From assembly GCA_913009315.1 (NCBI GenBank), contig CAJVZA010000006.1:1-44290 (forward strand): a stretch of DNA of 44,290 bases. Direction: 5' to 3'. Below, one piece after another: positions 1 to 44,290 of the stretch. The position numbers and the translations under genes are program-made. The notes under the pieces are model-generated. The model saw only the letters and a program-made list of their open reading frames with translations, was not told the origin of the DNA and searched no databases. The DNA is from an uncultured Hippea sp. GTDB taxonomy: Bacteria; Campylobacterota_A; Desulfurellia; JAADFJ01. Numbering within the stretch: position 1 is the stretch's first letter; each line of letters begins with the position of its first letter.

Positions 1-7
1 TTTTTTT

Positions 8-73
8 CAAGCAGAAGACGGCATACGAGATATATCAGTGTGACTGGAGTTCAGACGTGTGCTCTTCCGATCT
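8..73. other. Illumina P7/TruSeq indexed adapter contamination (assembly artefact)
   Basis: CAAGCAGAAGACGGCATACGAGAT + 8-nt index ATATCAGT + GTGACTGGAGTTCAGACGTGTGCTCTTCCGATCT; preceded by 7 T. Confidence 0.99.
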
Positions 74-343
74 AAGCGCATGATCATAATTCTCTATGTA
101 CTCTTTTATAAACTTTAATTTTCCAAAATCTATTACAAATCCATCAGTATCTAAATATTCGCACCCGAATTCAAATTGAAAGTCCCAATTGTGTCCATGT
201 ATGAAATAACAATGCCCATCGTGATATGGTTGTCTATGAGCGAACGGTATATCTTTATATAATTTACTACAGGTTATCATCTTATCCTCCTTATTTTTAA
301 AATTCTCCAACAATCCCATAATTACCTTTTTTCTTTCTCTCAA
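74..343 (-). CDS. 6-carboxy/6-pyruvoyl tetrahydropterin synthase (QueD-like), C-terminus replaced by adapter translation
   Basis: [25 protein letters not shown]: Cys followed by HGHNW as in the PTPS/QueD family; real sequence ends at the adapter. Confidence 0.75.
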
Positions 344-585
344 TTAACCTCCTCTAAAATTTTTTACTTTTTATATTGAACATACCTGCACCTGACTTTG
401 ATAATCTTATATAATTTCTCATCTCATTCTGCTACCCCCCATCTTCTTTATGTCAGCAACTATTCTCTCTACCTCAAAAATCATATCCACATATTAACTA
501 ATATTTTGATGCATGTCAAGTAAAATTTTTCTTTTAAGATAAAAAAATAAAATTGATGTATCGGTTATAACCAAGTAACGCTTTG

Positions 586-1302
586 TTAATATTCTTTTCC
601 CGTTTCTGTTATGCTTTGGAGTTTTCCTCTCTCTATTACAGCGGTTCTGTCGCAGATCTTTTTGAGAATATCTTCATTGTGGCTTACAATCACAATGGTA
701 ACCCCATTTTCTTTGAAAGAGAGCATCTTTTTTGTGCATTTTTTTTGAAACTGGGCATCTCCCACCGATAGAATCTCGTCTATTAACAAAATCTCGGGGT
801 TTCTATGAACGGCTACAGAAAATCCCAACCTCGCCAGCATTCCGGAAGAGTAGGTTTTGATAGGCTGGTCTATAAAACCGTTCAATTCTGCAAAATCTAT
901 TATCTCATCTAGTTTTGTAATGGCCTCTCTTTTTGTCATTCCAAGCAAAACGGCATTTAAGATGATGTTTTCTCTGCCGGTTAAATCCGGATGAAAACCC
1001 GAACCCAGCTCAAGCAGAGGCGATATTCTGCCATTGATTGTAACCTCACCTTTAGAGGGTTTTAAAACATCTGCTATAAGAGACAGCATAGTGCTTTTTC
1101 CGGCTCCGTTTCTGCCCATCACACCAAATGTCTCTCCCCTGCGGATTTCGAAACTGATATCTTTTAATGCCCAGAATCTAGCGCTTCTCATCTCTTTTAT
1201 GGCACTAGGCAGATGAAACAAAAAATTCTTTATGCCTGAGGTTGTGCTGTAAAGCGGAAAATATTTGGAAACATGATCGAATATAACAGCAGGCCTATTC
1301 AT
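586..1302 (-). CDS. ABC transporter ATP-binding protein, polysaccharide/teichoic acid export type (Wzt/TagH-like, no C-terminal extension)
   Basis: Walker A GRNGAGKST, signature YSSGMLARLGFSVA, Walker B ILLIDEILSVGD. Confidence 0.92.
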   Translation of the reverse strand: MNRPAVIFDHVSKYFPLYSTTSGIKNFLFHLPSAIKEMRSARFWALKDISFEIRRGETFGVMGRNGAGKSTMLSLIADVLKPSKGEVTINGRISPLLELGSGFHPDLTGRENIILNAVLLGMTKREAITKLDEIIDFAELNGFIDQPIKTYSSGMLARLGFSVAVHRNPEILLIDEILSVGDAQFQKKCTKKMLSFKENGVTIVIVSHNEDILKKICDRTAVIERGKLQSITETGKEY

Positions 1303-2066
1303 ACCACCTCTGCAAACCGATCCCTTAATCTATAATGAACGGCATAACCGATAATAAATATTATTACCGAAACAATCAGGGAAATAAGAAAATAGTGAAA
1401 GCTGAAGGTGCCTTTTAGAAACAGTTCTCTCCAGCTTATTATAATGGGGGCAAAAGGATTCAAAATCATAAGATGCCTGAATTTTGCAGGCAAAGTAGTC
1501 ACCGGATATAGTATAGGCGTCATATAGAAAAGAAAAGCTGTAACTATTCCTATAAGGTTTTGAAGATCCCTGAAAAATAGATTTATAGATGATGCGGCCA
1601 GCGCCAGCCCGTAGGATAAAAAAAAGGTGGGAATCAGCAGCAGCGGTATGCCGTAAATCCAGTTCAGTGCAGGATATTTATGATAGATAAACAAAAACAG
1701 TATTATGACCGGTATAGAGACCACAAAGTGAAAAGCATCATTTAAAACAACGGCCAAAGGCAAAAACTCTCTGGGAAAAGCCAATTTTTTTATAAGGTAG
1801 GAGTTGCCTATATAAACCCCTGCTCCGGTATTGAGGGAGTTGCTGATCCACTGCCAGGGAAATAAGCCTGAAATCAAAAACAGAACATAATTATCTACAG
1901 AAAACTTCATTATAACCTTAAAGGCTATAAAAAACACAAAGGCATAGGCCAAGGGATTTGCTATTGACCATATATACCCCAAAAAACTGCTCTTATAACG
2001 TACCTTTATCTCTTTTTGGGTAAGAACAAGAATGAGGTCTAAGTAATATCCGGTCTTTCTGCGCAT
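1299..2066 (-). CDS. ABC-2 type polysaccharide export permease (Wzm/TagG-like)
   Basis: KEIKVRYKSSFLGYIWSIANPLAYAFVFF; NPFAPIIISWRELFLKG; multiple TM segments; overlaps the ATPase by 4 nt. Confidence 0.92.
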   Translation of the reverse strand: MRRKTGYYLDLILVLTQKEIKVRYKSSFLGYIWSIANPLAYAFVFFIAFKVIMKFSVDNYVLFLISGLFPWQWISNSLNTGAGVYIGNSYLIKKLAFPREFLPLAVVLNDAFHFVVSIPVIILFLFIYHKYPALNWIYGIPLLLIPTFFLSYGLALAASSINLFFRDLQNLIGIVTAFLFYMTPILYPVTTLPAKFRHLMILNPFAPIIISWRELFLKGTFSFHYFLISLIVSVIIFIIGYAVHYRLRDRFAEVV

Positions 2067-2070
2067 CTGT

Positions 2071-4110
2071 TTACTTGATATTATCTAACAGGCTTTTAAA
2101 CTTTTGCGTTATTTCACTTGCTTCAGAAACGGTAGAAATAATGTAAGGCGTTACTTCAATCAATAGCTCCGTCTTAGTTTTATTTTTAGAGACAGTCTTA
2201 AACAGATTGCCGAGAATAGGTATATCTCCCAGCAGGGGCACTTTTGTTACCGTTTTAGATGTCTCGGTTGATATTAAGCCGCCCAAAAGAATTGTTTCTC
2301 CACTCTTTACAATCACGGAAGTATTGATACTCCTCTTCAGGATTAAAGGGGAAGATATAGAGGAAGAGATACTGTTTTTTTGAGCATTGCTTACCTCTTG
2401 CGATATATCCATAGTCAGGATGCCGTTTGAATTTATAGTGGGTTTCACATGAAGTATTACCCCCGTGTTTCTATATTCAATAGTTCTTAAGATACTTGTA
2501 GTTCCGTTGTTCGACAGCCCTGCAGCGCTGCTCGCACTTGTAACCACAGGCACATCTGTGCCTACCTGTATATTGGCCGATTTGTTATCTAAAACTACAA
2601 TACGGGGAGTAGATAAAACATTAATCAGGTTTCTCTTGGCAAGGGCATTCATCAAAGCCTGAAATTTGCCGGTATTTCTGGCAACAGAATAAGTAATACC
2701 GCCCGACCCTATTCCCAGATTGCCCAATGTGTCTAATGTTCCATTCAATTTTCCGTTATGTCTCAAATACCATTCCACTCCGTATTGGAGATCCTTGGTG
2801 AGCGTCACCTCTGCAATGGTTACTTCTATCAACACCTGTTTGGCTAATATATCTAATCTTATTAGGAGTTCTCTTATATCTTTGTAAGCCATAGGCGTAG
2901 CAAAAATCACCAATGCATTTCTCCCCTTATCCACCGCTATCTTAAACTGCCCTGCTTTTTGTACCGCCTTTCCTTTTATATTGATAATTTCGCTTCCAAA
3001 CTTTGACACTATTCCTGCTAACTCTTCCGCTCTTCTGTTCTTAGGATAATATACAAACAGTCTCGCTTTATCACCCATAGTAGAAGGATTGTCCAGCTTC
3101 TCTTTCCAGAAGTTTATAGTTTTATACCAGCTTTTCTTTGGACTTATAATCAAAATCGAATTTAACTCAGGCATATTCGCCAGAAGAATACCCGTATTGC
3201 CCACTCTTTTTGCGATTGGAATGCCTTGAGCGGGTAATACCTTCTCCAACTCCTTTTTAAAGTCATTCGAATTTATATAATCAAGATTTATCAGTTTTAC
3301 ATCTTTTTTTACAAAAGACGGATTATCGATTACATCTATAATCTTCAAAGCTTTTCTTATATTGCTTGCTCTATCGGTTACAATTAGTATACCATTACGA
3401 TTAGGCATTCTTTCTATCTGGGCTCGATTTGACAAACTCAATTTCTTTAAAATGTTTGTATAATATAGGGGATTAACATAGTAGAAGGGAATAATCTGCA
3501 TAACCTTTTCATCCCCATCTATATTTTCGGGGATGGTTCTCCCGACAAAGATATATTTAAATAATGTCTTTTCTTTGGCCGAACGCCTTCTGCCGGAGAC
3601 AAAGTACATACCTTCTTTATTTTCTATATATACCCCGTAATTGTTTAGAATACTCTTTGTTATATTTAAAAATTCAGTCTTAGATACAGGATAATCCATC
3701 TGCATGGTAACAGAATCCGTTCTTTTATCTACCCTCGTATTTACGGTGTAGTTAAGATGCAGCACCTTTCCGAAAATCAAATGAATAAACTTGTTCAAGG
3801 GTATATTTTCTAAAGTTAGCTGAATTTTTTTGCCTGCTCTTACAGTTTCGATTTCCTTTGATTGACTTATCTTTTTAGAAACATGACGGTTTATATAAGC
3901 ATTTTCTACGGGAGAAGGAACATTCTGCGCCGGTGAATGAGATATAACCGGCGAGACAGGTTTTTGAGTCGCCTTTTTCTGCATAATATTGCTATTTTTT
4001 AGAACTATTTTTTGCGGCAATCTTAGAGGATAGTTCTTTTTCACCACAACATTGCTGCAGGATGCAAGAAACATAAATAAAAACGGAAACACAATATATC
4101 TTTTCATCAT
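2071..4110 (-). CDS. gspD: Type II secretion system secretin GspD, with N-terminal lipobox
   Basis: C-terminal secretin core (VLSTPRIVVLDNKSANIQVGTDVPV; GGLISTETSKTVTKVPLLGDIPILGNLF); N-terminal FLFMFLASC lipobox. Confidence 0.92.
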   Translation of the reverse strand: MMKRYIVFPFLFMFLASCSNVVVKKNYPLRLPQKIVLKNSNIMQKKATQKPVSPVISHSPAQNVPSPVENAYINRHVSKKISQSKEIETVRAGKKIQLTLENIPLNKFIHLIFGKVLHLNYTVNTRVDKRTDSVTMQMDYPVSKTEFLNITKSILNNYGVYIENKEGMYFVSGRRRSAKEKTLFKYIFVGRTIPENIDGDEKVMQIIPFYYVNPLYYTNILKKLSLSNRAQIERMPNRNGILIVTDRASNIRKALKIIDVIDNPSFVKKDVKLINLDYINSNDFKKELEKVLPAQGIPIAKRVGNTGILLANMPELNSILIISPKKSWYKTINFWKEKLDNPSTMGDKARLFVYYPKNRRAEELAGIVSKFGSEIINIKGKAVQKAGQFKIAVDKGRNALVIFATPMAYKDIRELLIRLDILAKQVLIEVTIAEVTLTKDLQYGVEWYLRHNGKLNGTLDTLGNLGIGSGGITYSVARNTGKFQALMNALAKRNLINVLSTPRIVVLDNKSANIQVGTDVPVVTSASSAAGLSNNGTTSILRTIEYRNTGVILHVKPTINSNGILTMDISQEVSNAQKNSISSSISSPLILKRSINTSVIVKSGETILLGGLISTETSKTVTKVPLLGDIPILGNLFKTVSKNKTKTELLIEVTPYIISTVSEASEITQKFKSLLDNIK

Positions 4111-4658
4111 TTTCCTTCCTTAGATTTAGGCTTAAACTGCTTTAAATCTACATCAAACAATTTTATATCTATAGTTTTATTATCCTCGCTATCTTCAACC
4201 GCAATCTCATCAGGCATCACACGGACAATCTTTAAACCTTTGGTGATATTATCATTTTTTTTCAAAAATACAATGGAATTTTTACCGGGTTCCGCATTCG
4301 GCACAAAAAAGGCGGCGGAAAAATTCCCACCCTTGCTAACTATGCCGAGAAGTTCATAGCATACCTGTTTGGAGCATATTTTATATAAGCCGTTCTTTTT
4401 TATATAGTAATTGGTGCCGTTGGCGCTGCCGCTGTTACTATTTAAAGATACTTCTTCTTTCAAACCCCATACTTCAGGTTTTTTAATATATTTCAGGTTG
4501 AGTATTTTGTTCCTTAAAACAGGAATGGATAAATTCAGCTTAACCGTTTTATCTTTTTCTAACGATGAGTGCAATCTAACAACATCCTTAAAACTGATAA
4601 ATGCATAAAATATTATAATCAAAGCTGTAATTATAATAACGGCAGTTTTTTTCTTCAT
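4107..4658 (-). CDS. GspC/PilP-like inner membrane T2SS component
   Basis: N-terminal TM helix, small periplasmic HR-like domain (LLGIVSKGGNFSAAFF), immediately upstream of the secretin. Confidence 0.6.
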   Translation of the reverse strand: MKKKTAVIIITALIIIFYAFISFKDVVRLHSSLEKDKTVKLNLSIPVLRNKILNLKYIKKPEVWGLKEEVSLNSNSGSANGTNYYIKKNGLYKICSKQVCYELLGIVSKGGNFSAAFFVPNAEPGKNSIVFLKKNDNITKGLKIVRVMPDEIAVEDSEDNKTIDIKLFDVDLKQFKPKSKEGK

Positions 4659-5176
4659 AACTTATACCCCAAAACATAGGCATTTATTAAGAGCCCTTTT
4701 GCGTTATAATTGCTTATTGTAAATCTCTTAAAATTTATTAACTTAGCACTATCCCCTATCTTTTTAAAAAAACTGCCCAAGGCCGCCGGGTTTCCCCTGA
4801 TAATAAAATTCATGGGAAGCGCATAGTAAAATTTTTTTTCGTCCTTAAACGGCTGCCCCCAGGTAATCTTTACAAGCTCCATATTGGAGGAAATAACATT
4901 TTTCTTTATTATTTCCTGAAGTTGATTCATAGCAGAAGCCGCCGGTATATCGGCTGGAAAAAACAGATCCTCATTTTTTTTGTTTGCATTCTTTATTTTT
5001 TTTAATACTTCTAAAACTTTGTTTCGATTATCTCTCAATAATTTTTCTTTCTGCAGCTGCAGCTTTAATCCGTTTACCTTGTCAACATAGACATTTGTAG
5101 TATAAATCTCAGGTTTTACAAAAAAAATATATATAAACAGCAGAAATGCGATAATTACTAAATCCTTAAGCTTCAT
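4655..5176 (-). CDS. GspM/PilO-like T2SS component
   Basis: Position in operon; N-terminal TM plus coiled coil and small alpha/beta domain. Confidence 0.6.
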   Translation of the reverse strand: MKLKDLVIIAFLLFIYIFFVKPEIYTTNVYVDKVNGLKLQLQKEKLLRDNRNKVLEVLKKIKNANKKNEDLFFPADIPAASAMNQLQEIIKKNVISSNMELVKITWGQPFKDEKKFYYALPMNFIIRGNPAALGSFFKKIGDSAKLINFKRFTISNYNAKGLLINAYVLGYKL

Positions 5177-6180
5177 TTTATCCTCCCTGTAATATTAACC
5201 CTTTCCATACCTGACCTCCCGCTTCTGCTTGAATTAGCGATATTGAGTCTATCTATATAACCGGTAGAGATGAGATCATTTATTATTTTAGAGGAATTTT
5301 TGGTTTTTATCCACAGATCTAAATTGTTGCCTGATACGCTGCATGTATTTATGTAGGAATTATCCTTAAGCATAACCTCTGCTATCAGATCAACAACTTT
5401 AATAGGATTGTGATAGTTGAATTCTTTTGTTTTAAAACGTGACCATCTCTTATTAACATCTTCGATTTTTGATAGAGCCTTTGTAATATTTTGATTTTCT
5501 CTCCTCAAAACCGTTATCTTGTTATTCAAGTTTCCAAATTCAGTCTTTATTGATATACTCTTTGCATAACCTATAAAAATTAAGGCTATAAGAATTGCAA
5601 TTATGGGAATCCTGATATACTCCAGACTTTCATTTAAGACGGTTCGCGGATTCAAACTTATGTTTGATAAATTAAACAGATCTGTCAGTCTGATTTTAGC
5701 TAAGGCATCTTTTATCAATTTTTTGTAATCTTTATCCGAAAACCTATGTAAATCGTCTTTAGACAAGGCAAATTCTTTCAACAGAATATCCGTTTCTCTA
5801 TCCGTTATTTTATCCCTGGATATTTGCGAATACAAAACTCCATTTTTAATCACCACAATGTTTAGAGGACTGGTTTGAAACATTGCAACACCGTTGTTCA
5901 TCTTATCTTTTAGAGCTTTGCAGATAAGAAAAGCCTCAGGAATAACAAATGTGCCTTCAATATCGATTTTGTAAAACCATATATATAGATTATCACGCTC
6001 CTGCATAAAGATCATATTGGGATTTTCAAAAGGAGAAGAAGCTGCATAGTTTAATTCCACTGCTTCTCTTGAAAACCTGGTCTTTTGAGGCAGTTTTACA
6101 TATTTAAAGAAAGAATCTTTTATATCCAAAAATTTGAGTTTATTCTTTCTGTTTAAAAAACTTAAAATTTTACCTATCAT
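5173..6180 (-). CDS. GspL/PilN-like T2SS component
   Basis: Cytoplasmic N-terminal region, single central TM (IPIIAILIALIFIGYA), periplasmic coiled coil; between gspK and gspM. Confidence 0.6.
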   Translation of the reverse strand: MIGKILSFLNRKNKLKFLDIKDSFFKYVKLPQKTRFSREAVELNYAASSPFENPNMIFMQERDNLYIWFYKIDIEGTFVIPEAFLICKALKDKMNNGVAMFQTSPLNIVVIKNGVLYSQISRDKITDRETDILLKEFALSKDDLHRFSDKDYKKLIKDALAKIRLTDLFNLSNISLNPRTVLNESLEYIRIPIIAILIALIFIGYAKSISIKTEFGNLNNKITVLRRENQNITKALSKIEDVNKRWSRFKTKEFNYHNPIKVVDLIAEVMLKDNSYINTCSVSGNNLDLWIKTKNSSKIINDLISTGYIDRLNIANSSRSGRSGMERVNITGRIK

Positions 6181-7121
6181 CAGTAATTAAACTCCAGCAC
6201 CTTATACGGCATTTTAATGTCAGCCTTAAAGTCAATAAGCGCAGTTAATACCTCTCTTGCTTCTTTGTATTTAGATTCTACATTCAATTTTATCACAAGA
6301 GAAGGAAAATTCGATACAGTATCAAAATATAGGTCCATATTTCTTCCGGTTAGCCTTCCTATATCATGAAGCGTAATGAATCCCTTTGTTTTTCTTAAAA
6401 ATATTATATTTGCCGTTTCATCTTTGGTTAACCCAAACACAGCTTGCAGCATTAACTTATCCATTGCGTTTATATTAAGGTTTGAATGCGGAGCGAGATA
6501 AAGATAATTTTTTATCTTTTGCCAATTTTTTTCATCCGTTAAACCCCTTATCAGATGCAGCTCATCTGTGCTTTGAACTGCAGGAGAATTTCTGGGTTTA
6601 TATTTAGCACCGGCTTCAAACTGATAATAGTACTCTTCTGCGCCGTTGAGTCTGGACAAATCATCGCTATCATACCAATCCAATATACTATTTTTTATGA
6701 TTGCAGCCACTTTATAATTTACGCCTCCTGCTTCCAAAAATCTCTTAACATATTCCGGATTCAAATACCATACATTCATCAAACCACCTGTATCATACAT
6801 CTTTATTTTGCCTAAGGGAAGCTTTATTTCTCTTCCGTCTATATATATTTTATTCGGTACACCTTCTTTTTTGAGATAAGGATTCTGTATATAGTTGAAG
6901 CTGAACCGACCTGTCGAGCCATAAAATTTAATGATTTCCACTACAGATTCAGCGTCTAATTGAGCTTGCAATTTATCCATTGTAATCTCCGATGAAAATA
7001 TCATTTCTCTTGAAGACTTTATTACAAATACAGCTGCTAAAAATAGAACAAAAGAGATCCATAATACAATAATTAGAGCAGAACCTTTACATTGAGTTAT
7101 ACAGGTATTTCGTAAATACAT
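6180..7121 (-). CDS. gspK: T2SS minor pseudopilin GspK (start re-assigned to internal Met)
   Basis: CKGSALIIVLWISFVLFLAAVFV prepilin-like N-terminus; SAM-like helix-hairpin C-terminal half (NINAMDKLMLQAVFGLTKDETANIIFLRKTKGFITLHDIGRL). Confidence 0.85.
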   Translation of the reverse strand: MYLRNTCITQCKGSALIIVLWISFVLFLAAVFVIKSSREMIFSSEITMDKLQAQLDAESVVEIIKFYGSTGRFSFNYIQNPYLKKEGVPNKIYIDGREIKLPLGKIKMYDTGGLMNVWYLNPEYVKRFLEAGGVNYKVAAIIKNSILDWYDSDDLSRLNGAEEYYYQFEAGAKYKPRNSPAVQSTDELHLIRGLTDEKNWQKIKNYLYLAPHSNLNINAMDKLMLQAVFGLTKDETANIIFLRKTKGFITLHDIGRLTGRNMDLYFDTVSNFPSLVIKLNVESKYKEAREVLTALIDFKADIKMPYKVLEFNY

Positions 7122-7731
7122 TTTTACTCCAAAAATTACTCTTGATTTTGAAACTATAATCATAAATTTTATTGTCTCTAAACGTTAATATCATCTTTAT
7201 CAGTTCAGGCATCTTATCTTTTAGGGTGTCGAATTCCTTGCCGTCTAAATAATATTTTAAACTGATATTCTTAACATTTTTTGAAAGAATAATCGTTTTA
7301 AACTGCTTTGGCTGCGGGTCTTTATAATTAATATCTTTTGAATATACAGGGCTTTCTTTCATTACAAGTTTGCCGCCGTCAATCTTTATTTCTACAACGG
7401 AGATTGTTCCCGAATAAATTGCAGAAGAAGATGTAATGAATCTTATCTCATGATTTTCACCGTCAAAATAGTAACTAAATATTAAATTTCCACTTAAGTT
7501 GTCTCTGTCTTCCTTTACATAGTAAAAAGCGCTGTTTATTGCGGTTTCCATCCTATAAAAGGCCAATACCTTATCAGGATAAATATTTATTATCCTTGGT
7601 AGTTGAGATGTAAAAAATTCGAGTGAAAAAGTAGCGATTGCAAGAATGAACGATAAAATTAGTACTGAAACTAAAAGTTCTATTAAAGTAAAACCTTTGT
7701 TATTTATTGTATTGGGTAATGTAAAATTCAA
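7087..7731 (-). CDS. gspJ: T2SS minor pseudopilin GspJ
   Basis: NNKG|FTLIELLVSVLILSFILAIATF type III signal peptide; gene order. Confidence 0.8.
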   Translation of the reverse strand: MNFTLPNTINNKGFTLIELLVSVLILSFILAIATFSLEFFTSQLPRIINIYPDKVLAFYRMETAINSAFYYVKEDRDNLSGNLIFSYYFDGENHEIRFITSSSAIYSGTISVVEIKIDGGKLVMKESPVYSKDINYKDPQPKQFKTIILSKNVKNISLKYYLDGKEFDTLKDKMPELIKMILTFRDNKIYDYSFKIKSNFWSKNVFTKYLYNSM

Positions 7732-8152
7732 TGTCCTTCCTAAAATTGCCCTTATTCAAATTAACTTTAACCTTATACAGAGAAATATCATACCCGCCTT
7801 TGTTGCCTGAGGTTTCTTCCGCTTCATTATAGGTATAGATATAGTTCCTTAATCTTCGTATCGGCGTGACAGAAACAGTGTAATTAAATCCATTCAGGCG
7901 ATCTTTTAAACTTTTAACATTTTTAAGTTTCATATTTTCAATTTCATCTTTTAAGCTTAGCACCGTTATATACAAATTTTGATAGTTTTCCTGCCTCTGT
8001 TTATACTGAAAAAACATCTTCATGCCGGCACTGATTGTTACTATGCTTGCGGATATAATCAAAACAGATATTAGAACTTCAATGAGCATGAATCCGCTTC
8101 TATCTGTCAAACAAAATTTCCAATTCTGTTTGCAAATATCTTTGATGCTCAT
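7700..8152 (-). CDS. gspI: T2SS minor pseudopilin GspI
   Basis: DRSG|FMLIEVLISVLIISASIV; gene order. Confidence 0.75.
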   Translation of the reverse strand: MSIKDICKQNWKFCLTDRSGFMLIEVLISVLIISASIVTISAGMKMFFQYKQRQENYQNLYITVLSLKDEIENMKLKNVKSLKDRLNGFNYTVSVTPIRRLRNYIYTYNEAEETSGNKGGYDISLYKVKVNLNKGNFRKDIEFYITQYNK

Positions 8153-8161
8153 ATTAAAAGA

Positions 8162-8461
8162 TTAAAAATTCCTGTCAAGTATAATGCCCTCGTTCGATAT
8201 CTTGATATTGAGGTTTTTATTGGGATATTGTAATAACTCTTTTCCGCCGCAAAACAGTTTGCCTTTTTTAATCTCACAACTTCTATCTAAATAAAAAGCC
8301 GTAAATGCCGATTTATTTACAAATACTTTTTCCTGTTTTGAAGCTATAAATGAAGCTACCTTATGATAAATCTTGGCTCCATAAGGGGCTACAATAGCCA
8401 TAGTTATAGCTATAATAGTGATAACCACCAAAACTTCAATTAGAGTAAAACCTTTTTTCAC
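8162..8461 (-). CDS. gspH: T2SS pseudopilin GspH-like
   Basis: MKKG|FTLIEVLVVITIIAITMAIVAPYG. Confidence 0.7.
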   Translation of the reverse strand: MKKGFTLIEVLVVITIIAITMAIVAPYGAKIYHKVASFIASKQEKVFVNKSAFTAFYLDRSCEIKKGKLFCGGKELLQYPNKNLNIKISNEGIILDRNF

Positions 8462-9651
8462 GACGCAATATCACTTATGCTTAGGACGGCAAGCATAATT
8501 GATATTACTATGAAACCTATGAATATTCCCAGCATTACTACTATTAAAGGCTCAAGTATGGAAAGAAACAGCTTAACATCTCTCTTAAAACTCAAAAGAT
8601 ATCTATTACCCAATGCAATAAATGATTCTCCCAATCTTGCAGAATTTTCCCCTACCGTGGTCAAAGATATAACATCCTGGGGTATTATTCCGCTGCGCTG
8701 CCAGATATCACTGATTTTTTCTCCATTCTTTATTCCCTTTATCGTATCCTCTAACACTGTTTTCAGTTCAGAGGTTCCAATTAACTTTAAAATTTGTTTG
8801 AAAGCCCTGTCAACTTCAATACCGCTGTTTATCATAGTCCCTAAAGAGGATAGAACATTGGAAAGTTCCATGCCGAACGCCAACTTCTTTAAGCCGGGAA
8901 AATGAACAATCAGCGATTTTAATTTAGGCTTAATATAGGGGAAAACTATTAATAAAGCGATTACCGACATAAATAATATAAAAGTTACGCTCAGGAAATT
9001 GTTGTTAAAAAAATTTCCCATTCCTATCACCAGCTTTGATATTAAGGGTAGCTTTCCCATCTCTCGTGCTGTAAATATGCCGGAGAATCTGGGAACTATT
9101 ACCAGAAATATCAATAAAATAGCAATAAAACTCATTATTATAAGGAAAGTAGGATAAAAAAGAGCAGATTTTACCTCCGAAGTCATATTCTTTTTAAATT
9201 CCAGATGATCTTTTAGTCTGCTTAAAACAGCAGGCAGGTTACCTATTTCTTCACCTGTAGATATCATACTGATGTAAAACCCGCTTAATTGAAAATTTAC
9301 GGATTTAGATGCCGCCTTTAGGCTTTCGGAAAGCGGCTTTCCGCCTTTAATATCATCTAAAATCAAACTGTGAAAGTCCACTACGGATTGTTTCCTCGCT
9401 GTGGATATAATAAGTTTTAAGCTCTTATCCACTCTCATGCCGGAAGAAAGAAGATAATACAGATTCTCCACACTTGCCTGGAAATCATTGCCGTTAAACT
9501 TTCGGGAACTAAGTTTTTTTTTGCTTTCCGATAACTTGAGAAGACTTATGCCTCTCTGCTTTGCCTCAGCAATCAGCTCCTGTTTTGTGCCGGAAAACTT
9601 TCCATTTACCTTTTCCCCTGATGATGTTACTCCTTCATAGCTAAATTTCAT
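8458..9651 (-). CDS. gspF: T2SS inner membrane platform protein GspF
   Basis: Two T2SF domains; STGEEIGNLPAVLSRL and TVGENSARLGESF; 3 TM. Confidence 0.95.
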   Translation of the reverse strand: MKFSYEGVTSSGEKVNGKFSGTKQELIAEAKQRGISLLKLSESKKKLSSRKFNGNDFQASVENLYYLLSSGMRVDKSLKLIISTARKQSVVDFHSLILDDIKGGKPLSESLKAASKSVNFQLSGFYISMISTGEEIGNLPAVLSRLKDHLEFKKNMTSEVKSALFYPTFLIIMSFIAILLIFLVIVPRFSGIFTAREMGKLPLISKLVIGMGNFFNNNFLSVTFILFMSVIALLIVFPYIKPKLKSLIVHFPGLKKLAFGMELSNVLSSLGTMINSGIEVDRAFKQILKLIGTSELKTVLEDTIKGIKNGEKISDIWQRSGIIPQDVISLTTVGENSARLGESFIALGNRYLLSFKRDVKLFLSILEPLIVVMLGIFIGFIVISIMLAVLSISDIAS

Positions 9652-11298
9652 CTATGTTACCCTCAAAATCTCCTCTAAAGAGGTAATTTTTGTCAGAAAC
9701 TTTAGTAGTCCGTCCTGTCTTAAGGTTCTGTATCCGTATTTATTAATATCCTCAAAATTACTGTTATTATCAAACTCACTTTGAATATCTTTCCCAAACG
9801 GCAACACCTCTGCTATAGGAATCCTGCCGGCGTAGCCGGTATAACCGCATTTTTTGCATCCTACCGCTTTGTAAGGTTCCACTTTATCGGGTTTATATAT
9901 GGAAATTAAGTTTTCCAAATCATACATTTTCACAACATTCTTTGATAATTCAATTTTTTGAGAACAATAAGGACACAATTTTCTTACCAACCTTTGAGCC
10001 ATAAGACCTATAACTGATGATTTAAGCAAAAAATATGGTACCCCCATTTCTAAAAGCCTGGTTATAGACTTTAAAGCAGAATTGGTATGAAGGGTAGATA
10101 AAACCAAATGGCCGGTAAAGGAGGCCTGAATGGATATATTTGCCGTTTCCAAATCCCTTATCTCACCTACCATTAGTATATCGGGATCCTGTCTTAAAAT
10201 AGAACGCAGAGCATTGGCAAATTTATACCCTATGTCCGGTTTAACCTGTATTTGGTTTATGCCGGACAATTCATATTCTACAGGATCTTCTACGGTAACA
10301 ATTTTAACATTGTCGGAATTCAATTCATTCAGCATTGAATATAAACTGGTGGTTTTTCCTGAACCCGTGGGTCCTGTGGTAAGAAATATACCATTTGGCT
10401 TTGAGATAATCTCTTTAATTAATTTAAAATGGTCGGGATAAAAGCCAAGAGACTCAAGAGAATATCTAATATCTTCTTTGTTGAGCAGCCTTAATACAAA
10501 ACTACCGCCAAAAGAAGTTGGAACTGAGGATGTCCTGATATCTATCTCTTTTCCCGTTGCTTTAACAGATATGCGGCCGTCCTGCGGCAATCTGTGTTCC
10601 GCTATATTCATCTTTGACAGCAGCGTCAATCTGGCAATAACGGCTAATCTTAAGTTTAAAGGCACATATTCTACCGTTCTTAATACACCATCTATTCTAA
10701 ATCTAACTTTCATACCTGATTTGAATGATTCAAAATGTATATCGGAGGCCTTTATTTGAACAGCTTTTGATATTAAATTATTTACAAGTTTTATAACGGG
10801 AGCTTCTGAAGCCAGTTCCTTCAATCTTTCTATCTCATCGTCAAAGTCAATATCCGATGACGAGCTTTCTTCTATTAAACCTTCCTTAAAAAGTATTTTT
10901 ATTTCTCTAAGCTCATCCTCTGTGGCAAGAACAGGAACAATTGTTTTGCTTGTCAGCTTCTCCAATAGAGAAAAAATGTCCATTTTCAGAGGGTCGTTAG
11001 TAGCCATGATTATTTTATCTTTCATGTTTTTCACAGGATAAATCTCATTTTCAAACATAAAAGAAAGAGAGACGCCTTCCATTGTTACAGGTGTAATTTC
11101 TAAGTCTTTTACGTCTGATAAAAGCTTAATATTTAACTGTTCCGATAGTGCTCTAAGTATTTGATTTTCTACTATTACTCCCGTATTAAGCAAAATTACA
11201 CCTATTCTACCGCCATATTGAGATTGAATCTCTAAAGCTTGTTTTATATCTTCTTCTTTGCAGAAGTTGTTTTTTACTAAAATTTCGCCTAAAAGCAT
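9652..11298 (-). CDS. gspE: T2SS assembly ATPase GspE
   Basis: Walker A GPTGSGKTTSLY, ASDIHFES, EDPVEYELSGINQIQV, GEIRDLETANISIQASFTGHLVLSTLHTNSA, zinc motif CPYC..CKKC. Confidence 0.97.
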   Translation of the reverse strand: MLLGEILVKNNFCKEEDIKQALEIQSQYGGRIGVILLNTGVIVENQILRALSEQLNIKLLSDVKDLEITPVTMEGVSLSFMFENEIYPVKNMKDKIIMATNDPLKMDIFSLLEKLTSKTIVPVLATEDELREIKILFKEGLIEESSSSDIDFDDEIERLKELASEAPVIKLVNNLISKAVQIKASDIHFESFKSGMKVRFRIDGVLRTVEYVPLNLRLAVIARLTLLSKMNIAEHRLPQDGRISVKATGKEIDIRTSSVPTSFGGSFVLRLLNKEDIRYSLESLGFYPDHFKLIKEIISKPNGIFLTTGPTGSGKTTSLYSMLNELNSDNVKIVTVEDPVEYELSGINQIQVKPDIGYKFANALRSILRQDPDILMVGEIRDLETANISIQASFTGHLVLSTLHTNSALKSITRLLEMGVPYFLLKSSVIGLMAQRLVRKLCPYCSQKIELSKNVVKMYDLENLISIYKPDKVEPYKAVGCKKCGYTGYAGRIPIAEVLPFGKDIQSEFDNNSNFEDINKYGYRTLRQDGLLKFLTKITSLEEILRVT

Positions 11299-11715
11299 CT
11301 ATTCCCAACTTGTTATATCTTTATTTTCGCCTTCTCCGCCTAATTTACCATCGGCACCATAAGACAACAAATCGTAATTACCGTGCTCTCCCGGAGATTT
11401 GTAAACATAGGGATTATGCCAGGGGTCTTCTTTAACAGGCTTGGGAAGATAGGGACCATCCCAATTAGGTATATTAGAAGATTTTTCCCATAACACCTTC
11501 AAACCTTCATCCGTCGTTGGATATTTTCCCGTATCTAATTTAAAGGTATCTAATGCAGTACCGATCATTTCTATTTGGGCTTTTGCTATCTTTTGTTTAG
11601 ATTCACCCACTTTGTGGAACATCGTAGGAGCAATTAACGAAGCCAGCAGACCAATAATAATCATTACAACCAAAAGTTCAATCAGAGTGAATCCTCTATC
11701 GCCGACTTTTTTCAT
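11299..11715 (-). CDS. gspG: T2SS major pseudopilin GspG
   Basis: DRG|FTLIELLVVMIIIGLLASLIAP; KYPTTDEGLKVL; LLSYGADGKLGGEGENKDITSW C-terminus. Confidence 0.97.
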   Translation of the reverse strand: MKKVGDRGFTLIELLVVMIIIGLLASLIAPTMFHKVGESKQKIAKAQIEMIGTALDTFKLDTGKYPTTDEGLKVLWEKSSNIPNWDGPYLPKPVKEDPWHNPYVYKSPGEHGNYDLLSYGADGKLGGEGENKDITSWE

Positions 11716-11883
11716 TCTATCTCCTCCTTTATCATTCTTTGCTTTTGCCGCTCACAAAAATGATCATCCATTCATATAAATAGCACAAAATGGTGTAAAA
11801 TCAAGCATTGTCACCGCGATCACCCGCAGGGTGTGCGGCAACCTAACCGACTTGCCAAAAGGAATCAAGTGATGCTCTATTAT

Positions 11884-12030
11884 TCAATGTATCCCGAGAA
11901 ACGCCCTTGCTATGAACGCAGCCATCTCTGCCCTTGAGACAGTGTTGCCCGGCTTATACGATCCATCGGGATAGCCCGTAGTTATGCCGGCGTTGTATAT
12001 GGCACTCACATAGTTACAATACCAGTCTGA
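11884..12030 (-). pseudogene. Relic of the C-terminus of an S-layer homology (SLH) domain protein
   Basis: Minus-strand frame reads CNYVSAIYNAGITTGYPDGSYKPGNTVSRAEMAAFIARAFLGIH*; stop codon upstream, no start. Confidence 0.85.
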
Positions 12031-12036
12031 TCACTA

Positions 12037-12111
12037 CCTGCAATTTGCGCCTCGATGAGACGGATTCGAGCTCTCAATCGGAAACATCCGGAATTATCAG
12101 AAGTACCTTTT
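12037..12111 (+). repeat. Diverged intergenic repeat, copy A
   Basis: CCTGCAATTTGCGCCTCGATGAG...CGGAATTATCAGAAGTACCTTTT aligns end to end with 25781-25855, about 70% by eye. Confidence 0.7.
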
Positions 12112-12400
12112 GGGATTTTGACTTCCATGCGAGCTTTATGAGGTTTCCCTTATATCTGCGTTTTGCTTCTTTGAATTAACTTATATCGGCCCTTCGGAAA
12201 CCTGCTTTGCCTACTGGAAAACCTCAAAAAAGCTGTGAATCTGTTTACTGTGCGGCGATGCTTAATGTGAATCTCAATATGAAATACTCATAATTAGTAG
12301 AGGTGTTCTTATATCGGGCATTGTGATTCCTGATTTTTTTGATAAAGTATCTTTACACGAGTTGAGGTGACCATTTAGAGTTACGAGGAGGCAATGAAAG

Positions 12401-12970
12401 ATGCATAAGAAACCGGTTGCAGCAGGCAAGAGCAGCTTCGGCTTAATTGATAAGGAAAAATTTTTCTCATATATCGATATGGATTCCATAACAAATTTTA
12501 TTGATCTGGCTTGCGGAATAGGGAACTATAGTCTTGGTATCTCTGAAAAACTTAAAAAGGGAAGCAGCATTTATGCGATTGATCTATGGGAGGAAGGAAT
12601 TGAAACTCTGAAAAAAGAGATCATATCGCAGAATATAAATAACATTAATCCCTCTGTTTCAGACATAAGAAAACGGCTGCCATTTGCGGAGGAATCGTTT
12701 GATGCCTGTCTGATGGCAACAATAATCCATGACTTGTCGGAAAATGATCGTCGATCGGCTGTAAAAGAAGCTTGTCGGGTTGTTAAAAAAGAAGGAATAT
12801 TGTATGTTGTGGAATTCAAGAAGATCCTGGAGGATTATGGTCCCCGGATGCAGATAAGAATAGATGAGGGGGAATTAATGAATATTATTGTGCCTCACGG
12901 ATTCAAAGTTGCTGCTTATGGAGATATCGGACAATCCCATTACATTATGAAATTTCAAAAAATCGAATAG
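12401..12970 (+). CDS. Class I SAM-dependent methyltransferase
   Basis: DLACGIGNYSLGISEKL motif I; DACLMATIIHDL; SD GAGGAGG upstream. Confidence 0.85.
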   Translation: MHKKPVAAGKSSFGLIDKEKFFSYIDMDSITNFIDLACGIGNYSLGISEKLKKGSSIYAIDLWEEGIETLKKEIISQNINNINPSVSDIRKRLPFAEESFDACLMATIIHDLSENDRRSAVKEACRVVKKEGILYVVEFKKILEDYGPRMQIRIDEGELMNIIVPHGFKVAAYGDIGQSHYIMKFQKIE

Positions 12971-12984
12971 AAATCGCTCCAAAC

Positions 12985-13012
12985 TTGACATTCTGTGCAT
13001 TTCAGTTAGAAT
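12985..13012 (+). promoter_or_regulatory. Putative sigma70-type promoter of the 13106-22542 gene cluster
   Basis: TTGACA - 16 nt - TAGAAT. Confidence 0.55.
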
Positions 13013-13105
13013 ACAAGCAACATTAACTCTTATGCTTATGCGCAGAGAAGGCCGCCTGGAGCAGCATTCGGTGCGCAGGACAAACAAAATTAGTGAGGTT
13101 TGCTA

Positions 13106-13591
13106 ATGACAGAAAATACAGCGTTATGGATTATGGCGATTGCTTTAGTTGTAGAAACAACTGTTGTTCTGGCTTTTGCAATTCTCTCGGTCTATGTGAT
13201 TATCAAGCTGAAAAAGAATCAGGAATCTCTAAAAAGACGATTCGAGAACAGTCAGTTCTCGGAGAATATAGATAAAATCTCCACATCGATATCTGCTATA
13301 TTGTCAAATATTGACGATCTAACGGAAACGGCAAACAAAAGCATGAAGGATATAAAAGATTCTACGGGAAATATTTCAGATCTTTTTAATCAGCTTAATT
13401 ATATAACAAAGTTATTGAGTAGAACATCAGATGCATTATCAAAAATTCCCAATAGTATAAATGATGCAGTCGCTTATTCGATTGGGTCATTAAAATCTAC
13501 CGTTGAAAAAGAATCATCCGATGTTTATATTGGTACGAAGGCGGCTATTAATGTGCTTAAAAACATTATCAAAAGGAGGAAAAATGTGTAA
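13106..13591 (+). CDS. DUF948-like membrane-anchored coiled-coil protein
   Basis: N-terminal TM followed by long helical region; followed by a YtxH-like gene. Confidence 0.55.
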   Translation: MTENTALWIMAIALVVETTVVLAFAILSVYVIIKLKKNQESLKRRFENSQFSENIDKISTSISAILSNIDDLTETANKSMKDIKDSTGNISDLFNQLNYITKLLSRTSDALSKIPNSINDAVAYSIGSLKSTVEKESSDVYIGTKAAINVLKNIIKRRKNV

Positions 13592-13940
13592 CAGTAGCTT
13601 TGGAAAATGCGTGTTCAGCTTTTTTATCGGAGGCTTGACGGGTGCGGCTCTTGCAATTCTTTACGCACCGGATGAGGGATCTAAAACAAGGGAAAATATA
13701 AAAAAATACAGCAAACAGAAGAGCGAAGATATTATAAAAAAAAGGGACGAAATTGTTGAGAATATAAAGAATTTGTCGGGAAAGCTTTCGGAATATGCTC
13801 AAAATCTTATTAATGACGGGAAAGAGATGGTCTCCAGTCAGAAGGAAAAATTAAAGAATCTTATAGAAGAAACCAAAAATGAGATAAAAAAAGAGAAGGA
13901 GAAACTTCAGGAAATTGAGGAGCAAGAGGATTTAGCATAA
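13584..13940 (+). CDS. YtxH domain protein
   Basis: FFIGGLTGAALAILYAPDEGSKTRENIKKYS, then coiled coil. Confidence 0.85.
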   Translation: MCNSSFGKCVFSFFIGGLTGAALAILYAPDEGSKTRENIKKYSKQKSEDIIKKRDEIVENIKNLSGKLSEYAQNLINDGKEMVSSQKEKLKNLIEETKNEIKKEKEKLQEIEEQEDLA

Positions 13941-13946
13941 TTTTTT

Positions 13947-14987
13947 ATGCAAACAACTGAACGAACGTTAATATCCTACTTATTCTTTTTTCTCTTCCTC
14001 GGAGCTGTAGGCTATCTTTTTTTTGTAAAGCTCTTGCCTATTACGGTTATTCTTATAGCGGCATATATTATTGAAGAAATTTTATATTCTCCGGTATCGT
14101 TTTTAGCGAGAAAAAAAGTACCTTTTTTTCTCGCTGCGCTGCTGTGTGTGCTGATTGCGTTCAGTATATTCGGACTACTTTTTGTATGGCTTATTCCTCT
14201 AATTTTTCATCAGATATCGATTTTTCAGCATAATATTCCCGATATAGTCAACGGAACGTTCAAATTTCTGGATTCTACATATAAGAAATTTTCTACATAT
14301 TTCGGCGGTATACCCCAGGGAAAGGAGCTGCTTGATGCATCGGTCACTCACCTGAGAATATGGGCAAGCGGACTTGCTCTAAGTTCCTTCAGCGGAATTA
14401 TAACGGGTGTCGGTGAAATCCTGAGTATGATACTGCTGCCTTTTCTTGTGCTGTTGATGATTCTTTACAGAGAGACATATCAAAAGTTTTTTAAGGAATT
14501 TATCAAGCAGATTTTTGGAGAGAAGTATCATAAGGTATTTCAGGACATAAGCAGCATGATATTTGAATATCTTAAAGGAATTCTTATAGTTATTATCATA
14601 ATTGGAATAGTTACTTCATTGGGACTGTACTTTATGAAGATCAACTTTTCGCTTCTGATAGGAATTTTTTCAGGTATAAGTTTCATTGTTCCGTATGTTG
14701 GTTCTGCTGTAAGTATTGCGGTAGCGGTTATCGTGAGTTATCTCCAATATCATTCTTTCGGTGTTCCGCTGGAAGTTTTGATATTCTATCTCATTGTTCA
14801 TTTTATCGGCGGAAATATTTTGATCCCTCTGCTTTTTTCGAGACAGCTTCGCGTTGATCCGCTTTCAACTCTCGTTGCGATATTGATTGCGGGAGGACTT
14901 TTCGGGGTATGGGGCATCATTGTGGCCGTGCCGCTTTTCGGCATAATTATTATACTTTATAGGAATTTGTTGGTACTGTTAAAATGA
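13947..14987 (+). CDS. AI-2E/PerM family transporter
   Basis: Multiple TM; GIFSGISFIVPYVGSAVS; HFIGGNILIPLLFSRQLRVDPLSTLVAILIAGGLFGVWGIIVAVP. Confidence 0.92.
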   Translation: MQTTERTLISYLFFFLFLGAVGYLFFVKLLPITVILIAAYIIEEILYSPVSFLARKKVPFFLAALLCVLIAFSIFGLLFVWLIPLIFHQISIFQHNIPDIVNGTFKFLDSTYKKFSTYFGGIPQGKELLDASVTHLRIWASGLALSSFSGIITGVGEILSMILLPFLVLLMILYRETYQKFFKEFIKQIFGEKYHKVFQDISSMIFEYLKGILIVIIIIGIVTSLGLYFMKINFSLLIGIFSGISFIVPYVGSAVSIAVAVIVSYLQYHSFGVPLEVLIFYLIVHFIGGNILIPLLFSRQLRVDPLSTLVAILIAGGLFGVWGIIVAVPLFGIIIILYRNLLVLLK

Positions 14988-16003
14988 CAATAAAATTAGA
15001 TTATCTGGATTCGGGCGTCAATGTTAAACTCGCAAATAAACTTGCGGGGTTTTTAAAAAAGAGTACGGTTTCTGAAAACAGTAGAGTAATCAGCGGCATC
15101 GGCGGGTTTGCGTCCGTATATGATGTGAGTAACTTGGGAAAGCATCCATGCATAGTCAGCTGCACAGATGGAGTTGGAACCAAATTAAAAATTGCGTTTA
15201 TGTTAGATAAACATAATACTGTGGGTATTGATCTCGTCGCTATGAGTGCTAACGATCTCGTTGCGATGGGAGCGGAACCTCTATTCTTTCTTGATTACAT
15301 AGCTACAGGAGAACTTGAGGAAAAGCGCTTTAAGGAGATAATAAGCGGCATAAACAAAGGATGCAAAATTGCGAAAATGAGCTTAATAGGCGGTGAGACT
15401 GCGGAAATGCCGGGATTTTATTCCAAAAATGAATACGATCTTGCCGGTTTCGCTGTCGGATGGGTAGAAAGAGATCAAATAATCGACGGCAGGACTATTC
15501 AAATAGGGGATCGAATTATTGGAATAGAATCAAACGGAGCTCACAGCAACGGATACAGTCTTATAAGAAAACTGATATCGGAAAATAGAATTGATCTGAA
15601 TAGTTATGAATCGGATTTTTCCTCCTCAATTGGCGAGGCTTTGCTTAAGCCGACATATATCTACACGGAAGCGGCAAAATCTATAATGAAGTTCAGTCCG
15701 CATGCGATATGCCACATTACGGGAGGCGGCTTTTTTGATAATATAGGCAGGATTCTCCCCCGTGAAAGCGAAGCGGTAATAAAAACAGATAATATCCCGA
15801 AACAGCCGCTGTTTTTGTGGCTCGCTAAGCTGAGTAATATGGAAAACGATGAGCTGTACGCAACATGGAATATGGGAGCGGGGATGGCTGTCATATTGAG
15901 TGAAGAAAATCTTGATGAAGCTCTGAGAAACATTAAAAATATCGGAATGAATGCTTTTGAAATGGGTTATATCAAACGGGGCAACGGGGTAAAAATTGAA
16001 TAA
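14984..16003 (+). CDS. purM: Phosphoribosylformylglycinamidine cyclo-ligase
   Basis: SCTDGVGTKLKIAFMLDKHNTVGIDLVAMSANDLVAMGAEPLFFLDY; GGETAEMPGFY. Confidence 0.97.
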   Translation: MTIKLDYLDSGVNVKLANKLAGFLKKSTVSENSRVISGIGGFASVYDVSNLGKHPCIVSCTDGVGTKLKIAFMLDKHNTVGIDLVAMSANDLVAMGAEPLFFLDYIATGELEEKRFKEIISGINKGCKIAKMSLIGGETAEMPGFYSKNEYDLAGFAVGWVERDQIIDGRTIQIGDRIIGIESNGAHSNGYSLIRKLISENRIDLNSYESDFSSSIGEALLKPTYIYTEAAKSIMKFSPHAICHITGGGFFDNIGRILPRESEAVIKTDNIPKQPLFLWLAKLSNMENDELYATWNMGAGMAVILSEENLDEALRNIKNIGMNAFEMGYIKRGNGVKIE

Positions 16004-16631
16004 GAAAATAGGCATACTGATATCGGGTCGAGGCAGCAATATGACCGCTATTCTCAAAAATATAGAGAATGGCGACATTGCCTGTGAGGCATCCATTGTT
16101 ATCAGCGACAATAAAGATGCGGCCGGGCTGCAGAAGGCGAAAAAATTAGGCATCTTGACGAAAACGGTGGAATGCACAGACAGAAAACAGTTTGATGCCG
16201 ATGTGATCGGCCTTTTGAACCTTTATAAAGTCGATTATGTTATACTGGCAGGTTTTATGAGAATTCTCTCTCATAAGTTTGTATCAGATTTTGAAAATCG
16301 TATATTAAATATCCATCCTGCTCTTCTGCCATCATTTCAGGGGCTTAATGCTCAGAAGCAGGCTCTTGATGCCGGTGTCAGAATTGCCGGATGTACAGTT
16401 CATTTTGTTACAGATGATCTTGACGGCGGTCCAATTATTATGCAGGCTGCCGTACCGGTAAAATCAAATGATACCGTAGAAACACTTTCCGAAAGAATAC
16501 TAAAAAAAGAACATCTGATTTATTCTGCGGCGATAGCGCTTTTGGTAAAAAATAAGTTGGAGATAAAGTCCGGCAGAGTAATAATAAAAGATGAAAATAT
16601 AGATACCAATCAATTTATGATTGTTCCATAA
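15996..16631 (+). CDS. purN: Phosphoribosylglycinamide formyltransferase
   Basis: ISGRGSNMTAI; AGFMRIL; ILNIHPALLPSFQGLNAQKQALDAGVRIAGCTVHFV; TTG start. Confidence 0.96.
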   Translation: MNKKIGILISGRGSNMTAILKNIENGDIACEASIVISDNKDAAGLQKAKKLGILTKTVECTDRKQFDADVIGLLNLYKVDYVILAGFMRILSHKFVSDFENRILNIHPALLPSFQGLNAQKQALDAGVRIAGCTVHFVTDDLDGGPIIMQAAVPVKSNDTVETLSERILKKEHLIYSAAIALLVKNKLEIKSGRVIIKDENIDTNQFMIVP

Positions 16632-16652
16632 AAAAATGGATAAGAGGTGAAT

Positions 16653-18092
16653 ATGCAGCTTGAAGCAGTAATAGGACTTGAAACACATATAGAACTTTCT
16701 ACTAAATCAAAGATGTTTTGTTCCTGCAGTACAGATTTCGGGGCAAAACCAAATCATCATACATGTCCGGTGTGCCTGGCATTACCAGGGGCGCTTCCGG
16801 TGATGAATAAGCAGACTGTTGAATATGGAATAAAATTGGCACTTGCGCTTGGGTGCAGTATCCATTCGGTTTCCCGCTTTGATAGAAAACAGTATTTTTA
16901 TCCCGATCTTCCTAAAGGTTATCAGATAAGTCAGTATGAGTACCCGGCTTTTACCGGAGGCACCGTAATGCTTTCCGGTGATAGAAAGATAAACCTGACA
17001 AGAATTCACATAGAAGAGGATGCCGGCAAAAATATTCATGGGGCGGGAGCCGACAATCACAGCTATGTGGATCTGAACAGGGCAGGGGTTCCGCTTCTTG
17101 AAATGGTTACCGAACCGGAGATCAGAACTCCCGAAGAGGCTTCTGAATTCTTAAGAAGAATAAGACAGATTGTCAGGTATCTAAGGATATCCGATGGAAA
17201 CATGGAACAGGGATCATTAAGGTGCGATGCAAACATTTCTCTGAGACCGAAATCATCCGGAAAGCTGGGTAAAAAGGTTGAAATAAAAAATATTAATTCA
17301 TTTAAACATGTTGAAAAGGCACTCAAATTCGAAATAAAAAGGCAGAGAGATCTGATATTGGGCGGCGGTACGATAACACAGGAAACACGTTTATTCAATG
17401 CTCATGAATCTGTGACATATGCTATGAGAAGCAAAGAAGATTCTTTTGAATATCGCTATTTTCCCGAACCGGATCTCCCGCTGCTGAATATCGCAGAGGA
17501 ATGGATAAGGAAAGTATCCGAAACGATTCCTGAGCTTCCCGATGAGAAAAGAAGAAGATTTGCCGAGCAATACGGAATAACCGATTACGATGCCGGTGTG
17601 CTTACCGATTTATCTGAGCTTGCAGATTATTATGAGGCATGCTGTAAAAAAGGTAGAAACAGTGCTCAGATTGCCCATCTGATTTCGACGGAGCTGCTTG
17701 CAATTACAAAAAAGACAGGCATGGAATTTTCTGCTGTAAAGCCTGAATATGTTGCCAGAATATCCGATCTTATTGATGAAAATTTAATTTCGATAAAAAT
17801 CGCAAAACAGCTGTTTCCTTTGTTGTTTGAAACCCGGGACGATCCCGATAACATAATTAAAACTAAAGGTCTGATTCAGATTTCCGATTCATCGGAAATT
17901 GAAAAAATTATAGAATCCATACTTGAAGGCAACAAGGGAAATGTTGAAAAATTCAAAGCCGGAAAAACAAAAATTTTAGGGTTCTTTGTAGGACAGGTTA
18001 TGAAAGAGACTAAGGGAAAGGCGAATCCTAAGCTTGTAAACCGAATTTTAATAGAAAAGTTAAGCGCTGTTTCCGATGAATTCGACGGTTAA
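16653..18092 (+). CDS. gatB: Asp-tRNA(Asn)/Glu-tRNA(Gln) amidotransferase subunit B
   Basis: EAVIGLETHIELSTKSKMFCSCSTDFGAKPNHHTCPVCLALPGALPVMN; GatB/Yqey C-terminus. Confidence 0.97.
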   Translation: MQLEAVIGLETHIELSTKSKMFCSCSTDFGAKPNHHTCPVCLALPGALPVMNKQTVEYGIKLALALGCSIHSVSRFDRKQYFYPDLPKGYQISQYEYPAFTGGTVMLSGDRKINLTRIHIEEDAGKNIHGAGADNHSYVDLNRAGVPLLEMVTEPEIRTPEEASEFLRRIRQIVRYLRISDGNMEQGSLRCDANISLRPKSSGKLGKKVEIKNINSFKHVEKALKFEIKRQRDLILGGGTITQETRLFNAHESVTYAMRSKEDSFEYRYFPEPDLPLLNIAEEWIRKVSETIPELPDEKRRRFAEQYGITDYDAGVLTDLSELADYYEACCKKGRNSAQIAHLISTELLAITKKTGMEFSAVKPEYVARISDLIDENLISIKIAKQLFPLLFETRDDPDNIIKTKGLIQISDSSEIEKIIESILEGNKGNVEKFKAGKTKILGFFVGQVMKETKGKANPKLVNRILIEKLSAVSDEFDG

Positions 18093-18097
18093 CATCA

Positions 18098-19369
18098 ATG
18101 GATATAGTACTTAAGAACGGAATAGTTGTAGATCCTCTGTCGGGAATTAGAAAAACTGCTGATATTGCAATTGAAAATGGAACAATTCAATCAATAGGGA
18201 ATATAAAAAAAAGCACTCAAGAGTTAGATTGCAAAAATAATTTTTTATTCCCTTCGCTTTTTGACCTGCATACTCATCTTCGTGAGCCCGGTTTTGAATC
18301 ATCCGAAACGATAGAAACCGGATTAGCAGCAGCCGCTCATGGAGGATACGGAAGCGTCTGCTGCATGCCGAACAGTCTGCCGGTAAACGACTCAGCCGTT
18401 ATTACAAAATATATTCGTTATAGAGCAGAAGAAATAGGCGGGTGCAATGTTTATCCGATTGGTGCTATAACAAAGGATTTATGCGGCAAATCGCTTTCCG
18501 ATATGTATAGTCTCAAGAGTGCAGGAGTAGTTGCCTATTCTGATGACGGATTTCCGGTAGAGGATTCTTCTTTGCTCAGAAAGGCGATGAAAATAGCGAA
18601 GTCTATTAATATGCCTCTTTTTCTGCACGAAGAGGATAAATTTTTATCGCAGGACGGAATGATCAGAGATGGTGAAATTGCGGTGCGACTGGGTTTGAAC
18701 GGCATTCCGCCATCCTCGGAATCATCGATTATCGCAAGAGATCTCGAGATTGTCAGGGAAACAGGAGCAAGAATTCATTTTTGTCATATAAGCTGCATCA
18801 GATCGCTTCAGCTTATAAAGGAGGCAAAAAGAGACAACTTGCCCGTTACATGCGAGGTTACACCTCATCATTTATGTTTTACCGATCTGGATGTCGGGCA
18901 GTACAATACAAATGCCAAGGTCAACCCTCCGCTCGCCTCAATATCCGACAGGGATGCGCTTATCGACGGCCTTGTTGATGGAACCATAGACGCGGTTGCA
19001 ACAGATCATGCTCCGCATTCATATGATATGAAGCGTAAATCTATTAAAGATGCGGCATTTGGAATGAGCGGCATAGAAACAGCCCTGCCTTTGCTTTATG
19101 CAAGTCTGGTAAAATCGGGGAAAATTGATTTTTCGAAGCTTCTCTATAAAATGATAATTACACCTGCACGGATTGCAGGAGTTAAGCCGAATACAATAGA
19201 AACCGGAAGGTTGGCGAATATAACCGTTTTCGATCCGTCAGAAACATATAATGTTACGGAGAAATTTTTCCTGTCAAAAGGGAAAAACTCGCTTTTGCTC
19301 GGTAAATCGCTGGAAGGGGCAGTAAAAGCGACTATATTTAATGGCAAATTCAGCTATAGGATGTTTTAA
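18098..19369 (+). CDS. pyrC: Dihydroorotase
   Basis: DLHTHLREPGFESSETIETGLAAAAHGGYGSVCCMPNS; CEVTPHHL; DAVATDHAPHS. Confidence 0.96.
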   Translation: MDIVLKNGIVVDPLSGIRKTADIAIENGTIQSIGNIKKSTQELDCKNNFLFPSLFDLHTHLREPGFESSETIETGLAAAAHGGYGSVCCMPNSLPVNDSAVITKYIRYRAEEIGGCNVYPIGAITKDLCGKSLSDMYSLKSAGVVAYSDDGFPVEDSSLLRKAMKIAKSINMPLFLHEEDKFLSQDGMIRDGEIAVRLGLNGIPPSSESSIIARDLEIVRETGARIHFCHISCIRSLQLIKEAKRDNLPVTCEVTPHHLCFTDLDVGQYNTNAKVNPPLASISDRDALIDGLVDGTIDAVATDHAPHSYDMKRKSIKDAAFGMSGIETALPLLYASLVKSGKIDFSKLLYKMIITPARIAGVKPNTIETGRLANITVFDPSETYNVTEKFFLSKGKNSLLLGKSLEGAVKATIFNGKFSYRMF

Positions 19370-19371
19370 AA

Positions 19372-20184
19372 GTGCTTTTGAAAAAAAAGAAAATTGATAA
19401 GTCTTATTGGAATAAATGTAAAAAATGCGGTGAACTTATATATAACGATGATCTGATAGAAAATCTATCTATCTGTACTTCATGCGGAGCTTATTTCAGA
19501 ATGGGAGCGAAGGAACGGATTGATATGTTGTGCGATTCAAACAGCTTCAGGGAGATTAACAGATCCGTCAAGTCGTCTGATCCGCTTGAGTTTACCGATC
19601 TTATTCCATATAGAGAAAGACTGGCAAAATCCAGGCAGAAATGCGGTATGGAAGAATCGGTTATAACCGGAATTGCCTCAATTGATGATATAGCTGTTGC
19701 TGTAGGTGCTATGGATTTCGGATTTATGGGTGGAAGCATGGGCTATGCAACAGGAGAAAAACTGGTACGTCTTATCGAATATGCTACAAAAAAGAAGAGG
19801 GCTCTTGTGATTGTTTCAGCATCCGGAGGAGCAAGAATGCAGGAAGGAGCTCTGTCTCTGATTCAAATGGCAAGAACCGCCGCAGCTTTGTCAAGACTGG
19901 CAGAACATCAGATTCCTTATATTTCCATTATGACTGATCCTACAACCGGCGGAGTTGCCGCTTCCTTCGCAATGCTGGGAGATATCAATATAGCGGAACC
20001 GGCTGCTTTGATTGGATTTGCAGGACCGAGAGTTATTGAAGATACAATAGGACATAAACTTCCAAAGGAATTTCAGAGATCTGAATTCTTGCTTGAACAT
20101 GGTTTTTTGGATGCAATTGTCGGCAGAAGAGAATTGAAATCCAAAGTTGCCTCAATTTTGAAAATTTTGCTTCATAAAAAATGA
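19372..20184 (+). CDS. accD: Acetyl-CoA carboxylase carboxyltransferase subunit beta (GTG start)
   Basis: Zinc finger CKKC..CTSC; SASGGARMQEGALSLIQMARTAAAL; TDPTTGGVAASFAMLGDINIAEPAALIGFAGPRVIEDTI. Confidence 0.96.
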   Translation: MLLKKKKIDKSYWNKCKKCGELIYNDDLIENLSICTSCGAYFRMGAKERIDMLCDSNSFREINRSVKSSDPLEFTDLIPYRERLAKSRQKCGMEESVITGIASIDDIAVAVGAMDFGFMGGSMGYATGEKLVRLIEYATKKKRALVIVSASGGARMQEGALSLIQMARTAAALSRLAEHQIPYISIMTDPTTGGVAASFAMLGDINIAEPAALIGFAGPRVIEDTIGHKLPKEFQRSEFLLEHGFLDAIVGRRELKSKVASILKILLHKK

Positions 20185-21716
20185 ATAAGGTTTTGCTCGT
20201 TATAATAGACGGGGTAGGGCACCGCAGCGAAATCAAAGGCAATGCGGTTAAACTGGCCAAAATGCAGAACTTCAACAAGCTTCTTGATGTGTGTCCCAAC
20301 TGCCTGCTGAATGCTTCAGGTAACGCAGTCGGACTTCCCGAGAACCAGATGGGAAACTCAGAGGTAGGTCATCTTGCCATCGGAAGCGGAAGAATAATAA
20401 ACCAGGATCTTGTTAGAATAAGCAATTCAATCAAGAATAAAAGTTTTTTCAGCAACAAGGTTATACTGGATGCGCTGGAATATGCACTTAACCACGATAG
20501 CGCCTTTCATATTCTGGGACTTCTTTCCGATGGCGGTATTCATAGTCATAAAGATCATCTTTATGCAGTTATGAAATTGGCTAAGGAAAAAGGAATCAAA
20601 AAGCTGTTTATACATCCGTTCTTAGACGGAAGAGACACAGATCCGCACAGCGGTATAAGCTTTTTGAGAGAGCTTAAAGATAAAATAGAGGAAATCGGTA
20701 TTGGTAAAATTGCCGATATTTCCGGAAGATACTATTCTATGGATCGCGACAAACGATGGGAAAGAACCAAACTTTCATATGATATGCTTACGCAGGGGGC
20801 AGCCGTTACCGATGTTGATTTCATTCATGCAATAAAAGAATCATATGAAAATGGCATTACAGACGAATTTGTCAGACCTGTAAGCATAGTTGAAAACGGC
20901 AAGCCTGTAGGCTTAATAAAGAATAATGATTCAATCTTTTTTATCAATTTCAGAGGCGATAGAGCCAGACAAATTGTAAGGACATTTGTTGATGATAATC
21001 TGACCGGTTTCATAAGAACAAAAAGACCGATTGTCTATTTTGCATGCATGGCAGAATATGACAGCAAACTTGGACTTCCTGTGGCGTTTCTTCCTATTGA
21101 TGTCAAAAATTGTCTCGCCGAAGTTATTTCAAAAAGCGGAGTCAAACAGCTTCATATTGCCGAAACTGAAAAATATGCACATGTCACATTTTTTTTTAAC
21201 GGCGGCAAAGAGGAATCGTTTTTAGGCGAAGACAGGATCATAATTCCTTCTCCAAAGGTAGCGACTTATGATATGGAGCCTCAGATGAGGGCATCGAAGA
21301 TAACTGATAAGGTGGTGAATGCGATGACAACCGGACAGTACGGTTTTATTGTAGTCAATTATGCCAATGGTGATATGGTGGGACATACCGCGATTATGGA
21401 TGCTGCAATTGTCGCTATGAACACTATTGATGAGTCAATCGGCCGGCTGCATGATGCTTCACTTAAAAACGGTTTTACGCTTATCATTACCGCCGATCAT
21501 GGCAATATTGAGCAGGAGATTAATGATGACGGCAGCCCTATGACAGCTCACACTGTGAACCCCGTTTATTTTATCCTGTGCAATTATAAAACCAATAATC
21601 CTAATCTCGGAAATAAGGATAAAGCTGTGTTTGGTCTTTCTTCTGTGGCACCTACAATTTTAAAAATTATGGGTATAGATAAGCCTGATGAAATGACAGG
21701 AGTTCCGCTTATATAA
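20181..21716 (+). CDS. gpmI: 2,3-bisphosphoglycerate-independent phosphoglycerate mutase
   Basis: PENQMGNSEVGHLAIGSGRIINQDL; HPFLDGRDTDPHSG; TADHGNIEQ..D..G.P.TAHT. Confidence 0.96.
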   Translation: MNKVLLVIIDGVGHRSEIKGNAVKLAKMQNFNKLLDVCPNCLLNASGNAVGLPENQMGNSEVGHLAIGSGRIINQDLVRISNSIKNKSFFSNKVILDALEYALNHDSAFHILGLLSDGGIHSHKDHLYAVMKLAKEKGIKKLFIHPFLDGRDTDPHSGISFLRELKDKIEEIGIGKIADISGRYYSMDRDKRWERTKLSYDMLTQGAAVTDVDFIHAIKESYENGITDEFVRPVSIVENGKPVGLIKNNDSIFFINFRGDRARQIVRTFVDDNLTGFIRTKRPIVYFACMAEYDSKLGLPVAFLPIDVKNCLAEVISKSGVKQLHIAETEKYAHVTFFFNGGKEESFLGEDRIIIPSPKVATYDMEPQMRASKITDKVVNAMTTGQYGFIVVNYANGDMVGHTAIMDAAIVAMNTIDESIGRLHDASLKNGFTLIITADHGNIEQEINDDGSPMTAHTVNPVYFILCNYKTNNPNLGNKDKAVFGLSSVAPTILKIMGIDKPDEMTGVPLI

Positions 21717-21991
21717 TGAACCAAATTGTTTCATATCGCTTAAGGATATTGGGCAATGTTCAAAAGGTCGGTTACAGAAACTGGATGCGTGAAACGGCAA
21801 TCGAAGCCGGCATTACCGGATGGGTAAAAAATTGTCCTGATTCTACCGTAGAGGCATTGATTGAGGGCAATGAAGATGCTATAAATAGAATTGTTGAAAG
21901 TTGCGGCAAGGGTCCTGCTTTTGCTGCAGTGAAATCGGTTGTGAAGCAGAAGGTTGATTTTGAGGGCTGCAGAAATTTTATAATTAAATAA
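21716..21991 (+). CDS. acyP: Acylphosphatase
   Basis: GNVQKVGYRNWMRETAIEAGITGWVKNCPDSTVEALIEG. Confidence 0.93.
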   Translation: MNQIVSYRLRILGNVQKVGYRNWMRETAIEAGITGWVKNCPDSTVEALIEGNEDAINRIVESCGKGPAFAAVKSVVKQKVDFEGCRNFIIK

Positions 21992-22542
21992 TGGGAATAA
22001 GAATGTTTGATTTATTACTTGATAAAGCGATAGAGAATTTTTTGAGAGGCAATATAGATGAGGCTAAAAAGGGATTTGAATCCTGTTTGATGCTTAAGCC
22101 TGACGACAAGCTTGCTATGCTTTGCTATACCATTGCCGATCTGCCGCAGGAAGGCCTGGAAAATTCAAAGAGTCTGATGCGTTATGCGGCAGTTGCGGAC
22201 GATGACGAGATAGATGGGCTGTTATCATATATTTTTGATGAAAATGAACGCCGCATTGAAAGTAATAACGGTTTTTCTACAAGCTGGACACCGGAAGCTG
22301 AATCCAAAATTACCAAAAGAATCAAAGATGATCTTGAGACGGCAGTAAAAATTGATCCGGGGTTTTCTGAAGCGGAGCTTTTTTTGGGCAAGATATATCG
22401 AAAAATGGGAGATTACGGTACTGCGGTTGAACATTTGCAGAAGTCGCTCCTTATAAATCCATTTGAATTGGAAGCTGTCAACGAAATCGAAACTCTCATT
22501 ACCGAATACGATAAAAAACCCGGAAGAAAAGAGGAAACATAG
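21991..22542 (+). CDS. Tetratricopeptide repeat protein
   Basis: SEAELFLGKIYRKMGDYGTAVEHLQKSLLINPFELEAV. Confidence 0.75.
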   Translation: MGIRMFDLLLDKAIENFLRGNIDEAKKGFESCLMLKPDDKLAMLCYTIADLPQEGLENSKSLMRYAAVADDDEIDGLLSYIFDENERRIESNNGFSTSWTPEAESKITKRIKDDLETAVKIDPGFSEAELFLGKIYRKMGDYGTAVEHLQKSLLINPFELEAVNEIETLITEYDKKPGRKEET

Positions 22543-22629
22543 GATTTTGCTCAAGATGCTTCTTTAGCGCGCAAGGCGGGTTAAGAGCGCTTCTATATAA
22601 TTCCTGGCGTATGCTGCTCTCAATTGTCC

Positions 22630-24012
22630 TCACAAAAAAGGCAGTGGTGTTCCATATGCGGGCTCACTTTCTAGTTTGATAGGATAATTTTTTGTAAAAC
22701 ATGCAGTGCAGAACTCCTTTTTTTCAACTGCTTTCATCATTCCGTCCAATGAGAGAAAATTAAGACTGTCGGCTGTAATATATTTTCTGATTTCCTCAAC
22801 CGTGTGACTTGATGCGATCAATTCTCTTCTTGTCGGAGTGTCCACACCGTAAAAGCATGGTGAGATAAACGGAGGACTTGATATTCTCATATGTACCTTT
22901 TTTGCTCCGGCTTCTTTTAGCATTTTTATTATTTTCTTTGATGTAGTGCCTCTTACAATCGAATCATCAACAACGGTAACCGTTTTTCCGTCCACGATGC
23001 TTCTGATAGGATTCAGCTTGAGTTTTACGCCGAAATGTCTTATTGATTGTGACGGTTCGATAAAGGTGCGGCCTACATAATGATTTCTCATCAATCCCAT
23101 CTGAAAATTTATATCGGATCTCTCGGCAAATCCTAATGCTGCCGGAATACCTGAGTCGGGAACAGGAATTACGATATCTGAATCAACCATTGATTCTTCA
23201 GCAAGAATAGCTCCCATCTTTTTTCTAACATTGTATACCGATTTTCCCCATAACAGTGAATCGGGTCTTGCGAAATATACATATTCGAAGATACACGGCG
23301 CCGGTGTTTCGTACGCAAATTGCCTGCTTTCTATACCATTATGCGTGATAAAAAGTATTTCTCCCGGCATAACATCTCTTACAAAATCTGCTTCAATGAG
23401 GTCGAATGCGCAGCTTTCTGAAGACAATATGTAGCAGTCGCCCTTTTTGCCCAGCGAAAGCGGTCTTATTCCGTACGGATCTCTTATGCCTATGAGCGAA
23501 TCGGTTGTCATGAGAACGAGCGAATAAGCTCCTCTGACTTTGCCGAGAACTGAAATTAGGGATTCCTGCAAATTATCGGATTTGTTTTTTGCCAGAAGAT
23601 GAAGAAAATTTTCGGTATCACTTGTTGTATGAAATATGGCGCCATCTTCAATAAGATGGTGGCGGATAGATTCGGAATTAATAAGATTGCCGTTATGCGA
23701 TATCGCAATATAACCGTCTTTAAAATATGCGGCAAACGGCTGAACATTGTTTATTGAAGATGCTCCTGTTGTTGAATATCTATTATGTCCTATTGCGGCA
23801 TCACCTTTAAGATTTTCAATTACCTGTTTTGTAAAGATTTCCGAAACCAGACCTCGGGCTTTGTGCCCATAAAATTCTTTTCCATCTGTAGATATAATGC
23901 CTGAGGACTCCTGTCCTCTGTGCTGAAGTGCATGAAGTCCCAAGTATGTAAAATTTGCAGCATCTTTGTTTCCGAATACTCCGAAAACCGCGCATTCATC
24001 ATGAACGCCCAT
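22630..24012 (-). CDS. purF: Amidophosphoribosyltransferase
   Basis: HDECAVFGVFG; LQHRGQESSGI; IGHNRYSTTGASS; VTVVDDSIVRGTTSKKI. Confidence 0.97.
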   Translation of the reverse strand: MGVHDECAVFGVFGNKDAANFTYLGLHALQHRGQESSGIISTDGKEFYGHKARGLVSEIFTKQVIENLKGDAAIGHNRYSTTGASSINNVQPFAAYFKDGYIAISHNGNLINSESIRHHLIEDGAIFHTTSDTENFLHLLAKNKSDNLQESLISVLGKVRGAYSLVLMTTDSLIGIRDPYGIRPLSLGKKGDCYILSSESCAFDLIEADFVRDVMPGEILFITHNGIESRQFAYETPAPCIFEYVYFARPDSLLWGKSVYNVRKKMGAILAEESMVDSDIVIPVPDSGIPAALGFAERSDINFQMGLMRNHYVGRTFIEPSQSIRHFGVKLKLNPIRSIVDGKTVTVVDDSIVRGTTSKKIIKMLKEAGAKKVHMRISSPPFISPCFYGVDTPTRRELIASSHTVEEIRKYITADSLNFLSLDGMMKAVEKKEFCTACFTKNYPIKLESEPAYGTPLPFL

Positions 24013-24792
24013 TTATTTCAATAAATCCGATGTTGAATACAGCCCTGCTTTTTGTTTGTACAAGAAGCGAGCCGCTTCAAGTGCTCCGGCAGCAAATGTA
24101 TCTCTGCTTGTTGCCCTGTGGCTTATTTCAAGAATCTCGCCATCTCCTGCATAAATTACCTTGTGATCTCCAACTATATCGCCTCCTCTTATGCTGTGGA
24201 TGCCTATTTCGCTTCCGGTTCGCTTTCCGACAACGCCATGTCTGCCGTATTTTCCATTATCCGTTAATGAAATCCCGAGATGCCCGGCAACAATATCGGC
24301 TATTTTGCCTGCAGTGCCGCTTGGTGCATCTACCTTGTTTCGATGATGCGCTTCAACGATTTCAATATCAAACCCTTTGTCTGCAAGCAGATCGGTGAGA
24401 ATTCCCGTTAATTTAAAAAGTATATTTACTCCGAGGCTCATATTCGGAGATAAGAGTACCGAACATGTTTTTGCAGCTTGCCGTATAGTTTCTACATCAT
24501 CATTGCTGAGTGCTGTCGTTCCGATAACTATCTTTTTGGATAGCCTCTGCGTTATATCTAAATGTTTCATAGTTGCTTCAGGATTAGAAAACTCAATCAA
24601 AACATCTGAATTTTTTATTGCGTCAGCGGCATTATCTGTTATGAGAATGCTGTTTCCGGCGACTTTGCCGATTGTTTCTGCTCCGGATCTTTCAATTGCT
24701 CCCGATAGTCTCAGATCTTCCGACTGATTGATTAAAGCGATAATTCTTTGCCCCATTCTTCCCGATGCTCCGGATACCGCAATATTAATCAT
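24013..24792 (-). CDS. dapB: 4-hydroxy-tetrahydrodipicolinate reductase
   Basis: NIAVSGASGRMGQRII; EIVEAHHRNKVDAPSGTA; GIHSIRGGDIVGDH. Confidence 0.97.
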   Translation of the reverse strand: MINIAVSGASGRMGQRIIALINQSEDLRLSGAIERSGAETIGKVAGNSILITDNAADAIKNSDVLIEFSNPEATMKHLDITQRLSKKIVIGTTALSNDDVETIRQAAKTCSVLLSPNMSLGVNILFKLTGILTDLLADKGFDIEIVEAHHRNKVDAPSGTAGKIADIVAGHLGISLTDNGKYGRHGVVGKRTGSEIGIHSIRGGDIVGDHKVIYAGDGEILEISHRATSRDTFAAGALEAARFLYKQKAGLYSTSDLLK

Positions 24793-25667
24793 TTAAGCAG
24801 TCCGTAATTTGTTAGAACCGATTTTAGATCGCTGATGTGTTGATTGCTCATTCTGTACAGCGGAAGTCTTACCTCATCCGATACTAAGCCGAGCATTGCG
24901 CATGCGGTTTTAACCGGTATGGGGTTTGTTTCAATAAACATTGCTTTATGAAGCATATAAAGTTTTTTGTTTATCTCTTTTGCTTCATCAAAATTGCCAG
25001 AGAGAGCGGCATCCGTTAATGAAACAATCGCCTCCGGCCAGACATTCGATGTAACCGATATCACTCCTTTTGCTCCGATAGAGATAAGCGGCAGTGTCAT
25101 AAAATCATCTCCCGATAATACTGTAAAGCCTTTTTCTGCTTTAAGCAGGATCTCCGTTGCCTGCTTTATCGATCCCGATGCCTCTTTGATTGCAACAATG
25201 TTGGAGTTTTCAGACAGACGGGCTACCGTATCAGGTGCTATGTCGGAGCCTGTCCGTGATGGGACATTATAAAGAATTACCGGTATTCCGCATTCGGCTA
25301 TCTCGGAAAAGTGACGATATAACCCCTCCTGAGTGGGTTTATTGTAATACGGGCAAACAGATAAAACATAGTCTGCTCCCGATTTTTTAGCGTATTTTGT
25401 GAGACTTACGGCCTCTGATGTACTGTTTGCTCCGGCGCCGGCAATAACAGGAACGGCGCCGGCAACCGTTTCAACCGCCGTATCAATCACCTTCTGATGT
25501 TCTGTAAAACTCAAAGTTGCGGATTCTCCAGTCGTTCCGACAGGAATTATTCCGTTTATTCCGGCAGACAGTTGTCTTTCTATGAGTCTTTTGTAACCTT
25601 CAATGTCGATTCGGTTGTTTTTAAACGGCGTAACAATCGCTGTCATAGCACCTTGTAATTCTTTCAT
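24789..25667 (-). CDS. dapA: 4-hydroxy-tetrahydrodipicolinate synthase
   Basis: GAMTAIVTPF; GTTGESATLS; YYNKPTQEGLYRHF; YNVPSRTG; SD GGAGG before internal ATG at 25667. Confidence 0.97.
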   Translation of the reverse strand: MKELQGAMTAIVTPFKNNRIDIEGYKRLIERQLSAGINGIIPVGTTGESATLSFTEHQKVIDTAVETVAGAVPVIAGAGANSTSEAVSLTKYAKKSGADYVLSVCPYYNKPTQEGLYRHFSEIAECGIPVILYNVPSRTGSDIAPDTVARLSENSNIVAIKEASGSIKQATEILLKAEKGFTVLSGDDFMTLPLISIGAKGVISVTSNVWPEAIVSLTDAALSGNFDEAKEINKKLYMLHKAMFIETNPIPVKTACAMLGLVSDEVRLPLYRMSNQHISDLKSVLTNYGLLK

Positions 25668-25780
25668 CTTTCCTCCTTGCATTCAAGTTTGCGGTACTTT
25701 TGTCAATCCATGAACTATCATCTATAGTCCCGAATCAGTTTCCTCTTTCGCTGCAAATCTCGGCAATAGCTCTGCTGCCG

Positions 25781-25855
25781 CCTGCAATTTACGCCTTGGT
25801 GAGGCTGATCGGACTCTCAAGGTTGAAGCTCACGGAATTAGCAGAAATGTCTCTT
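25781..25855 (+). repeat. Diverged intergenic repeat, copy B
   Basis: CCTGCAATTTACGCCTTGGTGAG...CGGAATTAGCAGAAATGTCTCTT, aligned to copy A at 12037-12111. Confidence 0.7.
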
Positions 25856-25882
25856 GTTATAATCTATACTATCTTTTCACGA

Positions 25883-25910
25883 TTGACAATAACTATTTAA
25901 AAAATAGAAT
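25883..25910 (+). promoter_or_regulatory. Putative sigma70-type promoter directly abutting the globin-PsiE start codon
   Basis: TTGACA - 16 nt - TAGAAT, -10 ends 6 nt before ATG at 25917. Confidence 0.5.
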
Positions 25911-25916
25911 AAGATT

Positions 25917-26810
25917 ATGGGTATGAGAAGTTTTAGCGATTTGCAGGCAAGGTATCGTTTTACATCAAGTGATGAATCTCATCTTAAGACAATTTTACCG
26001 ATTGCGGGTGAAAATTCGGCAGTATTTAAGATGGAATTTAACAAGGAACTTGTAAGTTACAAAAGAATAAGGGAATTTTTCCCTGACAATGAAAAGCTTG
26101 AAAAGCATGGCGAATTGATAACCGAATGGTTTCTTATGCTTTTTAGCGGACCGTTTGATGCAAATTATACGAAATATGTAAGATCAATAGCAAGAGCGCA
26201 TGTAAAAAACGGTGTTCCGATCTATTATATAACGGATGCCATGAATTTTGTCAGAGATTTCTGCATAAGTATGATTGATGATAATGTAGAATTACCTGTA
26301 AGATCCAAACTCAAAAGATCGACAAACAGAATTATAGATATGAATCTCGGGATACTGACAAGTGAACATCTCGATAGATATGTAGAAAAACGTGACTTTA
26401 TGCAAAAGGTGGAAGGTGGAATAATACGGTTTTCCAAACGCTTTACTCAGATTCTCAATATTGTTCTTATGATCTCGCTTGTTCTTATTTCTATAGGAAT
26501 TACGGCAGATATTATTATCAGTCTTCTGAAAATCAGAGAGATCGGAGTTCAAAACGGTGTTATAGGAGCTCTGGGTTCCATACTGGTATTGTGGGTAATG
26601 ATTGAGATAACCGATACTGAAATAAATCACTTGAAAGGGCAGAAGATTCCTATAAGTGCATTTATCGGAGTTGCACTTGTTGCGTTTGTTAGAGATTCTC
26701 TTGTTTCGACCATGTCAATAGAAAAAAATTATATAACAACGGTCATAAGCGTTTTTGCCATCTTGCTTCTCGGTATAACCTATTGGCTTGTCAAGAAAAA
26801 GGAAAGATGA
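25917..26810 (+). CDS. Globin-coupled sensor: N-terminal protoglobin domain fused to PsiE-like 4-TM membrane domain
   Basis: RYRFTSSDESHLKTILPI...FFPD...H...ITEWFLMLFSGPFDANYTKYVRSIARAHVKNGVPIYYITDAM; C-terminal IGALGSILVLWVMIEITDTEINHLKGQKIPISAFIGVALVAFVRD. Confidence 0.75.
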   Translation: MGMRSFSDLQARYRFTSSDESHLKTILPIAGENSAVFKMEFNKELVSYKRIREFFPDNEKLEKHGELITEWFLMLFSGPFDANYTKYVRSIARAHVKNGVPIYYITDAMNFVRDFCISMIDDNVELPVRSKLKRSTNRIIDMNLGILTSEHLDRYVEKRDFMQKVEGGIIRFSKRFTQILNIVLMISLVLISIGITADIIISLLKIREIGVQNGVIGALGSILVLWVMIEITDTEINHLKGQKIPISAFIGVALVAFVRDSLVSTMSIEKNYITTVISVFAILLLGITYWLVKKKER

Positions 26811-27475
26811 TAGCATCTATGCTCGGTACATTTGAAAAATCAGTCAAAGTGTTCATAAAGCAGCCCGTATTGCTTGTTATACCGTTTTTCCCCGCAGTTG
26901 TTTCGCTTGCCTCATGGCTTATAGCGCAATCGGCGATAAAGGGATATCTGAATAATGCTCACAGCGGCATCATTGTGACTTTATTTCATTTTGTCACACT
27001 ATTTTCATATATACTGTTTTCCTCGATTCTAATAATATTCATTGAATCTTATTACAAAAAAATTCCTTTTTTTGAAGCCTTTCATGATATTTATTCCAAA
27101 GCATTAGAGATTGTTGCAGCTTGTTTTGCAATTTCCGTAACAATTGAAATAGGTTTAAAGCTTTTTGTGCTTCCCGGACTGGTTGTTATTTTCTTTTCTC
27201 TATTTATAATACCTTTTATGGTGATAGGTAAACTTAGTATAATGCGGTCTGTAAGAATGAGTATCTATCTTTCAAAAAAATATTGGGAAACTGTTTTGAT
27301 GTATGCAATTGTTTTGATAGCGCTATCTGTTGTTGTCGGCGGAATCTTTTCCATTTTAGGTGTAGCGGGCAATTTTATTGCTACATGGATTATCTACGGC
27401 TACAGCGCATCCGTATTGCTGAATATCTATCTTTTACTGCAGGACAAGTATGGACTGTTTATCTATGAAAGCTAA
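26807..27475 (+). CDS. Conserved membrane protein of unknown function
   Basis: About 6 TM segments; ATGA overlap with preceding gene. Confidence 0.6.
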   Translation: MIASMLGTFEKSVKVFIKQPVLLVIPFFPAVVSLASWLIAQSAIKGYLNNAHSGIIVTLFHFVTLFSYILFSSILIIFIESYYKKIPFFEAFHDIYSKALEIVAACFAISVTIEIGLKLFVLPGLVVIFFSLFIIPFMVIGKLSIMRSVRMSIYLSKKYWETVLMYAIVLIALSVVVGGIFSILGVAGNFIATWIIYGYSASVLLNIYLLLQDKYGLFIYES

Positions 27476-28232
27476 AACTATTTCCATATCCAACCAAAAA
27501 GGAGGCGTCGGAAAGACTACAACGGCGATAAATCTCTCTGCCGGATTGGCTATTACGGGAAAAAAGGTTTTGCTTATTGATCTTGATCCTCAGGGAAATG
27601 CTACATCCGGTTTAGGAATAAGTAATGATAAGTTTGACTATAATATATATCATGTACTAATAGGTAGAAAAACAATAAAACGGGCAACTATCAATATTAG
27701 AGAATTTGCCATAGATTTGGTTCCATCCGATATATCATTGATCGGTGCAAAAATTGAACTCATAACTTCCGATAGCAGAGAAAGTCTGCTCAAAGATGCT
27801 ATATCCAAGAGCAGCGACAGCTATGATTTTATAATAATCGATTGTCCGCCGTCGCTGGGAATTTTGACAATAAATGCTCTTGTTGCGTCCGATTCGGTAA
27901 TAATACCCGTTCAATGCGAGTATTATGCTATGGAGGGAGTGGCGCAGCTTTTGAACACCATAAGACTTGTGCGCGCAACATACAATGCCGACTTAGATAT
28001 TGAGGGATTTTTGCTGACTATGTACGACAAAAGAAACAATTTATCGATTCAGGTGGCAAATGAAATGAGACAGCACTTTTCAGGCAAGGTTTTTTCTACC
28101 CATGTTCCCAGAAATGTAAGATTGTCCGAATCGCCGAGTTTTGGAAAACCCGTAATCTATTATGAGGAAAAATGTGCCGGAGCTCAAAGCTATCTTGCGC
28201 TTACAGAGGAGCTGCTTTCTGAAGCGTCGTAG
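27465..28232 (+). CDS. parA: Chromosome partitioning ATPase ParA/Soj
   Basis: ISNQKGGVGKTTTAINLSAGLA; LLIDLDPQGNATSGLG; IIIDCPPSLGILTINAL. Confidence 0.96.
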   Translation: MKAKTISISNQKGGVGKTTTAINLSAGLAITGKKVLLIDLDPQGNATSGLGISNDKFDYNIYHVLIGRKTIKRATINIREFAIDLVPSDISLIGAKIELITSDSRESLLKDAISKSSDSYDFIIIDCPPSLGILTINALVASDSVIIPVQCEYYAMEGVAQLLNTIRLVRATYNADLDIEGFLLTMYDKRNNLSIQVANEMRQHFSGKVFSTHVPRNVRLSESPSFGKPVIYYEEKCAGAQSYLALTEELLSEAS

Positions 28233-29022
28233 TTTGGGCAAGGGGCTTTCCGCTCTGATTCCCGATATAGATAAAGATATTTTAAACCTTGTAAATATTG
28301 ATAAAATTTTACCTAATCCGTTTCAGCCGCGCCGCGAATTTAATGTAGAGAGTTTGAAACAGCTATCCGAAACAATTAAAAAAGAGGGCATTCTGGAACC
28401 CGTTCTGCTTAGAAAAATTGCAGACAGATACCAGATAATTGCAGGAGAAAGAAGAATACGTGCGGCAAAATTGGCAAAAATTTCAACTGTTCCGGCGATT
28501 ATCAAATTTCATATAACCGATGTTCAAATGGCAAAATTTGCCCTGATAGAAAATTTGCAGCGGGAAGAGTTAACCTGCGTAGAACAAGCTCAGGGATATA
28601 AAAAACTGATCGACAAGTTCGGCTATAATCAGCAAACTGTTGCGGAAATCGTCGGCAAACAGAGAGCAACTATTGCCAATCTGTTGAGAGTGCTGAATCT
28701 TCCTTCAAAAGTTATTGATCTTCTTCAAAAACGCTCTCTTTCATTGGGTCATGCAAAAGTACTGTTGTCCGTTTCCAATAGCGACAGGCAGATTTTTCTT
28801 GCCGTAAAAGCCGCAAAAAAACAGCTTTCCATCAGGTCGCTTCAGAATGAAATCAGCAGAACCGGAAAGCAAAAGGATATCAGCAGAGATTACAGGATCT
28901 ATGAAGAAAAACTCATCAGCACTTTAAATCTTCCTGTCAGGATCACCGGTAATAGAATAACAATAAAATTCAACGATGACGATGAGCTCGAGAAAATTGT
29001 AAAACTATTCTCGGAGGTTTAA
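28219..29022 (+). CDS. parB: Chromosome partitioning protein ParB/Spo0J, probable CTG start
   Basis: RRSLGKGLSALIPD; NPFQPRREF; IIAGERRIRAAKLA; ALIENLQREELTCVEQAQGYKKLI; SD AGAGGAG 7 nt before CTG. Confidence 0.93.
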   Translation: MKRRSLGKGLSALIPDIDKDILNLVNIDKILPNPFQPRREFNVESLKQLSETIKKEGILEPVLLRKIADRYQIIAGERRIRAAKLAKISTVPAIIKFHITDVQMAKFALIENLQREELTCVEQAQGYKKLIDKFGYNQQTVAEIVGKQRATIANLLRVLNLPSKVIDLLQKRSLSLGHAKVLLSVSNSDRQIFLAVKAAKKQLSIRSLQNEISRTGKQKDISRDYRIYEEKLISTLNLPVRITGNRITIKFNDDDELEKIVKLFSEV

Positions 29023-29084
29023 AAAATTGCTGAGTTTCATTAAACTGATTTGAAAAAAAGGCAGTATCGTTTTCTTTATACGCT

Positions 29085-30554
29085 ATGATGAGTACAGAAT
29101 ATCTACTGATGGTCAGGCGGCGCGGAAAGAATTTTTTTATAAAATCGATCTTGACGGTATCTATTATTTTGTTTATATCCGGGTGTGCCGACAAAAGCGG
29201 ATTATCGCCCAAAATAAGATTGCCCCAAAATTATAGTAATATAAGCGCAAAAAGCGTTTTTAGTTCAAACAACTACAAATGGTGGAGAGAATTCGGCAGC
29301 AGAACAATAGACCGGCTCGTAAAGACAGCGTTGAAAAATAATAGTGATATAAAAGCTGCAGCTGAAAAGATACTTGAGATGAGGGCAGAATTTTCAGGCT
29401 CTCACAGCGTGCTTTTTCCATCTGTATATACAAACTTTAATGCCGCGAGACAAAGACAAAACTCAGTCAACGGCATAACAGGCAGAGCAAACAGCTATTA
29501 TTTCAACAGTTTTCATCTCTCTCTTTCGGCATCCTACGAAATTGATCTGTGGAAACGTCTATCATCTTCGGACAAAGCTGCCAGAGCAGCTATGCTTGAA
29601 ACAGCGGAAAATAAAATTACAGTTATTCACGCGGTTATTTCAAACTCAGTAATGCTTTATTTTGAAATATCAGGCATAGACCGAAGGATAAATCTGCTGA
29701 AAAAAGAGCGAAAACTTTTAAGACGAATAATATCAATAGAAAAGCAGCGATACGAAAACGGGACAGCTTCCTTGCTTGATCTAAAAAAAAGCGAATATGA
29801 ATTTGCGAATAAAGAGATGGAGTTTCTCACGCTGAAACAGCAGCTCCATGACAAGAAGTATAAACTTATGATTCTATTGGGAAAATATCCTAATAATACC
29901 AAACCGTACAAACTGTTTGACTTTAGAAATAAAAATCTGCCTGTTCTGTCTGATCTGCCTTCTTCGCTGCTTCTGAAAAGACCGGACATCAGGGCAAAAA
30001 TATTGCAGATAAATCGTATGAATTTTATGCTGAAGGCAGCTCACGCGGCAAGATTTCCGCAGATAAACCTTACCGGCAGCTACGGGAGCGAATCAGATGC
30101 GCTTAAAGATATTTTCAGACCGGAAAATATTCTATGGCAGATTGCCTCCGGTATCAGCGCTCCTCTATTTGATGCTGGAAAATTGAAATCATCGGAAAAT
30201 GCTGCACTGCATAAATACAATGAGGCAGTCATAGACTACGCAAAAACTCTGATGGAAGCATTCTATGAGGTTCAGAACGCTCTGCAGAACAATGAACTTC
30301 TGAGCAAAAAAAGAAATTACGCAGAGATTCTTTTGAAAAATGCAGGAGTCAGGAAAAATATTATACTGAGCAGATATAAAGCCGGTTTAAGTAACCTTGT
30401 AACTCTTTATAATGCGCAGATGAGTTATTACCAAACAAGCGACCTTCTTAATCAGACCGATTTGGCATTCTATCTTAACAGGATTTCGCTTCATAAAGCG
30501 ATTGGCGGTTCCTGGATAAAAACTGAGAAAAAGGGAGAACATAGATATGAATAA
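29085..30554 (+). CDS. RND efflux outer membrane lipoprotein (NodT/OprM family)
   Basis: Lipobox LFISGC; FPSVYTNFNAARQRQN; TolC-like repeats; RPDIRAKILQINRMN. Confidence 0.9.
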   Translation: MMSTEYLLMVRRRGKNFFIKSILTVSIILFISGCADKSGLSPKIRLPQNYSNISAKSVFSSNNYKWWREFGSRTIDRLVKTALKNNSDIKAAAEKILEMRAEFSGSHSVLFPSVYTNFNAARQRQNSVNGITGRANSYYFNSFHLSLSASYEIDLWKRLSSSDKAARAAMLETAENKITVIHAVISNSVMLYFEISGIDRRINLLKKERKLLRRIISIEKQRYENGTASLLDLKKSEYEFANKEMEFLTLKQQLHDKKYKLMILLGKYPNNTKPYKLFDFRNKNLPVLSDLPSSLLLKRPDIRAKILQINRMNFMLKAAHAARFPQINLTGSYGSESDALKDIFRPENILWQIASGISAPLFDAGKLKSSENAALHKYNEAVIDYAKTLMEAFYEVQNALQNNELLSKKRNYAEILLKNAGVRKNIILSRYKAGLSNLVTLYNAQMSYYQTSDLLNQTDLAFYLNRISLHKAIGGSWIKTEKKGEHRYE

Positions 30555-31725
30555 AAGCAGGATAAAAAGCGGATTGTTTCAATTTTTTATTGTTATTTTG
30601 TTTGCAGCGGCCGCTGTTTTTACTGTTAAAATTTTGATAGCCACAAAACCTATTATAAAAAAGAGGAGACCTGTCACGGTTTTACCTGTCGTGAGAACAA
30701 TGACCATAAAACTAAAGCCGTTTGCCGCAACTGTCTCCGATTACGGAACAGTTGAGCCTTTCAGAAAATTTGATCTCTTGCCGCAGGTTGGCGGAAAAAC
30801 AACCTATGTTTCAAAAAATCTCATGGCCGGCGGTTCATTCAAAAAGGGAGAACTGCTCATTAAAATTGATGATGCCGATTATAAGATTGCATATACAATG
30901 GCTCTTTCAAAAATAGAAAGTGCAAAAAGTAATCTTGCCGTGCTGACAGCGGAATCGGCTGCTGCAAAATCCGAATGGGATAGATATAACGCAGGCAGCA
31001 TTCCTCCGCCGCTTCTCATAAAAACTCCACAGATAGAAGCGGCAAAAGCAGCTCTGCTGGCATCTGAGGCAAATCTCCAAATGTCGAAGCTGAATATTGA
31101 AAGAACGCAGATATGGGCTATATGCAAAGGCAGAGTGTACTCTGAACAGGTTGCTGCCGGTCAGTATCTTAATAAAGGTCAGAAGTTTGCGACAATCTAC
31201 TGCACAGATAAACTTAAAGTTGTTGTGCATATAGATCCTGCAGAAGCTGTTTTTTTGCAAATTCCTGGTTATAGCACGGATAAAACTTACGGTTCCGATG
31301 CCCTAATAAAAGAGAAGCTTGGTAAAAAAGTCTATTTGTGGTATGGAAAAATTATTGGAGCTGCTCCAATAGATGAAAAAACGAGAACGCTTCCCGTGAT
31401 AATAAGTATAAAAAACAATTATAAACCTAATCATTATCTTCCAATCGGATCATTTGTCAGGGTTGTTCTGAAGGGAAAAACAATAAAAAATGCCGTTGTT
31501 CTGCCTCAAAACGCTCTGTATCAGAACAAGAAGGGCAGGGAAGGAGTTTTTGTTGTCAGTACGGATAAAAGGATAATCTACAAGCGCGTCAAAATAGAAA
31601 AATATTCTGAAAAAGGCATTATTATCGACGGTGGATTGAAAAATGGGGATCTGCTTGTAGTCTCAAACGGCAGTTTCCTGAAAGTCGGCATGAAGGTGAA
31701 TGTCGACAAAAGGTATGAAAAATAG
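30547..31725 (+). CDS. RND efflux periplasmic adaptor subunit
   Basis: DYGTVEPFRKFDLLPQVGGKTTYVSKNLMAGGSFKKGELLIKIDDADY; hairpin region; position before the RND pump. Confidence 0.92.
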   Translation: MNKSRIKSGLFQFFIVILFAAAAVFTVKILIATKPIIKKRRPVTVLPVVRTMTIKLKPFAATVSDYGTVEPFRKFDLLPQVGGKTTYVSKNLMAGGSFKKGELLIKIDDADYKIAYTMALSKIESAKSNLAVLTAESAAAKSEWDRYNAGSIPPPLLIKTPQIEAAKAALLASEANLQMSKLNIERTQIWAICKGRVYSEQVAAGQYLNKGQKFATIYCTDKLKVVVHIDPAEAVFLQIPGYSTDKTYGSDALIKEKLGKKVYLWYGKIIGAAPIDEKTRTLPVIISIKNNYKPNHYLPIGSFVRVVLKGKTIKNAVVLPQNALYQNKKGREGVFVVSTDKRIIYKRVKIEKYSEKGIIIDGGLKNGDLLVVSNGSFLKVGMKVNVDKRYEK

Positions 31726-34700
31726 ATGAGGGCTCTCGTATCCTGGTTTGCCGGCAATCATGTTGCTGCAAATCTTTTGATGATTCTATTGCTTGTTTTG
31801 GGAACCGTTACGACAATAGATTCAAAGATAGAAATCTTTCCGGAAACCGCCTCAGGCCTTATATCAATCAGCGTATCATATCCGGGAGCAGCTCCATCGG
31901 AGATCGAACAGGGTATTATAAAGCGAGTTGAAGAAGGAATCTCCGGCATCGAGGGTATAAAAAGTATAAATTCTACAGCCTCAGAAGGTGTTGCTTCGAT
32001 AATCGTTGAGGTGAGGAACGGGTGGAATACCGGAAACGTACTTGATGATATAAAATCCGAGGTTGACAGAATCACAACATTGCCTGAGCAATCGGAGAAA
32101 CCGGTAATCAAAAAGCTTATTATAAGAGCTCCGGTTATCAATATAGCGGTATACGGAGATGCCGGAGAAAAGAGAATAAGAGAGGTTGCGCAGAACATTA
32201 AAGATGACATTATAAACCTTAAGAACGTATCGCAGGCAGAAATTGCCGGCATAAGAAATCCGGAAATTGACATAGAAATATCTGAGGCAAATTTAAGAAA
32301 ATATCACCTTTCTCTTGCCGAAGTCGCTCAGATTGTCAGACGCTCAAGTCTTGATCTGGCCGGAGGCAATATAAAGACAGCCGCAGGAGAAATATTAGTC
32401 AGGACTAAAGAAAAAAAATACCATGCTGCGAAATATCGCAGCATTGTTGTGGCCGGTCTGAATAATGGAGCTGAAGTTAAGCTGTCTGATATTGCAAGCA
32501 TAAAAAATGGTTTCGAGGATGTGGACAGGCTTTTCATGTTTCAGGGAAAACGGGCTGCCATAGTACAGGTTTTCAGGATTGGCGATGAAAATGCACTCAG
32601 TGTAGCTAAAGCGGTAAAAAGCTATATTTTAAGGAAAAGTCATAACATGCCTCCCGGAATTCAGATAAAAACATTTAACGACAGATCGGAAATACTTAAG
32701 TCACGTATCGATCTTCTGCTTAAGAACTTAGGATACGGAATGATTCTGGTTGTCCTTACCCTTGGAGCTTTTCTCGATAGACGGCTTGCCTTTTGGATAA
32801 CTATGGGAATTCCTGTTGCTTTTGCGATGGGGCTTTGGCTGATCCATTATTTTGGTGTTTCCATCAATATGATATCTCTGTTTGCCCTGATTATGGTTCT
32901 CGGCATCGTTGTTGATGATGCGATTGTGATAGGGGAGAATATATATCAAAAGAGAGAGGAAGGCCTGGAACCGATCAAGGCATCAGTTGAAGGAACGCTG
33001 GAGGTGGGGCTTCCGGTTATATTTTCAGTGCTTACGACAATGGCGGCGTTTTGGCCGCTTCTCAACGGGACAGGCGTAATGGGAAAGATAATACGCAATA
33101 TTCCAGTGGTTGTCATACTGGTTCTGCTGGGGTCCATTATAGAAGCTCTGATTATACTGCCGTCTCACCTTGCCAGATCCAAAATGAAGATATCAAATGA
33201 TAGCAAAGAATTTTTTATAAGAAGATATCTGAAAATTTTTGTTAAAGGTCCATATAAGAGAACTCTGAAATTTGCTCTTAAATGGCGTTATGCTACTGTT
33301 GCTTTCGGAGTTTTTTTGCTGCTGTTTACTCTGGGTTTATGGGCCGGAAACAGAATCGGCTTCACATTTTTTCCGAAGGTGGAGGGAAACCGATTAATCA
33401 GCAATCTTACTATGCCCCCCGGTACTCCTGTTTCAAAAACGGAAGAACAAGCCAAAAGGATAGAAAACGACGCTGTTTATGCGATTAACAATGTGGAAAA
33501 AAAGCTTCCTAAAGGTTCGGCGCATTTAATAAAGTATGTTGCATTGGGAATCGGCACAGGATTAAGACAAGGGCATGGTCCTGTCGGCGGTTCATCGAAT
33601 TTAGGAAGTAATTCTGCGCAAATCATTATCTCGCTTGTTGACAGTGATAAGAGAAAAGGCATAAGTTCAAGAGCGCTGTTGAAGTTATGGAGAGAAAGAG
33701 TTGGAACTATACCCAATGCTCAGGCATTAACATTTCAAAGTGAAATATTTAGTGCGGGGAAATCAATTTCAATTAATCTTTCTGACAGAAATGATGCGTC
33801 ACTGTATCGGGCTGTTAAAGATTTGAAAAGTGCAATTAAAAAATATCAGGGTGTATATGATGTTTCCGATAGTCTTTTAGAGGGCAAAAGAGAACTTGAT
33901 TTGAGTCTGAAGCCTGAAGCCGCAACATTGGGACTTACGGCAAATAATCTTGCGGAAGCAGTGCATAATGCCTTTTATGGTGCTCAGGCGCTGAGATTTC
34001 AGAGAGGCAGAGATGAAGTAAAAGTTATGGTGAGATACCCTGCTAAAGAGCGAAATACGCTTGATTCCTTAAGAACAATGCGCATAAGCAGCTCTGAGGG
34101 CAGAGAGATTCCTTTCTCGGAAGCTGCTCAGGTTAAACAAGGCTATGCTGCCGTTTCAATAAACAGCTCCAATCAAAGGAGGGTTATAACGGTAGGTGCA
34201 GATGTGGATGAGACTATAGGAAATGCAAATACCATCAGAAAAAGTATCGTAAAAAATCTCCTTCCCAAATTAATGAAAAAATTTCCCGGTCTCAAATATA
34301 CACTTGAAGGTGAAGGAAAAGAACAGAAGGAATCAATGTCAAATGTAATGAAAAGTTTTTTGATAGCGCTCCTTTTAATCTATATTCTTCTTGCCGTTCC
34401 TCTCAAATCGTTTCTGCAGCCGATTTTTATCATGTCGGCGATTCCGTTCGGTATTATCGGAGCAGTGTGGGGACATATCATATTCGGAATGAACCTGAGT
34501 ATTTTAAGCCTTTTTGGAATTGTGGGCCTTTCCGGAGTTGTGGTAAACGATGCACTTGTATTATTTGATGCCATAAACAGAAGAAGAGCCAAAGGCATTA
34601 TTTTGCTTGATGCCGTTATTCAATCGGCAGGTTCTCGTTTCAGAGCCATTCTGCTCACTACACTTACGACTGTTGCAGGTCTTTTGCCCATTATCTCGCA

Positions 34701-34872
34701 GACAAGCCTTCAGGCAAAATTTCTGATTCCGATGGCTTTGAGCCTTGCCGCAGGAGTCCTGTTTGCTACATTAATTACACTCCTGCTTGTTCCGTGCGGT
34801 TATCTTATTATGGAGGATATCCTGCAAATCTTCAAAATTAGTGATTCCGATAATTATAGTGGCAAAAAATGA
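31726..34872 (+). CDS. RND family efflux transporter permease (AcrB/MexF superfamily)
   Basis: 1048 aa; GAAPSEIEQGIIKRVEEGISGIEGIK; VLGIVVDDAIVIGENIYQ; IVGLSGVVVNDALVLFDAINRRR. Confidence 0.96.
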   Translation: MRALVSWFAGNHVAANLLMILLLVLGTVTTIDSKIEIFPETASGLISISVSYPGAAPSEIEQGIIKRVEEGISGIEGIKSINSTASEGVASIIVEVRNGWNTGNVLDDIKSEVDRITTLPEQSEKPVIKKLIIRAPVINIAVYGDAGEKRIREVAQNIKDDIINLKNVSQAEIAGIRNPEIDIEISEANLRKYHLSLAEVAQIVRRSSLDLAGGNIKTAAGEILVRTKEKKYHAAKYRSIVVAGLNNGAEVKLSDIASIKNGFEDVDRLFMFQGKRAAIVQVFRIGDENALSVAKAVKSYILRKSHNMPPGIQIKTFNDRSEILKSRIDLLLKNLGYGMILVVLTLGAFLDRRLAFWITMGIPVAFAMGLWLIHYFGVSINMISLFALIMVLGIVVDDAIVIGENIYQKREEGLEPIKASVEGTLEVGLPVIFSVLTTMAAFWPLLNGTGVMGKIIRNIPVVVILVLLGSIIEALIILPSHLARSKMKISNDSKEFFIRRYLKIFVKGPYKRTLKFALKWRYATVAFGVFLLLFTLGLWAGNRIGFTFFPKVEGNRLISNLTMPPGTPVSKTEEQAKRIENDAVYAINNVEKKLPKGSAHLIKYVALGIGTGLRQGHGPVGGSSNLGSNSAQIIISLVDSDKRKGISSRALLKLWRERVGTIPNAQALTFQSEIFSAGKSISINLSDRNDASLYRAVKDLKSAIKKYQGVYDVSDSLLEGKRELDLSLKPEAATLGLTANNLAEAVHNAFYGAQALRFQRGRDEVKVMVRYPAKERNTLDSLRTMRISSSEGREIPFSEAAQVKQGYAAVSINSSNQRRVITVGADVDETIGNANTIRKSIVKNLLPKLMKKFPGLKYTLEGEGKEQKESMSNVMKSFLIALLLIYILLAVPLKSFLQPIFIMSAIPFGIIGAVWGHIIFGMNLSILSLFGIVGLSGVVVNDALVLFDAINRRRAKGIILLDAVIQSAGSRFRAILLTTLTTVAGLLPIISQTSLQAKFLIPMALSLAAGVLFATLITLLLVPCGYLIMEDILQIFKISDSDNYSGKK

Positions 34873-35076
34873 AATCGACAAAACTGTAACGATGATGGAT
34901 AGTACAATGATCAAAAGAAATAAGATGCAAACTGCGATACGGGATTTCGGCAATGAAATAAATTATCTAAACTGCAAAACTTTCGGTTCAGCAAGTCGAC
35001 TGATTCAATCAATAGACCTAATAAGCTTATTGAAACATAGCCATGCCAACCGCTTTCCGAACATGAACAACTTATA

Positions 35077-36006
35077 ATGTCTGCCGTAAACAGCAAAAAA
35101 AGGGAGCACATTGCCGATTTTCTGCTTTTCACCGTAACGTTATTTTGGGGAAGCACTTTTATAATTGTTAAAGAATCCATAGCAATGATGCCGGTTTTTG
35201 CTTTTCTGGGAATCAGATTTTTTATAGCAAGTATCATACTATTTTTTGTAGTAATATTCAGACTGAGAAGAATAAATTTGGAATTGATTAAAAACGGAAT
35301 ATTTCTCGGAATTGTACTGTTTCTTTCGTATGCCTTCCAAACAGTTGCGCTTCTCCACACAAAAGCTACTGTTGTAGGATTTTTGACGGGCTTGAATGTA
35401 GTTATTGTTCCGGTATTGGCGGCGATCTTTTTCAGCAGACGGCCCGCTGTTTCATCGGCAGCAGGTGTCATATTCGCCGCAACAGGCATTTTTATGCTTT
35501 CATCGAACGGCAGTTTCCTGCTGGAGACAGGCGATATATTGGGAATATTATGCGCTGTATTTATATCGGTACATATTCTTTTGACTGATCGTTATTCAAA
35601 AATGTACGATATTTACCTATTGACATTTGTAGAGATTTTTACAGTTGCCGTCTTCTCTACCTTGACTTCTATGATTTTCGAGCCGCAATTTCTGCCGAAA
35701 AAATTCGACAATTTTCTATTGTTTTCCTTTTTAATAACCTCTGTTTTTGCCACTGCATACGCCTTTGTTATACAAACTACCGCTCAAAAATATACTACTC
35801 CCACAAAAGCGGCATTAATATTTACCGCCGAACCGGTTACGGCTGCATTTTTTGGATATTTTATGGGAGGCGAAGTTCTTACGATGAGAGGATATATAGG
35901 CGCGTTTTTGATATTTACCGGTATTATTGTAGCAGAATTTTCCCCGGCTATACTAAGAAAATTCAAACATGCGCAAAATAAAATAAGTAACCTGGAAAAT
36001 ATGTAG
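35077..36006 (+). CDS. EamA/DMT family transporter
   Basis: LFWGSTFIIVKESI; 10 TM; TTPTKAALIFTAEPVTAAFFGYFMGGEVLTMRGYIGAFLIFTGIIVAE. Confidence 0.92.
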   Translation: MSAVNSKKREHIADFLLFTVTLFWGSTFIIVKESIAMMPVFAFLGIRFFIASIILFFVVIFRLRRINLELIKNGIFLGIVLFLSYAFQTVALLHTKATVVGFLTGLNVVIVPVLAAIFFSRRPAVSSAAGVIFAATGIFMLSSNGSFLLETGDILGILCAVFISVHILLTDRYSKMYDIYLLTFVEIFTVAVFSTLTSMIFEPQFLPKKFDNFLLFSFLITSVFATAYAFVIQTTAQKYTTPTKAALIFTAEPVTAAFFGYFMGGEVLTMRGYIGAFLIFTGIIVAEFSPAILRKFKHAQNKISNLENM

Positions 36007-36015
36007 AACGATATT

Positions 36016-36858
36016 TCAGAAGCGCTTTACAAAACTATGACAATATGGATATTTGCCGGTTTTTGAGTAGTAATTCTGATGATAACTCTCAGCATTCCAA
36101 AAGCGACCAGCCTTAATAAGTTCTGTTGCAACCTTATAGCCTTTTCCTTTTAGGAGTTCTATCAGATCTTTTGCCGTATTTTTCTGATCATCATCAATAT
36201 AAAAAATTGCGGAACGGTACTGTCTGCCGATATCGGGACCCTGGCCATCAATCTGAGTTGGATCATGGATCTGAAAAAACAGCTTTGATAGTTCTCTGAA
36301 ATCGACTGATGTCGGGTCATAGATGAGTTCGATCGTTTCATAATGACCGGTCAAACCGCTGCAAATCTGATCGTATGTCGGATTTTGTGCAGTTCCGCCC
36401 ATATATCCCGCTCTGGTCAGAATAACTCCGTCAATCTTTTGAAAATAACACTGCATTCCCCAGAAGCAGCCGCCTGCAAAATAGGCTCTATGGAGCTTTT
36501 CAGTCGGAATAAAATCAAGCGAGACGGAATTAACGCAATATCGAGTATCTTTTGGGGTAAATTTTTCACCGGTAAAAAGATGACCTAAATGCGCACCGCA
36601 TTTATTGCATAGAATTTCCGTTCTTATACCATCAGAATCGGGCACTCTTTTTACGGCTGAATCCACTTCATCGTCAAAGCTCGGCCATCCGCAGCCTGCA
36701 GCAAACTTGTATTCCGACAAAAAAAGTGCAGCACTGCATCGTTTGCAGATATATATACCATTTCTGCCGAAATCGTTAAATTTTCCGCTGCCCGGGCGTT
36801 CGGTTTGCTTGTCGATGATTATCCGCTTCTCCTCATCGGTTAGTTTGTTGTATTTCAA
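36016..36858 (-). CDS. Bifunctional methionine sulfoxide reductase, MsrB-MsrA fusion
   Basis: MsrB: CKRC..CGWPSFDDEV..CNKCGAHLGHLF..RYCVNSVSLDF; MsrA: YFAGGCFWGMQCYFQKIDGV..GYMGGT..PTYDQICSGLTGHYE. Confidence 0.95.
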   Translation of the reverse strand: MKYNKLTDEEKRIIIDKQTERPGSGKFNDFGRNGIYICKRCSAALFLSEYKFAAGCGWPSFDDEVDSAVKRVPDSDGIRTEILCNKCGAHLGHLFTGEKFTPKDTRYCVNSVSLDFIPTEKLHRAYFAGGCFWGMQCYFQKIDGVILTRAGYMGGTAQNPTYDQICSGLTGHYETIELIYDPTSVDFRELSKLFFQIHDPTQIDGQGPDIGRQYRSAIFYIDDDQKNTAKDLIELLKGKGYKVATELIKAGRFWNAESYHQNYYSKTGKYPYCHSFVKRF

Positions 36859-36969
36859 TTTTCACCCCTCGTTCTGTATGATTATATTTATATCCTGCTG
36901 TCGGTCAACCTATATAGAGTGGTCGCGTCTTTACATGTTGCTGAAAAGTGTCATCGTAAGCATTCTTCC

Positions 36970-37641
36970 CTACAATGGTTTTGTTATCTCCTCAGTAGTT
37001 AGTTTTAGATATTTTTTTGTTAATATCCACTCAAAATCTGTTTCTATGTAGATTTTTGTTAAACTTGTCAGATTTTTGAAAAAATTCATTGTTGAAGCTG
37101 ATATAATATTAGAGCAAAACTGGAGAGCCCAGCTAATGAGGTGCTTATTTAGAAATTCTTCCTGTGTTTTCAACAAAACATATAAGAGTGAATTGTTATT
37201 CTTAGATAGAGCCAAATACGCCTCATTGGCTAAATAACTCATAAAAGTTAGCTCCAAAGCGATGTGGTCATCAGGAATTTTACCAATTAGTATGGGAGCC
37301 AAATTCCATTTTATGTATTCCTGCCGGACTGCAACTGCAGGTGCACCCATTACAGTTCCGTCACCTAAATAGAAAGAAGCAAAAGGAGGGGCAGGATGTT
37401 GCCCTGGCCCCTCGAATAAACGAGTATACTCAATATTGGTTTCTTCTAAAAAAACTTCCCAATTGTTAATTCCTTTTAAGTAGTTTTGAAGGGATATTAA
37501 ACTATCCTTCCAGGGTTTATCCTGCCTTTCCAGTTTTATTATTGGTTCAACTTTCTCAAGAGTTAGGGGATAAGTATAAATCCCACCTAACAAGCGATAA
37601 AGTATTGCCCTTTGTGCCAGTGTTTCTGCCAATTGTTTCAT
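36970..37641 (-). CDS. TorD/DmsD-like molybdoenzyme maturation chaperone
   Basis: All-helical; EYTRLFEGPGQHPAPPFASFYLGDGTVMG; overlaps catalytic subunit gene. Confidence 0.88.
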   Translation of the reverse strand: MKQLAETLAQRAILYRLLGGIYTYPLTLEKVEPIIKLERQDKPWKDSLISLQNYLKGINNWEVFLEETNIEYTRLFEGPGQHPAPPFASFYLGDGTVMGAPAVAVRQEYIKWNLAPILIGKIPDDHIALELTFMSYLANEAYLALSKNNNSLLYVLLKTQEEFLNKHLISWALQFCSNIISASTMNFFKNLTSLTKIYIETDFEWILTKKYLKLTTEEITKPL

Positions 37642-40466
37642 ACTTTGCTAACTCGTACTAACATATCGGCGTATGCGGGTTCACCCATGATGGGACTTAA
37701 CGCTTCAGGATCTACAAGTTCATTATGATTAGGCGTGTATTTCCTATTTGCATAGATTGCCCCAAGTCCTTTACTAAAACGACCACCGGTGGCAAAACCC
37801 ATTTTGATAACCCCTGGTCTGATTGTTTCTGCTACAAATGCTTTGCTGATAACATGTTTGCCTAAAGGATTTTCCACCTTGACAAGATCACCCATTTTAA
37901 TACCAAGTTCTCCGGCATCCTTACTATTAATTAAAATAGTACCCACACTCCAGGTACCTGCCCGTATTTTTTCCTTTTGCATCTTATACCGGGTCGCAGG
38001 ATCCACTTTGTCAATGTTCCACTGCTTACGAGCGGGATTCACATCGAGCATTCCGTATTCAAATTCTTCGTTCATAGGGACCCAGGTTCCCGCTACCGAC
38101 ACTTCAGAAAGCCATGGTACCATTTGCGTCGCAGACATAGTCTGATGCACACGTCCGCAAATAAGCTGAAACGGGAAGTCCTTTGCATATTTGGCATAAG
38201 AAGGATTATTCGGATTCCACTTGGTTTCGAACCAGTAAAAAGTTTCGGGATAACGTTTCCAGCCTAATGGCTTGATGCTCATAGGTATTTCACCGGCTTC
38301 CTCAATTAGCTTGTTGTATTTATTATATTTGTTAAATACAAATTCAACCTTTTTAGAACCGGTTTTTAGTATGCCTCCACCGTCAGGCTGAAAACGACGC
38401 CAGGACATTGGCCAGTCAGCAACGCCATAATGTTCTCTTAACCATTTAACAGTAAGCGGTTCACCCTGGATTACTTTCTTTTTGTGGTTAATTTTGACAC
38501 TGCCGGCTTCTAATGAATCCGGTGTGCCGAGCAATTTGTAACCTTCGGGTAATTTTGGGTAAGGAAGCGGCTTACCAACATTAGGTTTGCCCGGTGCAGG
38601 TAATAAAGCTTCATTCCAAAAATCCTCTTCGGTTTTATATTTTGCCCAAAAGTCTTCGGCTTTAATATCTGTATCACCGTGTTTTACCAGTGCCTTCGCT
38701 AGTCCATTCATAATCTCAAACGGCGTCTTAGATTCGTGAAGCGGTTTGATTGCCTGATCGCGCAAATAAAGCAGGGGGTGAGGAGGATAAATATCGGAAA
38801 GACTCATACGCTCGGCATAACTGGCTTCAGGCAAGATAACATCAGCGTAAAGTCCGGTTTCAAGAAACGGTGTGTCAATATAGACAACAAGGTCCACTTT
38901 ATAATTATTTTTTTCATCCCTGGCAGTCAATGCTTCCTGCCATTTGTACGTTGCAGAACCTGTGATTACAGGATTTCCGGTTCGGATAATATAAGCTTTG
39001 ATCGGATATTTATGACCACGAAACGGGCCATAACGGAGTGATACACCTTCCATAAAGCGGCGCGGATAATCACCTACAACATCATCCCATCCAGCCGGCC
39101 AATCGCCAAAACGATCCATGTTCAGTTCTTCTTGCGTTCCTTCAACTTCCACTCCGTTTACAACACGCTTAACCTTGCGCTTGAGAAATTGTTTACCCTT
39201 TGCCGAGCCGCCTTTACTTGCTTTGGTCAATTCTGTGTCAATCGCACCACCGGGAATATCCATATTACCGGTGATTACGTTAAGAGCTGTTCCTAATATA
39301 GAAGCAACGGAACCGTTATAATGATGCCCGGGGCTTTGCATACCCCAGATAAGAGAAGCCGGTTTCGTGATACCAAAGAGATGCGATACCTCGGCAATTT
39401 TCTCTTTAGCAAGCCCGGTTCGGGCAGCAGCCCACTCTAGTGAATAATACTTGTGTTCATTACCCTGATCAATCTTATTCCACCAACTCTTAAATTCTGT
39501 CAAAAAATCATCCCAACCCTCACTATACTCTTTAAATGACCAGTCTATATATTGGTGAGATGGATCGTTATCGTTGTGGTTCTCGAGTATATAGCGGAGC
39601 ATTGCAGCAAAAAGGTCAGCGTCAGTACCGGCTTTAGGTGCCAGCCACATATCGGCACGGGAGGCAGTATTGGTATGACATGGGTCTATAACAATGACTT
39701 TGCAGTCGTTTTCTACCTGTGCGGCAACAGTACCCCGTGACTCGTAGTTTATACGGGTGGCGACAAAAGGATTCCATCCGTTATAAATAATCAGTTTGTT
39801 TTTGTAAGTAAAATCCTTCTTAAGGCTGCCGTCTGGTTGGCGCACTAAAACAGGACGCATTAGATCCGGCTCTATGCGCTTGCCGCCTAACATCAATTTA
39901 GGTCCGTGGCGACGCGGTGTGTCACAGATAGAACCATGCTCTACACTGTTTGGAGTACCGAATGCAAAAAACAGACGCCAATAACAGTCCCGATCAGTAA
40001 CATCGCCTGCATCCATGATTACAGATTCAGGACCATATTCTTTTTTGTATTTAACCAGACGCTTGGCAATATAATCCATAGCTTCTTCCCAGGAAACCTT
40101 TTTGAATTTATTTTCACCTCTTACACCTACACGTATCATAGGACTTTTGATTCGGTAAGGTGAATATATCATCTGGATCCCAGAGTTTCCTTTAGCACAT
40201 AACGTTCCGTCATTGTAAGCACAGTGTTCGTTTCCATAGATTTTAAAGACACGATTATTTTTCACTACCATTTCCAATCCGCATTCGGACGGACACATCA
40301 CATCGGCTGTGTAAACTGTTTTTAATTTACCTATCTCTGCTGCATATGTTTTAGCTTCGGCTGCGGACAGGGGACGAAAAAGGGAGCTTAAAGAATCCCA
40401 CATCAATATACCTGCTGTGGCACCGCCGGAAAGTTTTATAAATTTTCTTCGCGATAGATTTCCCAT
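37638..40466 (-). CDS. Molybdopterin oxidoreductase catalytic subunit, CISM (PsrA/PhsA/ArrA-like), Tat-exported
   Basis: Tat motif SRRKFIKLSGG; ADVMCPSECGLEMVVKNNRVFKIYGNEHCAYNDGTLCAKG; molybdopterin-binding and dinucleotide-binding domains. Confidence 0.9.
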   Translation of the reverse strand: MGNLSRRKFIKLSGGATAGILMWDSLSSLFRPLSAAEAKTYAAEIGKLKTVYTADVMCPSECGLEMVVKNNRVFKIYGNEHCAYNDGTLCAKGNSGIQMIYSPYRIKSPMIRVGVRGENKFKKVSWEEAMDYIAKRLVKYKKEYGPESVIMDAGDVTDRDCYWRLFFAFGTPNSVEHGSICDTPRRHGPKLMLGGKRIEPDLMRPVLVRQPDGSLKKDFTYKNKLIIYNGWNPFVATRINYESRGTVAAQVENDCKVIVIDPCHTNTASRADMWLAPKAGTDADLFAAMLRYILENHNDNDPSHQYIDWSFKEYSEGWDDFLTEFKSWWNKIDQGNEHKYYSLEWAAARTGLAKEKIAEVSHLFGITKPASLIWGMQSPGHHYNGSVASILGTALNVITGNMDIPGGAIDTELTKASKGGSAKGKQFLKRKVKRVVNGVEVEGTQEELNMDRFGDWPAGWDDVVGDYPRRFMEGVSLRYGPFRGHKYPIKAYIIRTGNPVITGSATYKWQEALTARDEKNNYKVDLVVYIDTPFLETGLYADVILPEASYAERMSLSDIYPPHPLLYLRDQAIKPLHESKTPFEIMNGLAKALVKHGDTDIKAEDFWAKYKTEEDFWNEALLPAPGKPNVGKPLPYPKLPEGYKLLGTPDSLEAGSVKINHKKKVIQGEPLTVKWLREHYGVADWPMSWRRFQPDGGGILKTGSKKVEFVFNKYNKYNKLIEEAGEIPMSIKPLGWKRYPETFYWFETKWNPNNPSYAKYAKDFPFQLICGRVHQTMSATQMVPWLSEVSVAGTWVPMNEEFEYGMLDVNPARKQWNIDKVDPATRYKMQKEKIRAGTWSVGTILINSKDAGELGIKMGDLVKVENPLGKHVISKAFVAETIRPGVIKMGFATGGRFSKGLGAIYANRKYTPNHNELVDPEALSPIMGEPAYADMLVRVSKV

Positions 40467-40471
40467 TTTCT

Positions 40472-41047
40472 TTAGACCTCCTCTATTTTTTTACGATCGT
40501 CAAGAATATAATAATCCGATGGTTTAGTGTTGAATTCGGGTTTTCGCACCTTAATTCGGTCTTTGTTTTCTGCTATAAGCTTAGAGACCTTGCTTTGGGG
40601 ATCGTTGATGTCACCTATATATCTTGCTTTGCCCATGCAGGCTCTGACGCAGGCCGGAAGCTTATTTTGTTTCAATAAATGTAAACAAAAATCACATTTA
40701 TCGGCTTTCTTGTCTTTCCACACATATCGTGCATCGTAGGGGCATGCAGTTACACAGTAGTCACAGCCTATGCATTTTTCTTTATCTATAAGAACGAGGC
40801 CATCCTTCCGCTTAAAGGTGGCACCCGGAACAGGACAAGCTTTAACGCAAGGCGGATTGTCACACTGATTACAAAGTACAGGAAGAAAACGCCACGTGAC
40901 GTCCGGATATCTACCATCCTGGCGGAGTTTTACCGTAGATCGGAAATTACCAATAGGCACATCGTTTTCTTGTTTGCAAGCAACTTGACAGGCATAACAA
41001 CCGACGCACTTCCTCAGATCAATAACAAAAACATATTTTTTTGACAT
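40472..41047 (-). CDS. 4Fe-4S ferredoxin electron transfer subunit (PsrB/DmsB-like, four clusters)
   Basis: CVGCYACQVAC; CNQCDNPPCVKAC; CIGCDYCVTACPYDARY; CDFC..CVRAC. Confidence 0.95.
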   Translation of the reverse strand: MSKKYVFVIDLRKCVGCYACQVACKQENDVPIGNFRSTVKLRQDGRYPDVTWRFLPVLCNQCDNPPCVKACPVPGATFKRKDGLVLIDKEKCIGCDYCVTACPYDARYVWKDKKADKCDFCLHLLKQNKLPACVRACMGKARYIGDINDPQSKVSKLIAENKDRIKVRKPEFNTKPSDYYILDDRKKIEEV

Positions 41048-41051
41048 GATT

Positions 41052-41486
41052 TTATCTCACCTCCTTTTTGTAGGCGTCACCGGCTTTCATTTTTTTATCT
41101 CCGTACCATGGTTTATCGCCGGAACTGTGACAATTCAGACATACTTTTCGATTCACTCTGCTCAAGGCACTTGTAGGGGAAATCATTAGATTGCCGAACT
41201 TTTTTACAATGTACCACGCATCTTTGTACTTTTTACCTTTTTTGCCTTTAAGACTTTTCATTGTAGGATTTAATTCTTTAGTTGCGGTATGGCAGTGTGT
41301 GCAATCCAGTCCTACTTCTTTCGTGTGAATCTTGTGGTAGGATTTGATACTTTTTGTACCTGACATAGATTGTGCATAACCTGTTGTAATCCCAAAACCG
41401 AAAAGCCCAATGAACAAAACCAAGGTAGATAAAACAGAATAGCTTAAAATATGTTTATATCCTTTTTTAATTGTTGCCAAGTTCAT
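41052..41486 (-). CDS. Small diheme c-type cytochrome
   Basis: Signal/TM segment plus two CxxCH motifs: CTHCH and CLNCH. Confidence 0.88.
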   Translation of the reverse strand: MNLATIKKGYKHILSYSVLSTLVLFIGLFGFGITTGYAQSMSGTKSIKSYHKIHTKEVGLDCTHCHTATKELNPTMKSLKGKKGKKYKDAWYIVKKFGNLMISPTSALSRVNRKVCLNCHSSGDKPWYGDKKMKAGDAYKKEVR

Positions 41487-41552
41487 CCTCCAGTTTTTGA
41501 TTAAATTAGTGATAAATGTTTATCTATAAATAGTTCAATTAAATATGGGAAT

Positions 41553-41657
41553 CTACTCTTGCCCCCAACCAGAGTGTCGAACTGCATACGACTGAAATGC
41601 AACCCTTTCTCGAATTGCTGATAACAACCCTTTTTCCTTTTTCTTTTCCTTTTGCAT
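41553..41657 (-). CDS. Putative 34-aa small protein between arsR and the cytochrome gene
   Basis: ATG...TAG reading MQKEKKKEKGLLSAIRERVAFQSYAVRHSGWGQE; SD GGAGGT 7 nt upstream overlapping the arsR stop codon. Confidence 0.55.
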   Translation of the reverse strand: MQKEKKKEKGLLSAIRERVAFQSYAVRHSGWGQE

Positions 41658-41669
41658 ATTAATTACCTC

Positions 41670-42056
41670 CTAATTTTTTCTCGACAATAAATGTTTATTT
41701 TGTACCCCCACTACACATTTCTTTTTTACTCTGATATCAAACCGCTTTTCTAACCTTTTATGGTCTTCAGTTATTATCTGGTGAGAAATGTTAGATATAG
41801 TTTGAAGAAGACTGGTAATAAATAAATCTTCACTTTTGATTAGCGAAAAGTATTTGTACCGTCCATCTTTACTCTCGTTAATCAGTCCAACATTTTTCAA
41901 CAATTTTAAGTGCTTTGAAATATTGTATTGGTTTTGCTCCAGAGAATCTACTATCTCACATACACAGACGGATTCTTCACTTAAAATAAGAAGATTAAGA
42001 ATACGCAATCGCGTTTCATCACTGAGAGCCTTAAATATTTCAATAAATTGTTCCAT
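41670..42056 (-). CDS. arsR: ArsR/SmtB family transcriptional regulator
   Basis: MEQFIEIFKALSDETRLRILNLLILSEESVCVCEIVDSLEQNQYNISKHLKLLKNVGLINESKDGRYKYFSL; CVC metal-binding motif. Confidence 0.93.
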   Translation of the reverse strand: MEQFIEIFKALSDETRLRILNLLILSEESVCVCEIVDSLEQNQYNISKHLKLLKNVGLINESKDGRYKYFSLIKSEDLFITSLLQTISNISHQIITEDHKRLEKRFDIRVKKKCVVGVQNKHLLSRKN

Positions 42057-42065
42057 ATCAATCCT

Positions 42066-42097
42066 TTGTATGCTTGCTTGCGTTACTACGCATACAA
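42066..42097 (-). promoter_or_regulatory. Candidate ArsR operator, inverted repeat TTGTATGC-N16-GCATACAA
   Basis: 8-bp perfect inverted repeat just upstream of the arsR ATG and touching the -10 box. Confidence 0.65.
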
Positions 42098-42124
42098 TAT
42101 AACAATAATAAAAAATAAAGTCAA
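42096..42124 (-). promoter_or_regulatory. Putative arsR operon promoter
   Basis: Minus strand TTGACT - 17 nt - TATATT. Confidence 0.65.
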
Positions 42125-42222
42125 GAACTTTTAATCGATACTGCCCCAAATTTTGTGTAAATGTTAAAATTTAGTAAAATTCAAGTTGTTCCCGATAGCT
42201 CAATTTCAACTTATAAAAACAC

Positions 42223-43152
42223 TCATAAAATTTTATTTATCAAACCCATCACATTTCCAAAGTGAATTTTAGCTGCCTGATGGAAGTTATACCAGCGGCT
42301 TGCGGTAAAATTTGGTTTCAGGACAATGCCTTTCTCATTTTTTTCCAACGCATCATCAATCCAGGCATCTTTTGAATATTTGGGGATTTGACCATAGTCC
42401 TTTTTCTTCAGAAAATTGCCGATAGCCTTTATCCTTTCATCATAATCTTCAGTATGGATGATTTCCCCAAAGGCATCTTTTACATCATCCCATGAAAATC
42501 CTTTTTGAGTTTTTCTTTTAAGATGGGCATAAATTTCCTTAACACATTCAAACGTTCTTTCTTTATTGTCAATGGCCTTATTGTCTAATCTATAGTCGAT
42601 CCATGGTTCCGATATAACATCCGGGGCATGTCCGGCTTCTGCATGACCGATATTGGGAACAATAGATTTAAAGACGTTATACCATGGATAGACAGAATTC
42701 CACTCTTCCCGAAGACCGGTAAAATTCTGATGAGACCATGTATCGGCAAAGGTATGCAGTGCAATGCCTATTAAATATGAGTTATTGCTATTGAGTGCCT
42801 TTGAAAGGATAGCCCTGGCATTGGCCGAATTAGGAGTAACACTAAGAGGATTGCCGACATCTTTTATTTTAACTTTGTTGTCCCCGGGCAGAAAATGAAA
42901 CGGCACATAAACATATTTCTGGACATAGGGGTCAAGTGAAACTATAGACAGAGATTGAGTCATTATGGGATAATAATAACCTCCATTTGTCTTCAGCCTT
43001 TGCGGGAAATTGATTTCTTCTCCATTGATCGAAAACTGCCTTTCATTGTTATCATCCACAAACTGAGATGCATAGGCAACTATATCGGGGTTGTTCAACT
43101 TTGTTATTTTTGCCATTGCATAAATCAAATAATAATGAAAATCCTTTTCCAT
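42223..43152 (-). CDS. DUF6765-like putative metal-dependent hydrolase (family recalled, not searched)
   Basis: MEKDFHYYLIYAMAKI..YASQFVDDN; GIALHTFADTWSHQNFTGL; GHAEAGHAPD; WYNFHQAAKIHFG; His/Asp-rich helical protein. Confidence 0.55.
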   Translation of the reverse strand: MEKDFHYYLIYAMAKITKLNNPDIVAYASQFVDDNNERQFSINGEEINFPQRLKTNGGYYYPIMTQSLSIVSLDPYVQKYVYVPFHFLPGDNKVKIKDVGNPLSVTPNSANARAILSKALNSNNSYLIGIALHTFADTWSHQNFTGLREEWNSVYPWYNVFKSIVPNIGHAEAGHAPDVISEPWIDYRLDNKAIDNKERTFECVKEIYAHLKRKTQKGFSWDDVKDAFGEIIHTEDYDERIKAIGNFLKKKDYGQIPKYSKDAWIDDALEKNEKGIVLKPNFTASRWYNFHQAAKIHFGNVMGLINKIL

Positions 43153-43172
43153 AATCTCCTCCTGCTATGAAT

Positions 43173-43820
43173 TTATGGTTGATAAATTTTTATTGCCCCT
43201 GTATTGATTCCTGCTCTAGCTATATCTTCAGGTGTAGTATTGGAAACGCTTATTGTGTTATCTAAAAAATTTCTACCCGCTTCTTTATAGCAATATCTAA
43301 CGAAAGCACTGCAATACATTGCGTGAGGATCATCGAGCGGATTAGGAAGCCATTGTTTTTTCATAATAATTGCCCACCATGTCCCGAGAAGTTCCTGAAT
43401 GGGATAAAGCACCTGTTCATCCACAAGCTGTAAGGCAGCGGCAAGGACAGTACTTTTTTCATCATCCAAAAGTCCAAAATCTATAACCGCAGCATTTTCT
43501 ACCTCGTCCCCGCACCATTTTCCAATCCAGTTTTCCTGAGCACCATTTCGAAGTTGAGGTTGAAAAAAATTTACCTGAAGATCACTTTCAAATATGTAGG
43601 GGCTTTTGGTTTTTGTGCCTCCTGGCCCCCTTAGGTCAAGCCTTAGTTCGCCAAATATAAAGCAATGCGACCAGAGAGATGCCTTTCCGTCTCCGGTTAC
43701 TGCCTCCTGAGCTTTTCTTATGGCCATGCCTATGATATCCTTTGTGCCCACAAGGCCTATCAACCCCGGTTTGAGATTACCGGTAAAGAAATTGAGTAAT
43801 TGAGAATTTAATGTATCCAT
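43173..43820 (-). CDS. Permuted NlpC/P60 papain-like (YiiX/YaeF-type) protein
   Basis: His motif LWSHCFIFGE precedes Cys motif HAMYCSAFVRYCYKEAG, the permuted order. Confidence 0.6.
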   Translation of the reverse strand: MDTLNSQLLNFFTGNLKPGLIGLVGTKDIIGMAIRKAQEAVTGDGKASLWSHCFIFGELRLDLRGPGGTKTKSPYIFESDLQVNFFQPQLRNGAQENWIGKWCGDEVENAAVIDFGLLDDEKSTVLAAALQLVDEQVLYPIQELLGTWWAIIMKKQWLPNPLDDPHAMYCSAFVRYCYKEAGRNFLDNTISVSNTTPEDIARAGINTGAIKIYQP

Positions 43821-43841
43821 AAATTACATCCTCCTTGCACA

Positions 43842-44125
43842 TTTTAGTGCCAACTTTTGTAATGCAACTTTAAATATGTTCCGCGATTTTCTTCAAAGGA
43901 ATATCCCGTAATGTGCATATACAAATTACCCGCTTGTGTTAATAACTTACTTTACGCACTAAACTCAGTCTCAGCGAAAAGAGAAGGTGTTTTCTCTTTT
44001 AGTGGTAATAATAGCGTATGAGTGCGCAAGGTGAGTTAACAGGATTAACTGATTTTTGAAGTTCTAAAAACAATATATCAAATTAATTGTTTGATTGCAA
44101 AAGTTGATACTAACTGGCACTAAAA
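43842..44125. mobile_element. Putative MITE-like / decayed IS palindromic element
   Basis: Terminal inverted repeats TTTTAGTGCCA (43842-43852) and TGGCACTAAAA (44115-44125), with nested inverted repeats inside; no ORF. Confidence 0.45.
43980..44000. other. Central hairpin of the palindromic element
   Basis: AAAAGAGAA / TTCTCTTTT stem with short loop, enclosed by the 43937-43960 / 44021-44041 inverted repeat. Confidence 0.6.
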
Positions 44126-44290
44126 GATTACGAAACTATCTGTTTGAAGTCGCATGAAACCATGATTCCGCTTCAGGGTATTTGCATTTGGCATAACTTC
44201 TTGATTTAAGTTTATCCAATATTCATTATTCGTCGTTATGATTCTTTTTGTCATCGCGCACGCAGCGGAAATTCTGCCGAATCTTATCAC

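Follow-up and report, generated by a model that had tools for sequence, protein, structure and literature searches.

Near one end of the window, by which we mean the whole stretch of DNA analysed here (an entire contig of 44,290 bases), two genes that we call A and B lie head to tail on the minus strand. A previous sequence-only reading had described them as two genes 20 nt apart, and indeed both reading frames are open on the minus strand and the motifs that it quoted could be located. The locus is composed as follows.

41670 to 42149, minus strand: ArsR/SmtB-type regulator gene, next downstream of the pair (PF01022, E = 4.4e-12; NF033788, E = 5.1e-22)
42223 to 43152, minus strand: gene B, ATG reading frame of 309 aa; DUF6765, a predicted cytosolic zinc enzyme of the phospholipase C (PLC)/P1-nuclease type
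43153 to 43172, minus strand: A-B intergenic gap of 20 nt, holding the SD-like AGGAGGAG ahead of gene B
43173 to 43820, minus strand: gene A, ATG reading frame of 215 aa; permuted NlpC/P60 (YaeF/YiiX-like) predicted cysteine hydrolase

As read from the sequence, the ATG of gene A is preceded by an SD-like GGAGGA and that of gene B by AGGAGGAG; both are good ribosome-binding sites of the SD-like GGAGG type. A promoter and terminator scan at the locus returned sites no commoner than in shuffled sequence. Further downstream (37638-41486, minus strand), we observed a putative operon for a cytochrome, a ferredoxin-type protein and a molybdopterin oxidoreductase, and the ArsR/SmtB-type gene (41670-42149) lies between this operon and the A-B pair; its product probably controls the molybdo-oxidoreductase operon rather than the pair. 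The other genes in the window resemble those for respiration, secretion and housekeeping, with no sensor or signal-making partner and no defence neighbour near the pair, where the window ends 470 nt upstream of A together with the contig. The host genome (1.74 Mb, ~88% complete, 96 contigs) holds A once and DUF6765 three times, the two other DUF6765 copies being located on small contigs with no adjoining A. In agreement with the sequence-only reading, no recognisable signal peptide was found at the N-terminus of A or B, and therefore both proteins most likely act inside the cell.

Although protein A falls below the cut-off for every Pfam, NCBIfam and PADLOC family, its conservation marks it as a real protein family. 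When one genome was scanned for each species, ten homologues with 49-73% identity were returned, in contigs labelled Deltaproteobacteria, Nitrospirae, Verrucomicrobia and Elusimicrobia, and 50 columns are invariant in the alignment of these ten genome homologues; one of the loci counted, L012 (6001-6619), is a broken copy split by a frameshift. From its motifs alone, A had been taken for a permuted NlpC/P60 protein resembling YiiX/YaeF, with a predicted structure named as the check. This assignment is borne out by the structure search and by four catalytic positions. When the AF2 model of A (pLDDT 75, pTM 0.77) was compared with the PDB, only 3kw0 (Bacillus cereus BcPPNE, E 5e-6) and 2if6 (E. 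coli YiiX, E 2e-4) were retrieved at E<0.001, and a search of BFVD matched viral proteins named YaeF/YiiX C92 amidases. Besides, the A profile had a single, weak match among PDB sequences, which was to 3kw0 across the catalytic Cys motif (E 0.41). The motif LWSHCFIFGE carries His52 and HAMYCSAFVRY carries Cys170, His thus preceding Cys. The catalytic residues of BcPPNE are Cys154, His49, Glu64 and Tyr127 (PMC3142127), and their predicted counterparts in A are encoded as follows.

43665 to 43667, minus strand: His52 codon, predicted catalytic base (cf. BcPPNE His49), invariant including the phage homologues
43587 to 43589, minus strand: Glu78 codon, predicted third catalytic residue (cf. BcPPNE Glu64), invariant
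43404 to 43406, minus strand: Tyr139 codon, predicted NlpC/P60 signature tyrosine (cf. BcPPNE Tyr127), invariant in the ten genome rows
43311 to 43313, minus strand: Cys170 codon, predicted nucleophile (cf. BcPPNE Cys154), invariant

Protein A thus displays the permuted order, i.e. His before Cys, an acidic third residue and a Tyr, the latter in all genome homologues; both phage homologues (L022, L023) have Phe at position 139. We infer the equivalence of Glu78 and Tyr139 to BcPPNE Glu64 and Tyr127 from order and conservation. Matches to Peptidase_C92 (PF05708) stayed below the gathering threshold, with 2 of 12 A-family members matching at E<=0.1 (best 0.042). Judged by its predicted fold and site, A is a permuted NlpC/P60 enzyme that stands outside PF05708 as modelled. 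We rejected a canonical NlpC/P60 or endolysin identity, as the respective matches were sub-threshold only and the catalytic order is permuted, and we judged a PHROG match to 'enoyl-CoA hydratase' (E 4e-4, 46 residues) to be spurious because the predicted fold of A is unambiguous. Of note, the homologue in L011 (5629-6657) has a hydrophobic N-terminal segment, so that anchoring of the enzyme in the membrane, or its export, is possible in one lineage.

Protein B, previously called 'DUF6765-like', is in fact a full-length member of this family (PF20551, E = 1.8e-65, 222 bits against a threshold of 26.6, model positions 1-322 of 325). The alignment of 31 DUF6765 homologues contains 22 invariant columns, and H6, D33, H86, H133, D137, H141, H170 and D178 are invariant in 31/31. 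The motif HTFADTWSHQ corresponds to residues 133-142 of B. The residues of interest map to the following positions.

43135 to 43152, minus strand: Met1...His6 register of B, the Met1 amine and His6 being predicted zinc ligands
43054 to 43056, minus strand: Asp33, candidate metal ligand, invariant 31/31
42895 to 42897, minus strand: His86, candidate metal ligand, invariant 31/31
42619 to 42756, minus strand: His133-x3-Asp137, His141, His170 and Asp178, candidate metal ligands, invariant 31/31

These invariant His and Asp residues may be assigned one to one to the zinc ligands of PLC/P1 enzymes. The proposal that B belongs with the zinc PLC/P1 enzymes dates from the sequence-only reading, and it found support. 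In its favour are the invariant ligand-type residues, the N-terminal register described below and sub-threshold matches to Zn_dep_PLPC (PF00882): 15 of the 31 DUF6765 members match this model at E<=0.1 (best 1.4e-4), with those seen scoring below the gathering threshold and window protein B absent from the matches listed. The AF2 model of B (pLDDT 81, pTM 0.87) is mostly helical and, in a fold search of the PDB, ranks zinc PLCs at positions 1 and 3 and S1 nuclease at position 22, but none of these matches is significant (E 1.3-7.6, 1.3 being the best overall). When DUF6765 was compared profile to profile with two proteins of the PF00882 type, the alignment was confined to the HxxxD...H motif and lacked significance, and a PDB sequence search with B yielded coiled-coil and composition-driven matches only. 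A literature search on DUF6765 or YLATT found no relevant paper, and to our knowledge no substrate or activity has been described for either the A family or DUF6765. On one phage contig (L129, 4180-5832), DUF6765 comes with a ~200-aa C-terminal extension of unassigned type.

The N-terminus of DUF6765 is held in a strict register. In 55 of 57 proteins from genomes, plasmids and phage contigs, the start codon lies five residues ahead of the first invariant His, a count in which the L106 row was unreadable and L108 uses GTG as start codon at this position. The sole readable exception, L126, is one residue longer and has Cys at position 2, which allows Met removal and thereby brings back the register. 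Residue 2 of the register-keeping proteins is always Q, D, E, K or N, and with such a bulky second residue the initiator Met is kept. Small residues make up 35% of DUF6765 proteins overall and their absence at residue 2 is therefore unlikely to be due to chance, even though the sequences, being related, do not count as independent. In nuclease P1, Trp1 and His6 are zinc ligands. In S1 nuclease, the mature N-terminus, which is Trp21 once the signal peptide has been removed, binds the trinuclear zinc cluster together with His and Asp side chains (PMC5201275). Intracellular PF00882-type proteins in the surveyed genomes start with MPGSYAH, MAGAFTH, MPGAFAH or MPASIAH, i.e. they are one residue longer and have a second residue that permits Met removal, and in exported PF00882-type proteins the likely signal peptide ends before WGPxTH. 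Hence, three routes (a kept Met, Met removal and signal cleavage) would all place a free amine at a distance of five residues ahead of the His. Since S1/P1 enzymes and PLC-type proteins share this spacing with DUF6765, the Met1 amine is a likely zinc ligand. We regard the register as the best evidence for placing DUF6765 with the PLC/P1 enzymes, as a putative cytosolic branch in which Met1 is a predicted zinc ligand.

As to the relationship between the two genes, the sequence-only reading had proposed a two-gene cassette and suggested co-occurrence as a check. The pair was indeed found again in one unrelated genome (L004), where DUF6765 and A are adjacent on one strand, in the order opposite to the window and with a 64-nt gap, in the company of endonuclease/phosphatase-like, caspase C14, CBS, zinc-PLC and TIR genes. 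At the level of a phylum, by contrast, DUF6765 was present in 1 of 7 A-bearing genomes and in 53 of the 395 genomes as a whole, a co-occurrence that does not exceed chance. An obligate two-gene system was thus rejected, given this phylum co-occurrence and DUF6765 in only 1 of 10 A-bearing genomes. Other A loci feature other phosphoesterases: L005 combines a zinc PLC, A and a C11 clostripain-type peptidase; a calcineurin-type phosphoesterase (metallophosphoesterase, MPE) adjoins A in L006, L008 and L038; and in L009 an MPE is fused to A and followed by C25/CHAT-like, TPR and CHAT proteins. In L007 (4867-5907), the gene before A is disrupted by an in-frame stop and has a weak zinc-PLC match (E 0.048). 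About half of the A loci (L010-L013, L041, L042) have no phosphoesterase neighbour. Across the 13 A-bearing genomes, an MPE was adjacent to A in 4 cases versus 0.06 expected (P ~6e-7), and a PLC or DUF6765 gene lay within two genes of A in 3 cases (window included) versus 0.02 expected (P ~1e-6), P values that are indicative only because the families were chosen post hoc, after the neighbours had been seen, and gene numbers were approximated at one per kilobase. Along its length, the L038 MPE is a homologue of an L100 MPE (E ~1e-35) whose gene lies 12 nt upstream of one for DUF6765; this closes a triangle of A, MPE and DUF6765. Protein A behaves as a module that partners with different phosphoesterases (DUF6765, zinc PLC and calcineurin type).

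Both families are patchy, horizontally spread and phage-borne. A occurs in 4 of 296 and 7 of 395 genomes of two phyla; it is lacking in 2 of 2 genomes of the same genus, and ~22 genomes of the same class yielded nothing more than a 41-residue fragment at the edge of a contig. Two phage contigs (L022, L023) carry A homologues of ~50% identity, at ~8.0-8.6 kb and upstream of a terminase-like gene, with an MPE-like gene ~3 kb downstream. From its high identity across phyla and its absence in near relatives, we conclude that A has spread horizontally. Searches of named phages and plasmids with A, and of named phages with B, gave no match. DUF6765, besides its 53 of 395 genomes, is found on plasmids and phage contigs. 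Plasmids of Vibrionaceae and Aeromonas (L024, L025, L026) share a conserved cassette near a recombinase gene, consisting of a ~220-aa likely lipoprotein, a ~90-aa protein and DUF6765, and two of these cassettes lie near restriction (type I) or ThiF/Mov34 genes. The ~220-aa and ~90-aa partners were rejected as equivalents of A, having no papain motif. In Desulfobacterota, we observed a recurrent cluster of a ~805-832-aa glycyl radical enzyme, a ~150-aa small protein and a ~300-aa activase, flanked by DUF6765 in L076, L079-L083, L084, L088 and L092, and by a calcineurin-type phosphoesterase in L159-L162 and L164.

We interpret A and B as a horizontally acquired, cytosolic lipid-hydrolase module, a reading to which we assign a probability of about 0.5 that overlaps with what we grant to the defensive and metabolic readings below. 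Its computed basis comprises the fold and conserved site of A, the family membership and invariant ligands of B, the N-terminal register, the mobility, and the preference of A for phosphoesterase neighbours; substrate, cooperation and biological role are inferred. In such a module, A (with Cys170 as nucleophile, His52, Glu78 and Tyr139) would most likely attack a fatty-acyl ester or amide, like its characterised relatives, and B would be a PLC/P1-type zinc phosphodiesterase that keeps its initiator Met, whose amine, five residues ahead of His6, would bind zinc in place of the mature N-terminal Trp of the exported enzymes. Working on the inner membrane face, the two together may cleave a phospholipid or lipidated substrate at both its acyl and its phosphodiester end. 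Because relatives of A cleave acyl chains and PLC/P1 enzymes cleave phosphodiesters, this joint attack on both lipid ends is the simplest reading; the fact that some permuted papain relatives use peptides or lipoamino acids rather than phospholipids as substrates counts against it. Among the permuted relatives, Tox-Act1 and TseH possess phospholipase activity (PMC12994826), and the pocket of YiiX holds a fatty acid (PMC3142127). Overall, the A-B gene pair is real, conserved and mobile; the enzyme types are well supported, and their cooperation is plausible.

The purpose of such enzymes could lie in defence or programmed cell death, the sequence-only reading having suggested a defence or toxin-type unit, although we consider this doubtful: the pair would then represent a membrane-degrading effector set that is triggered by a sensor encoded elsewhere and kills or arrests the infected cell. 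This would accord with the surroundings of A and DUF6765 in L004 (endonuclease/phosphatase-like, caspase C14 and TIR genes), the C11 clostripain-type peptidase in L005, and the C25/CHAT-like, TPR and CHAT proteins beside the MPE-A fusion in L009. Besides, the distant homologue L039 adjoins a WD40-repeat protein with a TIR-like N-terminus, the DUF6765 gene of L098 (3774-7414) sits between two patatins resembling, below cut-off, the CBASS cGAMP-activated phospholipase, and plasmid DUF6765 cassettes occur near type I restriction genes and ThiF/Mov34 genes. However, neither a sensor nor a signal synthase nor a known defence gene lies near the window pair, PADLOC returned no match at E<=1 and hence no described defence protein family, several A loci lie among housekeeping genes, and phages themselves carry both families. 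DUF6765 also recurs beside the glycyl-radical-enzyme clusters, which has a metabolic look.

Those clusters lead to a reading of A and B as a metabolic module for lipid salvage or remodelling, in which phospholipids or lipoamino acids would be broken down in the cytosol for carbon, phosphate or head groups. DUF6765 and the same MPE subfamily each flank the cluster in many Desulfobacterota, and enzymes of this type would free head groups and phosphate in sequence. Yet the glycyl radical enzyme matched no characterised equivalog at cut-off, the window is devoid of such a cluster, and both patchy spread and phage carriage would be unusual for a core pathway, so that we hold this explanation to be unlikely. 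Still less probable in our view is that A and B are unrelated accessory genes that became neighbours by chance in gene-dense mobile regions and have no joint function. While the genome-level co-occurrence at chance, the different gene order in the window and L004 and the frequent occurrence of DUF6765 alone would be expected under this scenario, A and DUF6765 are adjacent and on the same strand in both genomes found to have both families (gaps of 20 and 64 nt), and PLC-type proteins near A, like calcineurin-type enzymes beside it, are much commoner than expected.

Returning to the lipid-hydrolase module, a bolder and quite tentative extension, which we think unlikely to hold in full, would make A the invariable component of a hitherto undescribed type of mobile intracellular system that attacks membranes in defence or cell death, in which a permuted NlpC/P60 acyl-hydrolase is combined with one of several interchangeable metal phosphoesterases (of the DUF6765, zinc PLC or calcineurin type, and in one case fused), and at the same time DUF6765 a cytosolic zinc PLC/P1 branch with the initiator Met as zinc ligand. 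If the modular pairing is true, this would be a new kind of intracellular lipid-attack unit common to bacteria and phages, and it would imply a lipid-directed function for a clade of permuted NlpC/P60 enzymes that escapes present-day family models. DUF6765 is common in the phylum sampled, yet without a described function; if it is a zinc enzyme that needs an unextended N-terminus, N-terminally tagged constructs should be dead.

Compared with known systems, the pair resembles the CBASS phospholipase effectors (CapV-like patatins) in being made up of intracellular, lipid-directed enzymes, and such patatins flank one DUF6765 gene (L098), but the enzyme folds differ and no nucleotidyltransferase or sensor gene was found near the window pair. 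With the permuted enzymes of the Tox-Act1/TseH/LRAT type, several of which are known for acyl chemistry, A has the His and Cys core in common, whereas it lacks a secretion-system link, an immunity gene and an export signal and is homologous at the superfamily level only. Gene B does not differ from DUF6765 (PF20551), of which it is a full-length member. Relative to the zinc PLC/S1-P1 nuclease superfamily (PF00882; S1 nuclease 5fba), DUF6765 falls under the PF00882 cut-off, produces no significant structure match and has no signal peptide, and the predicted N-terminal residue of B is a retained Met and not the Trp of S1/P1 nucleases. Nevertheless, it shares with this superfamily the H-x3-D...H motif and further invariant His and Asp residues, an N-terminus (the mature one in the superfamily) five residues ahead of the first His, and the mostly helical make-up seen in the B model. 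Finally, A lies under the Pfam cut-off for Peptidase_C92 (PF05708) and departs from the YaeF/YiiX-like enzymes (BcPPNE 3kw0, YiiX 2if6) through invariant motifs of its own (ESDL, NGxQENW, NP, SNTTPE) and a His-Glu spacing of ~26 residues instead of 15, but it has the His-Glu-Tyr-Cys order and the predicted fold in common with them, and BcPPNE is cytosolic, as predicted for A.
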